From NCBI GenBank assembly GCA_017461605.1, contig JAFTXN010000003.1, forward strand, positions 124,001 through 188,000: DNA of 64,000 nucleotides, read 5' to 3'. Source of the stretch: Bacteroidaceae bacterium. Lineage in GTDB: Bacteria > Bacteroidota > Bacteroidia > Bacteroidales > Bacteroidaceae. The notes under the pieces are model-generated. The model was not told where the DNA came from. It searched no databases and saw only the letters and a list, made by a program, of their open reading frames with translations. Made by a program: the position numbers and the translations under genes. Position 1 is the stretch's first letter; each line of letters opens with the position of its first letter. Shown piece by piece: positions 1-64,000 of the stretch.

Positions 1-38
1 CGAAAGCCACCACATAGAGTCAAAACAGCTTCTTAACA

Positions 39-69
39 TTGCGGTAATGCTTAAAAAAGTATAACTTCG
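39..69 (+). promoter_or_regulatory. Putative promoter of the ABC exporter gene
   Basis: A TTG-containing -33 box (TTGC, 39-42), a 19-bp spacer and a -7 box TAACTTCG (62-69) match the Bacteroidota promoter layout, apart from one deviation from TAnnTTTG. It lies about 65 bp before the start codon. The same TAACTTCG variant occurs before the HD phosphodiesterase gene in this window. Confidence 0.45.
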
Positions 70-135
70 CCCCGACAAAAGTCCGCACCGCCCTGAAGAG
101 CGGCACACACTCACTCCTCATACCCCTATCCGGTC

Positions 136-1971
136 ATGAAAGAATTCATCAAAATGCTCCGGCAGTTTGCCGCGCCTTACAAGAGCTACCTGGCAGGTTC
201 GCTCGTTTTCAACCTGCTTTCGGCAGTTCTCAACGTCTTCTCTTTCGTTTCGCTCATCCCGATGCTGCAAATGCTCTTCGGCATCGACACCACTCAATAC
301 CAATTCATGGATTGGAACACCGCAGGCGTCGATACAAAGGACATCCTGGTGAACAACCTCTATTGGTACACCACCGAGCTGATAGCCACCTACGGAGCCT
401 CGACCGCACTGCTCTTCATCGGCCTGTTCCTCATCACGGCCACCCTCCTGAAGACGAGTTGTTACTTTGCCTCGGTGGCCATCATGGTGCCCATGCGCAC
501 CGGCATTGTGCGCGACATCCGTTCGCACGTCTACCGTAAAATCGTTTCGCTGCCCCTCTCCTTCTTTTCCGACGAGCGCAAGGGCGACATCATCGCGCGA
601 ATGAGCGGCGACGTCAACGAGGTGGAAACCTCCATCACCGGATCGCTGGAAATGCTCATCAAGAACCCTATTTTGCTCATCTGTTATTTCGGAGTCCTCA
701 TCTACACCAGCTGGCAGCTCACCCTGTTCACCATCGTGGTGTTGCCGCTCATGGGTTGGGCCATGGGACGCATCGGCCGCAAACTCAAGCGCAAATCGCT
801 CGACGCCCAAAACAAGTGGAGCGAAACCATGTCACAACTTGAAGAAACGCTTGGCGGAATGCGCATCATCAAGGCCTTCCGAGCCGAGAACAAGATGTGC
901 CAGCGCTTCGATGCCGGTGTCAACGATTTCCGCCAAGCCGCCGGACGTGTGGCCGTGCGCCAAGCTTCTGCACATCCTGTGAGCGAATTTCTCGGCACCT
1001 GCCTCATAGTCCTTGTGCTGTGGTACGGAGGCACGCTCATCTTCTCCGACAATTCGCCCATCGATGCGCCTACTTTCATCTTCTACATGGTGATTCTCTA
1101 CAGCATCATACAGCCGCTCAAGGACCTTTCGAAAGCCTCGTACAACATTCCCAAGGGCATGGCATCCATGGAGCGTATCAACAAAATCCTCCGTGCTGAA
1201 AATCCCATCCGTGAGCAGAAAGATGCAGTGCGTGTGGAACATCTCAAGGACAGTATCGAATTTCGCGACATCACTTTCAGTTACAACGGACAGACTCCCG
1301 TGCTTTCGGGCGTGAGTCTCACCGTGCGCCGAGGGCAAACCATCGCCCTGGTGGGGCAGAGCGGTTCGGGCAAGAGCACACTGGTGGATCTGTTGCCGCG
1401 TTTCCACGACACCACAGGCGGACAAATCCTGGTGGACGGCACCGACGTGAAGTCCATCCGCCTCTCCGACCTTCGCGCACTCATCGGCAATGTCAATCAG
1501 GAGGCCATCCTGTTCAACGACACCTTCTTCAACAACATCGCCTTCGGGGTGGAAAATGCCACCATGGACGAGGTGATTGCCGCTGCCAAGGTGGCCAACG
1601 CGCACGACTTTATCATGGAGAGCGAGAACGGGTACAACACAATGGTGGGCGACCGCGGATGCCGCCTCTCGGGAGGTCAACGACAGCGCATATCCATCGC
1701 ACGCGCCATCCTCAAGAACCCGGACATCCTCATCCTGGACGAAGCTACCTCCGCGCTCGACACCGAAAGCGAACGACTGGTGCAAGAAGCCTTGGAGCAT
1801 CTCATGAAGACGCGCACCACCATCGCCATTGCCCACAGGCTCTCCACCATCCGCAACGCCGACGAAATCTGCGTGCTGCACGAAGGTCGCATCGTCGAAC
1901 GCGGCACACACGAATCCCTCATTGCCTTGAACGGATATTACAAGCGCCTCAACGACATGCAACAACTCTAA
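136..1971 (+). CDS. ABC exporter, fused permease and ATPase (MsbA/lipid-exporter type)
   Basis: The 611-residue protein is a half-size type IV ABC exporter. An N-terminal six-helix membrane domain (roughly residues 15-335) is followed by a nucleotide-binding domain. Visible motifs are Walker A GQSGSGKST (407-415), the signature LSGGQ (511-515) and Walker B ILILDEATSALD. Length and fusion fit homodimeric exporters of the MsbA/BmrA class, which move lipids, lipid A cores or drugs outward across the inner membrane using ATP. The substrate cannot be read from the sequence; a lipid-linked substrate is a guess based on family and size. The gene appears monocistronic, with its own promoter candidate upstream and a strong hairpin (2065-2125) downstream. 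The start is the first ATG of the frame. Confidence 0.9.
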   Translation: MKEFIKMLRQFAAPYKSYLAGSLVFNLLSAVLNVFSFVSLIPMLQMLFGIDTTQYQFMDWNTAGVDTKDILVNNLYWYTTELIATYGASTALLFIGLFLITATLLKTSCYFASVAIMVPMRTGIVRDIRSHVYRKIVSLPLSFFSDERKGDIIARMSGDVNEVETSITGSLEMLIKNPILLICYFGVLIYTSWQLTLFTIVVLPLMGWAMGRIGRKLKRKSLDAQNKWSETMSQLEETLGGMRIIKAFRAENKMCQRFDAGVNDFRQAAGRVAVRQASAHPVSEFLGTCLIVLVLWYGGTLIFSDNSPIDAPTFIFYMVILYSIIQPLKDLSKASYNIPKGMASMERINKILRAENPIREQKDAVRVEHLKDSIEFRDITFSYNGQTPVLSGVSLTVRRGQTIALVGQSGSGKSTLVDLLPRFHDTTGGQILVDGTDVKSIRLSDLRALIGNVNQEAILFNDTFFNNIAFGVENATMDEVIAAAKVANAHDFIMESENGYNTMVGDRGCRLSGGQRQRISIARAILKNPDILILDEATSALDTESERLVQEALEHLMKTRTTIAIAHRLSTIRNADEICVLHEGRIVERGTHESLIALNGYYKRLNDMQQL

Positions 1972-2064
1972 GCCCGACGGCCTCCGCCGCCCCTGCAGTT
2001 GAGAGTGAGGCAAGGTGCTAAATTTCTACTGTGCCCGCTTTATCCCACACCGTTTCTTAAAAAA

Positions 2065-2125
2065 AAGCGCAAGGCGTTCAGAATGCTCTACCGACATGGT
2101 AGCGCCCTCTGAACGCCTTGCGCTT
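2065..2125. repeat. Family A palindrome variant / terminator-like hairpin
   Basis: Perfect 18-bp inverted arms (2065-2082 and 2108-2125) contain GCAAGGCGTTCAGA, the arm of the dispersed family A palindrome. The 25-nt loop differs from other copies and has its own small stem (CTACC 2088-2092 with GGTAG 2098-2102). An A-run precedes the left arm. It lies 93 bp after the ABC exporter gene and probably also ends its transcript. Confidence 0.7.
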
Positions 2126-2170
2126 CATCCTGCATCGCATCCGGCACCATCGCCATTGCATGCAGGTGTA

Positions 2171-2207
2171 AAAAGAAAAGGTGTCAAGCTCTTGCGAACT
2201 TGACACC
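2171..2207 (-). terminator. Intrinsic terminator of tRNA-Pro
   Basis: Read leftward, a 9-bp stem (GGTGTCAAG 2180-2188 with CTTGACACC 2199-2207) is followed at once by a T-rich tract (complement of 2171-2179). It starts 12 nt after the 3' end of the tRNA, so it closes a single-tRNA transcript. Confidence 0.8.
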
Positions 2208-2219
2208 TATCTTTCAAGT

Positions 2220-2293
2220 CGGGATGACTGGATTCGAACCAGCGACCACACGCCCCCCAGACGCGTACTCTAACCGGACTGAGCTACATCCCG
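2220..2293 (-). tRNA. tRNA-Pro (anticodon GGG)
   Basis: The 74-nt cloverleaf reads on the minus strand. The acceptor stem CGGGATG (2293-2287) pairs with CATCCCG. The D arm, an anticodon loop CTGGGGG giving anticodon GGG, and a T arm with TTCGAAT are all visible. The CCA end is not encoded. The anticodon stem contains two G-U pairs. It has its own promoter (2305-2335) and terminator (2171-2207), so it is transcribed alone. Confidence 0.95.
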
Positions 2294-2304
2294 AATTGCG
2301 AGTG

Positions 2305-2335
2305 CAAAGGTAAGGCTTATTTTGAAGCCGCCAAA
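2305..2335 (-). promoter_or_regulatory. Promoter of tRNA-Pro
   Basis: On the minus strand TTTG (2335-2332), a 19-bp spacer and TACCTTTG (2312-2305) form an exact Bacteroidota promoter. The tRNA begins 12 nt after the -7 box. It is a useful internal calibrator for other promoters in the window. Confidence 0.8.
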
Positions 2336-2462
2336 ATTTATCGTGAAAAAATGCAGGATTTTGCCGATTTTGTATGCAACTTTGCTTTGACACAGGCAAA
2401 AATGCACACAGGTAAGAATAAATTGCTACTTTAGCCGTAGAAAAATCAAATCACACTGCCTT

Positions 2463-3356
2463 ATGATAACCATCCAAAACCAAAATCTCATCGTCGACAT
2501 CAGCGAACAGGGTGCCGAGGTGCAAAGCATCCGCCGTGCAGACACGGGACACGAATACTTGTGGCAAGGCGATGCCAACTATTGGGGCGGTCGCTCGCCC
2601 ATCCTCTTTCCAGCTGTAGGCGGCTTGTGGAATGGCACTTTCCGCCACCGGGGAAAGGAGTATGCCATGCCCAAACACGGCTTTGCCAAGGGACGTCTTT
2701 GGGAAGCACTTCCCGCTGCCGATGATGCCGGCATTTGTGCCACTTTCCGCTTCCTCACCACTGAGGACGACCTGGCGGTTTTCCCCTTCCGCTGCGAAGT
2801 GCTCATCACCTACAGCCTTGACGATTGGACACTGAACACCGACTTCGCCGTGCGCAACTTGGGCGACGACGAAGCCTATTTCCAAATTGGCGGCCACCCG
2901 GCCTTCAGTTTCCCCCACTTCAGCAAGGATCGTGCCGTGAGCGGCTACATGCGTCTGCATACGGCCGATGGCGAAGTGCCCACCGTGGTGCGTGCCGGCA
3001 CTCAGGGTTGCACCGGCCCCGAACGCTTTGCCGTGCCGATGGAGGCCGACGGCTTGGTGCCCGTCCGCGTGGAGACTTTTGCCAACGAAGCGCTGATTTT
3101 TGACGAACTGCAAGTGGATGCCGTCGAACTGCTCGATGCCGAACGCCGTCCCATGGTGCGCGTGGAGAGCGATGCTCCCGTGTGGTTGTTCTGGCAGCCT
3201 CAGGGATTGCACTCGCCCTTTGTCTGCACCGAACCTTGGTACGGACTTTGCGACCCGCAGGGCTTTGATGGCCAGCTGCACGAGCGTCCTTACATCAACT
3301 GCGTGGAGCCGCACGGTGTGTGCTCGGGCCTGCTGTGGCGTGCCGAGTTCCTGTGA
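2463..3356 (+). CDS. Aldose 1-epimerase family protein (LacX/YphB-like)
   Basis: This 297-residue cytoplasmic protein has the galactose-mutarotase-like beta-sandwich pattern: RSPILFP near residue 43, a conserved KHGFA near residue 71, GGHPAF in the middle and an NCVEPHG segment near the C terminus that supplies the acidic residue. Such proteins interconvert alpha and beta anomers of hexoses or act on sugar-6-phosphates. The LacX-like branch has few characterised members, so the exact sugar is unknown. It has no signal peptide. It is a single gene, convergent with the HD phosphodiesterase gene, and the two share the hairpin at 3375-3419. A weak -7-like TACTTTAG (2427-2434) lies upstream without a clear -33 box. 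Confidence 0.85.
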   Translation: MITIQNQNLIVDISEQGAEVQSIRRADTGHEYLWQGDANYWGGRSPILFPAVGGLWNGTFRHRGKEYAMPKHGFAKGRLWEALPAADDAGICATFRFLTTEDDLAVFPFRCEVLITYSLDDWTLNTDFAVRNLGDDEAYFQIGGHPAFSFPHFSKDRAVSGYMRLHTADGEVPTVVRAGTQGCTGPERFAVPMEADGLVPVRVETFANEALIFDELQVDAVELLDAERRPMVRVESDAPVWLFWQPQGLHSPFVCTEPWYGLCDPQGFDGQLHERPYINCVEPHGVCSGLLWRAEFL

Positions 3357-3374
3357 TGCGAGAACATACAAAAG

Positions 3375-3423
3375 AAGACGGGCGGCGGATTTCGAATCAT
3401 GAAATCCGCCGCCCGTCTTTTTA
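3375..3423. terminator. Bidirectional terminator between convergent genes
   Basis: A perfect 19-bp inverted repeat (3375-3393 and 3401-3419, loop 3394-3400) is very GC-rich at its core, with an A-run on one side and a T-run on the other. It can end both the epimerase transcript and the leftward phosphodiesterase transcript. Confidence 0.85.
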
Positions 3424-3461
3424 TGCCCATTGTTGCAGAATTTGCCTCAACGGCTCGCTGC

Positions 3462-5597
3462 TCAATGTCGCTTCCAGGTGTGATGGAGCCCGGTATGGAA
3501 GAATCCGGGACGCTTCTCAGGCTCTGCCTCCGCCTTTTTCTCACCTCCGATTTCGGGGTAGGCAATTCGGGTGTGGTACATCGTTTTCAGACTCTCACCC
3601 AGTACGCGCTTGGCTACGGAGATGTCGCGGAAAGTCAGGGGGCACTCGCGGAAATATCCCTCGCTCACTTGCGTATCCACAATGCGGTTGACCAGCTCCT
3701 GTATGCTCTCTTCCGTATACTCCTTGAGGCTGCGTGCAGCCGCCTCAACCGCATCGCACATCATGAGCACGGCTTGCTCGCGTGTGGTCGGGTTGGGTCC
3801 CGGATAGGTGAACAATTCTTCGGGAACGGACTCGCCCGGATGCTTGTTGATCCACTGAATGTAGAAGTACTTCACACGGCTTCGGCCATGGTGTGTGCGG
3901 ATGAAATCCTTGATGACAGAAGGCAGGTGATACTTGTCGGCCATGCGCAGACCCTCTTTCACGTGATTGAGAATGATTTGCGCACTCTCCTCCTCCGTTC
4001 TGTCCTTGTGCGAGTTCTGTCCACTTTGGTTCTCGGTGAAGTTGTAGGGTTCGGCCAGCTTTCCGATGTCGTGATAAAGTGCTCCGGTACGAACGAGCTG
4101 TGTCTTCGCCCCAATCTGATGTGCCACCTCGGCTGCCAGGTTGGCCACCTGCATCGAGTGCACGAAGGTACCTTGCGCGTACTTCGACATGTGACGAAGT
4201 ATCGGGTTGTTTATGTTTGTCAGCTCCACAAGCGAGACGCTGGACGTGAAGCCGAAAACTTTCTCCACCAAGTACATGAGCGGATAGGTAAAGAGCAGCA
4301 AGACGCCGTTGATGACCACGTAGATGTACCACGAACTGTCGAGCATGTCGATGGGAGTGCCCTGCGCCAGGTCGAAGCCTACGCCGAAGAGCATCATGCC
4401 CAGCGTTACCATCAGTGCCACACGCAACAGCTGAGAGCGCTCGGTGAGTTCGCGCAAGCCGTAGATGGCAATCATGCCGCCCACCATCTGCACGCCCAGA
4501 AACTGATACGACGTGTTCAGGGGGAGCGAGGCCAGCAACACCGTGACCATGTGGGCCACAAAGGCCGTGCGCGAATCGAGGAACACACGCACAAAGATGG
4601 CCACCATGGCAAAGGGCACCAGGTAAACACTGAAGAAACCATAGGACACCATGAGCGAGGGTATCACCGCAAAGAGTGTCATCAGCGTAAAGAGGAGCAG
4701 CGTGCTGCGTGCGGAGTGGATGTAGTCGTTACGGAACAGGTTGAGATAGATCAGGAAGAGCACGAGTGCCAGCACCACATAGATCACCTGTCCGCCCAAG
4801 ATGGACCATTCCACCTGCTTCGTGTCGCCACGGCGTTCGCTCTCGAGTGCCAGCGACTCCAGTATCTTATATTGTGCCTCGCTCACTATTTCGCCTCGGT
4901 CGATGATGCGTTGTCCGCCCTGCACCATGCCACATGCCTCGGTGGCTTGTGCCAGAAGGTCGTTGCGAGCCGCATTGGTCTTGGCCGTATCTGTCAGCAG
5001 GTTGGGGGCAAGATAGTTGTTCAGGTTGCACTTCATCAACAACTCACGCGGATAGCGCAAGGTGTCGGCCTGCATGATGTGTTCGTAGGCCGAGCGTGTG
5101 GAATACAGCTGCTCCATGTTGCGCGGAGCCGCCTCGCGTCCCTCCACCACTCGAATGCCCGGCACCCCCGTCGAGGTGAGCGAAGAATAATCCGACGGGC
5201 TGAGCACACCGGCCTGATAGACCTCGGCAAGCTTCTCCTCCAAGTATGCAATCACCCTGTCGGGCACCCCGACAATGCGGCCGGCACGCTGGTCGTCGCG
5301 CAGCTGCTTGATGTTCTTCTCGGACACCGCCTCGGCTGTATTGAAGAAGGGACGGAACGTATGCAGGGCGCTGTCCTGCTCGGCTTTCACCTCCTCCGGC
5401 GTGCGATAAACCGGGAAGTCGTATTCGGCTATCAATGTGGCATATTTCCACGGTCTGTTGATTTCGTATTCGTATCCACGCTGGTTCTCTCTCGGCAGCA
5501 CATAGATGATGGCCAAAGCGGAGAGAGCCGCTACCACAAAGAGGCCTGCCGACAGACGGAAGTAAACCCGATTTCGGAAGCTGAGAATTTTCTTCAT
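3462..5597 (-). CDS. 7TM-HD membrane phosphodiesterase, PgpH type (probable c-di-AMP hydrolase)
   Basis: The product is 711 residues when started at MKKILSFRNR; the open frame continues 30 codons upstream but that part looks non-coding and covers a promoter. Order of parts: one N-terminal membrane helix (about 12-32), a long extracytoplasmic segment (about 35-285), a cluster of seven hydrophobic helices (about 290-470), then a cytoplasmic HD domain. HD metal ligands are visible as H480, H509-D510, H545, H569/H570 and D615. The 7TMR-HDED/7TM/HD arrangement is that of PgpH, which cleaves c-di-AMP to pApA. Function is inferred from family; the Bacteroidota homologues are little studied. The gene is transcribed alone, leftward. 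Confidence 0.85.
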   Translation of the reverse strand: MKKILSFRNRVYFRLSAGLFVVAALSALAIIYVLPRENQRGYEYEINRPWKYATLIAEYDFPVYRTPEEVKAEQDSALHTFRPFFNTAEAVSEKNIKQLRDDQRAGRIVGVPDRVIAYLEEKLAEVYQAGVLSPSDYSSLTSTGVPGIRVVEGREAAPRNMEQLYSTRSAYEHIMQADTLRYPRELLMKCNLNNYLAPNLLTDTAKTNAARNDLLAQATEACGMVQGGQRIIDRGEIVSEAQYKILESLALESERRGDTKQVEWSILGGQVIYVVLALVLFLIYLNLFRNDYIHSARSTLLLFTLMTLFAVIPSLMVSYGFFSVYLVPFAMVAIFVRVFLDSRTAFVAHMVTVLLASLPLNTSYQFLGVQMVGGMIAIYGLRELTERSQLLRVALMVTLGMMLFGVGFDLAQGTPIDMLDSSWYIYVVINGVLLLFTYPLMYLVEKVFGFTSSVSLVELTNINNPILRHMSKYAQGTFVHSMQVANLAAEVAHQIGAKTQLVRTGALYHDIGKLAEPYNFTENQSGQNSHKDRTEEESAQIILNHVKEGLRMADKYHLPSVIKDFIRTHHGRSRVKYFYIQWINKHPGESVPEELFTYPGPNPTTREQAVLMMCDAVEAAARSLKEYTEESIQELVNRIVDTQVSEGYFRECPLTFRDISVAKRVLGESLKTMYHTRIAYPEIGGEKKAEAEPEKRPGFFHTGLHHTWKRH

Positions 5598-5624
5598 ACT
5601 TTCAGTATCTGCAAAGTTTCGTGG

Positions 5625-5657
5625 CGAAGTTAGCAATTTTCTTCTGAAGCCCTCAAA
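5625..5657 (-). promoter_or_regulatory. Putative promoter of the HD phosphodiesterase gene
   Basis: On the minus strand TTTG (5657-5654), a 21-bp spacer and TAACTTCG (5632-5625) precede the chosen start codon by about 28 nt. Spacer and -7 box both deviate slightly from consensus. If real, it rules out the upstream start of the open frame. Confidence 0.4.
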
Positions 5658-5680
5658 ATCCGCACGGCTTTCGGCGAAAA

Positions 5681-5746
5681 TCTGCAAGGCGTTTAGAAAA
5701 TTCTGCAGTGCTTGCAGATTTTTTTGCAGTGCTTGCAGATTTTTGA
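5681..5746. repeat. Family A repeat, tandem-core form
   Basis: A CTGCAAGGCGTTTAGAAAA arm is followed by two tandem copies of the core GCAGTGCTTGCAGATTTTT. Unlike the perfect palindromes at 8848 and 58146, the right-hand GCAAGGCG arm is missing. It sits between the divergent phosphodiesterase and nrdD promoters, so it cannot serve as a terminator of either gene. Confidence 0.75.
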
Positions 5747-5816
5747 GCTAACGCATATTGATTTCGGTGATAGGAAGAAAGACGAAAAAATCCCACAACA
5801 TTTTCGCCGCCGATGC

Positions 5817-5847
5817 TTGGTCGGAGCATCGCAAGTGCTTACCTTTG
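5817..5847 (+). promoter_or_regulatory. Promoter of the riboswitch-nrdDG transcript
   Basis: TTGG (5817-5820), a 19-bp spacer and TACCTTTG (5840-5847) form a near-consensus promoter. The expected transcript start, about 5-8 nt later, falls just before the cobalamin aptamer, as needed for a riboswitch-controlled mRNA. Confidence 0.75.
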
Positions 5848-5862
5848 TCGCACCAAACCATG

Positions 5863-6040
5863 TTTTGGCCTCCGGTGACGGTTCCCGACATTTTGCGTCG
5901 GGCTAAGAGGGAACGCCGTGCAACTCGGCGACAGTCCCCGCTGCTGTGAGTCTTTTCGGCCGGTAAACCTAATGAAAGCCACTGCATCCGAGTGATGCGG
6001 GAAGGTGTTTACCTGCAAGACGAGTCAGAAGACCTGCCGT
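5863..6040 (+). promoter_or_regulatory. Cobalamin (B12) riboswitch aptamer
   Basis: The segment carries the hallmark blocks of the cobalamin aptamer in order: a GGTtCCC-type strand near 5880, AAGAGGGAAC (5904-5913), the conserved GTGCAACTCGGCGACAG stretch (5918-5934) with CCCCGCTGCTGTGAG, GCCACTGCATCCGAGTGATG (the conserved B12-box region, 5977-5997), GCGGGAAGG, and AAGACGAGTCAGAAGACCTGCC as the closing block. It starts right after a promoter and ends 180 nt before nrdD. In other bacteria B12 riboswitches repress B12-independent isozymes when the vitamin is present, so coenzyme B12 is expected to switch nrdDG off. Confidence 0.92.
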
Positions 6041-6076
6041 TTCCACCGCCTGCACACATACAGCTTTCGGGAGTTA

Positions 6077-6160
6077 GAGCTGTGGTGCATCTCCTTGACA
6101 TACATACGTCGGGCAATGCCGCCGGCATTTGCCTTTCCCATCATCACAAACACACAGCTC
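6077..6160 (+). promoter_or_regulatory. Probable expression platform of the B12 riboswitch
   Basis: GAGCTGTG (6077-6084) can pair with CACAGCTC (6153-6160). Inside, GGCAATGCC (6112-6120) can pair with GGCATTTGCC (6124-6133). No U-run follows, so control by hiding the translation start region or by folding near the aptamer is more likely than simple intrinsic termination. The switching partner strands are not resolved here. Confidence 0.4.
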
Positions 6161-6220
6161 GCTCTTGTGGCGGGCCGGGACAATGGTCGTTATCAACCTC
6201 TTAACATCAATCATAACACC

Positions 6221-8335
6221 ATGAGTTACGATCAATTCATTATTACCAAACGCGACGGCACCACCGAAAGTTTCTCACTGGAGAAAATCAAAAGTGCCAT
6301 TCTCAAGGCGTTTGCCTCCGTCGGCACTCCCATCGATGCCACCGGCCTGACCGACATCGTGAAACATCTGCGCTTCTGCAATGGAATGAGTGTGGAAGAC
6401 ATCCAGAACCAAGTGGAAATTGCCCTGATGGCCGAACGACACTTCAAGGCAGCCAAAGCGTTTATGCTCTATCGGCAGCGACATTTCGAAGACCGGGAAA
6501 CAGCCGAAAAACTCGACTTCCTCATCAACTACTGCAACTCCATCAATCCGGCCACAGGGTCGAAATTCGATGCCAATGCCAACGTGGAAAACAAAAACAT
6601 AGCCACGCTTATCGGCGAGCTGCCCAAGCAAAGTTTCATACGCCTGAATCGTCGCCTCATCTGCAACCGTCTGAAAGACATGTACGGCAAGGAGCTGGCC
6701 GACCGCTACATCTATCTTCTCAAGAACCACTACATTTACAAAAACGACGAGACCAGCCTCGCCAACTACTGCGCCAGCATCACCATGTACCCATGGCTGC
6801 TCGCCGGCACCAAGAGTATCGGTGGCAACAGTACGGCACCGGGAAATCTGAAAAGCTTCTGCGGAGGTTTCGTCAATATGGTGTTCATCGTGAGCAGCAT
6901 GCTGAGCGGAGCCTGTGCCACTCCCGAGTTTCTGATGTACATGAGCTATTTTCTGCAGCGCGAGTATGGCGACGACTACTACCTGCGAGCCGACGAGAAA
7001 GCCGACCTGTCGTTGCGCCAACGCACTATCGACAAAGTCATCACCGACTGCTTCGAACAAATTGTCTATAGCATCAATCAGCCCACAGGCGCACGCAATT
7101 TTCAAAGCGTCTTCTGGAACATCTCCTATTATGACAAGTATTATTTCGAAAGCATTTTCGGCAACTTCTGCTTCCCCGACGGAAGCCGCCCCTCCTGGCC
7201 TGCACTCGACTGGTTGCAACGCCGGTTCATGCGGTGGTTCAACGCCGAACGCACCAAAACCGTTCTCACATTTCCGGTTGAGACAATGGCTCTGCTCACG
7301 AAAGATGGCGATGTGCTCGACACAGAGTATGGCGACCTCACGGCTGCGATGTATGCTGACGGACACTCCTTTTTCACTTATATGAGCGACAACGCCGATT
7401 CGCTGGCCTCGTGCTGCCGACTTCGCAACGAGATTCAGGACAACGGCTTCTCCTATACGCTGGGAGCCGGTGGCGTAAGCACAGGTTCGAAAAGCGTGCT
7501 TACCATCAACCTGAACCGATGTGTGCAACAAGCCACACGCGAAGGGCGACCTTATACGGAGTTTCTGGAAGAAATCGTTGACCTTGCTCACAAAGTACAA
7601 CTGGCTTATGACGAAAACCTGAAGCACCTCAAAGAAAAAGGCATGCTGCCCCTGTTCGATGCCGGCTATATCAACATCGCCCGGCAATACCTCACCATCG
7701 GCGTGAACGGCATGGTCGAAGCAGCCGAAAGCCTCGGCATAACCATTTCGGACAATACGGAGTATTGCGACTTCGTGGGAAGCATCCTCTCATTGGTAGA
7801 GAAGTATAATCTGAAGTATCGCTCAAAAAACGTGCTCTTCAACTGTGAGATGATTCCTGCGGAGAACGTCGGTGTGAAACACGCCCGTTGGGACCGTGAA
7901 GCCGGATATTTCGTACCGCGCGACTGCTATAATTCCTATTTCTACATCGTAGAAAATTCCGACACGGACATCATCGAGAAGTTCCGCCTGCACGGCCGCC
8001 GCTACATCAAGCATCTCACCGGCGGCTCGGCTCTCCACATGAATTTGGACGAGCATCTCAGTTTTGCACAATACAGGCAGTTGCTCCGCATCGCCGCCCG
8101 TGAAGGATGCAACTACTTCACGTTCAACATTCCGAACACCCTGTGTAAAGATTGCGGGCACATCGACAAACGCTTCCTGCATGATGAATGCCCCAAGTGC
8201 CGGAGCAAAAATCTGGATTACCTCACACGCGTCATCGGATACCTCAAACGAGTTTCCAACTTCTCGCTCGACCGCCAGCGTGAAGCCGAACGCCGACACT
8301 ATGCCCATGCCGAAAAAACCGAAATCACATGCTGA
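6221..8335 (+). CDS. nrdD: Anaerobic (class III) ribonucleoside-triphosphate reductase
   Basis: The 704-residue glycyl-radical enzyme makes deoxyribonucleotides without oxygen. The N terminus carries an ATP-cone (allosteric) segment beginning at ITKRDGTTES. The catalytic SCCRL motif has cysteines 398 and 399. The C-terminal zinc site is CKDCG...CPKC. The radical glycine is G673 in RVIGYL, directly after the zinc site, as in the family. The open frame extends 72 codons upstream into the riboswitch, but MSYDQFIITK at 6221 is the family start. The last 7 nt overlap nrdG. Expression should be controlled by the upstream cobalamin riboswitch, which implies that the organism also has a B12-dependent class II reductase elsewhere (inference). 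Confidence 0.95.
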   Translation: MSYDQFIITKRDGTTESFSLEKIKSAILKAFASVGTPIDATGLTDIVKHLRFCNGMSVEDIQNQVEIALMAERHFKAAKAFMLYRQRHFEDRETAEKLDFLINYCNSINPATGSKFDANANVENKNIATLIGELPKQSFIRLNRRLICNRLKDMYGKELADRYIYLLKNHYIYKNDETSLANYCASITMYPWLLAGTKSIGGNSTAPGNLKSFCGGFVNMVFIVSSMLSGACATPEFLMYMSYFLQREYGDDYYLRADEKADLSLRQRTIDKVITDCFEQIVYSINQPTGARNFQSVFWNISYYDKYYFESIFGNFCFPDGSRPSWPALDWLQRRFMRWFNAERTKTVLTFPVETMALLTKDGDVLDTEYGDLTAAMYADGHSFFTYMSDNADSLASCCRLRNEIQDNGFSYTLGAGGVSTGSKSVLTINLNRCVQQATREGRPYTEFLEEIVDLAHKVQLAYDENLKHLKEKGMLPLFDAGYINIARQYLTIGVNGMVEAAESLGITISDNTEYCDFVGSILSLVEKYNLKYRSKNVLFNCEMIPAENVGVKHARWDREAGYFVPRDCYNSYFYIVENSDTDIIEKFRLHGRRYIKHLTGGSALHMNLDEHLSFAQYRQLLRIAAREGCNYFTFNIPNTLCKDCGHIDKRFLHDECPKCRSKNLDYLTRVIGYLKRVSNFSLDRQREAERRHYAHAEKTEITC

Positions 8336-8793
8336 AATACGTCAATCACGACATCGTTTTTCAGGAGTTTCCCGATGAAGTCACGTTGGCCATCAATCTG
8401 TCGGGCTGTCCCAACCGATGCCCCGGTTGCCATAGTCCGAAATTGCGCAACGACATTGGCGAAGCACTGACCGAGGAGCGGCTGAATTCTCTGTTGGAAG
8501 CCTATGTCGGCAGCATCACTTGCGTGGCATTGATGGGCGGAGACGGAGACCCCGAAGGCATTGTGCGATTGCTGAGAACGGTGCGCAAGATTTATCCCGA
8601 GCTTCGCACCGGCTGGTACTCGGGACGAGAACGCATGCCATCGGAGGAAGAACTCTCTGCTTTCGATTATGTGAAACTCGGAGCCTGGGTGGAAGCCCTC
8701 GGCCCCCTCTCATCTCCCACCACCAACCAACGGCTTTATCGGATTGACAACGGACAGGCCTGCGACATCACTCCACAAATGCAAAGACGCTAA
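8329..8793 (+). CDS. nrdG: Anaerobic ribonucleotide reductase activating protein (radical SAM)
   Basis: The 154-residue radical-SAM activase puts the glycyl radical on NrdD. The cluster motif CPNRCPGC (C27, C31, C34; CX3CX2C) lies in SGCPNRCPGCHSP, typical of NrdG. The MGGDGDPEG segment corresponds to the GGE-like S-adenosylmethionine-binding region. The start overlaps the end of nrdD by 7 nt, showing translational coupling in a two-gene operon. The length is normal for the family. Confidence 0.95.
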   Translation: MLKYVNHDIVFQEFPDEVTLAINLSGCPNRCPGCHSPKLRNDIGEALTEERLNSLLEAYVGSITCVALMGGDGDPEGIVRLLRTVRKIYPELRTGWYSGRERMPSEEELSAFDYVKLGAWVEALGPLSSPTTNQRLYRIDNGQACDITPQMQRR

Positions 8794-8847
8794 CCATCGG
8801 CACGCCCATCCCGCCGTTGCTCACACCCGGGCACAAGGCAAAAATGC

Positions 8848-8905
8848 GCAAGGCGTTTAGAAATTTCTGCAAGCACTGCAGAAATTTCTAAACGCCTTGC
8901 AGATT
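8848..8905. repeat. Family A perfect palindrome after nrdG
   Basis: A perfect 24-bp inverted repeat (8848-8871 and 8877-8900) has the 5-nt loop AGCAC. Arms read GCAAGGCGTTTAGAAATTTC and continue to TGCA. It is followed by a short T-rich tract, so it can also end the nrdDG transcript. The loop is the reverse complement of that of the copy at 58146, meaning the two copies lie in opposite orientation. Confidence 0.9.
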
Positions 8906-8941
8906 TTCATGGCTCGCAAAGGCGGATTTCTTTTATTTCTG

Positions 8942-8949
8942 TATTTTTG
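8942..8949 (+). promoter_or_regulatory. -7 box of the gltX promoter
   Basis: TATTTTTG matches TAnnTTTG and lies 27 nt before the gltX start. No clear TTTG is seen 19-21 bp upstream, so the call rests on the -7 box alone. Confidence 0.45.
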
Positions 8950-8976
8950 CAATAAATAAACTTAAAAACAGAAACA

Positions 8977-10488
8977 ATGGCCGAAAGAAAAGTCCGCGTA
9001 CGCTTTGCCCCCAGTCCCACGGGAGCGCTGCATATCGGCGGTGTGCGCACCGCCCTCTACAATTACCTCTTTGCTCGTCAGCATGGTGGCGAATTGGTGT
9101 TCCGCATCGAAGACACCGACTCCAACCGCTTTGTGCCAGGTGCCGAAGAGTATATCCTCGAATCGTTCCGCTGGCTCGGCATCCACTTCGACGAGGGTGT
9201 GAGTTTCGGCGGCGAGCATGGCCCCTATCGCCAGAGCGAGCGCCGCGACATCTATCGCAAGTATGTGGACCAACTCCTGACGGAGGGAAAAGCCTACATC
9301 GCTTTCGATACGCCCGAAGAACTGGACAAGAAGCGTGAAGAAATCCCCAATTTCCAATACGACGCCAAGACACGCCACCTGATGCGCAACTCGCTCACCC
9401 TGTCGCAGGAAGAAGTGCAGGCACTCATCGACGGTGGCACGCAGTATGTGGTGCGCTTCCTCATCGAGCCGGGACAGGATGTGCACGTCGACGACATCAT
9501 TCGCGGCGACGTGAAGATCAACTCCTCCATCCTAGACGACAAAGTGCTCTACAAGAGTGCAGACGGCCTGCCCACATACCACCTTGCCAACATCGTGGAC
9601 GACCATTTGATGGAAATATCACACGTCATCCGCGGTGAGGAGTGGCTGCCCTCAGCCCCCTTGCACGTGTTGCTCTATCGCGCCTTCGGCTGGGAAAACA
9701 CCATGCCCCGCTTTGCCCACCTGCCCCTGCTGCTCAAGCCCGACGGCAAAGGCAAACTCTCAAAGCGCGACGGCGATCGCCTGGGCTTCCCCGTGTTCCC
9801 GCTGGAGTGGCACGACCCCAAGACGGGCGACGTGAGCTCCGGTTATCGCGAGAGCGGATACCTGCCCGAAGCCGTGATCAATTTCCTCGCCCTGTTGGGA
9901 TGGAACCCCGGCACCGACCAGGAAATTCTGTCGATGGACGAACTGATTGCCCAGTTCGATCTGTCCAAGTGCAGCAAGGCCGGCGCACGCTTCGACTACG
10001 TCAAGGGACAATGGTTCAACCGCGAATACATCCTTGCCACCGATAACGAAAAGCTCGCCCCCGAGTTCTCGAAAATCCTCAGCGAAAACGGCATTAACGA
10101 AACGCCCGAGCGCGTAGCCGCCGTGGTAGGCATGATGAAGATGAAGAAGATCAACTTCATCCACGAGCTTTGGCCGCTCTGCGACTTCTTCTTCATCCGC
10201 CCCGAATACAGCATGGAGGACAAGTTCACCCGCAAGAACTGGAAAGATGGTGCGGCTGCCGAAATGCAGGAACTCGTGACACTGCTCGAAGGCTTGGACG
10301 ACTTCTCCGTAGAAAGCCAGAAAGCCGTGGTCGACGCATGGGCAGAGGCCGGCGACAAGCGCCCGTGGAACCCTTGGCGCGTTTGCCTGGTGGGTACCGG
10401 CAAGGGCCCCGACATGTACGAGCTGGCTGCTTTCCTCGGCAAGGAAGAGACACTGCAGCGCATGCGAAATGCAATTGAAGCACTATGA
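8977..10488 (+). CDS. gltX: Glutamyl-tRNA synthetase
   Basis: The 503-residue class I synthetase charges tRNA-Glu (and tRNA-Gln in organisms that lack GlnRS; this cannot be told from the sequence here). The HIGH-type motif is HIGG at 19-22 within [12 protein letters not shown]. The KMSKS-type motif is KLSKR at 260-264. The Rossmann core, the connecting domain and a C-terminal anticodon-binding region of ordinary length are present. It opens a rightward operon: the stop codon overlaps the start of the next gene (ATGA), and glycan genes follow. Confidence 0.97.
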
Positions 10489-11363
10489 CCTACCATCTGC
10501 TCTCATTCCTCCTGAAACTTCTGTCGAGCATTCCTTTCAGCGTGCTCTACGTTCTGTCGGACGGATTGTTTTACGTCATCTATTACGTCGTCCGTTACAG
10601 ACGACCCGTTGTGCGTAGGAACCTGACGGAATCCTTCCCGGAGAAAAGCGAGCAAGAGATAATACGAATCGAGAAAGGCTTCTATCACTACTTTACAGAC
10701 CAAGTGCTCGAAAGCATCAAGATGGCCACCATCTCCCCGAAGGAGATGAGAAAACGCATGAAGTTTGTCAATCTCGATGCCGTCAGCGCCGTGCTGCACG
10801 GAGGACAGTCCATTGCGCTCTACATGGGGCACTATGGCAACTGGGAATGGGTCTCCTCCCTCCCACTCCACTTGGAAAACAACGTGGATGCCGTCCAGAT
10901 ATATCACCAATTGCGCAACGAAAATATGGACCGACTGATATTGCGCAATCGCGGCCGCATGGGAGCCATCAGTGTGGAGATGCGAAAAACGGCACGGTAT
11001 ATCACCGACATGGTATCGGCTCACAGAGTTTCCATCGTCGGATTTATCGCCGACCAATCGCCAAAGAAGAGAGAAGTGCGCCACTTCGTTCCGTTCCTGC
11101 ACCACAGCGTACCGGTGCTGACAGGCACTGAAAAAATCATCAAGCACTACGGACTGGAAGCCTGGTTCCTGAACTTGAGACGTGTGAAGCGAGGATACTA
11201 TGAAGCAGAGTTCGTGCAGCTGCACGAAGATCCCACGTCGCTGCCCGACTTCCAACTGACCGCACTCTACTACCAAATGCTGGAACAGATGATTGAAGCC
11301 TGTCCGGAACTCTACCTGTGGACGCACAAACGCTTCAAGCATGCCGTGAAACCGGAAGCGTAA
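10485..11363 (+). CDS. Lysophospholipid/lipid A acyltransferase family protein (LpxL/HtrB type)
   Basis: The 292-residue protein has one N-terminal hydrophobic segment (about residues 5-35) and the LPLAT catalytic motif HX4E at H116-E121 (HYGNWE). Family members add a secondary acyl chain to Kdo2-lipid IV(A) at the cytoplasmic face of the inner membrane. Bacteroidota lipid A is often penta-acylated, so one late acyltransferase of this kind is expected. It is translationally coupled to gltX (4-nt ATGA overlap), and 37 nt separate it from the first Stealth gene, placing it in a cell-envelope operon. Acyl chain length and position are not predictable. Confidence 0.85.
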
Positions 11364-11400
11364 ACAGATACATCTCGAATATTCACAAAAAACGCTGAAT

Positions 11401-12393
11401 ATGGATATTGATTTTGTAATCACATGGGTCGATATGGACGATCCGAAATGGCAAGAAGACTTCGCGAAGTATTCCGGCAAAAAGGACAATACGAAAAACG
11501 GAGTTTCCAAAGCCCGTTTTCGCGACTACGGCTTCTTGAAGTATTGGTTCAGAGGCGTGGACAAATTTGCCCCATGGGTGCGCAAGATTCATTTTGTCAC
11601 GAGCGGCCAAAAGCCCGATTGGCTTGACGAAAGCAATCCTAAAATCAACTTGGTCAGTCACAGCGATTACATTCCGGCCCGCTTCCTTCCCACCTACAAC
11701 TCGGTGGTCATCGAGCGCTACTTGCACAAAATTCCCGACTTGGCCGACCATTTCGTCTACTTCAACGACGATTTCTACATCATCAACCACATCAGCACCG
11801 AGCGCTTTTTCAAGAACGGCCTGCCCTGCGACATCGCCACCTTCCAGTACAACCCATCGTGGTCGCAGTGGTATGTAAGAATAAAGAACAACTTGCGGAT
11901 CATCAACCGGCACTTCGACAAGAAAGAAGTGATGATGCGCGACCACGACAAATGGTTTCACAAGAGTTACGGCTCGCGAGCACGATTGAACTACCTGCTT
12001 AAGCCATACGGAAAGTTCATCACGCTGCGCACTCCTCACAATGCACAGCCCTACCTGAAGCGCACTTTCGAAGAAGTGTGGGCCGTGGCCGAACACGAAC
12101 TCACCGAGACATCGGTCAACAAGTTCAGGGCCTTGAACGATTACACCCCCGAACTGTTCCGCACTTGGCAGATCTGTCGTGGAAACTTCGAGCCATACAA
12201 CACGTATAGCGACACCAAGATGTTCCCGCTCATGATAAAATCCAAGCAAGCAATCAAGGCTATTCGCGAACAATCGTACACCCTGATTTGCCTGAACGAC
12301 AATATCCATATTCGCAACTACGAACAAGTGATGCGGGACATAAAAGATGCTTTCGAGACTATTCTGCCCGACAAATCAAGTTTTGAATTATGA
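11401..12393 (+). CDS. Stealth-family sugar-phosphate transferase
   Basis: The 330-residue protein shows the conserved blocks of the Stealth family. Block 1 is IDFVITWVDMDDPKW at the N terminus. Block 2 includes FRDYGFLKYWFRGVDKFAPW with FVTSGQKPDWL. Block 3 is FVYFNDDFYI. A fourth block follows near the C terminus. Stealth proteins (named for capsule transferases of pathogens, related to GlcNAc-1-phosphotransferase) transfer hexose-1-phosphate units in making surface glycans. No membrane segment is seen. The stop overlaps the next gene (ATGA). A divergent relative of the leftward copy at 13655-14605. Donor and acceptor are unknown. Confidence 0.88.
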   Translation: MDIDFVITWVDMDDPKWQEDFAKYSGKKDNTKNGVSKARFRDYGFLKYWFRGVDKFAPWVRKIHFVTSGQKPDWLDESNPKINLVSHSDYIPARFLPTYNSVVIERYLHKIPDLADHFVYFNDDFYIINHISTERFFKNGLPCDIATFQYNPSWSQWYVRIKNNLRIINRHFDKKEVMMRDHDKWFHKSYGSRARLNYLLKPYGKFITLRTPHNAQPYLKRTFEEVWAVAEHELTETSVNKFRALNDYTPELFRTWQICRGNFEPYNTYSDTKMFPLMIKSKQAIKAIREQSYTLICLNDNIHIRNYEQVMRDIKDAFETILPDKSSFEL

Positions 12394-13307
12394 ACAAAGC
12401 ACTCGCCGAAATCATCGCGGGAGTCATCCCTCACAAAATGACGCGCAACAGGTGGCGTGGCATCCTGCGCTACGGGCTTTGGCGCGCGCTGAAACTGAAA
12501 TACCGCATGGCACACGACACCACCCGGCCACAACATTACCTGGCAGTGTGTGCCATCGCCAAAAACGAGGGCCCGTATTTCGAAGAGTGGATTGAATGGC
12601 ACCGGAAACAGGGGGTGGAGAAATTCTACATCTACGACAACGAAAGCACAGACTGCACGAAGGAAGTGCTTGTACCCTATGTGGAAAAAGGCATCGTGGA
12701 CTACACTTTTTTTCCGGGAAGCAAGAAGCAACTGGCGGCCTACGATGATTGTTTCGAACAGCACCGTTTGGAAACTCGGTGGCTGGCCGTAATCGATTTG
12801 GACGAATTCATCCTGCCCATCAAGGACCGAAGCATCCCCGACTTCCTGCGACGCATGGAGAAATACTCGGTGGTCGAAATCAACTGGTTGGTGTATGGCA
12901 GCGGCGGCGCAAAGACCAAAGCTCCGGGATGCGTTATGGAGAGATTTCAACACCACTCGCTCCCTGAGCACAGGCTCAACACTCACGTGAAAAGCATTGT
13001 CGATCCGCGCCGAGTGTGCACCATGACCGGATGCCACGAGGCCGCACGTATATCGGGCAGCGCCGTCGATTCGCATGGCAGCCTCCTGAAAAAAGGTTTT
13101 CGCGACCGAAAGCCTCAACAGGACGTTATTCGCATCAACCATTATGCCGTGAAATCGTACGAGGAGTTTCTGTCCAAACGGGCACGCGGCCGAGCACGCA
13201 CCACGACCTTGCGCGATATGAATTACTTTGAGAGCTACGACCTTAACGACATCGAAGAAAATATCCCAATGGTGTGCCAAGAGAACGAGACGGCAGGTAA
13301 AGCATAG
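12390..13307 (+). CDS. GT92/DUF23-like glycosyltransferase
   Basis: This 305-residue protein is a GT-A-fold glycosyltransferase. It has AVCAIAKNEGPYFEEWIEWH near residue 52, a YDNESTDCT nucleotide-binding loop, and the metal-binding acidic motif IDLDEFILP. Later conserved features are GCHEA and INHYAVKSYEEF near the C terminus, typical of the bacterial GT92-like group. It is coupled to the Stealth gene by a 4-nt overlap and ends the gltX operon at a clear terminator. It probably adds a sugar to the same surface glycan; the sugar is not predictable. Confidence 0.85.
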   Translation: MNKALAEIIAGVIPHKMTRNRWRGILRYGLWRALKLKYRMAHDTTRPQHYLAVCAIAKNEGPYFEEWIEWHRKQGVEKFYIYDNESTDCTKEVLVPYVEKGIVDYTFFPGSKKQLAAYDDCFEQHRLETRWLAVIDLDEFILPIKDRSIPDFLRRMEKYSVVEINWLVYGSGGAKTKAPGCVMERFQHHSLPEHRLNTHVKSIVDPRRVCTMTGCHEAARISGSAVDSHGSLLKKGFRDRKPQQDVIRINHYAVKSYEEFLSKRARGRARTTTLRDMNYFESYDLNDIEENIPMVCQENETAGKA

Positions 13308-13378
13308 TATCACGCATTCATAACATCTCCGCCCCATTCCGAGAAGACCTACAAGCACACCGCATCCTCGAAATCACA

Positions 13379-13423
13379 ACACTGCGTTCTCCTCATTGCA
13401 TGAAGAGAACGCAGTGTCTTTTT
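13379..13423 (+). terminator. Intrinsic terminator of the gltX-glycan operon
   Basis: A 13-bp stem (13379-13391 with 13405-13417) is followed by CTTTTT. It lies 72 nt after the GT92-like gene. Confidence 0.85.
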
Positions 13424-13500
13424 GCTGTATGTTCGTTCGGCATCTGCTTTATTCCAATGGCATTTCACCCCCATCAGTATCGCAGAGGGGACAAAAGAGA

Positions 13501-13595
13501 ATGGCAGTAAGAAACGGCTACTGCCATCGTTACTGCCATTGTGCAAGGCTTTGAGAATTAAAAATTTGTCGTAAAAAATGGCAGTAGGGCAGTAA
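13501..13595. repeat. Cluster of ATGGCAGTA motifs in both orientations
   Basis: Within 95 bp the nonamer ATGGCAGTA occurs at 13501-13509 and 13578-13586, its inverse TACTGCCAT at 13519-13527 and 13531-13539, and a shortened GGGCAGTAA at 13587-13595. The gap 13424-13654 between the convergent glycan operons contains nothing else recognised. It could be a binding-site cluster, small hairpins or decayed repeat DNA. Confidence 0.5.
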
Positions 13596-13654
13596 AAACA
13601 TGAGAATAAACTTTCTGTGAGTGCTTACCCTCCTTACAACTTTTTGCGAAAGCG

Positions 13655-14605
13655 TTATCGCTCAAATCGAGACTTATCGGGAAAACGTTCTTCCAAGAAA
13701 GCCACAGCCCTCTGCCGGTCGCAATCGCTGGCATACTCCGAATCATTCATGCAAAAGAACGTTGGAGAATTCTTCCTGAACTTCACATAATCCTTTGGCT
13801 TGTGAATTCTGACAATCATCGACTCCTTTTGTGTCACATAGTGCAACTTGCCGCGTCCCTCTGCAAGGGCGATATATGAAAACGCGACACGTTGCACATC
13901 ATCATTGTTTCGCACCTTGTGCGTGATGTTGGCCAAAAACTCTTCGCGCAACGTTTCCTCCGCCACATGCCGGCAATCGCTACGAAGATAGGAGTCAATG
14001 TTGTGATGGGGCATACCTGTGAAGTAGACTCCGCACTTCTCAAAAACCAACTGCGACGCCCGCTCTACTTTCTTGCTATAATTCTTCAGGGGATTGCGGC
14101 GTATCTTTTCACGCCAAAACCAACGCAATTTTCGGAAAGGCTTTCGCGAAAATCGGATGATAGGGAAGCCTTCTTCCGTAAAGAAATCGCACGGTTGCAC
14201 ATCGCAGTTGAGCATTGTATCATCGTTTGCATAGATGAAATGCTCGGCAAGACCGGAAATTTGATACAAGTAGTGCTCAATCAGGTCGGAATTGAAACAA
14301 GGCAAACTCTCGGCAGGCATTATTTCGGTGTGGTCCACGATCTTCACTCGCGGATTGTTCGTGTCCAACCATTCGGGTCTTTGATTGTCGGTAACGATGT
14401 AGACATTTCGTATCCACGGGGCATGTTGTTCAATCGAGCGCAAACTGAATTTCAACTCGTCGTTGTTGGCATATCTGCCCTTGCAGTTGACGGACGAACT
14501 CTCCTCAGCCGCACCGATAAGAGCATTGCGCTTTGCTTGCCATGCCGGGTCGTTGCCATCCACCCAGAGATAAACAATATCTATATCGTATTTGTCAACC
14601 TTCAT
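13655..14605 (-). CDS. Second Stealth-family sugar-phosphate transferase
   Basis: With the start at MKVDKYDIDI the product is 316 residues. Block 1 is IDIVYLWVDGNDPAW, closer to the family consensus than the first copy. Block 2 has FSLRSIEQHAPWIRNVYIVTD and RPEWLD. Block 3 is FIYANDD. Near the C terminus YASDCDRQRAVAFLEERFP follows a conserved SPTFFCMND. The open frame could start 12 codons earlier, but the chosen ATG gives an 11-nt overlap with the preceding gene, the same overlap seen between the two upstream genes. It is the last gene of a leftward three-gene glycan operon facing the rightward one. Confidence 0.88.
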   Translation of the reverse strand: MKVDKYDIDIVYLWVDGNDPAWQAKRNALIGAAEESSSVNCKGRYANNDELKFSLRSIEQHAPWIRNVYIVTDNQRPEWLDTNNPRVKIVDHTEIMPAESLPCFNSDLIEHYLYQISGLAEHFIYANDDTMLNCDVQPCDFFTEEGFPIIRFSRKPFRKLRWFWREKIRRNPLKNYSKKVERASQLVFEKCGVYFTGMPHHNIDSYLRSDCRHVAEETLREEFLANITHKVRNNDDVQRVAFSYIALAEGRGKLHYVTQKESMIVRIHKPKDYVKFRKNSPTFFCMNDSEYASDCDRQRAVAFLEERFPDKSRFER

Positions 14606-15386
14606 CCTCGAGTCTTTGTTTGATTTCAGGGTAGTGTTCAAGAATTGCCTCGAGGGCCTTGCGATTTCTGTCGTCTCCCGGCTTCAGATTCTGTGTTTTC
14701 AGAGCAATTTCCCTGGGTTTCCCGATTTCGATGGTCTTGGCATGCCATCCCGGAACGGGCATCACATAAGTGCCCTTCATCACTGCAGCTGCCCAGAACC
14801 ACACATCGTCATTGGTGGGTGCCATTTGCATGAAGAGCGTGGGATCCAACATTGTTTCCTCCAAGACATGGGGTGGATATAGCACTCCCCCAACCCCGGT
14901 TTGCAATGCGTGAAAACTCAGGTGGTACTTCTTGAAGAGAAAGTCATGGAACTTATATTTCCGCCACTTGCTGTAGGGAAGCCCCAATTTCACTTTCCGG
15001 GCACGGTGAGCAATGATGGCTTTCGGCCGGTGCTTGTGCATTTGCACCAATCGCTTCAACATGTCCGGGTGATAGTCTATGTCATCATCGATTGTGACTA
15101 TAACATCTTCGGGAAAGTCGCTAAGTGCCGGTATCAACTTCTTATACGAACGTATGTCCCTCGGGTCAAACCTTACCTCAACAATGGGATTTTCAGCCAC
15201 GAGACTTTCAAGTTCGGGAGGGAGTATGCCTTCCGGAAATTTCCATGTATCCAAATACAGCACCACTTTATCAGGAAGCAACGTACCTCTCAAGACAGAC
15301 TTGATGGCTTGCACAGCATAGGGGATGGCTTCCGGAAAAGAGGTCAGCGAAACTATGATTTTCGCATTCTCAGTGCTATTGTTCAT
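14595..15386 (-). CDS. Glycosyltransferase, tandem paralogue 2
   Basis: A 263-residue cytoplasmic glycosyltransferase of GT-A type, closely related to the next upstream gene. Shared blocks include VVSLTSFP or IVSLTSFP at the N terminus, LLPDKVVLYL, DIRSYKKL, the metal-binding VTIDDDIDY, HRARK, YSKWRKY, LQTGVGGVLYPP and NDDVWFWAAAV. The last two resemble acceptor or donor loops of alpha-galactosyl or mannosyl transferases of surface polysaccharides, but no characterised relative is recognised. It overlaps the Stealth gene downstream by 11 nt and its paralogue upstream by 11 nt. Confidence 0.8.
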   Translation of the reverse strand: MNNSTENAKIIVSLTSFPEAIPYAVQAIKSVLRGTLLPDKVVLYLDTWKFPEGILPPELESLVAENPIVEVRFDPRDIRSYKKLIPALSDFPEDVIVTIDDDIDYHPDMLKRLVQMHKHRPKAIIAHRARKVKLGLPYSKWRKYKFHDFLFKKYHLSFHALQTGVGGVLYPPHVLEETMLDPTLFMQMAPTNDDVWFWAAAVMKGTYVMPVPGWHAKTIEIGKPREIALKTQNLKPGDDRNRKALEAILEHYPEIKQRLEDEG

Positions 15387-16164
15387 TATCGATTCTTTGT
15401 TTTACTATAGGGTATTTGTCAAGAATTGCCTTGAATGCCAAATCATTTCGGTCGGCTCCCGACTTGAAATTGATTGTTTTGAGCGACAGTGCGCGCGGCT
15501 TCCCCAACCCTTTCGGCTTGTTGTGGCCGAAAGGAACCGGTATCACCGGCACTTCATTGGCTACGGCCGCAGCCCAAAACCAGATATCGTCGGTGGTGGG
15601 GGCAAGCTTCGTGAACTGCTCCTCGTCGATCATTTCCCGGCACAGCGAGTGAGGGGGATAGAGCACACCGCCGACACCTGTCTGAATGTTTCTGTAAGAT
15701 GTGTGAATGCGTTTCCCCACGAAATGATACCAACGATATTTTCTCCACTTGCTATAAGGCTTGTCCGGCTTAATGAGTTTGGCTCTGTGCGCCAAGACGG
15801 CACGCGGATACTCCTTGTGCAGACGCAACAGGTCGCGGAGCATGTGCTTGTGATAAGCCACATCGTCATCGATGGTCACTATCACCGCTTCGGGAAAGTC
15901 CTTCAAGGCAGGATATAGCTTCCTGTACGAACGTATGTCCCTGGGGTAATCGCGTATCTCGAATAGAGGATTACTATCGGCCAAAGCCTGCAGTTCCTGC
16001 GGAAGACCTTGTTCACCAAATTGCGAGAAGGTCAAATATAGCACCACCTTATCGGGAAGCACGGAACCGCCGAGCACCGACTGAATGGCCCGTGTGGCAT
16101 AAGATATGGCTGCAGGGAATGAAGTTAAGGAAACAACCACTTGTTGGGATAACTCCGAATTCAT
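15376..16164 (-). CDS. Glycosyltransferase, tandem paralogue 1
   Basis: The 262-residue first gene of the leftward glycan operon is paralogous to the next gene along its whole length, with the same VSLTSFP, VLPDKVVLYL, DIRSYRKLYPAL, VTIDDDVAYH, YSKWRKYRW, IQTGVGGVLYPP and TDDIWFWAAAV blocks. Two similar enzymes side by side with 11-nt overlaps point to tandem duplication followed by divergence, probably to make two successive linkages or to use two acceptors. No signal peptide or membrane segment is seen. A -7 box lies 46 nt upstream. Confidence 0.8.
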   Translation of the reverse strand: MNSELSQQVVVSLTSFPAAISYATRAIQSVLGGSVLPDKVVLYLTFSQFGEQGLPQELQALADSNPLFEIRDYPRDIRSYRKLYPALKDFPEAVIVTIDDDVAYHKHMLRDLLRLHKEYPRAVLAHRAKLIKPDKPYSKWRKYRWYHFVGKRIHTSYRNIQTGVGGVLYPPHSLCREMIDEEQFTKLAPTTDDIWFWAAAVANEVPVIPVPFGHNKPKGLGKPRALSLKTINFKSGADRNDLAFKAILDKYPIVKQRIDNEQ

Positions 16165-16209
16165 ATTCTTCTTACAGAATTTTGATTTTTATTCTTTGGG
16201 TGAATATGA

Positions 16210-16217
16210 CAAAGGTA
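16210..16217 (-). promoter_or_regulatory. -7 box of the leftward glycan operon
   Basis: TACCTTTG on the minus strand matches consensus and lies 46 nt before the first glycosyltransferase start. No TTTG is found at the expected -33 distance. The rest of the gap 16218-16390 is AT-rich with no other recognised signal. Confidence 0.5.
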
Positions 16218-16390
16218 GTGCTTTATCTCTGAATAACTCTCATAACGCGAAGGAAATAATTGCGGTGCGACAAACTTTTTAGCTATCTGAAAAAACAAAG
16301 AAGGCGAAAATGGTTCTTCTCATCCATGATAAAAACAGCCGAATACCACACAGAGAATTAAGAAAAGCCGGCAAAAAATCTGACATATAC

Positions 16391-16432
16391 AAAACAACTC
16401 CGCCCTGCAGCGTTGGTGCACACAGGGCGGAG
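16391..16432 (-). terminator. Intrinsic terminator of mdh
   Basis: A 10-bp GC-rich stem (CTCCGCCCTG 16398-16407 with CAGGGCGGAG 16423-16432) read leftward is followed by TTGTTTTG. It begins 25 nt after the mdh stop codon. Confidence 0.75.
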
Positions 16433-16456
16433 CGTTTGTCGAGTTCTAACTACCGA

Positions 16457-17449
16457 TTAGAGATTCGGGTTGATGGAGTTCCATTCTGAAATAGCGGGAA
16501 CGATGCCGAGTGTAACGAGTTCGTCGCGCATCTTGCAGAGGTGCTCGTAAGAAGCATCAAGCTTTGCAATTTCGTCAGCAGTACCCACGGGCATCTTGTA
16601 CGAACAACCGTTCTTGTCGAGCACGGTGTCCATGGCCATCATGATGTGGTTGTACTTTTCGTTGCTCACGTAGGTTCCTGCGGGGAAGCGGAAGGGAGCG
16701 CCACCCATCACTGAGCGAATCATTTCCACGGAGAGGTAAGAAGGGCTCTGGAATGAAGAGCGACCGCGAAGCTTGATGATAGCAGCACCACCCTGCGTTA
16801 CGTCCTTCTTCATCTGTTCCCATTCTTCAGCAGGGAATTCAGCCGTACCGATAAGGTCGTTGAGGGGCTTGCCGGCCACCTTCACAGCGCTACCAAACAC
16901 TGCCATCTGTTCGCCGTGGCCACCATAAGTAGCACAACCGGTGATTTCGCTCTGCATTACGCCGAACTTCTTGGCGAGAGCGCTCTGAAGACGTGTGGTG
17001 TCGAGGCCTGCGAGTGTGGTAACCTGGCCGGGCTTCAAGCCGGAGTAGAGCAGGGTTACGAGACCGGTAAGGTCAGCAGGATTGAAGATGATTACAACGT
17101 GCTTCACATCGGGGCAGTAAGCCTTGATGTTCTTGCCGAGTTCTTCAGCAATCTTGCAGTTGCCTGCGAGCAGGTCTTCACGGGTCATACCCTCCTTGCG
17201 GGGAGCGCCACCTGAAGAGATGATGTACTTAGCATTGGTGAATGCTTCCTTCACATCGGTAGTAGCAGTGATGTTCACGTTGTCAAAACCACTCTGACGC
17301 ATCTCTTCTGCTACGCCTTCGGGTGAGAACACGTCGAAGAGGCAGATGTTAGAAGTGAGACCCATCATGAGGGCCGACTGAACCATGTTGGAGCCGATCA
17401 TACCGGCTGCGCCAACAATCACAAGTTTTTCGTCTGTTAAGAATTCCAT
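16457..17449 (-). CDS. mdh: Malate dehydrogenase
   Basis: The 330-residue NAD-dependent enzyme of the lactate/malate dehydrogenase family interconverts malate and oxaloacetate, a step in the reductive branch to succinate in Bacteroidota. It has the nucleotide-binding motif GAAGMIGSN at the N terminus, the substrate loop GGAPRKEGMTR, a GLDTTRLQ segment and the catalytic-histidine region YGGHGEQ. The open frame runs 41 codons further upstream, but the extra part lies between the promoter and MEFLTDEKLV and is not family-like, so the start at 17449 is preferred. It is transcribed alone from a promoter embedded in a family B repeat. Confidence 0.92.
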   Translation of the reverse strand: MEFLTDEKLVIVGAAGMIGSNMVQSALMMGLTSNICLFDVFSPEGVAEEMRQSGFDNVNITATTDVKEAFTNAKYIISSGGAPRKEGMTREDLLAGNCKIAEELGKNIKAYCPDVKHVVIIFNPADLTGLVTLLYSGLKPGQVTTLAGLDTTRLQSALAKKFGVMQSEITGCATYGGHGEQMAVFGSAVKVAGKPLNDLIGTAEFPAEEWEQMKKDVTQGGAAIIKLRGRSSFQSPSYLSVEMIRSVMGGAPFRFPAGTYVSNEKYNHIMMAMDTVLDKNGCSYKMPVGTADEIAKLDASYEHLCKMRDELVTLGIVPAISEWNSINPNL

Positions 17450-17558
17450 ATCGCGATATATTATAAGTGTGTGCTTATGATTGCGTATCATATCCGCATT
17501 ACGGGCTATGCCGACCGAAAAGCCACGAAGTGCTTGCCCACAATCCGCATTCCTACGG

Positions 17559-17589
17559 CAAAGATAATGCAAGGCGAGAGAAGAACAAA
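17559..17589 (-). promoter_or_regulatory. mdh promoter carried by a family B repeat
   Basis: On the minus strand TTTG (17589-17586), a 19-bp spacer containing CTCGCCTTGCA, and TATCTTTG (17566-17559) form a consensus promoter. The -33 box and spacer are repeat sequence shared with the metF and purH promoters. Confidence 0.8.
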
Positions 17590-17795
17590 GCGAAAACTTT
17601 GTTTTCTGCTTTTTATTCCGAGCCGCAGCTTATCTTGGGCGAAGCCAAAGTAATGCAAGGCGAGCGGAATACAAAACAAAAAGTCTTTTTTGTTCTTATT
17701 CCCGAGCCGCAGCTTATCTTGGGCGAAGCCAAAGTCACGCAAGGCGAACGGAATACTCTTATTCCCGAGCCGCAGCCTCTACTTTGCGGAATGAA
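17559..17795 (-). repeat. Family B tandem repeat array (2.6 units) upstream of mdh
   Basis: Units begin (in plus-strand reading) at CAAGGCGAG 17570 and 17656 and at CAAGGCGAA 17740, giving spacings of 86 and 84 bp; the third unit is short (about 55 bp). Each unit contains an AT-rich hairpin part (ACAAAGCGAAAACTTTGT in unit 1), CCGAGCCGCAGC and TTGGGCGAAGCC. The mdh-proximal end becomes a promoter; inner units have CTCGCCTTGCATTACTTTGG at the corresponding place, one base short of a -7 box. Confidence 0.85.
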
Positions 17796-17870
17796 AATCG
17801 CAAAAACCTTTTTCAAAATTACAGAATAGCTCACAAATCCTATCTTATCACCGGCAAATGAGCAAAAAAT

Positions 17871-17901
17871 TTGGTCTAAGAAAATTTTAACGCTACATTT
17901 G
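17871..17901 (+). promoter_or_regulatory. Promoter of the M24B aminopeptidase gene
   Basis: TTGG (17871-17874), a 19-bp spacer and TACATTTG (17894-17901) lie 24 nt before the start codon. The layout is identical to that of the nrdD promoter. Confidence 0.75.
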
Positions 17902-17925
17902 TCCGAAAACACACACAGCAGAAAA

Positions 17926-19737
17926 ATGGAGAACAAGGAGAAAACCAGCAAATTGCTTCCCGTACGTATGTGGATGAGCCTGCAAGGTCTGGAGGCGCTG
18001 ATTGTCTTTACATCCGACCCGCACAACGGAGAGTATATTCCTGATTATTGGAAACTGCGAGAGTACTTGTGTAATTTCACTGGCTCGGCAGGAACTCTGG
18101 TCATCACGCACGAAGAAGCGTTGCTCTGGACTGATTCGCGCTACTACATTCAGGCGGCGGAGCAACTCGATGCATCTCTTTTCACACTGATGAAGGATGG
18201 TTCTCCGGACACTCCGAGCATTGGCGAATGGCTCACCGACCATCTGAACGAGGATGCATCGGTGGCTGTCATCGGAGAGCAGGTTTCCGTAGCCGAACTC
18301 GAAGCTATCAAGCAGGAGGCACAGCATCTGGACTGGCAGTGTCACGACGATCCCTTCAATGAGCTGTGGCCCGAACGCCCACACCTGCCCACCGGCTTGC
18401 TAAGCCTGCAAAGCCCCGAGCACACCGAGATGTCGGCCGCCGAAAAGATAAAAATCGTCTTCGATGAAGTGCAAAGACAGACAGAGGCCAACTACTTTCT
18501 GATCAACGATCTGGCTGAAATTGCATGGTTGCTCAATCTGCGCGGTAACGACGTGGAATTCAACCCTGTGTTTCTGTCTTATCTGCTTATTGGCATTGAT
18601 GAAGACATCCTCTTTGTCGACAAGCAGAAACTCACCCCTGAAGTTTCGCAATATCTCACCGAACAGCGCATCAGCGTTACTGCTTATTCAAACCTGGAAC
18701 CCATCATTACTCAACTCTCGCGTCACGACACACTGGTGGCCCTCCCACCATCGGCCAACTGCGCCACCGTCGCCATGATGCGAGCCGAAGGAGTTCGGCA
18801 TGTTTTCCTGAAATCATCACCGGTCGAACTGATGAAGGCCGTGAAGTGTGTGGCCGAAATCGCCGGCATGCGCGAAGCCATGCTGCAAGACGGTGTGGCC
18901 ATGGTGCAATTCCTGCGATGGCTGGAAGCAGCGATGAAGACAGAAGAAGTGACTGAGATAAAGGCCGAAAAGGCACTCACACAATTCCGCTCCCAACGTC
19001 CCGGTTTCGAGCAACTGAGCTTTGCCACCATCGCAGCCTACGGAGCACACGGTGCCATCGTTCACTACGAAGCCGAACCGCACACCGACATCCCGTTGCG
19101 CCCCGAGAGTTTGTTCCTCCTCGACTCCGGCGGACAATACACCGGAGGCACCACCGACATCACTCGCACACTTGCACTCGGCACACTGACGGACGAAGAG
19201 CGCCGCGCCTACACACTCGTATTGAAAGGGCACATCGCATTGTCACGATGCCGTTTCCCCGAAGGCTCCACCGGACTCCAACTGGACCTCGCCGCACGTT
19301 ATGCCATGTGGCAACAGGGCTACGACTTCGGACACGGCACCGGTCACGGAGTGGGAGCGCATCTCTGCGTGCACGAAGGACCGATGCAAATCCGTAAGAA
19401 CCCACGGGCCTGCACCCTCGTTCCCTTGGCCGAAGGCATGGTCATCACGAACGAACCCGGTATCTACGTCGAAGGAAAATTTGGCGTGCGCATCGAGAAC
19501 ACCCTGTTGGTGCGCAAAAGCATCGAGACACCGTTCGGCCGCTTCCTCGAGTTCGAACCGCTCACGCTCTGCCCCATCGACACAAAACCCATCGTGCTTT
19601 CGTGGCTCACCGACGACGAACGAGAATGGCTCAACGCCTATCACGCACGAGTGCGACAGACACTCATACCGATGCTCGACGACGAGGCCGACCGCCAATG
19701 GCTCACCGAAGCCACACGCGAACTGCCAACCGTCTGA
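17926..19737 (+). CDS. pepP: Xaa-Pro aminopeptidase (M24B)
   Basis: The 603-residue cytoplasmic metallopeptidase removes N-terminal residues preceding proline. It has two N-terminal creatinase-like domains followed by the pita-bread catalytic domain. Metal ligands are visible as the aspartates in LLDSGGQYTGGTTDITRT, the histidine in GHGTGHGVG, the glutamate in NEPGIYVEG and the glutamate in IENTLLV. The three-domain length (about 600) matches the eukaryotic APP1-like form common in Bacteroidota rather than the 440-residue E. coli PepP. The open frame could begin 9 codons earlier inside the -7 box; ATG 17926 is the plausible start. A terminator follows directly. Confidence 0.9.
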   Translation: MENKEKTSKLLPVRMWMSLQGLEALIVFTSDPHNGEYIPDYWKLREYLCNFTGSAGTLVITHEEALLWTDSRYYIQAAEQLDASLFTLMKDGSPDTPSIGEWLTDHLNEDASVAVIGEQVSVAELEAIKQEAQHLDWQCHDDPFNELWPERPHLPTGLLSLQSPEHTEMSAAEKIKIVFDEVQRQTEANYFLINDLAEIAWLLNLRGNDVEFNPVFLSYLLIGIDEDILFVDKQKLTPEVSQYLTEQRISVTAYSNLEPIITQLSRHDTLVALPPSANCATVAMMRAEGVRHVFLKSSPVELMKAVKCVAEIAGMREAMLQDGVAMVQFLRWLEAAMKTEEVTEIKAEKALTQFRSQRPGFEQLSFATIAAYGAHGAIVHYEAEPHTDIPLRPESLFLLDSGGQYTGGTTDITRTLALGTLTDEERRAYTLVLKGHIALSRCRFPEGSTGLQLDLAARYAMWQQGYDFGHGTGHGVGAHLCVHEGPMQIRKNPRACTLVPLAEGMVITNEPGIYVEGKFGVRIENTLLVRKSIETPFGRFLEFEPLTLCPIDTKPIVLSWLTDDEREWLNAYHARVRQTLIPMLDDEADRQWLTEATRELPTV

Positions 19738-19761
19738 CACAAAGCACTTTCCCATTTACAC

Positions 19762-19797
19762 ACTGCCGTACCATTTTCCGTACGGCAGTTTTATTAT
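19762..19797 (+). terminator. Intrinsic terminator of the aminopeptidase gene
   Basis: ACTGCCGTA (19762-19770) pairs with TACGGCAGT (19781-19789), followed by TTTATTATTTC. It starts 25 nt after the stop codon. Confidence 0.8.
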
Positions 19798-19802
19798 TTC
19801 TA

Positions 19803-19862
19803 CACGCCTTGCAGAATTTTCTGCAGTGCTTTCTGAAAATTCTGCAGTGCTTGCAGAATTTC
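19803..19862. repeat. Family A repeat, tandem-core form
   Basis: CACGCCTTGCAGAATTTTCTGCAGTGC is followed by TTCTGAAAATTCTGCAGTGCTTGCAGAATTT. These are two tandem cores with one CGCCTTGC arm. It lies between a terminator and the family B array, so here it has no obvious gene-end role. Confidence 0.75.
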
Positions 19863-19876
19863 TCACATCGCACCTC

Positions 19877-20131
19877 TCTCGCCTTGCACGCTTTGGCTGC
19901 GCCCAAGGTAGGCTGCGGCTCGGAATAAAAACAAGTGCAAATGAACGAAAAGGGGGCTTGTACCCTTTTCTGAATGCAGCCTTGTTTATGTAAAAGCAGA
20001 AAACAAAGTTTTCGCTTTGTTCTTCACTCGCCTTGCACACTTTGGCTGCGCCCAAGGTAGGCTGCGGCTCGGAATAAAAAGCAGAAAACAAAGTTTTCGC
20101 TTTGTTCTTCACTCGCCTTGCACTACCTTTG
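19877..20131 (+). repeat. Family B tandem repeat array upstream of metF
   Basis: Units start at CTCGCCTTGCAC 19877, 20027 and 20112. The 20027-20111 unit is 85 bp; the first is longer because it holds an extra segment of about 65 bp after CGGAATAAAA. Each unit includes TTTGGCTGCGCCCAAGGTAG, GCTGCGGCTCGG and GCAGAAAACAAAGTTTTCGC. The array is inverted relative to those at mdh and purH on the map but has the same orientation relative to its downstream gene, and ends in the metF promoter. Confidence 0.88.
20101..20131 (+). promoter_or_regulatory. metF promoter carried by a family B repeat
   Basis: TTTG (20101-20104), a 19-bp spacer (TTCTTCACTCGCCTTGCAC) and TACCTTTG (20124-20131) match the consensus exactly. 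The metF start codon is 53 nt further on. Confidence 0.82.
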
Positions 20132-20184
20132 CATAACTTAGGAATGGAGGGCAAAAAGCGCACCTCGTTCGTCTGAGCATCCAC

Positions 20185-21135
20185 ATGAGAATAACAGATT
20201 TAATCAACCAAAACAGCGGAACGGCCTTTTCGTTCGAAGTGTTGCCGCCCCTCAAGGGCACCGGTATCGACCGCCTGAAGCGCACCATCGATACACTGCG
20301 AGAGTTCGATCCGAAGTACATCAATATCACCACTCACCGCTCCGAGTACGTTTACCACGAACTCGAAGACGGTCTGCTGCAACGCACACGTCTGCGCCGC
20401 CGCCCCGGCACCGTGGCTGTGGCAGCCGCCATTCAGCGCGAGTACGGCATACCCGTCGTGCCCCACATCCTGTGCAGCGGTTTCACACGTGAGGAGACCG
20501 AATACGTACTGCTCGATCTGCAGTTCCTCGGTATCGAAAACCTGCTGGTGCTGCGTGGCGACAAGGCACGCGACGAGAACGCTTTTCGTCCGACTCCCGA
20601 CGGCTACGCCCACACCACCGAACTGCAGGAACAGATCAACGCCTTCAACGAAGGGCGATTTGTCGACGGCAGCCCCATTGCCGTACCCGGCAACTTCAGC
20701 TACGGAGTGGCTTGCTACCCTGAGAAACACGAAGAAGCGCCCAACCTGTCGACCGACCTGCAATGGTTCAAGCGCAAGGTGGAGTTGGGAGCGGAATATG
20801 GTGTAACCCAGCTTTTCTACGACAACGCAGCCTATTTCCGCTTCGTGGAGCAGGCACGCGCCATCGGCATCCACGTGCCTATCATCCCCGGCATCAAGCC
20901 CCTGTCACGCTTGTCGCAACTCACAGCCGTGCCACGCATCTTCCATTGCGACCTGCCCGACGACCTGGTGCGCGAAGCCATGAAGTGCCACACCGACGCC
21001 GACATTGCAGCACTCGGCGTGGAATGGGCCGAAATGCAATGCCGCGAACTCATGGCACACGGCGTACCCTCCATCCACTTCTACACCACCTCCGCCGCCC
21101 AAAGCATACGCGAGGTGGCACGACGCATCTATTGA
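20185..21135 (+). CDS. metF: Methylenetetrahydrofolate reductase
   Basis: The 316-residue flavoenzyme reduces 5,10-methylene-THF to 5-methyl-THF, the methyl donor for methionine synthesis. It is a single TIM-barrel domain of bacterial length. The catalytic glutamate is E18 in FSFEVLPP. FAD-binding features include the NITTH and LRGDKARDE segments, and FSYGVACYPEKH and LFYDNAAYF fit the family. It opens a rightward operon with holB, ricT and gldH; only 28 nt separate it from holB. Its promoter comes from a family B repeat. Confidence 0.95.
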   Translation: MRITDLINQNSGTAFSFEVLPPLKGTGIDRLKRTIDTLREFDPKYINITTHRSEYVYHELEDGLLQRTRLRRRPGTVAVAAAIQREYGIPVVPHILCSGFTREETEYVLLDLQFLGIENLLVLRGDKARDENAFRPTPDGYAHTTELQEQINAFNEGRFVDGSPIAVPGNFSYGVACYPEKHEEAPNLSTDLQWFKRKVELGAEYGVTQLFYDNAAYFRFVEQARAIGIHVPIIPGIKPLSRLSQLTAVPRIFHCDLPDDLVREAMKCHTDADIAALGVEWAEMQCRELMAHGVPSIHFYTTSAAQSIREVARRIY

Positions 21136-21163
21136 CAACCGCCCGACAGAAAAACGCTCACAC

Positions 21164-22291
21164 ATGAACTACAACGCTGTCATCGCACAAGAAGATATCA
21201 AGCAACGCCTGCGCCGTCAGGTGATGGAGGGACGTGTTCCGCACGCCCAACTCTTCTGCGGACCCGAGGGCACCGGAAAACTGGCCATGGCAGTGGCTTT
21301 TGCCTCGGCATTGCTCTGCGAAAACCCACAGGACGGAGAGCCATGCGGACACTGCAAGGGCTGCCTCATGACAGCCAAGGCCGCCCACCCCGACCTGCAC
21401 TTCGTCTTCCCGGTCTTCAAGCGCAAAGGTCAGAGCGGCGACCCCGTAAGCGATAACTATATCCGCGAATGGCGCGAGCAACTGGCCGAAACGCCCTACT
21501 TCGACCACACCGCTTGGCTCGAACGCATCGGAGTCGAAAACCAACAATCGATGATTTATGCCGCCGAGGCCGACGAGACGGTGCGCAAGCTCAATCTCGT
21601 ATCAGCACAGGGCGGCTACAAGGTCATGGTGGTGTGGCTTCCCGAACAGATGAACATCGCTGCGGCCAACAAGCTGCTGAAAGTGCTTGAGGAGCCGATG
21701 GGCCGCACCGCCTTTGTGATGGTTTCGAACACACCGGAGAAGCTCCTCACCACCATCGTGAGCCGCACACAGCGCATCGACTTCAAGCCCCTCACCACGC
21801 AGCAAGTGGCCGAAGCACTGATGCAACGCAACGCACTGCAAGCCGACGACGCCCAACACGTGGCACGTCTCTCCGATGGCAGTTACACGGCTGCTGTGAA
21901 GCTCTTACAGGTCAATCGCGACGAAGCCATGTTTTTCGACCTCTTTGTCCTGCTGATGCGCCTCAGCTATATGCGAAAGATCAAGGACATGTCAGAATGG
22001 GCCGACCAGGTGGCATCGTGGGGTCGTGAGCGTCAGAAACTCTTCCTCGACTTCTGCCAACGCCTCGTGCGAGAGAACTTTATCTACAACTTTCGTAAAA
22101 AGGAGCTCAACTATATGAGCGAACGCGAGAGCGAGTTTGCCGTGAAATTCGCGCGATTTATCAACGAGCGAAACGTATACGGAATCATGGACGAGCTTTC
22201 CGCTGCGCGCCGCGACATCGAACAAAATGTCAACCCGCGCATGGTGTTCTTCGACTTTGCGCTCAAAATGATTGTACTGCTGATTCAATAA
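21164..22291 (+). CDS. holB: DNA polymerase III subunit delta prime
   Basis: The 375-residue clamp-loader protein belongs to the AAA+ family. It has the phosphate-binding loop GPEGTGK (33-39), a zinc site beginning CGHCKGC, and the conserved VLEEPMGRTAFVMVSN and TIVSRTQRIDF segments. The SRT motif is the arginine-finger sensor of delta prime and gamma subunits. The open frame extends 53 codons upstream into metF; MNYNAVIAQ at 21164 is the family start. In Bacteroidota holB is commonly followed by ricT and gldH, as here. Confidence 0.9.
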   Translation: MNYNAVIAQEDIKQRLRRQVMEGRVPHAQLFCGPEGTGKLAMAVAFASALLCENPQDGEPCGHCKGCLMTAKAAHPDLHFVFPVFKRKGQSGDPVSDNYIREWREQLAETPYFDHTAWLERIGVENQQSMIYAAEADETVRKLNLVSAQGGYKVMVVWLPEQMNIAAANKLLKVLEEPMGRTAFVMVSNTPEKLLTTIVSRTQRIDFKPLTTQQVAEALMQRNALQADDAQHVARLSDGSYTAAVKLLQVNRDEAMFFDLFVLLMRLSYMRKIKDMSEWADQVASWGRERQKLFLDFCQRLVRENFIYNFRKKELNYMSERESEFAVKFARFINERNVYGIMDELSAARRDIEQNVNPRMVFFDFALKMIVLLIQ

Positions 22292-22335
22292 CCTCATCCG
22301 CCCTGCGGAATTTTCCATATATACATATCAAAACC

Positions 22336-23706
22336 ATGAACGAGATTCCCAACAACACCGATAACCTTGCCACCACGGCAGATGCCGAGCCGCAAGTTCC
22401 GACTGCGACGCCGGCTCCCGAAACCCCAACGCCTCCTGCCGCCGAGCCCCTTCCGGCCAACCAAGTGCCGACGCTGCTGGGCTGGGGAAGCGCAGAGCTT
22501 CGCGGCTTCAGCGCGCGCGGTTGCAGCCGTCAGGACAAGCAACTCAACACATACGACTATCTGGCCGACATCCCCGGCAACGCCGCACAGTGCGACCTTG
22601 TGGAAGTGCAGTTCAAGAACACACGAAAAGGATACTACCGCAACGAAAATCGCCTGAACATCAAGAAAGGCGACATGGTGGCAGTCGAGGCCAACCCCGG
22701 GCACGACATCGGTGTGGTGTCGCTCACCGGACAACTCGTACCCCTGCAGATGAAAAAGGCCAACCTGAAGGCAGGAACCGAAATCAAACGCATCTATCGC
22801 CGCGCGCGACCTGCAGACTTGGAGAAATACGAGGAAGCAAAGGCTCGCGAGCACAAAACAATGATCGAGGCGCGACAGATTGCCCTCGACCTGGAGCTGA
22901 ACATGAAGATTGGGGACGTGGAATACCAGGGCGATGGCAACAAAGCCATCTTCTATTACATCGCCGACGCCCGTGTGGACTTCAGAAAGCTCATCAAGGT
23001 GCTGGCCGAGGCCTTCCATGTCCGAATCGAGATGAAGCAGATCGGAGCACGCCAAGAGGCCGGCCGCATCGGCGGCATCGGGCCCTGCGGTCGCGAACTT
23101 TGTTGCGCCACATGGATGAAGAACTTCGTTTCCGTCTCGACCAATGCCGCACGCTATCAGGACATAGCCCCAAATCCGCAGAAGCTGGCCGGGCAATGCG
23201 CCAAACTGAAATGCTGCCTCAACTACGAGGCCGACACTTATGTCGAGGCCTACAAGCGACTGCCCAGTCGCGAGGTGCAACTCGAGACCGCCGACGCCAC
23301 ATATTACTACTTCAAGGCCGACATCCTGTCGGGCATGGTGTCCTACAGCACCGACAAGCGCATGGCAGCCAACGTCGTAACCATTCCGGCGCAACGCGCT
23401 TTCGAAATCATACGCCTCAACAAGCAGGGCGAGAAACCCCTTTCGCTGTTGGCAGAAGGCATGGCCGAGCCCACACGTCCCGTCGACTTGCTTGAGCAAG
23501 ACAGCCTCACACGTTTCGACAAGAACAAGAAGCGCAAGAACAAGAAGCGCAAAACTGGAGGCAACGAGGGCGGAAACCACCATCGCGAGGAGCGCAGAGC
23601 CGGCGGAGGTGGCGAACGTCGCGACGGACAAAACAGAGAGCATCGTGGCAACCGAAAGGGTGGCAATGCTCCTCGCGAGGACAAGAATAACACGCCCAAA
23701 GCCTAA
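22336..23706 (+). CDS. ricT: PSP1-domain protein, RicT/YaaT family
   Basis: The 456-residue protein has a proline/alanine-rich N-terminal tail (about 1-45), the conserved PSP1 core with many cysteines (GPCGRELCC, CAKLKCCLNYE), and a very basic, low-complexity tail from about residue 395 (repeated KNKKRK, then Gly/Arg/Asn-rich). In Firmicutes RicT (YaaT) is part of an iron-sulfur-containing complex that aids RNase Y in mRNA maturation. The role in Bacteroidota is unknown, but the conserved cysteines suggest the same cluster. The basic tail looks RNA-binding (inference). It lies between holB and gldH. Confidence 0.85.
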   Translation: MNEIPNNTDNLATTADAEPQVPTATPAPETPTPPAAEPLPANQVPTLLGWGSAELRGFSARGCSRQDKQLNTYDYLADIPGNAAQCDLVEVQFKNTRKGYYRNENRLNIKKGDMVAVEANPGHDIGVVSLTGQLVPLQMKKANLKAGTEIKRIYRRARPADLEKYEEAKAREHKTMIEARQIALDLELNMKIGDVEYQGDGNKAIFYYIADARVDFRKLIKVLAEAFHVRIEMKQIGARQEAGRIGGIGPCGRELCCATWMKNFVSVSTNAARYQDIAPNPQKLAGQCAKLKCCLNYEADTYVEAYKRLPSREVQLETADATYYYFKADILSGMVSYSTDKRMAANVVTIPAQRAFEIIRLNKQGEKPLSLLAEGMAEPTRPVDLLEQDSLTRFDKNKKRKNKKRKTGGNEGGNHHREERRAGGGGERRDGQNREHRGNRKGGNAPREDKNNTPKA

Positions 23707-23717
23707 CACAGCACTCC

Positions 23718-24197
23718 ATGTCGCACCGCTTGCTACGCTGCATTCCACCTACGTTTTTTTCGCTGCTCATCACACTCTTGACAGCCTGCCACACCGCTCC
23801 GGCCTATCACAACTATCGGAGCGTGTCGGTAGAGGGTTGGGAGTCGAAAGACACCTTGTCCTTCAGCATCGACAGCCTGCCCGAGGAGGGCACTTACGTG
23901 CTGTCGCTTGGGGTTCGCACTGCGGTGAACTATCCCTTTCAGTCGCTCTGGGTGGTGGTAAAGCAGAATTGGAATGCTCCGCTCCGACAGCACATCGACA
24001 CCGTAGCCTGCATCACGCACGATTCTCACGGCAACGCTCTCGGCACTGGCGTGTCGCGCAACCAGCAAGTGCAACCCTTCGACACCCTGCAACTCCCGAT
24101 CGGTGCCAAAGGCATCATCAGCATTCGACATATCATGCGCCGCGACCTGCTGCCCGGCATGTCGGACGTGGGCATCGAGTTGCGTAAAGCCGAATGA
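23718..24197 (+). CDS. gldH: Gliding-motility lipoprotein GldH family
   Basis: The 159-residue lipoprotein has a type II signal ending at LLTAC (C24). The mature part has the GldH pattern of an immunoglobulin-like sandwich: SFSIDSLPEEGTYVLSLGVRT, YPFQSLWVVVKQNW and a late ISIRHIMRRDLLPG. GldH is needed for gliding and type IX secretion in Flavobacterium; non-gliding Bacteroidales keep it, so a general envelope role is likely. It is 11 nt after ricT and the last gene of the metF operon. A strong bidirectional hairpin follows. Confidence 0.85.
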   Translation: MSHRLLRCIPPTFFSLLITLLTACHTAPAYHNYRSVSVEGWESKDTLSFSIDSLPEEGTYVLSLGVRTAVNYPFQSLWVVVKQNWNAPLRQHIDTVACITHDSHGNALGTGVSRNQQVQPFDTLQLPIGAKGIISIRHIMRRDLLPGMSDVGIELRKAE

Positions 24198-24246
24198 CCC
24201 GCTGAAATCTTACAAAAGCACCGAAGAAAAACCTCCCCCGAGAAGC

Positions 24247-24315
24247 AAAAACGCGCAAGGCGTTTAGAATTTTCTACAAGCACTGCAGAATTTTCTAAAC
24301 GCCTTGCGCGTTTTT
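24247..24315. terminator. Family A palindrome acting as bidirectional terminator
   Basis: Perfect 23-bp outer arms (24247-24269 and 24293-24315) begin with AAAAACGCGCAAGGCG, followed by an imperfect centre that contains the family core in the form ACAAGCACTGCAG. A- and T-runs flank it. It separates the convergent gldH and sufE genes, so in this copy the repeat has an obvious terminator role. Confidence 0.85.
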
Positions 24316-24363
24316 CCTTGTCCGCATGCCGTGTTTTGACACACCGACAACCAACTTCTCAGC

Positions 24364-24792
24364 TCACACAGCACCGGCCTTGGCTTGATACGCCAAAGCA
24401 TACATGCGCATCTGTTTCACCATGGCCAGGAGCCCGTTGCTGCGCGTGGGGGACAAGTGTTCGGCCAAGCCTATTTCGCGAATGAAGTAGAGGTCGGCTG
24501 CCAAAATTTCAGCGGCCGTATGCCCACTCAATACACGGATGAGCAGTGCTACGATGCCTTTTACTATCAGCGCATCGCTTTCGGCCTTGAACGTGAGTAC
24601 ACCGTCCTTCTCCGAACACACCAGCCACACGCGGCTCTGGCAGCCGTCGATGAGGTTCTGCTCGTTCTTGTCGGCCGCCTCCAAGGTGTCGCTGTCCTCT
24701 CCCAAATCAATCAGGAGCTGGTAGCGGTCCATCCAGTCGTCGAGTTGCACAAATTCTTCGATTATCTCGTCTTGAATTTCGTTGATTGTCAT
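24364..24792 (-). CDS. sufE: SufE-like cysteine-desulfurase partner
   Basis: The 142-residue cytoplasmic protein takes persulfide sulfur from SufS and passes it to the SufBCD scaffold. The sulfur-accepting cysteine is C51 in LIDGCQSRVW. The helical C terminus has the family motif HLSPTRSNGL. The start MTINEIQDE is preferred; an ATG two codons earlier is possible. It is the last gene of a leftward group after the dipeptidase fusion and the M28 lipoprotein; the link to those genes looks positional rather than functional. Confidence 0.9.
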   Translation of the reverse strand: MTINEIQDEIIEEFVQLDDWMDRYQLLIDLGEDSDTLEAADKNEQNLIDGCQSRVWLVCSEKDGVLTFKAESDALIVKGIVALLIRVLSGHTAAEILAADLYFIREIGLAEHLSPTRSNGLLAMVKQMRMYALAYQAKAGAV

Positions 24793-24855
24793 ATTCATAT
24801 TTTTATGTCCCTACCCCATCGGGCAGGAGTGTTCTGATAATGTTTTGCAAGCCTC

Positions 24856-25863
24856 TTATTGCTCTTCCCAAAGCACCTGTACCACCGTCTGTCCCACGGC
24901 GCGAAGCGTGGCCGGCGCAATGTTTTCGGGAGTGTCGTTCACGGTGTGCCAATGTGGCGAGAACGAACTGCCGGCGTCACGACTGAACGGTATGATGTCG
25001 ATGGTGGGAATTTGTGCTATCTCGTTGAGAGGCACATGGTCGTCGGTTACGTATCCGCCATCGCGCATGGGAAAATACTCGCCAAATCCGGCCGTATGCG
25101 CAGCGTTCCACACCTTTCCGACAATGGGTTGTGCATATTGCAGCGAGTAACCCTCGTAGTGGAAACGCGCTCCTTCGCCGCCCACCATGTCGAGCAGAAT
25201 GCCGTAACGCGCCGTGTAGCCCTCGACATGCGGCCGGCGTGCCCAGTATTGCGAACCCAGACACCAGTCGCTGCTTCCGTCGCCACCTTCGGCCCAGTAA
25301 GGACGACCATAGTCCTCGCTGTCGAAACAGATCAGGTCCACGCCCACTTTGGGGTCGATTTGCGAGAGCAGACGTCCCAACTCCAGCAGTACGGCCACAC
25401 CGCTCGCACCATCGTTGGCCCCCATCACGGGGTCGCGGTGGCGGCTCTCGTCCTTGTCGGCATCGGCCCAGGGTCGGCAGTCCCAGTGGGCGCAAACGAG
25501 GATGCGCTCCGTGAGCTCGGGCTTATAAGATGCAATGATGTTGCGGTTGTGCAGCACTTTGCCGTCCCAAGCCGTGATGTCGTCCTTCTGTTCGATCACG
25601 GTGAGACCTTGCCGGCGAAATTCGTTCACCAGGTAATCGCCACACTGCCGGTGCGCCTCCGAATTGGGCACACGCGGACCGAAAGCGCACTGTGCTTCCA
25701 CGTAAGCCATGGCCGAGTCGGCCGAGAACACCACGGGGCACTGCTTGGCCGCCACGCTCTCCGCATTTTCGGTCTCGGCCGTTGTGGTTTTACCCTTGCA
25801 AGCCGCGAGCATACCAACAGCCAGCAGAAGAAGGGCGCCGGATTTCAGGATATTCTTTATCAT
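24856..25863 (-). CDS. M28-family zinc lipoprotein, probable glutaminyl cyclase or aminopeptidase
   Basis: The 335-residue lipoprotein has a type II signal ending at MLAAC. The catalytic domain shows M28 metal-site motifs: AHWDCRPWAD, GANDGASG with the bridging aspartate, DLICFDSEDYG with the catalytic acid, and a late HWHTVNDTPEN. The combination resembles the Bacteroidota enzymes known as type II glutaminyl cyclases, which make N-terminal pyroglutamate on periplasmic proteins that become exposed at Gln after signal cleavage. Aminopeptidase activity cannot be excluded from sequence alone. An alternative ATG lies three codons earlier. The dipeptidase fusion gene ends 23 nt upstream. Confidence 0.8.
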   Translation of the reverse strand: MIKNILKSGALLLLAVGMLAACKGKTTTAETENAESVAAKQCPVVFSADSAMAYVEAQCAFGPRVPNSEAHRQCGDYLVNEFRRQGLTVIEQKDDITAWDGKVLHNRNIIASYKPELTERILVCAHWDCRPWADADKDESRHRDPVMGANDGASGVAVLLELGRLLSQIDPKVGVDLICFDSEDYGRPYWAEGGDGSSDWCLGSQYWARRPHVEGYTARYGILLDMVGGEGARFHYEGYSLQYAQPIVGKVWNAAHTAGFGEYFPMRDGGYVTDDHVPLNEIAQIPTIDIIPFSRDAGSSFSPHWHTVNDTPENIAPATLRAVGQTVVQVLWEEQ

Positions 25864-25886
25864 GGATGTCATTGTTTTGAGGTGCT

Positions 25887-27686
25887 TTATAATTGTAGGG
25901 GGGTGCTGAAACGATTTTCACTCATGCGGAAATCGCATCCATACTGTGCCTTGCTGAGCACACGCACGAAGTTGCCACCCCACAGCTTGCGCAGGTGCTT
26001 GGTGCCCAATCCCTCGGCCATAAGTCGGCGTGTGAAGTTGATGAGTTCGGAAGCCGTGCGCAGTCCCACCACACCGCCATCACCGTCAAAGTCGGTACCG
26101 ATGCCGACGTGGTCGATGCCGGCCACATCGATCATGTGCAGGAGGTGGCGCACAGCATCATCGATGGAGGCTTCACCGCTTCCCTCGCGCAAAAAACCGG
26201 AATAGAACGTCACCTGCGCCACACCGCCGGTATCGGCCAGTGCTCGCAACTGATCGTCGGTGAGGTTGCGCGGATGGTCGCACAAGGCCCGTGCCGAAGA
26301 GTGCGAACAGCACACCGGCCGACTGCTCTCCTGCAACACGTCGTAGAAAGTGCTCTCAGCCGCATGCGACAGGTCGATGAGCATTCCCACACGGTTCATC
26401 TCGGCCACAGCCAGGCGTCCCAGATCGCTCAATCCGCCATGCTCGTTGTTGGAGCGCACGGCCGAATCGCAGAGGTCGTTATCGCCATTGTGGCAGAGGG
26501 TCATATAGATCACTCCCTCCTGTTGCAACTTCTCGATGTTGGCGATGTCGCGCCCGATGGCGTATCCGTTTTCCACGCCAAGCATCACCGATTTTTTTCC
26601 AACGTTCTTGGCCTGATACAGCTGCTTGGGCGTTTGCGACAGACTCACTCCGTAGCACCCATACACGCGGTCCTTGATGTCAGTGATGAGCGAGAAGGCG
26701 CGTTCGGTGGCCGCCTTCAGTTCGTCGGAACTGCGTCCGCCCTGCGGCAGATAGGCAGCCATGACGACGGCATCGAGTCCGCCCTCGGCCATCTTGTGCA
26801 GGTCCATGCAGGAATGGGGGTTGCGACGGTCCAGTTGCACTCCCTCTGCAAAAAGCATGGGGGTGTCGCAATGAGAGTCGATGGTGAGGATGTCGCGATG
26901 CACTGCGCGAGCAGCCCGATAGCTTTCGGCCTCGCCCACCAACCACGTGAAGAGTGGCCGCATGGACTGATTGTTGCCCTGAATGAAGCACTCGGGATGC
27001 CACTGCACTCCCAGCACGCTCTTCAGCGCGGTGCTTTCCACCGCCTCGGCCACCCCATCGGCGGCGCGGGCAGTGATGCGCAACTCGGGGCCGGCTTCGC
27101 TCACGGCCTGATGATGGAAAGAATTGACATAAAACTTCTCGCCAAGCAGCGAAGCCACCAGCGAGCCGGCATCGGCCGTTACGCTGTGCGACACTGCGTG
27201 GCGCGGCATGTCCTGACTATGTTTGAGTATCTCGGTGTCGGGCAGACAAGCCTGCAGGTCCTGGTGGATCTTTCCGCCCAGGGCTGCTGTCAGCACCTGC
27301 GTGCCTCGGCAGATGCCGAGAATGGGTATCTGTCGGTCGTAAGCCAACCGCGTGATGAGCAGTTCGCTCACATCGCGCTGCGGATTGACTGTGCGGAGCT
27401 GTGCGATGGGTTCCTCGTCGAGGCAAAGGGGGTTGATGTCGCCGCCGCCCGAGAGGAGCAGTCCGTCGATGCGGTCGAGCAATCCCAGGATGCTTGCCTT
27501 GTTTTCGGTGGCAGGGATGGCAATGGGGATACCGCCTGCCTGCTCCACGCTGCGGTAATAGCCTTCAGCCAGCTCCAACCCCTTGTCGCCGAAGTTGCCG
27601 GTGATACCGATGACGGGGCGCACGGGGTGGTTGGGATAATGGTCGGTGATGATGTCGTAGTGGGTACGATAATTGAGAGAATTCAT
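25887..27686 (-). CDS. Fusion of class I glutamine amidotransferase-like hydrolase (C26) and M19 dipeptidase
   Basis: About 599 residues. The N-terminal half (to about residue 250) is a PuuD-like gamma-glutamyl hydrolase with GICRG around the nucleophile cysteine, a LLLSGGGDINP loop and a GVQWHPE catalytic histidine-glutamate pair. The C-terminal half is a renal-dipeptidase domain with zinc ligands in TIDSHCDTP, a GVENGYAIG glutamate, LIDLSHAAE, CCSHSSAR and GIGTDFDGDGG. No signal peptide is seen. A gamma-glutamyl hydrolase joined to a dipeptidase would suit stepwise breakdown of gamma-glutamyl peptides such as glutathione (inference). An alternative ATG at 27719 would add 11 residues. Confidence 0.85.
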   Translation of the reverse strand: MNSLNYRTHYDIITDHYPNHPVRPVIGITGNFGDKGLELAEGYYRSVEQAGGIPIAIPATENKASILGLLDRIDGLLLSGGGDINPLCLDEEPIAQLRTVNPQRDVSELLITRLAYDRQIPILGICRGTQVLTAALGGKIHQDLQACLPDTEILKHSQDMPRHAVSHSVTADAGSLVASLLGEKFYVNSFHHQAVSEAGPELRITARAADGVAEAVESTALKSVLGVQWHPECFIQGNNQSMRPLFTWLVGEAESYRAARAVHRDILTIDSHCDTPMLFAEGVQLDRRNPHSCMDLHKMAEGGLDAVVMAAYLPQGGRSSDELKAATERAFSLITDIKDRVYGCYGVSLSQTPKQLYQAKNVGKKSVMLGVENGYAIGRDIANIEKLQQEGVIYMTLCHNGDNDLCDSAVRSNNEHGGLSDLGRLAVAEMNRVGMLIDLSHAAESTFYDVLQESSRPVCCSHSSARALCDHPRNLTDDQLRALADTGGVAQVTFYSGFLREGSGEASIDDAVRHLLHMIDVAGIDHVGIGTDFDGDGGVVGLRTASELINFTRRLMAEGLGTKHLRKLWGGNFVRVLSKAQYGCDFRMSENRFSTPLQL

Positions 27687-27754
27687 TGCAGATAAAATGT
27701 CTATGGTTTGATAATTCATGTAGTGTCCTTACACAGGACCATGTGTCTGTTCTC

Positions 27755-27798
27755 TAAAAAATCATTCAGGGTGAAGCGCAGTCGGACTTCACCCTGAA
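27755..27798 (-). terminator. Intrinsic terminator of the DUF4491 gene
   Basis: A 12-bp stem (27765-27776 with 27787-27798) read leftward is followed by GATTTTTTAG. It lies 16 nt after the DUF4491 stop codon. Confidence 0.8.
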
Positions 27799-27813
27799 AA
27801 GATATGCTGTCAA

Positions 27814-28107
27814 TCAGTATTTACGGCGAGGGTTCTTGGGGAACCATCCCTTGCGAACGCGCTCTCTCTGTTCGAAAAGCTCCTTGATGCTCCACAGCGA
27901 GGAGAAAGCCACGATGGCCACCAGCGCACTCCAGAAGATGCTCTCGATGAAAAGCGCTGCCACCGCACCGCCCACGCCCACCAACAGGAAAATCCACCAG
28001 GGGCGTGTGCCAAAATAATACTCGGTCTTGATCACAATGGGATGGAAGAGGCCGATGATGAGAAAAGTGGCCAGTCCCAACAGAGGTCCTTGCAGATAAA
28101 TCGGCAT
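27814..28107 (-). CDS. DUF4491 family small membrane protein
   Basis: The 97-residue inner-membrane protein has three hydrophobic helices and a basic C-terminal tail (RERVRKGWFPKNPRRKY). The HPIVIKTEYYFGTRPWW block between helices 1 and 2 is characteristic of this Bacteroidota family. Function unknown. It lies 15 nt downstream of the Lrp-type regulator and is probably co-transcribed with it. Confidence 0.8.
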   Translation of the reverse strand: MPIYLQGPLLGLATFLIIGLFHPIVIKTEYYFGTRPWWIFLLVGVGGAVAALFIESIFWSALVAIVAFSSLWSIKELFEQRERVRKGWFPKNPRRKY

Positions 28108-28122
28108 GGTGTGTCGATAGGT

Positions 28123-28602
28123 TTAGTTGTCGTCTTCGTTTCCGGCAATGCGGATGGGCACGGTGCGGCTGATTTTCTGCTCCAACGAGATGAGCGTTTC
28201 GGTGGAGATGACTCCTGCAATCTCCTGTATACGGTCGTTGAGCAACTCCATGAGGTGCTCGTTGTCGTGCGAATAGAGCTTCACCAAGAGTGTGTAAGGG
28301 CCTGTGGTGAAATGACACTCCACGATTTCGGGAATCTTCTCGAGCTGCGCAGCCACTTCCTTGTACATCGAACCACGTTCGAGCTTTATTCCCACGTATG
28401 TACAGGTGCTGTAACCCAGGCTCTTGGGGTTGACATAATAGCCCGAGCCGAGCACCACACCGGCTTCCACAAGGCGCTGCACGCGCTGGTGAATGGCGGC
28501 ACGCGAAACGCCGCACACGGTGGCCACATCCTTGAAAGGAATGCGGGCATTGTTGGAGATAATCTCCAGAATTTTCTGGTCAAGAATGTCTAACTGACTC
28601 AT
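28123..28602 (-). CDS. Lrp/AsnC-family transcriptional regulator
   Basis: The 159-residue protein has an N-terminal winged helix-turn-helix (about residues 5-60; the recognition region includes VCGVSRAAIHQRVQRL) and a C-terminal RAM/ligand-binding domain (about 70-145). Proteins of this kind form octamers and sense amino acids. The ligand and targets are not predictable. It heads a two-gene leftward unit with the DUF4491 membrane protein. Confidence 0.9.
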   Translation of the reverse strand: MSQLDILDQKILEIISNNARIPFKDVATVCGVSRAAIHQRVQRLVEAGVVLGSGYYVNPKSLGYSTCTYVGIKLERGSMYKEVAAQLEKIPEIVECHFTTGPYTLLVKLYSHDNEHLMELLNDRIQEIAGVISTETLISLEQKISRTVPIRIAGNEDDN

Positions 28603-28636
28603 GATTTTTCTGTGTGTTTTTGTATTAAATTGCGAG

Positions 28637-28644
28637 CAAAGATA
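28637..28644 (-). promoter_or_regulatory. -7 box of the Lrp-family regulator
   Basis: TATCTTTG on the minus strand lies 35 nt before the start codon. The expected -33 TTTG is not evident. A CAAAC..GTTTG inverted pair just upstream (around 28647-28664) could be an autoregulatory site (inference). Confidence 0.45.
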
Positions 28645-28865
28645 AGCAAACTTTGATTGTTTGCTTACTTTTTGTAACTTTTTTCATGGATTTTGGAGAT
28701 TTTTTCAAAAAGCCTGCCTCGCATTTCATGATTTTTGTTTTGATAAGGGTGTGAAATTCTGTGACATCCGCAAAAATCTGACACTTTCATAGTTTTTCGC
28801 GCCCTCACAGCACTTTTCGCTGACACTTTGCACGAAAAACGGCCCTGCAGCACACAAAAACACAC

Positions 28866-29008
28866 ACGGCCTGCAGAAAATCGGGCAGTGCTTGCAGAAA
28901 ATTCTGCAAGGCGAGCGCAAAACTAAACAAAGCCGCAAGATTTATTTCGTTCTGCCGAGCCGCATACGAATTTGGTGAAACAAAATTCTGCAGTGCTCGC
29001 AGAAAGTT
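28866..29008. repeat. Composite of family A cores and a decayed family B unit
   Basis: Family A pieces (GGCCTGCAGAAAATCGGGCAGTGCTTGCAGAAAATTCTGC, 28868-28907, in parts) run directly into CAAGGCGAGCGC (28908-28919). That begins a family B-like stretch with CCGAGCCGCA and TTTGGTGAAAC, then another family A core ATTCTGCAGTGCTCGCAGAA (28985-29004). No functional -7 box remains. The shared GCAAGGCG end suggests that the two families are related or target each other. Confidence 0.6.
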
Positions 29009-29375
29009 CCACCACACACTCTAGGAATGATGCACCCAAAAGGACTCTTCGGACAATGAATTTTGACCTCCTTTCGCGAACAAAACACCATCAACAAGCG
29101 CATACACACTTCCACACATTCGACCACATTTTTTTCCAAACCCAGGAAAAAAAGAACCAGGCATCCGACAAAAAATCACATTTTCTATCGAAAATGCTTG
29201 CAAATGTAAGATACATTGTTTTTTTTTTGCAAAAAATTCATCAAAACGCCGTTTTTTCGTGCAAAGTGTCAGATGATCAATTTTGAGGAAGCGCGAAAGG
29301 GAGATGCACATCAAAGAGAAGGAGTCAAAACAAACATCACAAAAAATCTAATATACACCTATAAACTCAATGCTT
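29009..29375. other. AT-rich gap before the surface-protein locus
   Basis: No gene is recognised. Homopolymer T and A runs (29219-29229 region) and short hairpins occur. A leftward consensus-like promoter lies at 29201-29233. No rightward TAnnTTTG was found before the first surface-protein gene, so its promoter is not identified. Confidence 0.5.
29201..29233 (-). promoter_or_regulatory. Orphan leftward promoter-like signal
   Basis: On the minus strand TTTG (29233-29230), a 21-bp spacer and TACATTTG (29208-29201) resemble a promoter. The only gene downstream in that direction is the Lrp gene about 600 bp away, which has its own -7 box. It may drive a small RNA or be fortuitous. Confidence 0.3.
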
Positions 29376-32252
29376 ATGAAGAAGTTTTTGCTCTCTGCCA
29401 TGCTGCTGCTCTTGGGCACAGGCTCTTGGGCACAGAATTGGGTTGCGCCATCGGAGACAGACTATCCGAGCGAAAACCCGGTTTACGTTCGCGTAAACAT
29501 CAATGGTACTCCACAACTGAAAGCCACCGTCGCTGCTTTCATCGACAACTCCTGTCGCGCCGTAGCCGAAAGCTCGAACATCACCATCGGTAACGAAGGT
29601 ATGTATGCACTGCGTGTGATGGGCGACAATGCGACCGACCTCAACAAGGACATCACGTTCAAGGTGAGCTACGCAGGTATTGTCTACGTAATGACCAAAA
29701 CCATTCCGTTCACCGGCGAAACCTACGGTGAAATCCCCTTGGAACTGAATGTGGACTGCCCCACCGGCATCGCACTGACTGACCCGCTGAACATCGAAGC
29801 CAAGTTGCCCTACAATTACGACTTGAGCAACGACATCAGCTTTGTCTACGAAACTATGGACGCCAGCGGTGCTCCCGTGAGTTACACTCCGCTGGGACAA
29901 TCGACCATTGAGACAGCGCTGACCTACGAATGGGATTTTGCCAACTCTGCCAGCTACCTATCGGTAGAAGGAACCAAACTCACTGCCCTCCAAGCTACCG
30001 ATGAAAATAGCGCTTACCTGGGACTCTATATCCCGGAATTAGGCATACGCGGCTTTACCAATGTTTTCATCAGCGAACCCGTGATACCGGTGGAAAGCAT
30101 CACTGCCAACCCCAACACCTTCACGATGACCATCCACGACAATCTGTATGAGATGCCCGAAGTGCACAATGCCATCCAGGTGTTGCCAGAAGATGCCAGC
30201 AACAAGGCCTATCGCTTCGTGGCTGCCGACGATGCAGCCACGGCTGTGTTCGAAGGTGGCTCATTCAGTGAAGGCGGCACCTATAATATAAATATTGTGT
30301 CAGAAGCCGACGAAAACATCTTTACCACCATCACCGTCACCGTAACAGTGCCGGTCGAAGATATCAGCCTCAATTCACCCAGCGGCCGCTTCTTTGCCGT
30401 ACGTGGAGAGAATATTTTCGACTTGATTCGTCCCTACGTGACAGTCGCCCCCTCGAACGCCACTAACCCGAACTTCAGTTTCGTGGTGCCCGATGAAGCT
30501 TCGGATGCCATTGTCGATGGTGAAGCTAACCAGCCCGGCATCTACACTCTGCAGATTGTGGCAGACGAAAATAACGAAATCATGACGAGTGTTGAAGTGG
30601 TGATCAACGAAGTGGAAGCCCCCGAGGTGATCGAAATGAAGATAGGGGAGAACTACAAAACCCTGCTTGACGGACAAATCACAGTGCTTCCCGAAAGTCC
30701 CAATGCTCCTTTCACCTACACCCTTGCTCCCGCTGACGATCATGTCTCCGCATTCGACGAAAATGGCAATGCCCTCGAAGCAGGCAACTATCTGCTGATT
30801 GCCACTTGCGTGGAGAATCCCAAGGCTTTCGCAGAAATCATAGTACAGGTGTCAGAGCCTGTGGTGATTTCCTTCCCCTCCATGATTGAAATGTCAACCA
30901 TCCGCGACAATGAGCTTGTGCTGACCATCGAAAGCGGAGAAGCATCTTTCGATCCCAACCTCCTGGAAATCGAATTCAGCTCGTTCAGCGATATGGCCTT
31001 CATGCTGGGACTGCCCACCGCAACCCCGGTGGAAGACACCAACAACCTGAAATGGACGCTGCGTGCCCACACCTGCGGTTTGTATGGCATATTGGTGAAG
31101 TACGACGGCGAATACATGAAAAACACCGACGACTACGAAATGACCGAAGTCGAAGTTACCGCAGAGGTAGCCTTCAATAACGATGGCTGGGATTGGATCT
31201 ATGTGCCCGGTTACGTATCATTGATTAACGAAGATGGCCAAAGCTATCTGGCTTGGCTGAATCAAGACATCGACAATCGCATCATTGACCTCCGTTCACA
31301 GAGCGGCCTGCTCTACAACGATGCCAACTTTGGCCTGTTCGGCGACATCACTGAACTGACAAACAATGACGGAATGTACAAGATAAAGGCCAAGTATGCC
31401 AATGCCGAAGATGCAGTCTTCGATACCGGTAACACCTACTGGGAGAACTACTCTTCCAAACCAATCGTCAAGGGTTATACTTGGGTGGGCTATTACAACG
31501 AATGGGACCTTAATATACCCGACTACAACCGCTATATCGAAGAATCATATCCCGATGGCGGATATTTTGCAGCTGTAGGCGACCAAATCATCGGCAAGGA
31601 TGGATTTGCCGAATTCGACGGAAGCGCATGGATAAGCAGTGAAGGTTTCTACCTGCAGAAGGGTAAAGGTTACCTCTACTACACTGAATCGGAAGAAGAA
31701 GAACGCGACATTGACTTCGGTTTCCAGCCTATCGTTCCTGAGACACAGAAGAGAAATTTGCAGGCTCGCACTCGCGCTGCCCAACTGAAGCAGGAATGTG
31801 TATGGAAGTACGACGCCCGAGCCTTTGCCGACAACATGGCCATCGTAGCAACCATTGCCAACCTCGAAAATCCGGAAATGTATACCATCGGAGCCTTTGT
31901 AGGCGAAGAGTGTCGTGGTGCCGGTTCCATGGTGAAGGACGGACGCATGATGATCAGCGTGGCCGGTAAGGCCGGTGAGGTGGTGCGCTTCCGCCTGCAC
32001 AACACTGAAACTGACGAATACTTCGACATCAACGAGACCGTCAACTATGCCGGACGCCTCGGTTCGCTGCAACAGCCGCTCACGCTGAGTGCCGACATCG
32101 CAACCGGTATCATCGGTGCCGAACTTGCCAATGGCGAAATCGAAGCCATCTATGATGCAAGCGGCCGCCGCGTGAACGAAATGACCAACGGAACTTACAT
32201 CGTGAAGCTCCGTCAGGGCAACAAGGTCATCACGCAGAAAGTAATCAGATAA
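29376..32252 (+). CDS. Large exported protein with Ig-like repeats and a T9SS-type C-terminal tail
   Basis: About 958 residues with a Sec signal peptide (ends near SWAQN). Parts in order: an N-terminal module with VAAFIDNSCRAVAE (about 45-130); a string of Ig-like or BIG-like repeats (about 225-500); a module with GWDWIYVPGYVSL and YTWVGYY (about 600-780); a second AFVGEECRG module (about 835-905); and a tail ending ASGRRVNEMTNGTYIVKL and KVIR. The tail has the layout of type A sorting signals of the type IX secretion system. It is probably a surface-attached or secreted adhesin-like protein. An ATG two codons earlier is possible. It is first in a seven-gene rightward run, but a terminator follows it. 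Confidence 0.8.
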   Translation: MKKFLLSAMLLLLGTGSWAQNWVAPSETDYPSENPVYVRVNINGTPQLKATVAAFIDNSCRAVAESSNITIGNEGMYALRVMGDNATDLNKDITFKVSYAGIVYVMTKTIPFTGETYGEIPLELNVDCPTGIALTDPLNIEAKLPYNYDLSNDISFVYETMDASGAPVSYTPLGQSTIETALTYEWDFANSASYLSVEGTKLTALQATDENSAYLGLYIPELGIRGFTNVFISEPVIPVESITANPNTFTMTIHDNLYEMPEVHNAIQVLPEDASNKAYRFVAADDAATAVFEGGSFSEGGTYNINIVSEADENIFTTITVTVTVPVEDISLNSPSGRFFAVRGENIFDLIRPYVTVAPSNATNPNFSFVVPDEASDAIVDGEANQPGIYTLQIVADENNEIMTSVEVVINEVEAPEVIEMKIGENYKTLLDGQITVLPESPNAPFTYTLAPADDHVSAFDENGNALEAGNYLLIATCVENPKAFAEIIVQVSEPVVISFPSMIEMSTIRDNELVLTIESGEASFDPNLLEIEFSSFSDMAFMLGLPTATPVEDTNNLKWTLRAHTCGLYGILVKYDGEYMKNTDDYEMTEVEVTAEVAFNNDGWDWIYVPGYVSLINEDGQSYLAWLNQDIDNRIIDLRSQSGLLYNDANFGLFGDITELTNNDGMYKIKAKYANAEDAVFDTGNTYWENYSSKPIVKGYTWVGYYNEWDLNIPDYNRYIEESYPDGGYFAAVGDQIIGKDGFAEFDGSAWISSEGFYLQKGKGYLYYTESEEEERDIDFGFQPIVPETQKRNLQARTRAAQLKQECVWKYDARAFADNMAIVATIANLENPEMYTIGAFVGEECRGAGSMVKDGRMMISVAGKAGEVVRFRLHNTETDEYFDINETVNYAGRLGSLQQPLTLSADIATGIIGAELANGEIEAIYDASGRRVNEMTNGTYIVKLRQGNKVITQKVIR

Positions 32253-32268
32253 GCCCTCTTACCATTTA

Positions 32269-32315
32269 CGCACCGTGTACAAAACGGTACACGGTGCGTT
32301 TTTCCTTTTCAGCCT
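32269..32315 (+). terminator. Intrinsic terminator after the first surface-protein gene
   Basis: A perfect 12-bp stem (CGCACCGTGTAC 32269-32280 with 32287-32298, loop 32281-32286) is followed by TTTTTCC. It lies 16 nt after the stop codon and 26 nt before the next gene, so downstream genes need read-through or a separate promoter. Confidence 0.85.
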
Positions 32316-32340
32316 TTCGCATACCTTAAATAAAAACACC

Positions 32341-34071
32341 ATGCGGACATTCTCCATAAAGCTGACTCTCATCTTGGCTTCGCTATTTGCTTTTGTCCCA
32401 ACGACTCAAGGACAAAACATAGCCGAAATTGCAAAAAGCGACCCGCTGATTATCACCGGTGCCATCGGTACACGCAACACCTATCGATACTCGTCGACAG
32501 GCGATGGTTACGGATCGCCACTCAGCAACACCATCTATGCCAACCTGAACATCAGTCTCTATGGAATCAGCATGCCTTTCTCACTCTACTACAGCAACGA
32601 CAATCTGAGCTTCAGCTACCCCCAGATTTCGTTCGATTTGCACCCCACTTACAAGCAATGGACCGGTCACTTCGGCCAGTCGAACATTCCGATGAGTTCC
32701 TACGTAATGGACATGTCGTTCAATGGTGTAGGACTTGAATACAATGGTAATAAATTGCGCGGCGGCATCTTCTACGGACGCCTGCGTAAAGCCATCAATG
32801 ACGACCCAACCGACCCCACAGCACGCGCCCCGCAATACAAACGTATGGGTTGGGGTTTCAAGGTAGGTTATGGTACCAACAAAAATTATATCGACCTCTA
32901 CTTGCTGCGTGCCTACGACTGCTTGAACTCCCTTGACGAGGGCTGGCAGTCGCAAATACGTCCTCAAGAAAACATCGTGGTAGGCGTCAAAGGATGTGTA
33001 ACCCCTTTCAATTGGCTCTCACTCACTGCCAACGCTGCCACATCCGTCTTTTCGACCGACACCGAGGCAGCCTCAATTGCCACCACCAATAATTTCGACA
33101 AGATCTTCGACACCCGATATAGCTCACTTTGGCGTTTCGCCGGCGACGTGAGCGCAAACCTGATGTTCAAAGGCTTCACCACTTCATTGAGCTACCGCAT
33201 GGTGCAGCCCGACTACATTTCACTCGGCACCAACTACATGGCCAACAACTACCACAGCCTGGCCGTCACTGCCAGCACCCAGTTGTTCAACCGCCTCAGC
33301 CTTTCGGCCACCTTCTCCGGACAGCAGGACAATCTCACCGACCGACAGATGTTCACAACCGGTGGTTACGTCTATGGTGCCAATGCTTCCCTGCGTTTGG
33401 GCAACTATTTCAACATTGCCGCCAACTACAACGGTTATCTGCAGAAACAAACCGACGGCACCTGCAAGGTAGTGGATAGCACCAAGGTGCACCGCCGCTT
33501 GTCGAGCTTCAGCCTCACCCCCTCTTTCAATTACGAAACAACAAACTTCGGGCACGGGGCAAACATTTCCTTCAACTACACAGACAACAAAGACTTGAAC
33601 AAATTTTCCACCGGAGAAAGCGACGTAAAGACCCAAGCCCTCGGTGCATCATACAACCTCAACGTGAAACCCTGGGAAACAGACTTCTCGCTGACCTACA
33701 GCCACCAGAAGTCCAAAGGATTCAGCAGCGAATACATCAGCGACATTGCCACGCTCTCGGCGAGCCGCTCATTCTTGAAAGAAAAGAACCTCTACATTTC
33801 CGGCAACCTCTCCCTGTGCTACAACGAGGTGAAGCGACAAAGCAAAAGCCTCTCCATCGGTGGCGACATCTCTGTGGGATATACGCTCAAAAAGGTACAC
33901 GCTTTCTCCGCCAGTGCAAGTTTCAACAAGTACGGAGACGTGAACATCACCAAGACACGCAGCAGCCTGGACTGCACCGACATCTCCGCCAGCCTCAACT
34001 ATGTATACACCTTCACCTTGCTCAGCATCAAGAACAAGAACAAGAAGAATGCAGATTTAGGCAACCTATAA
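32341..34071 (+). CDS. Predicted outer-membrane beta-barrel protein
   Basis: The 576-residue protein has a Sec signal (ends near TTQGQN). The mature part is a regular alternation of amphipathic strands, many ending in aromatic residues (for example SLSYRMVQPDYI, IAANYNGYLQKQ, FSLTYSHQK, SASASFNKYGDV), consistent with a large barrel of perhaps 24 or more strands. It is not a TonB-dependent receptor: no plug domain or TonB box is seen. A GTG-started frame reaching back to 32275 runs through the terminator hairpin and is rejected. It may be the membrane anchor or export pore for neighbouring surface proteins (inference). Confidence 0.75.
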   Translation: MRTFSIKLTLILASLFAFVPTTQGQNIAEIAKSDPLIITGAIGTRNTYRYSSTGDGYGSPLSNTIYANLNISLYGISMPFSLYYSNDNLSFSYPQISFDLHPTYKQWTGHFGQSNIPMSSYVMDMSFNGVGLEYNGNKLRGGIFYGRLRKAINDDPTDPTARAPQYKRMGWGFKVGYGTNKNYIDLYLLRAYDCLNSLDEGWQSQIRPQENIVVGVKGCVTPFNWLSLTANAATSVFSTDTEAASIATTNNFDKIFDTRYSSLWRFAGDVSANLMFKGFTTSLSYRMVQPDYISLGTNYMANNYHSLAVTASTQLFNRLSLSATFSGQQDNLTDRQMFTTGGYVYGANASLRLGNYFNIAANYNGYLQKQTDGTCKVVDSTKVHRRLSSFSLTPSFNYETTNFGHGANISFNYTDNKDLNKFSTGESDVKTQALGASYNLNVKPWETDFSLTYSHQKSKGFSSEYISDIATLSASRSFLKEKNLYISGNLSLCYNEVKRQSKSLSIGGDISVGYTLKKVHAFSASASFNKYGDVNITKTRSSLDCTDISASLNYVYTFTLLSIKNKNKKNADLGNL

Positions 34072-34121
34072 ACGCACTCCCAATATCACCTCGAACATAT
34101 ACCATATAAAAATATATGCAT

Positions 34122-37100
34122 ATGAAAACTCTACGATCGATAGCCCTCCTGATAACCACACTCCTGAGTTCACTCATGGCAGTGGCACAAGATGTCATCG
34201 TAACCGTTTCGCCGACACAAGACGTATTGCCTCCGCAAGTGTTGCTATACCTCAATGACCCCGGCAAATACTTCAACATAACACTCACCAACACCTCGGC
34301 GAGTGTACAGCAGGTATATTTGGGACTGCAACTCGAGCAAACCAGTCCGGCCAGCGGATTGGCCATCTCCACGCCCCCCAAGCGCCAACCGCAAAAGCCC
34401 TTTGTCATTCAGCCCGGTGCATCATACCAACTCTCCACGTTGGAGATGAAGAAATTGTTTGACCATATTCCGGCGTCGGAAATCAGTTGTCCGCCCAACC
34501 TCTTCACGGACTACAACAATGGCTCCTTTGGCCTATTGCCCGAAGGCGTTTATCAAGTGCACGTAACTGCCTATCGTTGGCGCGAAACCACCATTGTTAC
34601 TCCCGAAGTGGTCAGCAATCCTACCGGAGGCGTAGGCCTGTTCCGCATCTGCTACAAAGCACAATCACCCGACTTCATCACACCCTCCTTGCTGGGTACA
34701 GCCGACCCCTCTGTGGCCGAGGTCAACCCTCTGAACGCACAGTTCACGTGGACCACACCTGTCATCGCTTGTGGCTCGGGCTTCTCGTCCTATACATACG
34801 ACTTGCGCATTGTTGAGCTCCTGAACGGACAGCAACCTGACTATGCCATCAATCACAACCCCATCATCTACCAATCAAAAGGACTGCTGGCCCCCACTTG
34901 TATCATCCCACCCAATGTCATCACATCAAAGTTCTATGCCAACCAGAAGTATGTAGCACAAATCACAGCGCGTCCGAAATCCGGCAATCCGCTCGACTAT
35001 GTGCTGATAGCCAACGACGGAAAAAGCTCACTCCGCATCTTCCGCATCAAGACCGATGACGAACCCACACCACCGCAAGTAACACCTCCCGCACAGCAGC
35101 AAGAGGAGGAAGAAGAAGAGGAAGAACAACAAGAACAGGAACAACAGGAAGACGACCCCCCTGCCGATGATGACATCATCGTGGCATGGGGCAATGAAAG
35201 CATCAAGGACAGCATCAATCCTGATTCGCTCTACTCCTTCCGCAACCCTACCATCACAGAACCTACATTTATCGATTACACAGCCCGAAAAGTGTTCATT
35301 GACAACCCGCTCATCGTGGAATGGAAGAATGTTTTCCATCTCGGTGGCGAAGGACAACAAGCTGACACACTACACTTCAGTTATGAAGTTCAACTCTTCA
35401 ATAATAAGGGAGAAGCCAATAAAGAGGAGGCCCTCAAGAAAGAACCTGTCTATACCAAGACTTTTTCCGAGAACGAGACTTTCAGAGATAGTATTCCTTG
35501 GGAGGAATTCAAGGAAATAGCAGAGATAGGCGACTATCTGGTGTTACGTATCAAACCCACGTGCGTCAACGGACAGTCAGTGGCATTCACCAACGACAGC
35601 GTCAATACGCTCGACTTTGCCTTGGTCGAGCCATTATCGAAGAAGTACTTTGAGTGTGCCAACACCGTAGAAATCACCAACTACGAACTCACCACAGCCT
35701 CAGCTGAGGACCTCAAAGGAAAGGTGGTGGCCATCGGTGAATACGAACTTACCATCGATGAAATCGAAGCCGGCGAAAAGGATGGCACATGGAAAGGCAC
35801 CGGACGTGTGGAATGGAATCCGTTGGGCACCACAGTCATGGTGTGCGTGAAATTCTCGGACCTGCAAATCAACACCGACAACATGGTGATTGCCGGAACC
35901 GCTGCCACATACGCAGCCCCCGACATGTCGGATGCCGAAGTGGTGGAGAAGCTCTTTAGCGATTGGGGTATCGACAATCTCATTGGAGACGCAGATGTTC
36001 CTTATGCCGACTATCTCACTTCAACTGCGACCGACAAGGCTAAGGACTTGGCTAAAAAGATTGACCTTAGCAAGTACTACTCATGGGTGAAGAAAGGTAA
36101 GATGTTATACGATATGTTGGGAAAAGGCAACATTGACAAACTCTATTTCCCCATATCCATCCCCAAAGACATCAACAAGAGTCCGGTCGATCTGCAAATC
36201 GCCGGTATGAAGTTTGCTGCCACCCATGCCACCATGGACATTATCGGACAATTCACGCTACCCAAGAGCAACTATCTGAAGAACGATATTCTTGTGCTGG
36301 GAGCACCACGCCTTTGCATTTCACCCGACAAAATTATTCCGGAAGGCGGAACTGTGGCGTTACTGTCCGACTTCGGCATCAAGGATCCGGAATCCTCGTT
36401 TGAATTGACGTTTAAGGCTCCTCAGGACTTGCTGAAACCGCAAAACGGTTGTTTCTTGTCGTGGTCCAACTATGAGTTTGAAATGTTCGGGCTCGACATC
36501 GACATGAAAATCCCCGGTTTGAAAAAAGATGTCAACGGAGTTGCCACCGACGAAATGCCCACCCTCAACATTAGCACCACCATCAGTTCGTGGGACGACT
36601 GGATGATTAACAATGTCAGCATCGACCCCTTCCAGGTGGAGAAACTTCCCGGCTGGACATTCACCGTCAAGAAAATGTCGTACGACCATTCTGTTTATCG
36701 GAATGTTGGGGCGCTAAAGTTTCCCACCAACTATGACCAATCATTGGTGCTGACCGGAGGAAATATCAATAGTTGGCAAGGACTCTACATCGACTCCATC
36801 TCCGTGAAGATGCCCAAATCACTCGAATTTGGCACCTCGGGAGACCGACGCTTGGAAATCTTCGCTGCCAACATGCTCTTCGACCAATCGGGAGCTTCTC
36901 TGACCATCGGCGCCAACAATGTGCTGTCGGCCAAGACAGGTAGTGCCGGTGGATGGGCTTTCTCTCTTGACAAAGTTTCAGCCAGCTTTGTTCAGAGCAA
37001 CTTCACGCATTGCGGATTTAGCGGCAAGTTTGACGTTCCCTTGTTGGAGGGAGAGATTGGTTACAACTGCCAAATCATCAAAGTCAACAACATAGAGAAC

Positions 37101-40100
37101 TCCGCGGCGGGCAACTATGCTTATGTCTTCAAGGTGCAGCAAGTGGAAGGGCTTAGTTTGGATTGCTTCTTAGCCACGGCCACGTTTGACAAAGACTTAA
37201 GCTACATCCTTGTGGAAGCCGTTCCGGAGAAGAACGAACTCGTTACTCGTGTGGAAATGCTCATGAGCGGTGATCTCACCATCGGTGGCGAAATGATGAA
37301 AAAGAAGATGGGTGATCTCGCCTTCGACTTAAATCTGCCCGGCATCCACTTCTCAAAAATGCGCCTCGCCAACTGCAAACCCTGGGAGTCGCAGTTTGAG
37401 GACATCAAGAGCATGCAGACGAACAAGGACACCAAGAAAGTGCTCCTTCAACTCTACGAGGGTAAAGAGATTGAACTCGTCAAAGATAAGTGCTACTTCC
37501 ACACCGGCCAGTGGTCGTTGGCTTCTATGGAAAAAGACTTGGGACCTTTCAAGTTAACTCTTGAAGACTTCTCATTCGAGTTTAAGAACGACACCATTCA
37601 TTTGGGCATTGAGGGAACCATAAAACTACTTCAAGGCATCGACCTGAGTGCTTCTACGGGCATTACGGTGAAAGCAGGAGTGAAGGGACTGAAAGAAGCC
37701 ATGGGCAAAGACTTCTCGAAACTGAACCTCTACTATGCCGGCACCGACTTCAACAAAGCATCCTTCTCCACATCCTTTGCCGGAATTTCGCTGAGCGGTT
37801 CGCTCACTGTCGTCAAGAACGACAAGGAGAAAGGCAATGGTTACGCCGGCACACTCACCTTCACTATGCCGGGCGATCTCTTCACGGCCAAAGCCCATGG
37901 CGGATATTACGAGCGTCCGGACTTCACGTGGGGTTACTTCTATGCAGCTGTGGGTTCTTCCGCCGGCATCCAGATACCTCCGGTAGCTATCACCGATATT
38001 TCGGCCGGTTTCTACTTCAACTGCGTGCGCAAAGGCGATACAGATGCCACCCCGCAGAAAGGTGTCATCGGCATTGTGGCCGGTCTCGGCATTGCCAGCT
38101 CTGCCGGTAAGGACGTGATGGGCGGAACGTTCGAAATGACTGTGGTATACGACAAGGACTATGTAGGCAGCGACGGCAAGCGAGGCCGACTCACGACCTT
38201 CATGCTTACCGGCACCCTGTCAGCCGTCTCCGGCATGATCAACTCAAAGGCCAGCATCGTGTACCAAGAGGACGATCTCGACAAATACTTTGCCCTGAAC
38301 ATCACTGTGGACGCCAATGTGGATGGTGGCAACATCGGAGCCCAGGTTACAGCTTTATCCGAAAAGCTCACCAATCTGCAAAAACAGCTGAACAGCAAGA
38401 TGGAATCCGCTGTCTCCAACGCCACCGGCGGACTGGGTGGAGTTCTCTCCGATCAGTCGGGAGAACAAGCCGACGCGCCCAAGGACCCAAGCGTCATCCC
38501 GGACAAACCTGTCGTAGGTAAATTATCAGTAACGCTCGACCTACGCATCACGATGAAGGAAAACGGCAAGAAGCTCAACAAGGTGAAGTGGCATCTCTAT
38601 CTGGGCGAACCTGAAGAATCGAAACGTTGCCGATTCACACTGATTGACTTCAAGTCGAAGATTGTGAGCGTCAACATCGGTGCCAATGCTTACCTCTGTG
38701 TCGGCAACGAGCTGCCGGGTGACGGAGCCTTACCTGCAATACCCACCGAGATAAGCAGATTCCTCGATGGTTCGACCCAGGGCGACGGCGTACAGAGCGA
38801 TGACGTCTCAAAAGCTGAAAATGCTCGCGCTGCTGCGCTCAAGGAATTCCAGTCCGACGTGAGAGGCGGCGTGATGCTGGGTGCCTCTGCCTGGGGATAT
38901 GTCGACGTGGACCTCGGCCTGTTCTACGGCAAGATGGGTGCCTTGGCCGGATTTGACGTTTCGTTGCGCTATTTGGGTGGCACCAACGAATGTATGAACA
39001 TGCCGCGTGTTCCGGGATACAATGGCTGGTATGCCGAAGGTCAACTCTATGCTTACCTCTACACCAAGTTTGGTATTCGTATCAACCTCGGCTTCTGGAA
39101 AGACGAAATCGACCTCGTCGATGCCGAAATCGGCGGAGTGCTTCGCATGGGTATGCCTAATCCGACCTACTTCACCGGAAAGGCGCGCGTGAAAGTGCGC
39201 CTCTTGGGCGGACTCGTGGATATCGACCGTAAGTTCCAATTCGAGTGCGGTGATCGTTGTGATTTGTTCCACGGCAATGCCCTCGACAACTTCAAGCTCT
39301 TCGGTGACTGTTCTCTGGGCGACACGCTGAAAAATGTGGGATGGGACAAGGAAAATGCTATCAACCCTCAACTGTATACAAGCCCCTACATCAACACCGA
39401 GGCCCCCATCGGCGAACACTTCCGCGTGCTCGATGAGAACGAGCTCGACCGCCTCGCCAAAAACTACGATGGCGACCGCGATGCCCTCACTTCACAAGCC
39501 AACCGCACCTTCGTGTTCAAGATGAACAGTTACGTTGCGCTGTACGAATTCAATTCGGCCAACACCTCTCAGCACACAAGACGTGTGTTCTACTTCAAGA
39601 AGGGCAAAATGCGCTTCAAGCAGTTCATTGATATGCTTTCACTCTCGCCCAACAAATACTACATGCTGGTGGTACACGGAAGCGCCAAGGAGATTGTGGA
39701 AGGCAAGGAGGTGGACCCCGTGAACTACGACCCCAAGACCAAGACCTACAGCAACAAGCGTTGGGAGCAGGAGAAGAGATACTACTTCTGCACCGGTGCG
39801 AGCGAAGAGATCCCCGACTGCCCCAACCTGCAGGACTATGTGGCTGTGGCCTATCCCTCGGATTACAACAAGCTCAAGTCAAACAACCAAGTGTATGCTT
39901 ATGCATTGGATGTGGAGTACCCCACTTTAGCTCTGTTCTCCGATATCTCCAAGAAGGCTTTCAAGAAAGGCAAACTCTATTGGCGACTCTACGACGGCAG
40001 CGGCAAGCTCATTGTGGAGCGTGAGAACCAATGGCTCGTTACCGACAGCACCTGCAACATGTATCCGCAATACAGCTTCTATAACGTACCTAAAAATAAG

Positions 40101-41441
40101 TCGAGCCGCATGACGTTGGTCTACGAGTGGTCGTACACCACGCTTAAGAAAATGGCCATTCGCGACCCAAAAACAAGAAAAATCACAGGTTATCAAATGC
40201 GACGCGTTGTTGAGACTAAAGATACCACACTGATGGACCTCAACCTCTATGCCGTAGACAAAAATTGGCGCCAGGGCTATTGGCGGGGTGGTGAGTCGCA
40301 AGTGAAGTATGACATTCCTTTCCAGGGTGCACGCCTCAATACCTTCATAGATAAATATTCGATATCGGGAAAATCGAACATTTCAGACGAGAACTATGCC
40401 TTGTACAACACATATCAATATGGCAATAAGCCCCGTCGCTTTGCCAACCCATACGTTTATCTCAGCTACATGAGTAACTACGCCCTGGTGGGTGGATGGA
40501 GCCTGAGCAACAAGAAACTCAAGACGGTGAATGCCACCACCTCGCAGTCGCTCATCTACCACGACATGGGCGGGTCGTACGAAGGTTCGTGCCCCAGTGC
40601 ATCTACCAGCAACCGTATATACAACCAGTACTACAAGATTCGTGCGCTCAGCACCTACGACAAGTCGCAGTGGCAGACCGACGGACCCTATCAGCTCCCC
40701 GTACAGACCGACGGAAAGTATGCCTATGTGCTGGGTGGCAATGAGCGAGCTTACAGATTCAATCAGTCGCAGACCCAGGATAACAAGAGCCATGCCCGAC
40801 ACATCATCGGAGCCATGCGAAACGTGTACGATTTGGCCGAAGACATAGATTACAAATTATACAAAGAGCTCAAGGCCATTGATAATTCCTACGGCGGATA
40901 CGGTAATGGAGAACACAACAACATGCACACAAGGAAAAACCGCATGAACAAATACATGGAGAGCAAAGTGGGCATCTTTGTCTCAAAATCTTTCAACTGC
41001 GACTATCCGTGCCGTGTGGAATTTCCTTTCTATCAGCTGGCCGTCCTCTGGGGTGGACATTACCGACCTCTCGGTGGTAAGAGGGAAGGCCAAACAACCG
41101 ACATTGTCATCACCGGCATGTTTGACAATTATCCGGAAAAAGGTTCGCGCGCCAAAACCGTTGTCGGTAAAAACATCTACTACGGCATTTTGGGTTCCAA
41201 CAATGGACAAAAACCAGACGCCGCAGGCTATCAGGTTACCATCGACGGCAAGAGTTCAAAGAACTTCTCGCGTCTATACTTCACCGCTGACTACAACAAC
41301 ATATCGAGAATAGACGTTACCTTCTTCCGCATCAACACCTTCAACTTCAAGCGAGGTGAATACTCCGTGCGGACAGACATGGGCGGTAACTCAAAGAGCA
41401 ACCTCCATAACGCTATCATCGAAAATCCGCTGAAATTCTAA
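34122..41441 (+). CDS. Giant exported protein (about 2439 residues), function unknown
   Basis: A Sec signal peptide (ends near LMAVAQD) is followed by an N-terminal domain that reads like a beta-sandwich (VTVSPTQDVLPPQVLLYLND; FNITLTNTS; ITARPKSGNPLDY) to about residue 320. A 25-residue Glu/Gln/Asp linker follows (about 325-350), then a very long region of beta-rich segments. Around residue 1400 comes an Ala/Gly-rich piece with a coiled-coil-like LSEKLTNLQKQLNSKMES. The C-terminal third has FWKDEIDLVDAEIGGVLRMG and many Tyr/Lys-rich stretches. No T9SS tail, membrane helix or catalytic motif is recognised. Its size and position between a barrel and FN3/lipoproteins suggest a large cell-surface scaffold. 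An ATG two codons earlier is possible. Confidence 0.75.
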   Translation: MKTLRSIALLITTLLSSLMAVAQDVIVTVSPTQDVLPPQVLLYLNDPGKYFNITLTNTSASVQQVYLGLQLEQTSPASGLAISTPPKRQPQKPFVIQPGASYQLSTLEMKKLFDHIPASEISCPPNLFTDYNNGSFGLLPEGVYQVHVTAYRWRETTIVTPEVVSNPTGGVGLFRICYKAQSPDFITPSLLGTADPSVAEVNPLNAQFTWTTPVIACGSGFSSYTYDLRIVELLNGQQPDYAINHNPIIYQSKGLLAPTCIIPPNVITSKFYANQKYVAQITARPKSGNPLDYVLIANDGKSSLRIFRIKTDDEPTPPQVTPPAQQQEEEEEEEEQQEQEQQEDDPPADDDIIVAWGNESIKDSINPDSLYSFRNPTITEPTFIDYTARKVFIDNPLIVEWKNVFHLGGEGQQADTLHFSYEVQLFNNKGEANKEEALKKEPVYTKTFSENETFRDSIPWEEFKEIAEIGDYLVLRIKPTCVNGQSVAFTNDSVNTLDFALVEPLSKKYFECANTVEITNYELTTASAEDLKGKVVAIGEYELTIDEIEAGEKDGTWKGTGRVEWNPLGTTVMVCVKFSDLQINTDNMVIAGTAATYAAPDMSDAEVVEKLFSDWGIDNLIGDADVPYADYLTSTATDKAKDLAKKIDLSKYYSWVKKGKMLYDMLGKGNIDKLYFPISIPKDINKSPVDLQIAGMKFAATHATMDIIGQFTLPKSNYLKNDILVLGAPRLCISPDKIIPEGGTVALLSDFGIKDPESSFELTFKAPQDLLKPQNGCFLSWSNYEFEMFGLDIDMKIPGLKKDVNGVATDEMPTLNISTTISSWDDWMINNVSIDPFQVEKLPGWTFTVKKMSYDHSVYRNVGALKFPTNYDQSLVLTGGNINSWQGLYIDSISVKMPKSLEFGTSGDRRLEIFAANMLFDQSGASLTIGANNVLSAKTGSAGGWAFSLDKVSASFVQSNFTHCGFSGKFDVPLLEGEIGYNCQIIKVNNIENSAAGNYAYVFKVQQVEGLSLDCFLATATFDKDLSYILVEAVPEKNELVTRVEMLMSGDLTIGGEMMKKKMGDLAFDLNLPGIHFSKMRLANCKPWESQFEDIKSMQTNKDTKKVLLQLYEGKEIELVKDKCYFHTGQWSLASMEKDLGPFKLTLEDFSFEFKNDTIHLGIEGTIKLLQGIDLSASTGITVKAGVKGLKEAMGKDFSKLNLYYAGTDFNKASFSTSFAGISLSGSLTVVKNDKEKGNGYAGTLTFTMPGDLFTAKAHGGYYERPDFTWGYFYAAVGSSAGIQIPPVAITDISAGFYFNCVRKGDTDATPQKGVIGIVAGLGIASSAGKDVMGGTFEMTVVYDKDYVGSDGKRGRLTTFMLTGTLSAVSGMINSKASIVYQEDDLDKYFALNITVDANVDGGNIGAQVTALSEKLTNLQKQLNSKMESAVSNATGGLGGVLSDQSGEQADAPKDPSVIPDKPVVGKLSVTLDLRITMKENGKKLNKVKWHLYLGEPEESKRCRFTLIDFKSKIVSVNIGANAYLCVGNELPGDGALPAIPTEISRFLDGSTQGDGVQSDDVSKAENARAAALKEFQSDVRGGVMLGASAWGYVDVDLGLFYGKMGALAGFDVSLRYLGGTNECMNMPRVPGYNGWYAEGQLYAYLYTKFGIRINLGFWKDEIDLVDAEIGGVLRMGMPNPTYFTGKARVKVRLLGGLVDIDRKFQFECGDRCDLFHGNALDNFKLFGDCSLGDTLKNVGWDKENAINPQLYTSPYINTEAPIGEHFRVLDENELDRLAKNYDGDRDALTSQANRTFVFKMNSYVALYEFNSANTSQHTRRVFYFKKGKMRFKQFIDMLSLSPNKYYMLVVHGSAKEIVEGKEVDPVNYDPKTKTYSNKRWEQEKRYYFCTGASEEIPDCPNLQDYVAVAYPSDYNKLKSNNQVYAYALDVEYPTLALFSDISKKAFKKGKLYWRLYDGSGKLIVERENQWLVTDSTCNMYPQYSFYNVPKNKSSRMTLVYEWSYTTLKKMAIRDPKTRKITGYQMRRVVETKDTTLMDLNLYAVDKNWRQGYWRGGESQVKYDIPFQGARLNTFIDKYSISGKSNISDENYALYNTYQYGNKPRRFANPYVYLSYMSNYALVGGWSLSNKKLKTVNATTSQSLIYHDMGGSYEGSCPSASTSNRIYNQYYKIRALSTYDKSQWQTDGPYQLPVQTDGKYAYVLGGNERAYRFNQSQTQDNKSHARHIIGAMRNVYDLAEDIDYKLYKELKAIDNSYGGYGNGEHNNMHTRKNRMNKYMESKVGIFVSKSFNCDYPCRVEFPFYQLAVLWGGHYRPLGGKREGQTTDIVITGMFDNYPEKGSRAKTVVGKNIYYGILGSNNGQKPDAAGYQVTIDGKSSKNFSRLYFTADYNNISRIDVTFFRINTFNFKRGEYSVRTDMGGNSKSNLHNAIIENPLKF

Positions 41442-41478
41442 GTCTGCGAAACAACCGCCACGGCGGATAGTAAACATA

Positions 41479-41538
41479 CAGAAGGCCTGCAGAAATTTCT
41501 GCAGTGCTTGCAAAAAAATCTGCAGTGCTTGCAAAAAA
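41479..41538. repeat. Family A repeat, tandem-core form inside the surface locus
   Basis: GAAGGCCTGCAGAAATTTCTGCAGTGC is followed by two copies of the core TGCAGTGCTTGCAAAAAA. Both GCAAGGCG arms are lost. It lies in the 151-bp gap between the giant gene and the FN3 gene. Confidence 0.7.
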
Positions 41539-41592
41539 TCAGGGAAAGCCCACGAGGCAGACACCCAACCAAAACATAGATAACAAAGAATT

Positions 41593-43932
41593 ATGAGAAA
41601 AACAATGATAAGCATCATGAGCCTCTGCGTGGCAGCCGTCGTTGCCGGCGGCCTGACCGGACCCGGCAGCCTTGACCACTCACAGGCCCAACCCACCGAC
41701 ACCATCACGCCCACTGATGACACGCCCGGCTTCCTGCCGCGCGAAGTGCGCGACACAGCCCACCTTCATACCCTTGACAGCCTCAACACCTCGGGCGACT
41801 ACAGCACGCGCATCCACCTCATAGCTCGCAGTTACGGCGACAGCATCGTGCTGAGATGGGCAGCCGAGGACTATGTGTCGTGGAACTATCTCAACCACGT
41901 GGGTGTGGACATCTATCGTTTTGCCGTGATCGATGACCCCGACAAAGTGACCGAGGACGACCTCAACGTGGACACCCTGGCCTATCGCCTCAAGCCGGCC
42001 ACCCTGGAAGAATGGCGTGCACTCTACTCCACCAGCGACTCGGTGGCATCCATCGCCATGGGAACCCTCTATGGCGAAGGTGGATTCACACAGGACCAAT
42101 CGAGCCATGGCGTGGGCGAGATGGGTGCTCTGCTCGATGTGCACGACGACCAGCAATTCCGCTTTGCCATGGCAGTGCTGGCCAGCGAGTGGCGTCCCGA
42201 CGTGGCCGAACGGTTGGCCATGCGCTTTGTGGACCGCACAGCCAAGAAGGGAAAACGCTACGAATATGTGGTGCGCCCCTCCGTGTTCGATTCCACCGGT
42301 AACCTGGACTTCCGCGCCGGACACATTGAGGACATTGAGAACAAGAAGTACAAGCCCGAACCCTTTACCATCGTGATGGGCGACTCCGTAACCGGTGTCA
42401 ACAACATCCGCATCTGGTGGCAACAGACACCTCGCTTCTCCTCCTTCGACATCCACCGTCGTGCCATGGGCGAAAGTACGTGGACCAAGATCAACACCCG
42501 CCCCTACCTCATGATGCGCGATGTGAATGAGCAAGATCTCGACAACTTCATCAGCGACAATGTGCCCGGCCCCGGCACCTACGAATATCGCATCTCGGGT
42601 TATGACGCCTTTGGCGACTATGTAACGGCCGAGAACTATCACGTCTGCACCATGCCCGACTTGCAAGCCCCACGACCTGCAGTGCTCAAGCGGATCATCA
42701 TCGACCGTCGCGACCCCAACGATCTGTCGAAAGATGTCTTTGCCACCTTCCACTTCGCGAAAGACACCTTCGAGACCGACTTCATCGGTTACAAAATACT
42801 CTATTATGAGCGAAGCCGCGACGAGGGCAAGGCCAAATGGGTGGAACTCACCCCCAATATGATTTCCACAAGCGACACCACTTGCACCGTCGAAGTAACA
42901 GGCATGGGTAGCAGCCAGGTAGCAGTGGCAGCCTACGACTCGGCCAAGAACGTGAGCTACTCCATGACCCATGTCATCCGCATCACCGACGTCAAAGCCC
43001 CGGAAGCACCTGAAAACTTCAAGGCCGAAATTCTGGACAATGCCGAGGGTACAGTGAAACTCACTTGGACCGCTCCGTCAGAGGATGTCGACTACTACGA
43101 ACTGGCCTTTGCCAACGACACCACACACGAATTCATGCTTCGCCAAATTCCCGGTGACTCACTCCTGCGCGACACCATGTTCATTGATACCCTGGCTGTT
43201 GACGTCAACCAGAAATACATCTACTACAAGGTGCGTGCCATCGACTATGCCACCAACGAGGGTGCTTACACCCCCATTCTGCAAGTGATACGTCCCAGCA
43301 TGGTCAAGCCCGCAGTGGCACACATCGACTCGGCTTGGGTGGACCAAAAGAAAGGAGTGCGCATGCGATGGGTGTGCAGCAACGAGCAGCAAGTGTCGCA
43401 CCACATACTGATGCGCCGATTGGCAAAAACAAAGAATTGGACTATCATTGGCGTGTATGATGCAGACTCAGTGCGTGCAGCCGGCAACATGGTCGATGTT
43501 ACGGATGTGCCGGAGTACAATCGTGAGCAATTCTACGAATATGCCATGGAAAGCTTCACGTATGCAGGCATCTCCAGCGGACTGAGCCTTGTTTACTCAG
43601 AACGCTTCGAGGGAGAACTGATATTCGATTGGCCCATCAAGCTCTACGGAGACTACGATCCAAAGAAACGAGAAACGAAATTGGCTTGGGAGGTCAGCAC
43701 CCCCCTCCCCTACAAAGGAGATTGGTATTTCTGCATTTTCCGCAAAGGCCCTTCGGACAAGAGAGCCCAACACTTGCTCTCAGCCGCCCCCACCGACCGT
43801 TCGTTTAATGATTACTTATTGAAGAAAGGAGAATCGGCCGAATACTACATCCTGATTCAGTATGCCGATGGACGTTCCAGCCGTCCCTCAAACACAATAA
43901 CCATCACCGCGCCGGCAGCAGAACAAGAGTAA
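41593..43932 (+). CDS. Exported fibronectin type III-like protein
   Basis: The 779-residue protein has a Sec signal of about 32 residues. It contains several FN3-like modules; the clearest, around residues 475-570, shows AEILDNAEGTVKLTWTAPSEDVDYYEL, with further pairs such as VRMRWVCSNEQQVSHHILM and TKLAWEVSTPLPYKGDWYFCIF (fragments). ITDVKAPEAPENF is a typical inter-module linker. No sorting tail or lipobox is seen. It is likely a surface or periplasmic partner of the preceding giant protein. Confidence 0.75.
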   Translation: MRKTMISIMSLCVAAVVAGGLTGPGSLDHSQAQPTDTITPTDDTPGFLPREVRDTAHLHTLDSLNTSGDYSTRIHLIARSYGDSIVLRWAAEDYVSWNYLNHVGVDIYRFAVIDDPDKVTEDDLNVDTLAYRLKPATLEEWRALYSTSDSVASIAMGTLYGEGGFTQDQSSHGVGEMGALLDVHDDQQFRFAMAVLASEWRPDVAERLAMRFVDRTAKKGKRYEYVVRPSVFDSTGNLDFRAGHIEDIENKKYKPEPFTIVMGDSVTGVNNIRIWWQQTPRFSSFDIHRRAMGESTWTKINTRPYLMMRDVNEQDLDNFISDNVPGPGTYEYRISGYDAFGDYVTAENYHVCTMPDLQAPRPAVLKRIIIDRRDPNDLSKDVFATFHFAKDTFETDFIGYKILYYERSRDEGKAKWVELTPNMISTSDTTCTVEVTGMGSSQVAVAAYDSAKNVSYSMTHVIRITDVKAPEAPENFKAEILDNAEGTVKLTWTAPSEDVDYYELAFANDTTHEFMLRQIPGDSLLRDTMFIDTLAVDVNQKYIYYKVRAIDYATNEGAYTPILQVIRPSMVKPAVAHIDSAWVDQKKGVRMRWVCSNEQQVSHHILMRRLAKTKNWTIIGVYDADSVRAAGNMVDVTDVPEYNREQFYEYAMESFTYAGISSGLSLVYSERFEGELIFDWPIKLYGDYDPKKRETKLAWEVSTPLPYKGDWYFCIFRKGPSDKRAQHLLSAAPTDRSFNDYLLKKGESAEYYILIQYADGRSSRPSNTITITAPAAEQE

Positions 43933-43995
43933 CCGCTCTCTCCGTCGCCCCACAACGCTCTCTCCGGTCAAACCAAGACACATCCTGATATCAAT

Positions 43996-44679
43996 ATGAA
44001 AACATTCCTACATAGATTCCTCTGCATGGCGATAATCACCCCATTGTTCGCCTCATGTGGTCTTATCGAATTTGAGATTGATGAGAGCGCACAGCAGGCC
44101 TACGATATGCACATCGAAAGCGACACTCTCCATGTGATGAAGGGTGAGAGCTTCCGACTATCTGTGTCGTTCACCCCGGACTCGGTAAGCAATCACGAAG
44201 TGTTTTGGCAAACAGAGCACGACAGCATCATCTTCATTTATGGTAACGACCTGATGGCTGTGGGAGAGGGTGATACCCACATCAGTGCCATCTCGGTACA
44301 AGACCGCATTGCTGACACTTGCTTCGTACGTGTGTTTTCGCCTTGGGAAATTGATTCCCATGAATATCCCTACGACATGGTGCTCTACGCCGATGTCAAG
44401 GTCGGAGGTAAAGTTCCCACTGACAGCATGCTGGTCGGTGCTTTCGTAGGCTCGGAGTTTCGCGGCATCGGCCGATGGCAACAAGTGGGCGACGTCAAGT
44501 TCATGACTTTCCGCCTTTACAGCCATTTCGAAGGCTACAACCCCGAGGCGGGCGAACGCTTTCGCTTTGTGCTCTACGACCGACACCGACACACCCTGCG
44601 GAACTTCCCGCAACGCATCGATTTCGATGGAGAAACACATGGCTCACCCGGCAATTTGTTCGAGCTTCATCTTCCATAA
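43996..44679 (+). CDS. Lipoprotein with a shared AFVG-type surface module
   Basis: The 227-residue lipoprotein has its lipobox at LFASC. A BIG2-like stretch (DTLHVMKGESFRLSVSFTPDS) is followed by a module with MLVGAFVGSEFRGIGRW, a later MTFRLYSHFEGYNPEAGERF and GSPGNLFEL. The same module occurs twice in the 958-residue protein that heads the locus. This ties the two genes to one system. Function unknown. Confidence 0.75.
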   Translation: MKTFLHRFLCMAIITPLFASCGLIEFEIDESAQQAYDMHIESDTLHVMKGESFRLSVSFTPDSVSNHEVFWQTEHDSIIFIYGNDLMAVGEGDTHISAISVQDRIADTCFVRVFSPWEIDSHEYPYDMVLYADVKVGGKVPTDSMLVGAFVGSEFRGIGRWQQVGDVKFMTFRLYSHFEGYNPEAGERFRFVLYDRHRHTLRNFPQRIDFDGETHGSPGNLFELHLP

Positions 44680-44740
44680 AACTCCGCACCATGCCGGAAA
44701 CATATCCAAGTCCCCATTTCACCCATAAAGAACTCAAATC

Positions 44741-47134
44741 ATGAAGAAGTCATTCCATTTCCTACCTCTGATACTTGCCTCCCTCTTCATCACAAGTTGT
44801 ACACTGATGATGGAGGACTTTGAAGTTCCCGAAGCCGAACGCGGAGTGGACGAGCCATATACCATCGAGCTTCCCGACGATATGGGTAGTGTTACCTACC
44901 AACTCAACGAAGGAGTGATACCCATCACCAGCGATATGTTGGGCAACATTGCACAAGTGGAAGCCGACAGCATCATCTATTTCTACAATTACGTGAGTGA
45001 GGACGAGCTGCCCAAAGTAGGACAATACTTGGCTGCCAGTTGTTCGCGCACTATTCCTCACGGCCTCAACCATCAGGTATTATCGGTGGAAGATGTGGGC
45101 GGGCTCTACAAAGTGGTAACAAAGCATGCTTCTGTTGATGAAGTATATGAGGAACTGGACTTTGACATCAACTTTGAGTATGACGATCCCATCGAAATGT
45201 ATAAACTCCTGCCCGACAGTGCCAAAGTCGATAGCCTCGGTTTTGCAATCGTAGGAGAAGAACTCATTGACTGGAGCGTGTTCGATGGCACCAATCCGGC
45301 CTTGGTGCGCAAGCGCAAACGTATGCGAGCCAGCACGGAGGACGACTTTGAAGATACAAAAGAAGACAAAGCCGATCCCATCTCATTCAGTATAGATACA
45401 CGTTTGGCTGCCAATGACAATGCGACAGACGTTATCGCAGCCATGAAGAACATCTTTCATGGAAAACTTCGTGATTTCCTAAGCAAAGAAAGGTTTCCAG
45501 ACAATTTCTATTGTGCCCTAAAGATGGAAATCAGCACCACGCGCACCATGTATGCCAAACGCGTGAAAAAGAAGGATTACGAGATTTCGTACACCGACAC
45601 CAAATCTTCTTTTACTCTCGCACTGGAAGCCGGTGCGGACAAAGGTGTCTCATTCATAGAACAAGCCTTAGGAAAAGATGGAGGCAGCCCGACCTTCAAT
45701 GAAGGAGCAGGAAAATACTTGGAAGAATTGATGAAAGGAAACCGACTCACAACGTATGAGAACCTATTAGAAAAAATAGACCTCAACAAAAAGTTTCCCA
45801 AACAAACCAGTGGGCTTGAGATAGAAGGTTTTTATGTTCCGATTGCAGTTGTAGGGCCTGTTGCCATTGAGTTCTTCATACAGCCGAAATTTGATTTCGG
45901 AGCATCTGTTAACCTGGTGGGCGGCCTTGCCTTTAACAAGACCACCATCACACGTTCGGGCTACGAAGTGAAAGGGGGAAAGCAACTCAAGATTCAGAAG
46001 AAAATAAAGGATGAAACCCAAGCCTCTGTATATATTCAAGGAAAAGGAGAGATCTCTGCTGAAGTGGGTTGCAACGTGGGTTTGATGTTCTCAAAAGCTA
46101 TCAGCACCGGAGTTTATGGATACGTAAAGGCCGGAGGTGAGGCTACCGTTAACTTTGAGCCATTCGGCGAATACAAAATAGCCAATAGCGGAAGCTACGT
46201 GCGTATCTTCGCAGAGCTTAGCGGCAATGTATTCTTCAATGTGGCTCCATTAGGCATCGAACTTTATGAAAAGAAGTTGTCGTTCCCGGTTTTGAGCTTA
46301 TACGAAAGAAAATGGTATGCCAATCCTCAATTTAAGACAGGTCCCGTGCCGGGTAGCATCACGATGAATCCCAATGGTGCAACCCTAAAATATGAACTTG
46401 ACGAGGATAAGGTCGGCTTCCTGTGTCCCACATACACTCCTCAACTGCTCATATATAAAAATGCCATCGACCCCAGTTGCCTCATAGCCACGGTTGATGG
46501 AAAGGCTTCCGTAGTCAAGGATAGATATAACTTTGAGTATTTCATTCCGACAGCCGAATATAATAAGGAAAACATCTACATCGGCGTGCCGCACATCGAG
46601 TCGCCGATACTCAGCATGAGCTATCCCGACTTGGCCTACATGTATAGCGAACCCGTCCCGAAAACGACACTTGCCAGTTTGGCACAAGGTGAAACCAAAG
46701 AACTTACGTCATACGCGGACTTTGAGGGATATGAAGGTGTTATTGATGGAGGAGGAGACGGTAGCAGCTCTTCATCATACAGCGACTTTGTGAAATACAA
46801 ATTTCAGGCCGTTGTGAACGTACAACAGCGCGGTATGATGAAAGGATGGGGCATCCAAGTCCTACTAACTCACCCCACCAAGGGATTTATTCTTAACAAG
46901 AAAATCCCCATCGACCGAAAGAAATCAGGCACATACACCGTCAATATGAGTTTCATCACGAACTATAAGCCCGATGGAGGTTCGAAAGAACCGATCAACG
47001 TCATCGTTACTCCCTACTATTTGGACATGAATGATGAACTAGTACGTGATGACGCAGCCGATCTCAATCTGTTATTCCCCTATGAAGGAGACGATTATGA
47101 AAGTGGCACAGCCATAGACCTCAACTTGAACTAA
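44741..47134 (+). CDS. Large lipoprotein of the surface locus
   Basis: The 797-residue lipoprotein has its lipobox at FITSC. No known domain is recognised. It has an acidic, Arg/Lys-spotted stretch near residues 185-215 (RKRKRMRASTEDDFEDTKED in part), followed by long beta-rich segments with GYVKAGGEATVNFEPFGEY and FFNVAPLGIELYEKKL, which resemble parts of a barrel or lectin-like sandwich. It lies 61 nt after the smaller lipoprotein gene and 15 nt before the DUF1573 gene, so these are co-transcribed. Confidence 0.7.
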   Translation: MKKSFHFLPLILASLFITSCTLMMEDFEVPEAERGVDEPYTIELPDDMGSVTYQLNEGVIPITSDMLGNIAQVEADSIIYFYNYVSEDELPKVGQYLAASCSRTIPHGLNHQVLSVEDVGGLYKVVTKHASVDEVYEELDFDINFEYDDPIEMYKLLPDSAKVDSLGFAIVGEELIDWSVFDGTNPALVRKRKRMRASTEDDFEDTKEDKADPISFSIDTRLAANDNATDVIAAMKNIFHGKLRDFLSKERFPDNFYCALKMEISTTRTMYAKRVKKKDYEISYTDTKSSFTLALEAGADKGVSFIEQALGKDGGSPTFNEGAGKYLEELMKGNRLTTYENLLEKIDLNKKFPKQTSGLEIEGFYVPIAVVGPVAIEFFIQPKFDFGASVNLVGGLAFNKTTITRSGYEVKGGKQLKIQKKIKDETQASVYIQGKGEISAEVGCNVGLMFSKAISTGVYGYVKAGGEATVNFEPFGEYKIANSGSYVRIFAELSGNVFFNVAPLGIELYEKKLSFPVLSLYERKWYANPQFKTGPVPGSITMNPNGATLKYELDEDKVGFLCPTYTPQLLIYKNAIDPSCLIATVDGKASVVKDRYNFEYFIPTAEYNKENIYIGVPHIESPILSMSYPDLAYMYSEPVPKTTLASLAQGETKELTSYADFEGYEGVIDGGGDGSSSSSYSDFVKYKFQAVVNVQQRGMMKGWGIQVLLTHPTKGFILNKKIPIDRKKSGTYTVNMSFITNYKPDGGSKEPINVIVTPYYLDMNDELVRDDAADLNLLFPYEGDDYESGTAIDLNLN

Positions 47135-47149
47135 AAAAACTCATCCGAA

Positions 47150-47560
47150 ATGATGCGGATCATCACACTCTTGTTCGCAATCATGGTCACCCTAATCTTC
47201 TCATCGATGGCAAGGGCGAAAGATGCTCCTTATGAGAAGAAACGAGCCATCTTGGTGATGGACGTACGCGAGATTGATTTAGGCGAAGTGCAAAGTGACC
47301 AACCGGTGAAAAGCGTCAAGTTCTGCTTCACCAACATGGGAGAACAGGACCTATTTATCACAGAGACCTCTACCGGATGTGCATGTACAACAGCCAAGCA
47401 CTCCAAGAAACCGGTGAAGCCCGGCAAGAAAGGAGAAATCCAAGTTACCTACGACGGCACTGCACAGCCGGCAGGTAGTTTCAGAAAAGCAATCATGGTG
47501 TATAGCAATGATGCCCGAAATTACACACGCATATTCATCAAAGGTGTCAGGGTGAGATAA
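47150..47560 (+). CDS. DUF1573 exported protein
   Basis: The 136-residue protein has a Sec signal (ends near MARAKD) and a single DUF1573 domain: IDLGEVQSDQPVKSVKFCF, FTNMGEQDLFITE, TSTGCACTTAKHSKKPVKPG and IQVTYDGT. The immunoglobulin-like fold is common in Bacteroidota periplasmic proteins of unknown role; the GCACT cysteines are typical. It closes the surface-protein locus. Confidence 0.85.
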   Translation: MMRIITLLFAIMVTLIFSSMARAKDAPYEKKRAILVMDVREIDLGEVQSDQPVKSVKFCFTNMGEQDLFITETSTGCACTTAKHSKKPVKPGKKGEIQVTYDGTAQPAGSFRKAIMVYSNDARNYTRIFIKGVRVR

Positions 47561-47603
47561 CTCATCACATCAACCCCAACAATCTCCAAAACAACACTGA
47601 GGA

Positions 47604-47660
47604 CGAGCCACACGAGTATCGTGGCTCGCCTTCTGTGTATTTAGGGATTTTTTTACTTAG
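47604..47660 (+). terminator. Probable terminator after the DUF1573 gene
   Basis: CGAGCCAC (47604-47611) pairs with GTGGCTCG (47621-47628). A T-run (GATTTTTTTAC, 47647-47657) follows at some distance. No other signal is recognised in 47561-47770. Confidence 0.5.
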
Positions 47661-47771
47661 AACACAATCACCAATAGGTTGTTTGAGAGCCTGCGAGGCG
47701 ACGCCCTCTGCTTAACACCCCATCGTCTTTTCGGCCATATACTCTTGAAATATCAGAAAAAAGCACCATGC

Positions 47772-47804
47772 TTGCGCATCGTCGCTACGAAAATGTTACC
47801 TTTG
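47772..47804 (+). promoter_or_regulatory. Promoter of cysN
   Basis: TACCTTTG (47797-47804) is a perfect -7 box, with TTG (47772-47774) about 22 bp upstream. The start codon is 66 nt further on. The longer open frame reaching back to 47679 spans this promoter and is rejected. Confidence 0.55.
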
Positions 47805-47870
47805 CTTCGTCAAATTGTGCCGAATTGCCGGCACAACATTCATCCAAGCAAACAAAACATCACAATAAGC

Positions 47871-49346
47871 ATGAGCAACATCAATAATCCCAACACCACC
47901 AACCTGAACGAAGGTGGAAAAATGCTCTCCATCGAAGAATATCTGGACCAAGACGAGAAGAAAGACCTGCTGCGCTTTCTCACAGCCGGCAGTGTGGACG
48001 ATGGAAAATCTACCCTCATCGGCCGCTTGCTCTTCGACTCGAAAAAGCTCTACGAAGACCAACTATCTGCCCTCGAACGCGACTCTGCCCGTGTGGGAAA
48101 TGCCGGTGCCGGACAGATTGACTACGCCTTGCTGCTCGATGGTCTGAAGGCCGAACGCGAACAGGGCATCACCATCGATGTGGCTTATCGCTACTTCTCC
48201 ACCAACCGCCGTAAGTTCATCATTGCCGACACTCCGGGACACGAGCAGTACACTCGCAACATGATCACGGGTGGTTCGACGGCCAATCTGGCCATCATCC
48301 TGGTGGACGCGCGAACCGGTGTCATCACACAGACACGCCGCCACACTTTCCTGTGCTCGCTGCTCGGCATCAAGCACGTGGTACTGGCTGTTAACAAGAT
48401 GGACTTGGTGGACTTCTCTCGCGAGGTGTACGACAACATCGTGAGCGAGTATCGTGCTTTCGTGGCACCTCTCGGCATCCCCGATGTGCAGTGCATTCCC
48501 CTCTCGGCGCTTGAGGGCGACAACGTGGTGGAAAAGAGCACACGCACGCCGTGGTATGACGGACCCTGCCTGCTCCACCACCTCGAGACCGTGGAGACGG
48601 GCCACGACCACAACCTGCAGGACTTCCGCTTCCCCGTGCAATATGTGCTGCGCCCCAACCTCGATTTCCGTGGTTTCTGCGGAAAGGTGGCATCGGGCAT
48701 CATCCGTCAGGGTGACGAGGTGATAGCGCTGCCGTCGGGCAAGAAGAGCCGCGTGAAGCACATCGTGACTTACGATGGCGACCTGCAATATGCTTTCCCA
48801 CCGCAGAGCGTTACGCTGCAGCTGGAGGACGAAATTGACATTTCGCGTGGCGAAATGATTGTACACCCCGACCGTTTGCCACACACATCACGCCATTTCG
48901 AAACCATGCTTGTGTGGATGGACGAAGAGCCGATGGATGCTGCCAAATCCTTCTACATCAAACACACCAACAACACATCGCGCTGCCGTGTGGACCATAT
49001 TAAATATAAGGTGGATGTGAACACCATGGAACACTCGGAGGTGGAAGCGCTCAGCCTCAACGAAATTGGTCGTGTGGTGATGACCACCTCGAAAGAGCTC
49101 TTCTTTGATGCTTACAGCCAGAACAAGCCGACCGGCTCCTTTGTGCTCATCGACCCCATCACCAACAACACTTCGGCCGTAGGTATGATCATTGCCCCCG
49201 TAGCTGAAGCCGAACTTCACACCGAAAGCGCACTGCCCACCATCGACCTGCGTGCCCTCGGCATAGCTCCCGAGCACCACGCTGCCGTGGAACGAGCAGT
49301 CGAATCACTGCGCCAACAGGGCATCGAAGTGAAAGTGAAAAAGTGA
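47871..49346 (+). CDS. cysN: Sulfate adenylyltransferase subunit 1 (GTPase)
   Basis: The 491-residue elongation-factor-like GTPase drives CysD to make adenosine phosphosulfate from sulfate and ATP. GTPase motifs are GSVDDGKST (40-48), [12 protein letters not shown] and NKMDLVD; EF-Tu-like beta-barrel domains follow. No fused APS kinase (CysC) domain is present, since the protein ends after the third domain. Its usual partners cysD and cysC are not in this window. The next gene, 41 nt downstream, is a PAPS-using sulfotransferase, so the APS made is probably destined for sulfation of a metabolite rather than only for cysteine synthesis (inference). Confidence 0.92.
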
Positions 49347-49387
49347 GAAGCAACCTCTAAAAGCTAACAACAAAACACAGATACACC

Positions 49388-50494
49388 ATGGGACTCTTGG
49401 AATTTAGCAAACTGCCCATCAACACGCTCGTAGGAGCCGACTGGAAAACCTTCAAAGCCATCACCAACGGGCGCAAAATAGACAAGCCATGGCGCAGAAA
49501 GTATTGGCTCACCAAAGCCGTGTGCCGCATTTTGTCCGTACTCACTCCCATACAGGAGCGTCGCTACCGCAAGCAACTGGCCGACCAACCGCTGGAGAAT
49601 GCTCCCGTGTTTATCCTCGGACACTGGCGCTCGGGAACCACCTTCGTGCACAACGTGCTGTCGTGCGACAAGCATTTCGGCTATTGCACTACCTATCAAA
49701 CGGTGTTCCCCCACCTCATGATGTTCGGACAGCCTTTCTTCAAGAAGACCATGGGCTGGCTCATGCCGGACAAGCGCCCCACCGACAACATGGACCTTGC
49801 GCCCGACCTGCCGCAGGAGGAGGAGTTTGCCATCTCCAACATGTGCCCTTACACCTACTACAACTTCTGGTTCCTACCGCGCTATACGCAGGAATACTGC
49901 GACAAGTATCTCACTTTCCGCGACATCACCGAACCGGAACTCAACGAGTGGGAAAAGATTTTCAACAAGCTCATCCGCATCTCGCTTTGGAACACCGGCG
50001 GCACACAATTTCTCTCGAAGAATCCGCCACACACCGGCCGCGTGAAGGAACTGCTCAAGATGTTCCCCAACGCCAAGTTCATCTATCTGATGCGCAATCC
50101 TTACACCGTGTTCGAAAGCACACGCTCCTTCTTCACCAACACCATACAGCCGCTCAAGCTGCAGGAGTTCAATGCCGAACAGATCGAGCAGGAAATCCTC
50201 ACCATCTACGAAAAGCTCTACAAGAAGTATGAGGAGGACAAGCACCTCATCCCCGAGGGCAACCTCATCGAAGTGAAATTTGAAGACTTCGAAGCCGATG
50301 CCTTGGGCATGACAGAGAAAATCTATCGCGAACTCAACCTGCCCGGATGGGAGGAGGCACGCACTGCCATCGAGCAGTATGTTGGTTCAAAGAAGGGTTA
50401 CAAGAAGAACAAATATCAATACGAACCCCGCACTCGCGAACTTGTGGAAAAACACTGGAAGTTCGCACTTGAGCAGTGGGGATACGAGTTGTAA
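49388..50494 (+). CDS. PAPS-dependent sulfotransferase
   Basis: The 368-residue protein has the 5'-phosphosulfate loop GHWRSGTT (78-85) and the 3'-phosphate motif LMRNPYTVFESTRSFF, both typical of sulfotransferases. It transfers sulfate from PAPS to a hydroxyl or amine. The N terminus is without a signal peptide. A related arrangement, a PAPS-synthesis gene set followed by a sulfotransferase acting on steroids, is known from Bacteroides thetaiotaomicron; the substrate here may be a sterol, bile acid or lipid (inference). It is the second gene of a cysN-sulfotransferase pair and ends before a palindrome-rich gap. Confidence 0.85.
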   Translation: MGLLEFSKLPINTLVGADWKTFKAITNGRKIDKPWRRKYWLTKAVCRILSVLTPIQERRYRKQLADQPLENAPVFILGHWRSGTTFVHNVLSCDKHFGYCTTYQTVFPHLMMFGQPFFKKTMGWLMPDKRPTDNMDLAPDLPQEEEFAISNMCPYTYYNFWFLPRYTQEYCDKYLTFRDITEPELNEWEKIFNKLIRISLWNTGGTQFLSKNPPHTGRVKELLKMFPNAKFIYLMRNPYTVFESTRSFFTNTIQPLKLQEFNAEQIEQEILTIYEKLYKKYEEDKHLIPEGNLIEVKFEDFEADALGMTEKIYRELNLPGWEEARTAIEQYVGSKKGYKKNKYQYEPRTRELVEKHWKFALEQWGYEL

Positions 50495-50554
50495 GAGGGG
50501 TGGCTTATCCTCATTGGCCACAACCCAAAGCATCAACTCCCCGGTTGCAGAATT

Positions 50555-50637
50555 TCTCTCGGCTTGACACTGCAGTATCACGGCGTGATACTGCAGTGTC
50601 AAGCCGAGATATTTTTGTGTCAAGCCGAGAGAAATAC
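50555..50637. repeat. Nested palindrome with two alternative right arms
   Basis: The left arm CTCGGCTTGACACTGCAGTAT... (50560-50584) pairs over 25 bp with 50586-50610. A second right arm (GTGTCAAGCCGAGAGAAAT, 50619-50637) can instead pair over 19 bp with 50554-50572. It is unlike families A and B except for the central CTGCAG. The rest of the gap (50638-50802) holds nothing recognised. Confidence 0.8.
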
Positions 50638-50802
50638 TATCGTCCGACCTCCGCACGCTCCTGCACAGCTGGAATGCGAAGGCATGATTGCCGCCAGCAC
50701 GGACTACATTCCCATCAATCCGAATACTCCCGGAACATCCGCCACCAACAAGCGCGAACGCATTTGGGACAAAACTATCAGGGAAGACAACTAATGATTA
50801 TC

Positions 50803-50865
50803 TGCAAACACAGCGAGGGCGGCCAAGAAATTTGGCCGCCCTCGCTGTGTTTGCAAAACTTTTTG
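50803..50865. terminator. Bidirectional terminator with a perfect 24-bp stem
   Basis: The arms 50803-50826 and 50832-50855 are perfectly complementary with the loop GAAAT. T-rich sequence follows (AAAACTTTTTG). It ends the leftward rod-shape operon and probably also the rightward sulfotransferase transcript. Confidence 0.85.
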
Positions 50866-50934
50866 TGGTTTACCGGATTGCCCTTCTCGCATCCGAGCAT
50901 TTCAGAATACAACACCCGAAGCTACTTCGCTCCC

Positions 50935-51372
50935 TCAGGCCGGTGCCTGAGCTTTTCCCTTTATCCCATGCTCATATCCGCGACGATAAGCCTCAGCATA
51001 GGCTTGTCGCTCTTGGGGTGTCGGGAAGGTGCTGCTCTCGTCGTATCCGGCTTGCGGCGTTCGGTTGATTCGATCCTCGCATCCGCTACGATAGCCGTCT
51101 TCATAGCCGGCGGCAGCGGCAGGACGCTTGTCCTTGCCTATGGTGTCGGGCAGAGCCACACTGATGGTTTCGGGTTGCTGCGGCAGTATGTCGATCGGCG
51201 CAGCTGTGTCGGGAATGGCGATGGTCAGCAGGCTGTCGACCATGGCCGAATGGTGAGCCGACGTTTCGGAAACGGATGTCTTGAGAAAGATGATGCCAAA
51301 CACCATCAGTCCACCCACCAAGAGCGTAACGATGATGGTAGCTATGTTTCCGTCTGTCTTGTTTTGTTTCAT
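50935..51372 (-). CDS. Small membrane-anchored protein at the end of the rod operon
   Basis: The 145-residue protein has one N-terminal membrane helix (about 10-30: IATIIVTLLVGGLMVFGIIF), an Ala/Pro/Asp-rich periplasmic segment and a Gly/Tyr/Arg-rich C terminus (AGYEDGYRSG, AYRRGYEHGIKG), two related short repeats. No known domain is recognised. It is 12 nt downstream of rodA in the same direction, so it may help the elongation machinery (inference). Confidence 0.65.
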   Translation of the reverse strand: MKQNKTDGNIATIIVTLLVGGLMVFGIIFLKTSVSETSAHHSAMVDSLLTIAIPDTAAPIDILPQQPETISVALPDTIGKDKRPAAAAGYEDGYRSGCEDRINRTPQAGYDESSTFPTPQERQAYAEAYRRGYEHGIKGKAQAPA

Positions 51373-51384
51373 GTTTTGTGCGAT

Positions 51385-52845
51385 TTATTTGCGTTTATTC
51401 TTATTGCCTGCATCGATACGCAGGAAGATGAAGAGCATAATGGTAAATCCCCACAATGAGGATCCTCCGTAGCTGAAGAAGGGCAAGGGAATACCGATGA
51501 CGGGAGTCAGTCCCATCACCATGCCTACATTGATGAAGAGATGAAACAGGAAAATGCTGAGTACCGAATACCCATATACCCGTCCGAATTTGGTCACTTG
51601 TCGCTCAGACAGATAGATGAGGCGCAGGATAAGTGCCAGGAAAAGCAGCAATACGGCTGCCGAGCCTACGAAACCCTGCTCCTCGCCTACGGTGCAGAAG
51701 ATGAAGTCGGTATCTTGTTCGGGCACGTATTTCAGTTTGGTCTGCGTACCATTCATGAAGCCTTTTCCCTCCAGGCCGCCCGACCCGATGGCTATCTTGC
51801 TCTGATGCACGTTGTATCCTGCTCCAGCCTTGTCGACCTCGATACCCAGCAACACACGGATGCGCTGCTGCTGGTGGGGCTGCAGGATGTTGTTGAGGGC
51901 ATAGTCGGCCGTATAGAGAAATGCCGTGGAGCCGAGAGCAAAGAGTGAAACAAAGAAATAAGTGCGAATGCGCTCACCCAAGGCGTGCCATGAGAGATAA
52001 GCGGCCATAAAAATGCAATAGCCCACTTGTGCCCACGCCACATCAAAGGGGAAGAAATGCGAAACGGTAAGCGCCAACACATGAACACAGATGCCCCACA
52101 GCAACAGGCGGCCGGCATGGCGCGTCTGTGGACAATAGACTTTCAGCATGCCTACTGTGAAGAGCCATATCATGATCATCACCACAAACTCGCCCACCGA
52201 AGAGTGCGTCCCGGGCAATACGTCGGCTGAGAAACGGATACCCACCACGAAATAGGCCACGGCAGCCACAGCGGTAAAGAGTATGCTTCCGGGCATGCCC
52301 TCACGGTAGAACATCAGGAAGAAGGCAAAATAGACCAATGCGGAGCCTGTTTCCTTCTGCAAAACGATGAGAATCATGGGCAACAGCACCACAAAAGCGG
52401 CACGGGCCAGATGGCGCATGTTGCTGAGCGTGAAACCATACTGATTGATGAGTTTGGCCACTGCCAGGGCGGTGATGCATTTGGCAAATTCGGCCGGCTG
52501 CAGATTGACAGGCCCCAGGCTGATCCACGAGCGTGAGCCCTTGATGTCCTTGGCAATGAAAGGCGTGATGATGAGCACCACAATAACGATCCAGTAGAGC
52601 AGGTCGGCCAATGTGTCGAAATAGCGATCGTCCAGCATCAGCAGGAAGAAGCCCAAGCCGAAGCTGCAACAGATCCAGGTGAGTTGTTTGCCGGTGCGTG
52701 TTTCCCAACTCAGAAAGTCGGTGTCGCCAATTTCGTGACTGGCTCCGCAAACACTCATCCATCCGAAACCGAGCAGCGTGATGAAAATCAGAATAACAAC
52801 CCAGTCGGCAGCAAGAAGCGGATTTCGGCTCTTATTATCTAACAT
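51385..52845 (-). CDS. rodA: Rod-shape-determining peptidoglycan glycosyltransferase RodA
   Basis: The 486-residue SEDS-family polytopic protein has about ten membrane segments. Conserved parts are GSRSWISLGPVNLQPAEFAK, SKIAIGSGGLEGKG and a C-terminal MGLTPVIGIPLPFFSYGGSS block. It polymerises glycan strands with PBP2 in cell elongation. The start MLDNKSRNPLL at 52845 overlaps the PBP2 gene by 11 nt; the 41-codon upstream extension of the frame runs inside mrdA and is rejected. Confidence 0.93.
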   Translation of the reverse strand: MLDNKSRNPLLAADWVVILIFITLLGFGWMSVCGASHEIGDTDFLSWETRTGKQLTWICCSFGLGFFLLMLDDRYFDTLADLLYWIVIVVLIITPFIAKDIKGSRSWISLGPVNLQPAEFAKCITALAVAKLINQYGFTLSNMRHLARAAFVVLLPMILIVLQKETGSALVYFAFFLMFYREGMPGSILFTAVAAVAYFVVGIRFSADVLPGTHSSVGEFVVMIMIWLFTVGMLKVYCPQTRHAGRLLLWGICVHVLALTVSHFFPFDVAWAQVGYCIFMAAYLSWHALGERIRTYFFVSLFALGSTAFLYTADYALNNILQPHQQQRIRVLLGIEVDKAGAGYNVHQSKIAIGSGGLEGKGFMNGTQTKLKYVPEQDTDFIFCTVGEEQGFVGSAAVLLLFLALILRLIYLSERQVTKFGRVYGYSVLSIFLFHLFINVGMVMGLTPVIGIPLPFFSYGGSSLWGFTIMLFIFLRIDAGNKNKRK

Positions 52846-54685
52846 AGTTGTCGTACTTGATGTGTCGGTTTTGGAACATTTCGGCTTTGGCCTGTGAGGC
52901 ATCGGAAAGCTTTCCGTTGAGATATTGCTCCATGATGAGCGCGCCGATGGGCACACCATAGGTGGCACCGAAGCCTCCGTTTTCGATATAGACGGCTACG
53001 GCTATTTGGGGATTGTTCATGGGAGCAAATCCCATGAATGCTGAGTGGTCGCGTCCGCGATTTTGGGCGGTGCCGGTCTTTCCGCAGACCTCAACGCCGG
53101 GGATGTTGGCACCACGACAGGTTCCACCCAACACGGCCTTGCGCATACCTTCCACGGCATAGTTGTACCATTTGGGATCGACCATGGTTCGCTTTGGTGT
53201 GCGGTAGAGCGAATCGATCTGCTCGTCCTGCACACTGCGCACCACATGGGGCACGTAATAGTGGCCACGATTGGCGATGGTGGCGGCAAGATTGGCAATT
53301 TGCAAGGGGGTAGCCGTCACCTCACCCTGTCCGATGGAGATGGACACCACCGTGAGGGGATTCCACGAACTGTTGTAGTGCTTGTCATAATAGTCGGCAT
53401 TGGGAATCATGCCACGTGCTTCACCGGGCAGGTCGATGCCGAGCTTATAGCCGAAACCCTGCGCCACCATGTGGTCCTTCCATCGCGTCATGGCATTCTG
53501 CACACTGCCGTATTTCTGCCTGTTGCCCAACATGCGATAGAGGTTCCAACAGAAATACGCATTGCAGGAGGTACCGATGGCCGGAACGAGCGGAATGGGC
53601 GAGCCATGGCCGTGGCAACCCAGGTGAAGCCCTTTGAAATTGAAACCACCATGACAGGGGAAAGCCATCTCCGGGGTGATACTCCCCTCCTGCAATCCCA
53701 TGAGGGCTTGAGTGAGTTTGAACGTCGAGCCCGGTGGATAACGTCCCATGATGGCACGATTGAGCAGCGGCTTCATGGGGTCAGCATTCAGCATCTTGTG
53801 ATTTTTGCCACGGTCGCGCCCCACCATGATGCGCGGGTCGTAAGTGGGCGATGAAGCCAGACAGAGCACCTCGCCCGTAGCCGGCTCGATGGCAACGATG
53901 GCTCCCAACTTGCCTTGCAACAAGCGCTCAGCCAATGCCTGCAGGTCCATATCGATACCCAAGGTAATGTTTTTTCCGGGTACCGGCAGACGGTCGTATT
54001 TTCCGCCTTGATAATGACCCTTGCTGCGACCGTGCACGTCGCGCAACATGATGCGCATACCCTTTTCGCCACGCAATTGCTTCTCATACGAGCGTTCCAC
54101 ACCAAGCTTGCCGATGAAGTCGCCACTCTTGTAGTAGTCGTCCTCCTCGATGTCGGCAGGACTCACCTCACCCACATCGCCCAGGATGTGCGCCCCCATA
54201 TTCTCGGCATAGCGTCGGATGGTGCGTTTCTCCACGGAGAAGCCGTTAAAGCGGAACAGCTTCTCTCGAAAAACGGAGAATTCCTCGGCCGGAATCTGAC
54301 TCATGAAGAGCTGCGGCGTGTGGCGCGAATAGCCGGGATTGCGGTTGCGATCCTTGATTTCGGCCATGCGTTGGGCATAAAATTCGGGGGTAATACCGAT
54401 AGTTCGGCAGAAGTCGAGGGTGTCGACACCGCGCTGCTCGTTCATCACAACCATGATGTTGTAAGACGGCTCGTTGTATACAAGCAAACGGCCCTTACGG
54501 TCGGTGATGAGACCACGCGAGGGATATTGCACCTCTTTGCGGAAAGCGTTGGAGTCGGCGTTTTTCTTATAGTCGTCGCTCATCAGCTGCAACGTAAACA
54601 GGCGTATCAGAAAAACGACAACAATCGCTATTGCGACGCCGCCGATGACAAACTTACGATTTTCAAAGTTGAGCTCGCGTGCCAT
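52835..54685 (-). CDS. mrdA: Penicillin-binding protein 2 (class B transpeptidase)
   Basis: The 616-residue protein has one N-terminal membrane helix, a dimerisation domain (GDVGEVSPADIEEDDYY region) and a transpeptidase domain. The active-site serine is S320 in PPGSTFKL, the second motif SCN is at 373-375 and KTG is at 536-538 (CGKTGTAQN). It cross-links peptidoglycan during elongation with RodA, MreC and MreD. It lies 9 nt after mreD and overlaps rodA by 11 nt. Confidence 0.95.
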   Translation of the reverse strand: MARELNFENRKFVIGGVAIAIVVVFLIRLFTLQLMSDDYKKNADSNAFRKEVQYPSRGLITDRKGRLLVYNEPSYNIMVVMNEQRGVDTLDFCRTIGITPEFYAQRMAEIKDRNRNPGYSRHTPQLFMSQIPAEEFSVFREKLFRFNGFSVEKRTIRRYAENMGAHILGDVGEVSPADIEEDDYYKSGDFIGKLGVERSYEKQLRGEKGMRIMLRDVHGRSKGHYQGGKYDRLPVPGKNITLGIDMDLQALAERLLQGKLGAIVAIEPATGEVLCLASSPTYDPRIMVGRDRGKNHKMLNADPMKPLLNRAIMGRYPPGSTFKLTQALMGLQEGSITPEMAFPCHGGFNFKGLHLGCHGHGSPIPLVPAIGTSCNAYFCWNLYRMLGNRQKYGSVQNAMTRWKDHMVAQGFGYKLGIDLPGEARGMIPNADYYDKHYNSSWNPLTVVSISIGQGEVTATPLQIANLAATIANRGHYYVPHVVRSVQDEQIDSLYRTPKRTMVDPKWYNYAVEGMRKAVLGGTCRGANIPGVEVCGKTGTAQNRGRDHSAFMGFAPMNNPQIAVAVYIENGGFGATYGVPIGALIMEQYLNGKLSDASQAKAEMFQNRHIKYDNYVR

Positions 54686-54694
54686 GAACCTGAC

Positions 54695-55210
54695 TTATTT
54701 TTTCTTGGCCGCCGAGCGAAGGGATTCGAGGGCGATGATAAACAACAGCGTGAGCACCCAACTGCCTACGATACCGATGAGCAACGATGCCCAATTGTAG
54801 AACGAGAACAACTCGATGACAAAATAGAGCGTAGTGTTGACCAACGATGATAGCGCGGCGAAGGACAGAAAACGCATGCGTCCCAAAGTGCGTGAAGAGG
54901 GAATGAAAACTTCCTCCTCCTTGTCGGTCGGAGTGAAAGTTTTCAGCAAAAACGGCACCAGCAATCCCGTAGCACACAGCGAGGCTGAAGCCACACCGGG
55001 GGTGTTGGTGAAAACATCGATGATAAGCCCCAGGAAGAAGCCCAAAGCCACCCACACCCAACGCGACAGGTTGTTGGGAAGAATGAGCAGGAAGTAGACA
55101 TAAGGCATCGGTGTGGCGTAACCCAGCATGTGAATGTGATTGAGCACAAACACCTGCAGGGAAATCAGCAACAGGAACCAGCCTATACGCGACAATATGG
55201 TTTGTATCAT
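54695..55210 (-). CDS. mreD: Rod-shape-determining protein MreD
   Basis: The 171-residue inner-membrane protein is almost entirely hydrophobic with about five helices and a basic tail. Identification rests on position between mreC and mrdA, on size, and on the family pattern (HMLGYATPMPYVYFLLILPN near the N terminus, GLIIDVFTNTPGVAS in the middle). A larger frame in another phase (54663-55262) is a shadow. Confidence 0.88.
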   Translation of the reverse strand: MIQTILSRIGWFLLLISLQVFVLNHIHMLGYATPMPYVYFLLILPNNLSRWVWVALGFFLGLIIDVFTNTPGVASASLCATGLLVPFLLKTFTPTDKEEEVFIPSSRTLGRMRFLSFAALSSLVNTTLYFVIELFSFYNWASLLIGIVGSWVLTLLFIIALESLRSAAKKK

Positions 55211-55272
55211 AGATGTATGCGAAGATTATTGTTGAAACAACGGAGTTCGTCTGAAACTCCAATCCGAAATAC

Positions 55273-56130
55273 TTACTCAGCCGGCATATTGAGGTCTGCC
55301 CGATGATATAGCGAATCGAGCTCAGCCTTATGAGGAGTGGCGATGACGCTCACATCGCGGATGTTGGAGAAATCGGTGCCCAGACTCACTTCCAATCGGT
55401 AGGACTGTCCGTCGGGCGAATTGCTCACCTTTCTCACACGCCCCACAAAGATGCCGGGAGGAAACATCGACGAGTATCCGCTCGTCTCGATTACCTCGCC
55501 AACCTTTGCCTCGGCATAGCGCGGCACGTCGTCCACATGGGCACGGCGGAAACTGCCACCATCCCACTGCAAGAAGCCATGATAATTCTGTCCACGCACA
55601 CGGCAACTGATGCTCGACTTATTGTTTGTTACTGGAATCACCAGCGAATGGTTGGCCTCAACAAGATAGACAATTCCCACCACACCGCCACCACCGACAA
55701 CTCCCATTTCGGGACGCACACCCTGCTTCTCACCTTGGTCAATCACCAGATAGTTGTTGGTGCCCCGTGACGTGTTCGACACCACACGAGCCGGTATCAT
55801 CTGATACTCGGAAAGTATCTCCGCAATGCGCTGCTCTGTGTAGGTGGAATCGTGTCCCGCCCGATCGAGCGCCAGGCGCAATTGCTCCACCTGCTGCTGC
55901 AGCACAATGTTACGTTGGGTCAAATCCCGATTTACCGTCTGCAGGTTCAGATATGCCACCACATCGCCATATACACCGTTGATGGATGCCACCACGGCAT
56001 TGGCTGATGTGAACCATACGCTTCCCTGAAAATTGTTGAAACGAAACAGCAGCACGAAACTTGCGATTTCGAGCAACAGAAACAAGAACACGTAATTGTA
56101 CTTACGCAGAAAGTCCAACAAATTGTGCAT
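55273..56130 (-). CDS. mreC: Rod-shape-determining protein MreC
   Basis: The 285-residue protein has a membrane helix near residues 12-28, a coiled coil (about 65-105, VNRDLTQRNIVLQQQVEQLR) and a periplasmic two-barrel core with NYLVIDQGEKQGVRPEMGVV and GEVIETSGYSSMFPPGI. MreC links PBP2 to MreB filaments. It lies in the usual order mreB-mreC-mreD. The 113-nt gap before mreC contains an imperfect hairpin. Confidence 0.92.
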   Translation of the reverse strand: MHNLLDFLRKYNYVFLFLLLEIASFVLLFRFNNFQGSVWFTSANAVVASINGVYGDVVAYLNLQTVNRDLTQRNIVLQQQVEQLRLALDRAGHDSTYTEQRIAEILSEYQMIPARVVSNTSRGTNNYLVIDQGEKQGVRPEMGVVGGGGVVGIVYLVEANHSLVIPVTNNKSSISCRVRGQNYHGFLQWDGGSFRRAHVDDVPRYAEAKVGEVIETSGYSSMFPPGIFVGRVRKVSNSPDGQSYRLEVSLGTDFSNIRDVSVIATPHKAELDSLYHRADLNMPAE

Positions 56131-56243
56131 CCGGTCTTTTCGCTAAGTGAGAAAGGATGAATGATGAATGAAGAATTGAGAGAGAAGAGTGCCTGTTATG
56201 ATTTCACTCCCCTCTCTCTAAATGTCTGCCGGCACTTCCGGAA

Positions 56244-57278
56244 TTATCGCATCAGGAAGGTGAAGTTCTCCACATTCTTGAGTGCAATACCCGTACCACG
56301 AGCCACACACAGCAGGGGATCTTCTGCCACATGGAACTTGATGTTGATCTTATCGGTCAGGCGCTTGTCAAGACCACGCAACAATGCACCGCCACCGGTG
56401 AGGTAGATACCATTCTTCACGATGTCGGCATAGAGTTCGGGAGGCGTATTCTCAAGCGCATTGAGCACCGCCATCTCGATACGGGCAATGCTCTTCTCCA
56501 GACAGTGGGCAATCTCCTGATAGCACACAGGAACCTCCATCGGCAGCGCCGTAATCTTGTTCGGGCCATGCACCACGTAGTCTTCCGGCTCATTCTCGCC
56601 CAAATCCGTAAGCGCCGCACCCACATGTATCTTAATGCGTTCGGCCATACGCTCACTGACTTTCACGTTGTGCTGACGGCTCATGTATTCCTGAATGTCG
56701 AATGTGAAATCATCGCCGGCCATCTTGATGGAATTGTTCGACACGATGCCACCCAACGAAATCACTGCAATCTCAGTGGTACCACCACCTATATCAACGA
56801 TCATGTTACCCTCGGGAGCCTGCACATCGATACCGACACCGATGGCCGCAGCCATAGGTTCGAACAGCAGATAGATGTCGCGTCCGCCGGCATGTTCGGC
56901 CGAGTCGCGCACGGCACGAAGCTCCACTTCAGTGGAACCGCTGGGCACACCAATCACCATACGCAACGAGGGAGAGAAGAGACGCTTGCCGCGATGCACC
57001 ATCTTGATGAGTCCGCGCATCATCTGCTCACAAGCGTTAAAGTCGGCAATCACGCCATCGCGCAGCGGACGAATAACACGGATTTTGTCGTTCGTCTTCT
57101 CATACATCTGCTTGGCACGACCGCCCACAGCCACCATTTTTTCGGAGTGACGATCAAGCGCCACCACCGACGGCTCGTTCACAACAATTTCACCATCACT
57201 GATGATAATGGTATTGGCCGTTCCGAGGTCGATGGCCAACTCCTGGGTGAAAGAAAAGAATTTCGAAAAGATACCCAT
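56244..57278 (-). CDS. mreB: Actin-like rod-shape protein MreB
   Basis: The 344-residue protein of the actin fold has ATP-site segments: IDLGTANTII at the N terminus, IVDIGGGTTEIAVISLGGIV in the middle and YLTGGGALLRGLDKRL near the end. It forms membrane-bound filaments that guide cell-wall insertion. Length is normal. The purH gene ends 36 nt upstream, so both are probably on one mRNA from the family B promoter at 57945-57975. Confidence 0.97.
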   Translation of the reverse strand: MGIFSKFFSFTQELAIDLGTANTIIISDGEIVVNEPSVVALDRHSEKMVAVGGRAKQMYEKTNDKIRVIRPLRDGVIADFNACEQMMRGLIKMVHRGKRLFSPSLRMVIGVPSGSTEVELRAVRDSAEHAGGRDIYLLFEPMAAAIGVGIDVQAPEGNMIVDIGGGTTEIAVISLGGIVSNNSIKMAGDDFTFDIQEYMSRQHNVKVSERMAERIKIHVGAALTDLGENEPEDYVVHGPNKITALPMEVPVCYQEIAHCLEKSIARIEMAVLNALENTPPELYADIVKNGIYLTGGGALLRGLDKRLTDKINIKFHVAEDPLLCVARGTGIALKNVENFTFLMR

Positions 57279-57314
57279 ATATTTCTCTACAAACTATTAT
57301 GTGCTGAATGTGGC

Positions 57315-57914
57315 TTAGGCCTGTTTCTCAAACCAATTGTGGATAGCGGTATCATAGTGGCTGGACACACCGAAAGCCTGCGTAGCAAACCAGCGACGTT
57401 CGGCCAACTCGGTCTGTGCACCATTCTTCTTCACGATATCGAGCAAAGCGCCATATTCGGCTTTCGACGGAACAATCACCACATCGTTGAAGTTCTTGGC
57501 ACCGGCACGAATCAACGAAATACCACCTATGTCAATCTTCTCAATGATATCGGCATCCGAAGCGCCGCTTGCCACTGTCTGCTCAAAAGGATAGAGATCC
57601 ACAATCACGAGGTCGATTTCCGGAATTTCGTACTGCGCCATCTGCTCGCGATCGCCCTCCAGCTCACGACGACCGAGAATACCACCGAACACCTTGGGAT
57701 GCAGCGTCTTCACACGTCCGCCAAGGATAGAGGGATAAGTGGTTACATCCTCCACCTTGCGGCAGGGATAACCTAAGGATTCGATAAACTGTTGTGTTCC
57801 GCCGGTGGAGAGAAATTCCACACCTTGCGCATGCAACTCGGCCAAGAGTTCATCCAAGCCATCTTTATGAAAGACAGACACCAAAGCTGTCTTGATCTTC
57901 TTTGTTCCGGACAT
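57315..57914 (-). CDS. purH: IMP cyclohydrolase, stand-alone domain (PurH N-terminal half)
   Basis: The 199-residue protein corresponds only to the MGS-like IMP cyclohydrolase domain of bifunctional PurH, which closes FAICAR to IMP. Conserved parts are SVFHKDGL, STGGTQQFIE, GGRVKTLHPKVFGGIL, IDLVIVDLYPFE, IDIGGISLIRAGAKNF and a C-terminal ASHYDTAIHNWF-like SSHYDTAIHNWF. The usual AICAR transformylase domain (about 300 residues) is absent; the frame ends in a clean stop and mreB follows directly, so there is no sign of a frameshift remnant. The transformylase step must be encoded elsewhere. Its promoter lies in a family B repeat. Confidence 0.9.
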   Translation of the reverse strand: MSGTKKIKTALVSVFHKDGLDELLAELHAQGVEFLSTGGTQQFIESLGYPCRKVEDVTTYPSILGGRVKTLHPKVFGGILGRRELEGDREQMAQYEIPEIDLVIVDLYPFEQTVASGASDADIIEKIDIGGISLIRAGAKNFNDVVIVPSKAEYGALLDIVKKNGAQTELAERRWFATQAFGVSSHYDTAIHNWFEKQA

Positions 57915-57944
57915 AATTTATTTTAGCTAAAACGTTTGAGCTTG

Positions 57945-57975
57945 CAAAGTTAGTGCAAGGCGAGCGGAATACAAA
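57945..57975 (-). promoter_or_regulatory. purH-mreB promoter carried by a family B repeat
   Basis: On the minus strand TTTG (57975-57972), a 19-bp spacer ending CTCGCCTTGCAC, and TAACTTTG (57952-57945) match the consensus. The start codon of purH is 30 nt further on. It probably serves the whole purH-mreBCD-mrdA-rodA group. Confidence 0.8.
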
Positions 57976-58075
57976 ACAAAATGCAAAGCTTTTGTTTTTA
58001 TTCCCGAGCCGTAGCCTAACTTGGGCGAAGCCAGAGTGGTGCAAGGCGAGAGAAGTGCAAAGTGAAAAACGAGTT
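57945..58075 (-). repeat. Family B repeat, about 1.4 units upstream of purH
   Basis: In plus-strand reading CAAGGCGAG occurs at 57956 and 58042, 86 bp apart. Between them are ACAAAACAAAATGCAAAGC, CCGAGCCGTAGC and TTGGGCGAAGCC, as in the other arrays. The second unit decays after about 30 bp. The gene-proximal end is the purH promoter. Confidence 0.85.
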
Positions 58076-58145
58076 TTAAACCTTTAGCTGAGCACTCGCT
58101 CAGGTATTTTAATTTCCACATAAAAAATCAAAGACTAAAACGAAT

Positions 58146-58212
58146 AAAATCTACACGGCGTTTAGGAATTTCTGCAGTGCTTGCAGAAATTCCTAAACGC
58201 CGTGTAGATTTT
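58146..58212. repeat. Family A perfect 31-bp palindrome
   Basis: The arms 58146-58176 and 58182-58212 are perfectly complementary with the loop GTGCT. Arms begin AAAATCTACACGGCGTTTAGG; the GCAAGGCG of other copies is here ACACGGCG on both arms, so the two arms changed together. It lies between the purH promoter and the end of the next leftward gene. Confidence 0.92.
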
Positions 58213-58486
58213 CCCGAAAAGCCGGAGGCACATCAAGCATCGGATTTCGTGCTACCCAACAGGCGAACGAGGATTGGCCAAGAAAATCATTTTGCCACGC
58301 GACTTGGTGGAATGGGAATGCGATTTCTGAGACCAACTTCCACCAAAGCCAATTGAGATTCATTGCATCTGTGAGTGGACTTTGGCTTGAACTTGAACAA
58401 GACTTTTGAAGCCAATCTGCAATTGAGACTCCACTTAACGCTTTGTTCGCAACGCAGACTCTTTCTCACAAAACAGCCACAAACAC
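58213..58486. other. Gap without recognised genes
   Basis: Only a few imperfect inverted and direct repeats are seen here, such as CCAAAGCCAATTGAGA near 58345 and GAAGCCAATCTGCAATTGAGA near 58408. No promoter, RNA or coding signal is recognised. Confidence 0.4.
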
Positions 58487-58523
58487 AAAGAGGATGTGTC
58501 TCGGTTGGGGACACATCCTCTTT
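58487..58523 (-). terminator. Intrinsic terminator of the SH3-like lipoprotein gene
   Basis: A 14-bp stem (58487-58500 with 58510-58523, loop 58501-58509). Read leftward it is followed by GTGTTTGTGG. It lies 28 nt after the stop codon at 58552. Confidence 0.7.
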
Positions 58524-58551
58524 TACGTATTACCGTTAAGCAACCTGCGCT

Positions 58552-59904
58552 TTACAGCCCCATATATTCTTGAGTGTAAATGTCGCTTTGCAAGATATAG
58601 CCAACCACATGCAGGAAGCCTTGCTGGTTGCGTTCGTAATATCTTACGTATCCTTCATAGTCTCCACTGCTGGTGGCAATAATATACTCACTGTTGATGG
58701 GAAGCGTCTTTATCACATTACTCTTGTTGTCAGCCTTGGCATAAACCTTAATACCTTCCTCAACACCGACTGTCAAGTTGTCAAAATACAAGGCTGGACC
58801 TGTATAATCCACTTCATCACACTTGACATAGCCGCTAAAGGTGAGCGTGTCATTCTTGAAGTGTCCCACTTTGCACCATCCTTCGTTTTCTTCTGAGAGG
58901 AAGAGGGCTTTCACACCCTCTTGGTGATACAACGTATCCACCACTGCACTCTTCTCATCCGGCTTTGCGTAAGACACGGTATGCCCGGTCTTTTCGGCTT
59001 TCACCACTTGCTCTATTGTTGAATCAACGTTCAGCATCAAATCCCAATAATCCTCTTTGCCTGCAAAATTATCATATTCTACACCGGTAAATTTGGCATA
59101 CTTCAACATTAAGCTAACCTGCGAGTCGCTCCGGAACTTGACGCTCACGTTATATCTCAAGTCCTTGTTAACTGCATAACGAAATAATTCGTTAACATTC
59201 ACAGTGAATTCTCGGGTTTCCCTGGGTGCCAAATCTTTTCCATCCAGCGTTTTCTTGTTGTTGACGATTTTGCCGGTTGAATTCTGATAGATGCTGATTT
59301 CCAGAGCGTAGTCATCCCCGGACACAGCACTCTGTCCCCAGTTTTGCACGGTAAAATTGAGTTTGACATACGAATTGGCACCAGTGCGCCAGGAGTAATA
59401 TTGGTCAGAAGGGAACAGATTGATATTGCTCTTAAATGCCGGCAATTGCTCCAGATACTTCATATAGAGAGAACCCGGTTCAAATATTTTGGCCAATCCG
59501 ATGTCGGAGATTTTCTTCTGAGGAACACCGGTGTTGATGGCCAATTCGTTGTGAGCAGAGTCGAGCTTCATGACACCATAAGAGTCGATCAACTTCACAT
59601 TGCCTGCACTGTCGGCTTCGAAGACCAAACGCTGGCCACGCTCCTCGTTGAGCATCACTTCATACAGACCGGTGGAATCGTTCTTCTCCACCGACATGCC
59701 GTCGGCATTCAGTGTCTCGACATACTTCAGGCAGTCATACTTCTTTGCCACCTCATAAAGCTCGTAGACAGTTGCCTTGTCCTTGTCGTTGATGGCCATC
59801 ACAAATTTTTCGGATACCTCTTCGATGGCACCGATGTTCTTGTCGCAGGAAGCAAAGCAAACAGCTGCGAACAACACTGTGATAAATAATTTTAGATTTC
59901 GCAT
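58552..59904 (-). CDS. Lipoprotein with C-terminal SH3-like domains
   Basis: The 450-residue lipoprotein has its lipobox at CFASC. A first region (about 25-130) has the DUF4878-like pattern of a small alpha-beta domain (VSEKFVMAINDKDKATVYELY). The middle is a beta-rich region with NFTVQNWGQSAVSGDDYALEI. Two SH3b-like units end the protein (about 300-360 and 375-445: VDTLYHQEGVKALFLSEENEGWCKV and IKVYAKADNKSNVIKTLPINSEYI, quoted in part). SH3b domains bind cell-wall peptides, so attachment to peptidoglycan is possible. No enzymatic motif is seen. Confidence 0.75.
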   Translation of the reverse strand: MRNLKLFITVLFAAVCFASCDKNIGAIEEVSEKFVMAINDKDKATVYELYEVAKKYDCLKYVETLNADGMSVEKNDSTGLYEVMLNEERGQRLVFEADSAGNVKLIDSYGVMKLDSAHNELAINTGVPQKKISDIGLAKIFEPGSLYMKYLEQLPAFKSNINLFPSDQYYSWRTGANSYVKLNFTVQNWGQSAVSGDDYALEISIYQNSTGKIVNNKKTLDGKDLAPRETREFTVNVNELFRYAVNKDLRYNVSVKFRSDSQVSLMLKYAKFTGVEYDNFAGKEDYWDLMLNVDSTIEQVVKAEKTGHTVSYAKPDEKSAVVDTLYHQEGVKALFLSEENEGWCKVGHFKNDTLTFSGYVKCDEVDYTGPALYFDNLTVGVEEGIKVYAKADNKSNVIKTLPINSEYIIATSSGDYEGYVRYYERNQQGFLHVVGYILQSDIYTQEYMGL

Positions 59905-59966
59905 AATTTGTATTTATAACTTAATTGAACTTTTATCCATGTCGTTTACCAATACCGAGAAAAGGA

Positions 59967-60878
59967 TTAACGACCCGAGGAAGATGTGCGCTGCGTGTCG
60001 AGTTGATACTTCGAACATCCGGCACAGACAAATTCCACAAGTTCGAAAGCGCTATCATCACCCTGAACCCACTTCACCTTAACAATGGCAGGTTTAACTT
60101 TCTGCTTGATATACTTATCCAGTCTTGCTGCTTGTGGGCTGGTTTTCCTGGCATAAAAGTAGAAGAAATAATCATTGGTAAAAACAGCATATGCATTCCA
60201 ATAATCATTATCGTAGTTCTGATTTTTCTCAACTCTGATTCTCAACTCAAAAACCTTGTTGGGTTGGGCCTTCATTTGAACCTCGGTATAAGGATTGTAC
60301 TTTACGGATGCTTCCCAATCTACTTTATAACCGGAGGGTGTCTTCACCAGACACATACCAGTAGCATCATCAAAATAGACATTGGCTCTTACCTGTTCGA
60401 ATTGTTTGTCCGGGTTCCAGTCTAAAGTATTTACCTCCCAATTCTCCACTTCGTCGTAATACTTCACCATCAAAGGCTTCACGCGCTGCGCGTCCAGAAC
60501 ATATTGCGAAGCCTCCTCGGGAGTTTTACTTTTATAATAAGCTATGAAAACGGCTTGCATGGAGTCGGCAGCGGTGCGCAACGCCGTCGGAGCTTGCCCC
60601 GGAGCAGCCGCGGCTCCGGCACCCTGCTCGCGGAGAGCAGCAAGGTCGGCTTCCAGTTTTGTCAAACGCTCCCTCAGCGTGGCATTCTCTGCCTGCAATG
60701 TAGCAATCGACTGCGTAAATGTCAGCAGCAGCGCATTCATTTGGTCCACTTTGGCTCCCAATGTTGTCTGACCTGTCTGCAAGGCACTGATGCTCTCCAG
60801 CATTTCCTTCTTACCTTGTGCTGAAGCCGACAAAACAATGCAAAAAACAAACAAAGCTGAAATCAAAATCTTCTTCAT
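59967..60878 (-). CDS. Exported coiled-coil protein, unknown function
   Basis: The 303-residue protein has a Sec signal (ends near ASAQG), a heptad coiled coil (about 30-85: ALLLTFTQSIATLQAENATL and LTKLEADLAALREQ), an Ala/Gly/Pro linker and a C-terminal beta-rich domain with WEASVKYNPYTEVQMKAQPN and NDYFFYFYARK. The C terminus has a CAGC pair. It is next to and upstream of the SH3-like lipoprotein, 62 nt apart in the same direction, so the two are probably one unit. Confidence 0.65.
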   Translation of the reverse strand: MKKILISALFVFCIVLSASAQGKKEMLESISALQTGQTTLGAKVDQMNALLLTFTQSIATLQAENATLRERLTKLEADLAALREQGAGAAAAPGQAPTALRTAADSMQAVFIAYYKSKTPEEASQYVLDAQRVKPLMVKYYDEVENWEVNTLDWNPDKQFEQVRANVYFDDATGMCLVKTPSGYKVDWEASVKYNPYTEVQMKAQPNKVFELRIRVEKNQNYDNDYWNAYAVFTNDYFFYFYARKTSPQAARLDKYIKQKVKPAIVKVKWVQGDDSAFELVEFVCAGCSKYQLDTQRTSSSGR

Positions 60879-61035
60879 TGTGCATTTTTTTTATAAAAAC
60901 ATGCCTACTCTTTTTCTCGGATTTTCGGCATACTCCGTTACAAAGGAACCAATAATAAGCCAAACTCCGTTGGTTCGTTTTAGTCCTTATTACGGATTCC
61001 TATTTGTCTGCCGGAATTATGATATCCCCTCTCTC

Positions 61036-61076
61036 AAAAAAAGAGGGAACACACCCTGCCGGATGCATTCTCTCTT
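61036..61076 (-). terminator. Probable terminator of tdh
   Basis: Read leftward, GAATGCA (61070-61064) can pair with TGTGTTC (61053-61047), and the flanking AGAG/CTCT extends the stem with a bulge. A run of seven T follows (complement of 61036-61042). The stem contains G-U pairs, so the call is moderate. Confidence 0.5.
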
Positions 61077-61094
61077 CTGTTCTTTCTATAATTG

Positions 61095-62120
61095 TTAGTC
61101 CCACTCGAGCAACACCTTGCCGCACTGGCCGGACTCCATGATATCGAAGCCCTTTTGGAAATCGGCGATGGGGAATCGGTGTGTGATGACGGGGCTGAGG
61201 TCCAAGCCGGAGATAAGCATTTGCTCCATCTTGTACCATGTTTCCCACATTTCGCGGCCGTAGATACCCTTGATGGTGAGTGCCTTGAAGATGATTTCGC
61301 TCCAGTCCACCGTAGTGGTGGGAGGCAGGATGCCCAGCTGGGCAATCTTGGAGCCATTGTACATCTTGGCCACCATTTCGCGGAATGCCACGGGAGCGCC
61401 GGACATCTCAAGACCTACGTCGAAACCGCGGATGCCCAGTTGATCCATGGCACCTTGCACGCTCTCGCCCTTCGAGGCATTCACTGTGCAGGTGGCACCC
61501 ATCTTCTTAGCGATGTCCAGACGGTAGTCACTCAGGTCGGTCACGACGATGTTTTTCGCACCGGCAAACTTAGCGATGGCTGTGGCCATTGTGCCGATTA
61601 GACCGGCACCCGTGATGAGCACGTCTTCACCCAGCAGGGGGAACGACAGGGCTGTGTGAGTGGCATTGCCGAAGGGGTCCATGATGGCTGCCATATCGTC
61701 GGAGATGCGATCGTCCAGTTTCACCACATTGCTCTCGGGGATGCAGAGATATTCGGCAAATGCTCCATCACGATTCACACCCACACCGATGCTGTTTTCA
61801 CAGATGTGCTGCAAACCACGACGGCAGTTACGGCAATGTCCGCAAGCGATATGTCCTTCGCCCGTCACGCGGTCGCCCACCTTGATGTTGCGAACACCGG
61901 GACCTACTTCTGCCACCACACCGACATATTCGTGACCGATGGTCATGGGAGTCTTGATGGTCTTCTGGCTCCACTCATCCCACTTGTAGATGTGCAGGTC
62001 GGTACCGCAGATAGCTGTTTTCTTAATCTTGATGAGCACGTCGTTCACGCCTACTTCCGGCTTTGCGACTTCTTCCATCCAAATACCCTTTTGGGGTTCT
62101 TTCTTGACTAATGCTTTCAT
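61095..62120 (-). CDS. tdh: L-threonine 3-dehydrogenase
   Basis: The 341-residue zinc-dependent medium-chain dehydrogenase oxidises L-threonine to 2-amino-3-ketobutyrate. The catalytic zinc site uses C38 in AICGTDLH and the GHEYVGVV histidine-glutamate; the structural zinc site is [15 protein letters not shown]. The NAD-binding loop is GAGLIGTMA. The protein is close to E. coli Tdh in length and motifs. It is transcribed alone from its own promoter. Confidence 0.95.
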
Positions 62121-62161
62121 TGTTTTATGTCTATTGATGGTTGTTTTCGGTTATCAATCAG

Positions 62162-62193
62162 CAAATATATATGTTTTTCCATCTTTCAACAAA
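62162..62193 (-). promoter_or_regulatory. Promoter of tdh
   Basis: On the minus strand TTTG (62193-62190), a 20-bp spacer and TATATTTG (62169-62162). The start codon lies 41 nt further on. Confidence 0.7.
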
Positions 62194-62355
62194 ACCCGAC
62201 CAAAAATTCTTTAGCAATTATTTTCTTCTCACAGCCCCATTGACATCATACGGCTGCCTGCAGAAGCTGTTTTTGCATTATCAGAGTTCCGCCGCCATGC
62301 TGCAACGCCACATGCGCCTGCCTAAGGGAGGATTTCGGAAAGGCTTCCGGAAATT

Positions 62356-62398
62356 CGAAAACGCCGTGTAGAAATTTCTGCCGTGCTTGCAGATTTTC
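62356..62398. repeat. Degenerate family A element
   Basis: AAACGCCGTGTAGAAATTTC is followed by TGCCGTGCTTGCAGATTTTC. This is one arm of the ACACGGCG type seen at 58146 plus one core, with the other arm lost. It lies in the 451-bp gap between tdh and the next lipoprotein gene. Confidence 0.65.
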
Positions 62399-62511
62399 GC
62401 ACAACTATCGGAGCCAAAATCGGCAGTGCCCGGGAGGTCGCACGAAAGAGAGAACCGGTTTTCGACTGTTCTCCCTATATCCGAATGCTGTTTTAGGAGA
62501 TACGAACGGAA

Positions 62512-62559
62512 AAGGCAAGAACACAATCCGGACAAAGGTTCGCATTGTGTTCTTGCCTT
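62512..62559 (-). terminator. Intrinsic terminator of the DUF-like lipoprotein gene
   Basis: A perfect 16-bp stem (62512-62527 with 62544-62559, arm AAGGCAAGAACACAAT), 12 nt after the stop codon. Read leftward it ends in TTCCG without a long T-run. Confidence 0.7.
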
Positions 62560-62571
62560 AACACTATATGT

Positions 62572-63492
62572 TTATTCCCAACGATATTCCATACTTTCTA
62601 CATTCGGCTTTAGTGTTCCCTGGAAAATTGTTCCATTTTGCTCTACAGCTTTTACCTGAATGCTCCAATCACTGTTTTCTTTCGATTTCACGTCAAACGT
62701 AAGGCGTGGCACAGAAGAGAACTCGCAGGGTATATCTATCTTAATATCCCATAATGTTTCTCTGGTCTCGTCTTTTATTTCGTGCTTCTTGACTTCCACT
62801 TTACCATTGCTGTTGTGCAAAGTGATGTAACGGGTGTAGTCGATCGGGAATATGTTCATGTCTGATATGCGCTCTTTTACCACCCATTTGGTTTCACCTT
62901 GATTCGTGACACACCGGGTTTGATAAGAACTCAGCAAGCATGAGTTGTCGTGCCATGCTATAATGTCTGCGTTTGCATCACCACCCTCAATGACCTCAGT
63001 TTTCGCCTGCGTTCCATCACTGAAGTAGCCAAGAACCTTGTCCGAATAACCGACATCTAACACATACCTTAACCCCACAAATCCGATGTATCCATCTCCA
63101 ACTCTGGACATTCTGGGAAGGATGTATCTCAACTCATACTCCTTGGTTTGCTCATAATAGGGAAGTGTTTTACGCTTCGGGATAACACGACTGCACTCGT
63201 CAATAAGGAAACGGCCTTGCAACGTATCGTAAGCCATGACCAACAATTTGTTGTCGTCCTTTTTGAGCGCCGAGAGGATGGATAATCCATCGTGATATGT
63301 CAGACAGAACAAGTTCTCGTCGTAGTCGTCCGAATTTATGCCGAAATTCTGACAGATCTGATTGCGACTGACAGAATAAGAATCCTCTACGACAACTTCA
63401 TTCAGGGGTTCTTCGTCATCGGATCCGCATGCACAACAAAAAGCCGCCACAACAGTGAACAGGCAAACGAGTAATGGTAAGTGTTTCTTCAT
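62572..63492 (-). CDS. Lipoprotein of unknown function
   Basis: The 306-residue lipoprotein has its lipobox at CCAC (MKKHLPLLVC start, signal ending near AAFCCAC). The mature part is beta-rich without a recognised domain. It includes ICQNFGINSDDYDENLF and long alternating strands such as YELRYILPRMSRVGDGYIGF (fragments). The frame reaches 16 codons further upstream, into the promoter, so the start at 63492 is preferred. It is divergent from the trp operon. Confidence 0.7.
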   Translation of the reverse strand: MKKHLPLLVCLFTVVAAFCCACGSDDEEPLNEVVVEDSYSVSRNQICQNFGINSDDYDENLFCLTYHDGLSILSALKKDDNKLLVMAYDTLQGRFLIDECSRVIPKRKTLPYYEQTKEYELRYILPRMSRVGDGYIGFVGLRYVLDVGYSDKVLGYFSDGTQAKTEVIEGGDANADIIAWHDNSCLLSSYQTRCVTNQGETKWVVKERISDMNIFPIDYTRYITLHNSNGKVEVKKHEIKDETRETLWDIKIDIPCEFSSVPRLTFDVKSKENSDWSIQVKAVEQNGTIFQGTLKPNVESMEYRWE

Positions 63493-63510
63493 TTCGTATG
63501 ATTTTGATTG

Positions 63511-63541
63511 CAAAAATAGGAATTTCCCTAAACTTCTCAAA
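63511..63541 (-). promoter_or_regulatory. Promoter of the lipoprotein gene
   Basis: On the minus strand TTTG (63541-63538), a 19-bp spacer and TATTTTTG (63518-63511). It is an exact consensus layout, 19 nt before the start codon. Confidence 0.75.
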
Positions 63542-63585
63542 AAAAATCACAAAGCACATTTTTTACACAAAAACCCAACAAACGT

Positions 63586-63616
63586 TTTGCAAAAACCAGA
63601 AATCGTATTATATTTG
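63586..63616 (+). promoter_or_regulatory. Promoter of the trp leader and operon
   Basis: TTTG (63586-63589), a 19-bp spacer and TATATTTG (63609-63616) match the consensus exactly. The predicted transcript start, near 63622, leaves about 14 nt before the leader peptide start. Confidence 0.85.
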
Positions 63617-63635
63617 CAAGCAAAACAAGCAAAAA

Positions 63636-63695
63636 GTGAGAAATCTGACATTAAATAATGGTTGGTGGCGCTACTTATTACTCCTAAAGTCGTAA
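63636..63695 (+). CDS. Trp leader peptide (19 residues, tandem Trp codons)
   Basis: A short reading frame starting at GTG 63636 reads RNLTLNNGWWRYLLLLKS after the start and stops at TAA 63693-63695. The two Trp codons (63663-63668) lie in GWWR, the same four residues as in the E. coli TrpL peptide. It lies between the promoter and an overlapping set of hairpins upstream of trpB. GTG is the only good start in frame after the predicted transcript start. Its role is to sense charged tRNA-Trp through ribosome stalling. Confidence 0.75.
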   Translation: MRNLTLNNGWWRYLLLLKS

Positions 63696-63774
63696 GTAGG
63701 AAAACCATCCGTATATACTTAATCAAGATATACCGAAAAGGCACTCCGTCGAACTTGCGACGTGAGTGCCTTTT
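63671..63774 (+). promoter_or_regulatory. Transcription attenuator of the trp operon
   Basis: Three mutually exclusive stems are visible. Pause stem: CTACTTA (63671-63677) with TAAGTAG (63693-63699). Antiterminator: GTCGTAAGT (63689-63697) with ACTTGCGAC (63753-63761), 9 bp with one G-U. Terminator: AAAAGGCACTCCGTC (63736-63750) with GACG-T-GAGTGCCTTTT (63759-63774), ending in a T-run. Stalling at the Trp codons would block the first stem, favour the antiterminator and let transcription enter trpB; with enough Trp the ribosome reaches the leader stop, covers 63689-63697 and the terminator forms. Confidence 0.75.
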
Positions 63775-63828
63775 CGTTGATATTAACGTATTGCCCAAAA
63801 CCAAAAATAATCTCAAAACATACAAATC

Positions 63829-64000
63829 ATGACTGCACAAACATTCACCGTTACCGAACAAGGGTATTATGGCAACTTCGGAGGCGCTTACGTGCCTGAA
63901 ACATTGCAGAAATGCACACAACGATTGGCCGAATGCTATCGTCAATACATCTCCGATGCCGAGTTTCAAACAGAATTCCGCCAATTGCTACGCGACTACG
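63829..64000 (+). CDS. trpB: Tryptophan synthase beta subunit (partial, 5' end)
   Basis: The first 57 codons are present and the gene runs off the window. The N terminus MTAQTFTVTEQGYYGNFGGAYVPETL contains the GYYGNFGGAYVPE signature of TrpB. The enzyme makes L-tryptophan from indole and serine with pyridoxal phosphate. In Bacteroidota trpB commonly opens the trp operon, which fits the leader attenuator directly upstream. The catalytic lysine lies beyond the window. Confidence 0.95.
   Translation, partial: MTAQTFTVTEQGYYGNFGGAYVPETLQKCTQRLAECYRQYISDAEFQTEFRQLLRDY

Follow-up and report, generated by a model that had tools for sequence, protein, structure and literature searches.

Promoters are usually held to evolve gene by gene. 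The locus at mdh and metF raises the question of whether unrelated genes can take their promoters from copies of one repeat, and what kind of element such a repeat would be. The initial annotation of the stretch analysed here (64,000 nt, referred to as the window) had described tandem arrays of 84–86-bp units upstream of both genes and a third array at purH, and proposed that the element spreads, or is kept, because it delivers a promoter. Scanning the window for CTCGCCTTGCANTANNTTTG, exactly and with up to 3 mismatches, we found exact copies at positions 17559–17578 (minus strand), 20112–20131 (plus strand) and 57945–57964 (minus strand). At ≤3 mismatches there were seven matches, against 0.10 expected from 100 shuffles.

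These promoter-ended tandem arrays are real. At all three genes (3/3) the gene-proximal unit ends in TAnnTTTG with a TTTG exactly 19 bp upstream, as had been stated for mdh and metF. The mdh array (17559..17790, minus strand; the distal limit of about 17790 was judged by eye) consists of the terminal unit, a complete inner unit and, at the far end, an incomplete one. Its terminal hairpin unit (17559..17639, minus) folds as single-stranded DNA at -13.5 kcal/mol (z -2.70), with the putative -7 box TATCTTTG (17559..17566, minus) lying within the outer stem as the outer foot of the 3' arm and the -33 TTTG at 17586..17589 (minus); the consensus is that given in the available part of PMC7366714. The gene served is mdh (16457..17449, minus), encoding a 330-aa protein of the lactate/malate dehydrogenase family (PF00056 and PF02866 over cut-off). 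At metF, the array (19878..20131, plus strand) has anchors at 19878 (distal), 20027 (inner) and 20112 (terminal). The terminal hairpin unit (20053..20131, plus; CAAGGTAGGC ... CACTACCTTTG) contains the -33 TTTG (20101..20104, plus) and the -7 box TACCTTTG (20124..20131, plus), the segment 20051–20132 folds at -14.8 kcal/mol (z -2.59), and metF itself follows at 20185..21135 (plus; TIGR00676 fadh2 over cut-off). The purH array (57945..58050, minus) comprises a terminal hairpin unit (57945..58026, minus; -16.8 kcal/mol, z -3.84), with the -7 box TAACTTTG at 57945..57952 (minus) and the -33 TTTG at 57972..57975 (minus), and the anchor of one inner unit. It has the same layout as the other two; the ORF behind it (57315..57914, minus, 199 aa) is a partial match to the N-terminal part of PurH (model positions 3–196 of 510, below cut-off). 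The proximal unit and its neighbour are 86 bp apart at mdh, 85 bp at metF and 86 bp at purH, in line with the reported period; at metF, the most distal anchor (19878) and the next one are 149 bp apart. The inner units had been said to lack a proper -7 box, and the adjoining ones indeed read TACTTTGG (mdh), ACTTTGGC (metF) and CACTCTGG (purH) at this position.

In the whole source genome (G000), 169 matches with ≤3 mismatches were found, compared with 13 for a reversed control pattern. Most stretches from this genome and from the related species compared with it (the sister species) were retrieved with a pattern that includes the -7 box, so only a search with the repeat body and the searches in other families are unbiased on this point. 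The body search without the -7 box returned 92 units in 58 arrays (control: 2). Exact TAnnTTTG ends 53 of these 58 arrays (52 by script, one hand-corrected) and one further array ends in TGTCTTTG; three are body copies without a -7 box that are joined to another repeat, and one of them lies in the window (28905..28961, minus, joined to GCAGAATTTTCTGCAAGCACTGC). In five other families, 20 of 20 stretches, hand-picked from the listed hits, end in exact TAnnTTTG. The proposal that the repeat carries a promoter is therefore strongly supported by sequence. The -33 TTTG of sigma-ABfr promoters lies about 19–21 bp upstream of the -7 box; here the spacer is 19 or 20 bp at 58 of 72 array ends in the source genome and at 53 of 72 in the sister species.

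Tabulating the arrays against genes, we found that an ATG reading frame of at least 100 aa starts within 130 nt after 65 of the 72 array ends that bear a -7 box, and one more precedes a tRNA-Arg gene. The same holds for 20/72 when looking outward from the far end and for 37% of 1440 random positions, so the arrays do prefer gene starts. Genes served include topA, ychF, proS, alaS, argS, recA, dnaG, metF, ribE, thiD and others (20 proteins examined); non-homologous genes are preceded by a similar promoter sequence, one of the traits of putative mobile promoters. In this gut bacterium and a number of its relatives, dozens of everyday genes seem to start from copies of one hairpin repeat with a promoter at its edge.

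The most unusual property of the units, overlooked in the initial annotation, is their covarying palindrome. Each unit is an inverted repeat that spans the whole promoter, with a stem of about 27 pairs, an NTAG foot inside the stem and the terminal inverted repeats CAAGnTAG / CTAnCTTTG, as in a MITE. In 142 of 155 readable units (shuffles: mean 59, maximum 82), the variable base of the -7 box is paired to the 5' foot of its own unit, and for array-end units alone the pairing is found in 53/57 and 51/53 in two sets (shuffle maximum 34 each). Counting along the stem in 30 of 103 array-end units, we found 90.5% of cells paired versus 81.3% after shuffling and 78 double-changed cells versus 24.5; about 10 of 797 cells were G-U, and further pair types showed no excess (20 versus 20.1). 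As the units are related by descent, these shuffles overstate independence. In six folded units the -7 foot lies in the outer stem, with moderate z-scores of -1.9 to -3.8, and the stems hold conserved mismatches and internal loops. An intact -7 box on the reverse strand was found in none of 233 units.

Units mostly follow one another at 84–86 or 73–74 bp, which is nearly 8 or 7 turns of the helix, and their lengths compensate each other. A spacing of 83–87 bp is seen in 89% of 81 pairs, versus 48% when linkers are shuffled (maximum of 5000 shuffles: 63%); when anchors are defined more loosely, 12 of 100 spacings lie outside 73–75 and 83–87 bp, and in other families the spacing is less strict. 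The compensation depends on few unit types. In the source genome, the sister species and other families, the -7 box of inner units is mostly broken, except in some congeners, where it is intact in 5/5 readable inner units.

We also compared orthologous loci, and arrays proved to be present in some relatives and absent in others (at mdh, the upstream region was looked at in 42 of 80 loci). Within one genus, genomes have anywhere from 0 to 122 matches. Any match at all is found in 149 of 301 genomes of the family, many with only 1–3 matches that may be ordinary promoters, and the same body and architecture recur in other Bacteroidales families. Of 34 readable orthologous promoters in the sister species, 16 carry a different hairpin as interior (identity <62%); in these pairs the anchor is 97% and the leader 78% identical, and the own-stem score is 9.3 versus 5.3 across species. 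Interior identities span 0.50 to 0.97 with no clean gap, and unit interiors vary yet remain palindromic; no individual replacement could be traced to a donor. The differences between these two related species suggest that hairpins are exchanged as complete units. The number of units is unequal in 32 of 41 shared arrays (simple anchor count). The earlier interpretation thus has strong support from sequence as to the promoter and only partial support as to spreading: presence and absence at orthologous genes, the 0–122 counts and the differing interiors speak for it, but we found no enzyme, no fresh insertion and, by eye at the few empty sites compared, no target duplication.

Taken together, the arrays are probably a dispersed family of promoter-bearing hairpins whose terminal unit supplies a sigma-ABfr-type promoter and whose interiors are replaced by recombination or gene conversion. 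The gene-proximal unit would provide an ordinary Bacteroidota housekeeping promoter, and we infer that transcription starts from its -7 box. The 3' arm contains the -33 TTTG, a conserved block (CTCGCCTTGCAC) and, as its outer foot, the -7 TAnnTTTG; its complement is the 5' arm, composed of CAAGnTAGGCnGCGGCTCGG and the interior. The complement is imperfect in a manner that leaves no -7 box to be found on the opposite strand. The array may act as double-stranded DNA, each unit presenting the same face to a protein, for example RNA polymerase, a nucleoid protein or some dimeric binder; broken upstream -7 boxes and a spacing of about 8 or 7 turns are what one would expect of such a duplex. Over species time, whole palindromic interiors would be exchanged between loci; the simplest route would be recombination or gene conversion among dispersed copies, with the conserved outer arms as flanks.

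Could the family be a mobile element proper, that is, a hairpin of the MITE or REP kind that a transposase mobilises in trans, with the -7 box as target? Each insertion would then bring or rebuild a promoter and leave the older -7 inside the array. The exact ending at TAnnTTTG, the patchiness described above (with the caveat that many genomes have only 1–3 matches) and the unequal unit numbers agree with this, as do array-free relatives with a resident -7 box near the corresponding place (L070 versus L244, L066 versus L204); metF and the array-free L284 have TACCTTTGcata in common, with leaders of 53 and 39 nt, respectively. However, at the empty sites L222/L091 and L234/L055 the -7 position is not retained, target duplications were not seen by eye, and a phage origin was rejected upon finding a single exact match in viral contigs (L103), without the hairpin. 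RAYT transposases play a role in REPs and REPINs, but around the sole Y1_Tnp gene found in the source genome (L260) no unit lies within about 1.5 kb. Among 20 genomes, 12 have Y1_Tnp, and its presence does not track how rich a genome is in the family (absent from G212, G089 and G148, present in G043, G082, G114 and G302; 8 loci checked), and a RAYT/Y1 transposase as driver was rejected. We regard a mobile element of this kind as unlikely. A switch in DNA structure, in which negative supercoiling drives the units into cruciforms that hide the -33 and -7 boxes in their stems and activity tracks supercoiling, seems similarly improbable. The position of the -7 foot in the outer stem of the six folded units, the many double-changed and few G-U cells (which suit selection on DNA rather than RNA) and the presence of topA, recA and dnaG among the served genes would fit, but conserved mismatches, internal loops and the moderate z-scores do not, and a protein-bound duplex better matches the helical phasing.

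Somewhat less doubtful are ordinary promoters with a neutral repeat, in which template switching keeps the palindromes, slippage makes the arrays and nothing goes beyond a normal promoter. Template switching is known to correct long palindromes, and both the variable unit number and the exchanged interiors are accommodated. Simple correction would, however, even out the conserved asymmetry of the arms and would not leave the reverse -7 box always broken (intact in 0/233), and neither the length-compensated spacing of about 7 or 8 turns nor the same body in several families is explained. That the hairpin acts as a structured RNA in the 5' leader, or as a terminator at the 3' end of the upstream gene, appears very improbable despite the strong inverted repeats and the congeners with intact inner -7 boxes, whose leader could include a hairpin. 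The start site would fall downstream of the last hairpin, no T run was seen by eye, which led us to reject an intrinsic terminator, and of 72 upstream neighbours, 39 have the same orientation and 31 the opposite one (simple frame caller). RNA structure was likewise rejected: G-U cells are rare, and a census of mismatches (G.T-type 14 and 13, A.C-type 33 and 40, T.C 36 and 31) points clearly to neither strand. A search of Rfam with positions 17000–20500 of the window gave no match at the gathering score.

On the reading we favour, promoter-bearing hairpins with replaceable interiors, dozens of unrelated genes, including those for topoisomerase I, RecA, primase, tRNA ligases and a tRNA, seem to draw on a single promoter that is carried by a repeat and has parts evolving jointly from site to site; the spread of promoters and their concerted evolution can thereby be tested directly. 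The base-pairing constraint along most of the promoter, together with the near-whole-turn spacing, predicts that a specific mechanism, based on DNA structure or DNA binding, operates in this major order of gut bacteria. Annotators and strain engineers should be aware that such promoters are repeats and may recombine. More tentatively, the units might form a new class of structured promoters, Bacteroidales hairpin modules in which one arm of a covarying palindrome makes up the entire promoter, and which are arranged in helical register as upstream control arrays, recognised by a dedicated protein, and exchanged between genes as units; we hold this to be possible rather than probable. If true, dozens of housekeeping genes per genome would be under one interchangeable promoter family.

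How does the family compare with known systems? Among the literature matches listed, viewed as titles and abstract openings and with subscription papers and preprints outside the scope, the element did not appear, which is weak evidence. An integron attC site was rejected on reading the sequence against the general definition: the foot (GTTAGGC) is similar, but the orientation of the boxes is wrong, the base that comes after G varies with the -7 box, and there are no cassettes. Putative mobile promoters were reportedly described by Matus-Garcia 2012 and van Passel 2014. As summarised in the available parts of citing papers (PMC8049555, PMC4596501), these are similar sequences before unrelated genes of one genome, patchy in relatives. 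Our family shares both traits and differs from that summary in several ways: its promoter forms the 3' arm of a covarying hairpin, the hairpins stand in phased tandem arrays and occur in several families of one order, and their interiors are replaced at sites that are themselves conserved. The BrickBuilt MITE of Porphyromonas gingivalis, whose authors bring up the mobile-promoter idea, is likewise an intergenic tandem repeat of Bacteroidota. According to the portion of PMC4596501 at hand, it has 23-nt repeats between a leader and a tail and promoter activity in both directions, whereas the promoter here is predicted from sequence, runs in one direction (reverse -7 intact in 0/233) and belongs to a palindrome of about 75–80 bp repeated mostly every 84–86 bp or 73–74 bp. 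REP elements are also short dispersed palindromes, single or grouped, with compensated stem changes. In the sections available of PMC3733652 and PMC8049555 they have stems of 5–13 bp and a terminal GTAG or CGTC tag, as opposed to a stem of about 27 pairs whose foot is the -7 box, with NTAG inside the stem and a Y1 transposase neither linked to nor tracking the repeat. The boxes themselves are identical to those of the sigma-ABfr promoter, -33 TTTG and -7 TAnnTTTG at 19–20 bp, in the accessible text of PMC7366714. That text also ties a near-palindromic motif, PM2, to lowly expressed and oxidative-stress genes. What sets our units apart from the canonical sigma-ABfr promoter, as outlined there, is the additional conserved spacer CTCGCCTTGCAC and the complementary 5' arm.

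The arrays at mdh, metF and purH agreed in position and layout with the initial annotation. The window occupies C10:124001-188000 of a 2.06-Mb assembly (completeness 81%), and the five best matches of its mdh were cattle or water buffalo MAGs labelled Bacteroidaceae or Prevotellaceae. Searching this genome for CTCGCCTTGCANTANNTTTG gave 169 matches at up to 3 mismatches, compared with 13 when the pattern was reversed; 50 exact copies were among the matches listed. The full unit consists of 5'-CAAGnTAGGCnGCGGCTCGG, a variable interior and CTCGCCTTGCAC TAnCTTTG. Interiors are mostly 27, 37-40 or 42-43 bases long and come in a small number of versions, such as AAGTGCTCAAATAAATTTGGCACTT or GAGAAAAAGC...GCTTTGTTCTC, each an imperfect palindrome.

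The proposed preference for gene starts was borne out. The first list of array ends had 75 entries, including some chance anchors, and the later one had 72, all carrying a T[AG]nnTTTG box. A start codon was picked within 130 nt of each (median 31 nt; 8 frames below 100 aa), and an ATG frame of at least 100 aa, or one open at the stretch end, lay within 130 nt at 65 of the 72; a tRNA-Arg gene downstream of the array end at L066 adds one. In the opposite direction, starting at the far end and reading the other strand, only 20 of 72 had such a frame, compared with 37% of 1440 random positions. Because the 72-end list had been built with the -7 box, we searched the body alone as a check and found 92 units in 58 arrays. 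The script saw an exact TAnnTTTG end in 52 and missed two arrays, ending in TAACTTTG and TGTCTTTG; the exact end is present in 53 of 58, or 54 counting TGTCTTTG. Another array ends in TAACTTAG, a few bases ahead of an ATG, and in the remaining three the copy is fused with a different repeat.

Among 20 proteins examined, NCBIfam models were matched over the cut-off by topoisomerase I, YchF, RecA, DNA primase, SbcD, the proline, alanine and arginine tRNA ligases, MetF, TsaB, riboflavin synthase and ThiD, and below it by PurH and PhoH; two of the 20 had no match at E 1e-15. The PurH ORF (window 57315-57914) is only 199 aa long and matches the model's N-terminal portion; it does not include the second domain. 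SbcD is a subunit of a nuclease that cuts long DNA hairpins, and sbcD is itself served by one hairpin array (L092, C10:49797). Three genes starting with MKLRILL(S/C)LFAFFSTFGVWE (C4:15316, C9:160915 and C9:325071) have a common leader and each carry the promoter repeat; they are apparently a family that was duplicated along with its promoter.

The palindrome includes the -7 box. Interior halves pair best within their own unit, with a mean stem score of 9.6 against 6.0 across units and 5.4 shuffled (127 units), and 9.3 against 5.9 and 5.5 in the sister species G301 (111 units). Folded as single-stranded DNA, the three window units form hairpins whose outer stem contains the -7 box (z -2.59, -2.70 and -3.84); three other units gave z of -1.91 to -3.04. 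The -7 boxes TATC, TAAC and TACC pair mostly with 5' feet GATAG, GTTAG and GGTAG, respectively, and the variable base is Watson-Crick paired in 142 of 155 readable units (shuffle mean 58.8, maximum 82). This also holds when only array-end units, which have no downstream unit to pair with, are counted: 53 of 57 (57 of 72 readable) here and 51 of 53 (53 of 72 readable) in the sister, with a shuffle maximum of 34 in each. A second place covaries as GGC/GCC against GGT/ACC, once ACC/GGT (562 of 612 letters paired, at most 521 in shuffles). A third couples TAGGC with CTTGCA or TAGGA with CTTTCA (125 and 28 of 172 in the two species together), and is A-T in 29 of 34 in other Bacteroidales families. 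When one fold was applied to the 30 of 103 array-end units that are 74-78 bases long, 90.5% of stem cells were paired (81.3% shuffled), with 78 double-changed cells (24.5 shuffled) and a covariation score of 0.232 (0.084 shuffled), the units being related by descent, so that these counts are not independent events; further pair types were no more numerous than in shuffles of these 30. Only about 10 of 797 stem cells are G-U, which favours a DNA-level palindrome over an RNA.

On the reverse strand, the -7 box that the palindrome would predict was intact in none of 233 units (sets of 97, 81, 35 and 20), the 5' foot being typically one A short of it; the hairpin promoter is thus predicted to read one way only. 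The claim that inner units lack a proper -7 box stood in part. By script, 57 of 64 terminal units here had an intact forward box, as did 2 of 33 inner ones; the sister gave 54 of 55 and 1 of 26, and stretches of both genomes had mostly been fetched with a pattern containing the box. For other families the counts were 17 of 20 and 3 of 15; read from the listing, an exact-box unit ends 20 of 20 stretches (in one, L330, a degenerate further unit follows), and the box is broken in 16 of 18 units preceding the final one, in differing forms (TAATTTGG, TATCTTTC, TATCTTTT, TTCTTTGA and others). The claim did not extend to a set of further genomes, with intact boxes in 14 of 15 terminal and all 5 inner units. 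Since their inner boxes are intact, the arrays at L274, L275 and L276, all from the own genus, and at L267, from a different one, would be tandem promoters.

With strict anchors (81 adjacent pairs here, 63 in the sister), the distance between units is mostly 84-86 or 73-74 bp and never 76-82 bp; at 10.5 bp per turn, 84 and 73.5 bp correspond to 8 and 7 turns. Interior and linker lengths correlate negatively (r = -0.71 here and -0.74 in the sister), and spacings of 83-87 bp make up 89% and 86%, against 48% and 41% with shuffled linkers (maximum of 5000: 63% and 60%), a signal carried largely by a few unit types. Looser anchors left 12 of 100 spacings here outside 73-75 and 83-87 bp. Ten pairs in the further genomes are spaced 82-87 bp, and 22 pairs in other families, less strictly, 73-92 bp. 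Such helical spacing suggests a protein that binds the duplex.

The sister species (105 matches to the repeat pattern) is 86% identical at the DNA level along its longest aligned stretch and 78-85% along the second and third longest. Comparison of orthologous loci, as the initial annotation had proposed, found homologues of 43 of the 72 ends in the stretches retrieved, 41 with an array at the same place, a figure that gives no estimate of loss because these stretches were selected for having arrays. Unit number differed in 32 of the 41 (simple anchor count). In the 34 pairs with both interiors readable, interior identity ranged from 0.50 to 0.97 (16 below 0.62, 3 at 0.63-0.68, 6 at 0.74-0.86, 9 at 0.92 or above). 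Anchors were 97% identical in the 16 low-identity pairs and in the 18 others, and leaders 78% and 83%. In the 16, units scored 9.3 when paired with themselves and 5.3 against the arm from the other species, so the two arms of a unit change in concert. Donors exist, since 75 of 127 units have an interior at least 90% identical at another locus. As sites stay while interiors change, the simplest account would be exchange of units by gene conversion between copies.

Further relatives provide empty sites. An array at mdh was seen only at L104, in the sister, among 42 loci examined (of 80); the L105 protein is 98% identical, yet its gene lacks the array. metF was matched in 35 of 58 genus genomes, this one included, and among 27 readable of 28 loci examined its array occurs only here and in one 86% relative (L283), probably the same sister genome. 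At L284, metF has a plain promoter, TACCTTTGcata, 39 nt ahead of the ATG, compared with 53 here. The plain relative's -7 box lies near the matching place in L070/L244 and L066/L204 and not near it in L222/L091 and L234/L055; L220/L041 may be paralogous.

At up to 2 mismatches, 149 of 301 genomes of the family have a match, with 0 to 122 within the genus; the many genomes with only one to three may hold ordinary promoters. Across the order, 14 of 295 sampled genomes, from this family and seven others, match the body pattern (reversed: 2 matches here, 1 in one other genome). In the phylum sample 4 of 247 match, namely this genome and three of one other genus, whose longer, non-palindromic matches are probably chance (reversed: 1 in each of two genomes besides this one). 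Viral contigs gave one exact match, without the hairpin.

Promoter function is the best-supported part of our reading of this putative element; cruciform extrusion and neutral maintenance are less probable alternatives. In the literature searched we recognised no description of this hairpin promoter element. Its -33 and -7 boxes agree with the published consensus (PMC7366714). Also located near genes is a second dispersed repeat of palindromic sequence, TCTGCAAGCACTGCAGA, in some copies with CTACACGGCGTTTAG arms (window 5704-5744, 8859-8903, 19815-19870, 41498-41538 and 58150-58210; L262 and L263); it is fused to the three promoter-less hairpin copies. A single Y1 transposase gene was found in this genome (L260, C10:84498-84836); the repeats around it are of another kind, and together they resemble a RAYT with its own repeats.
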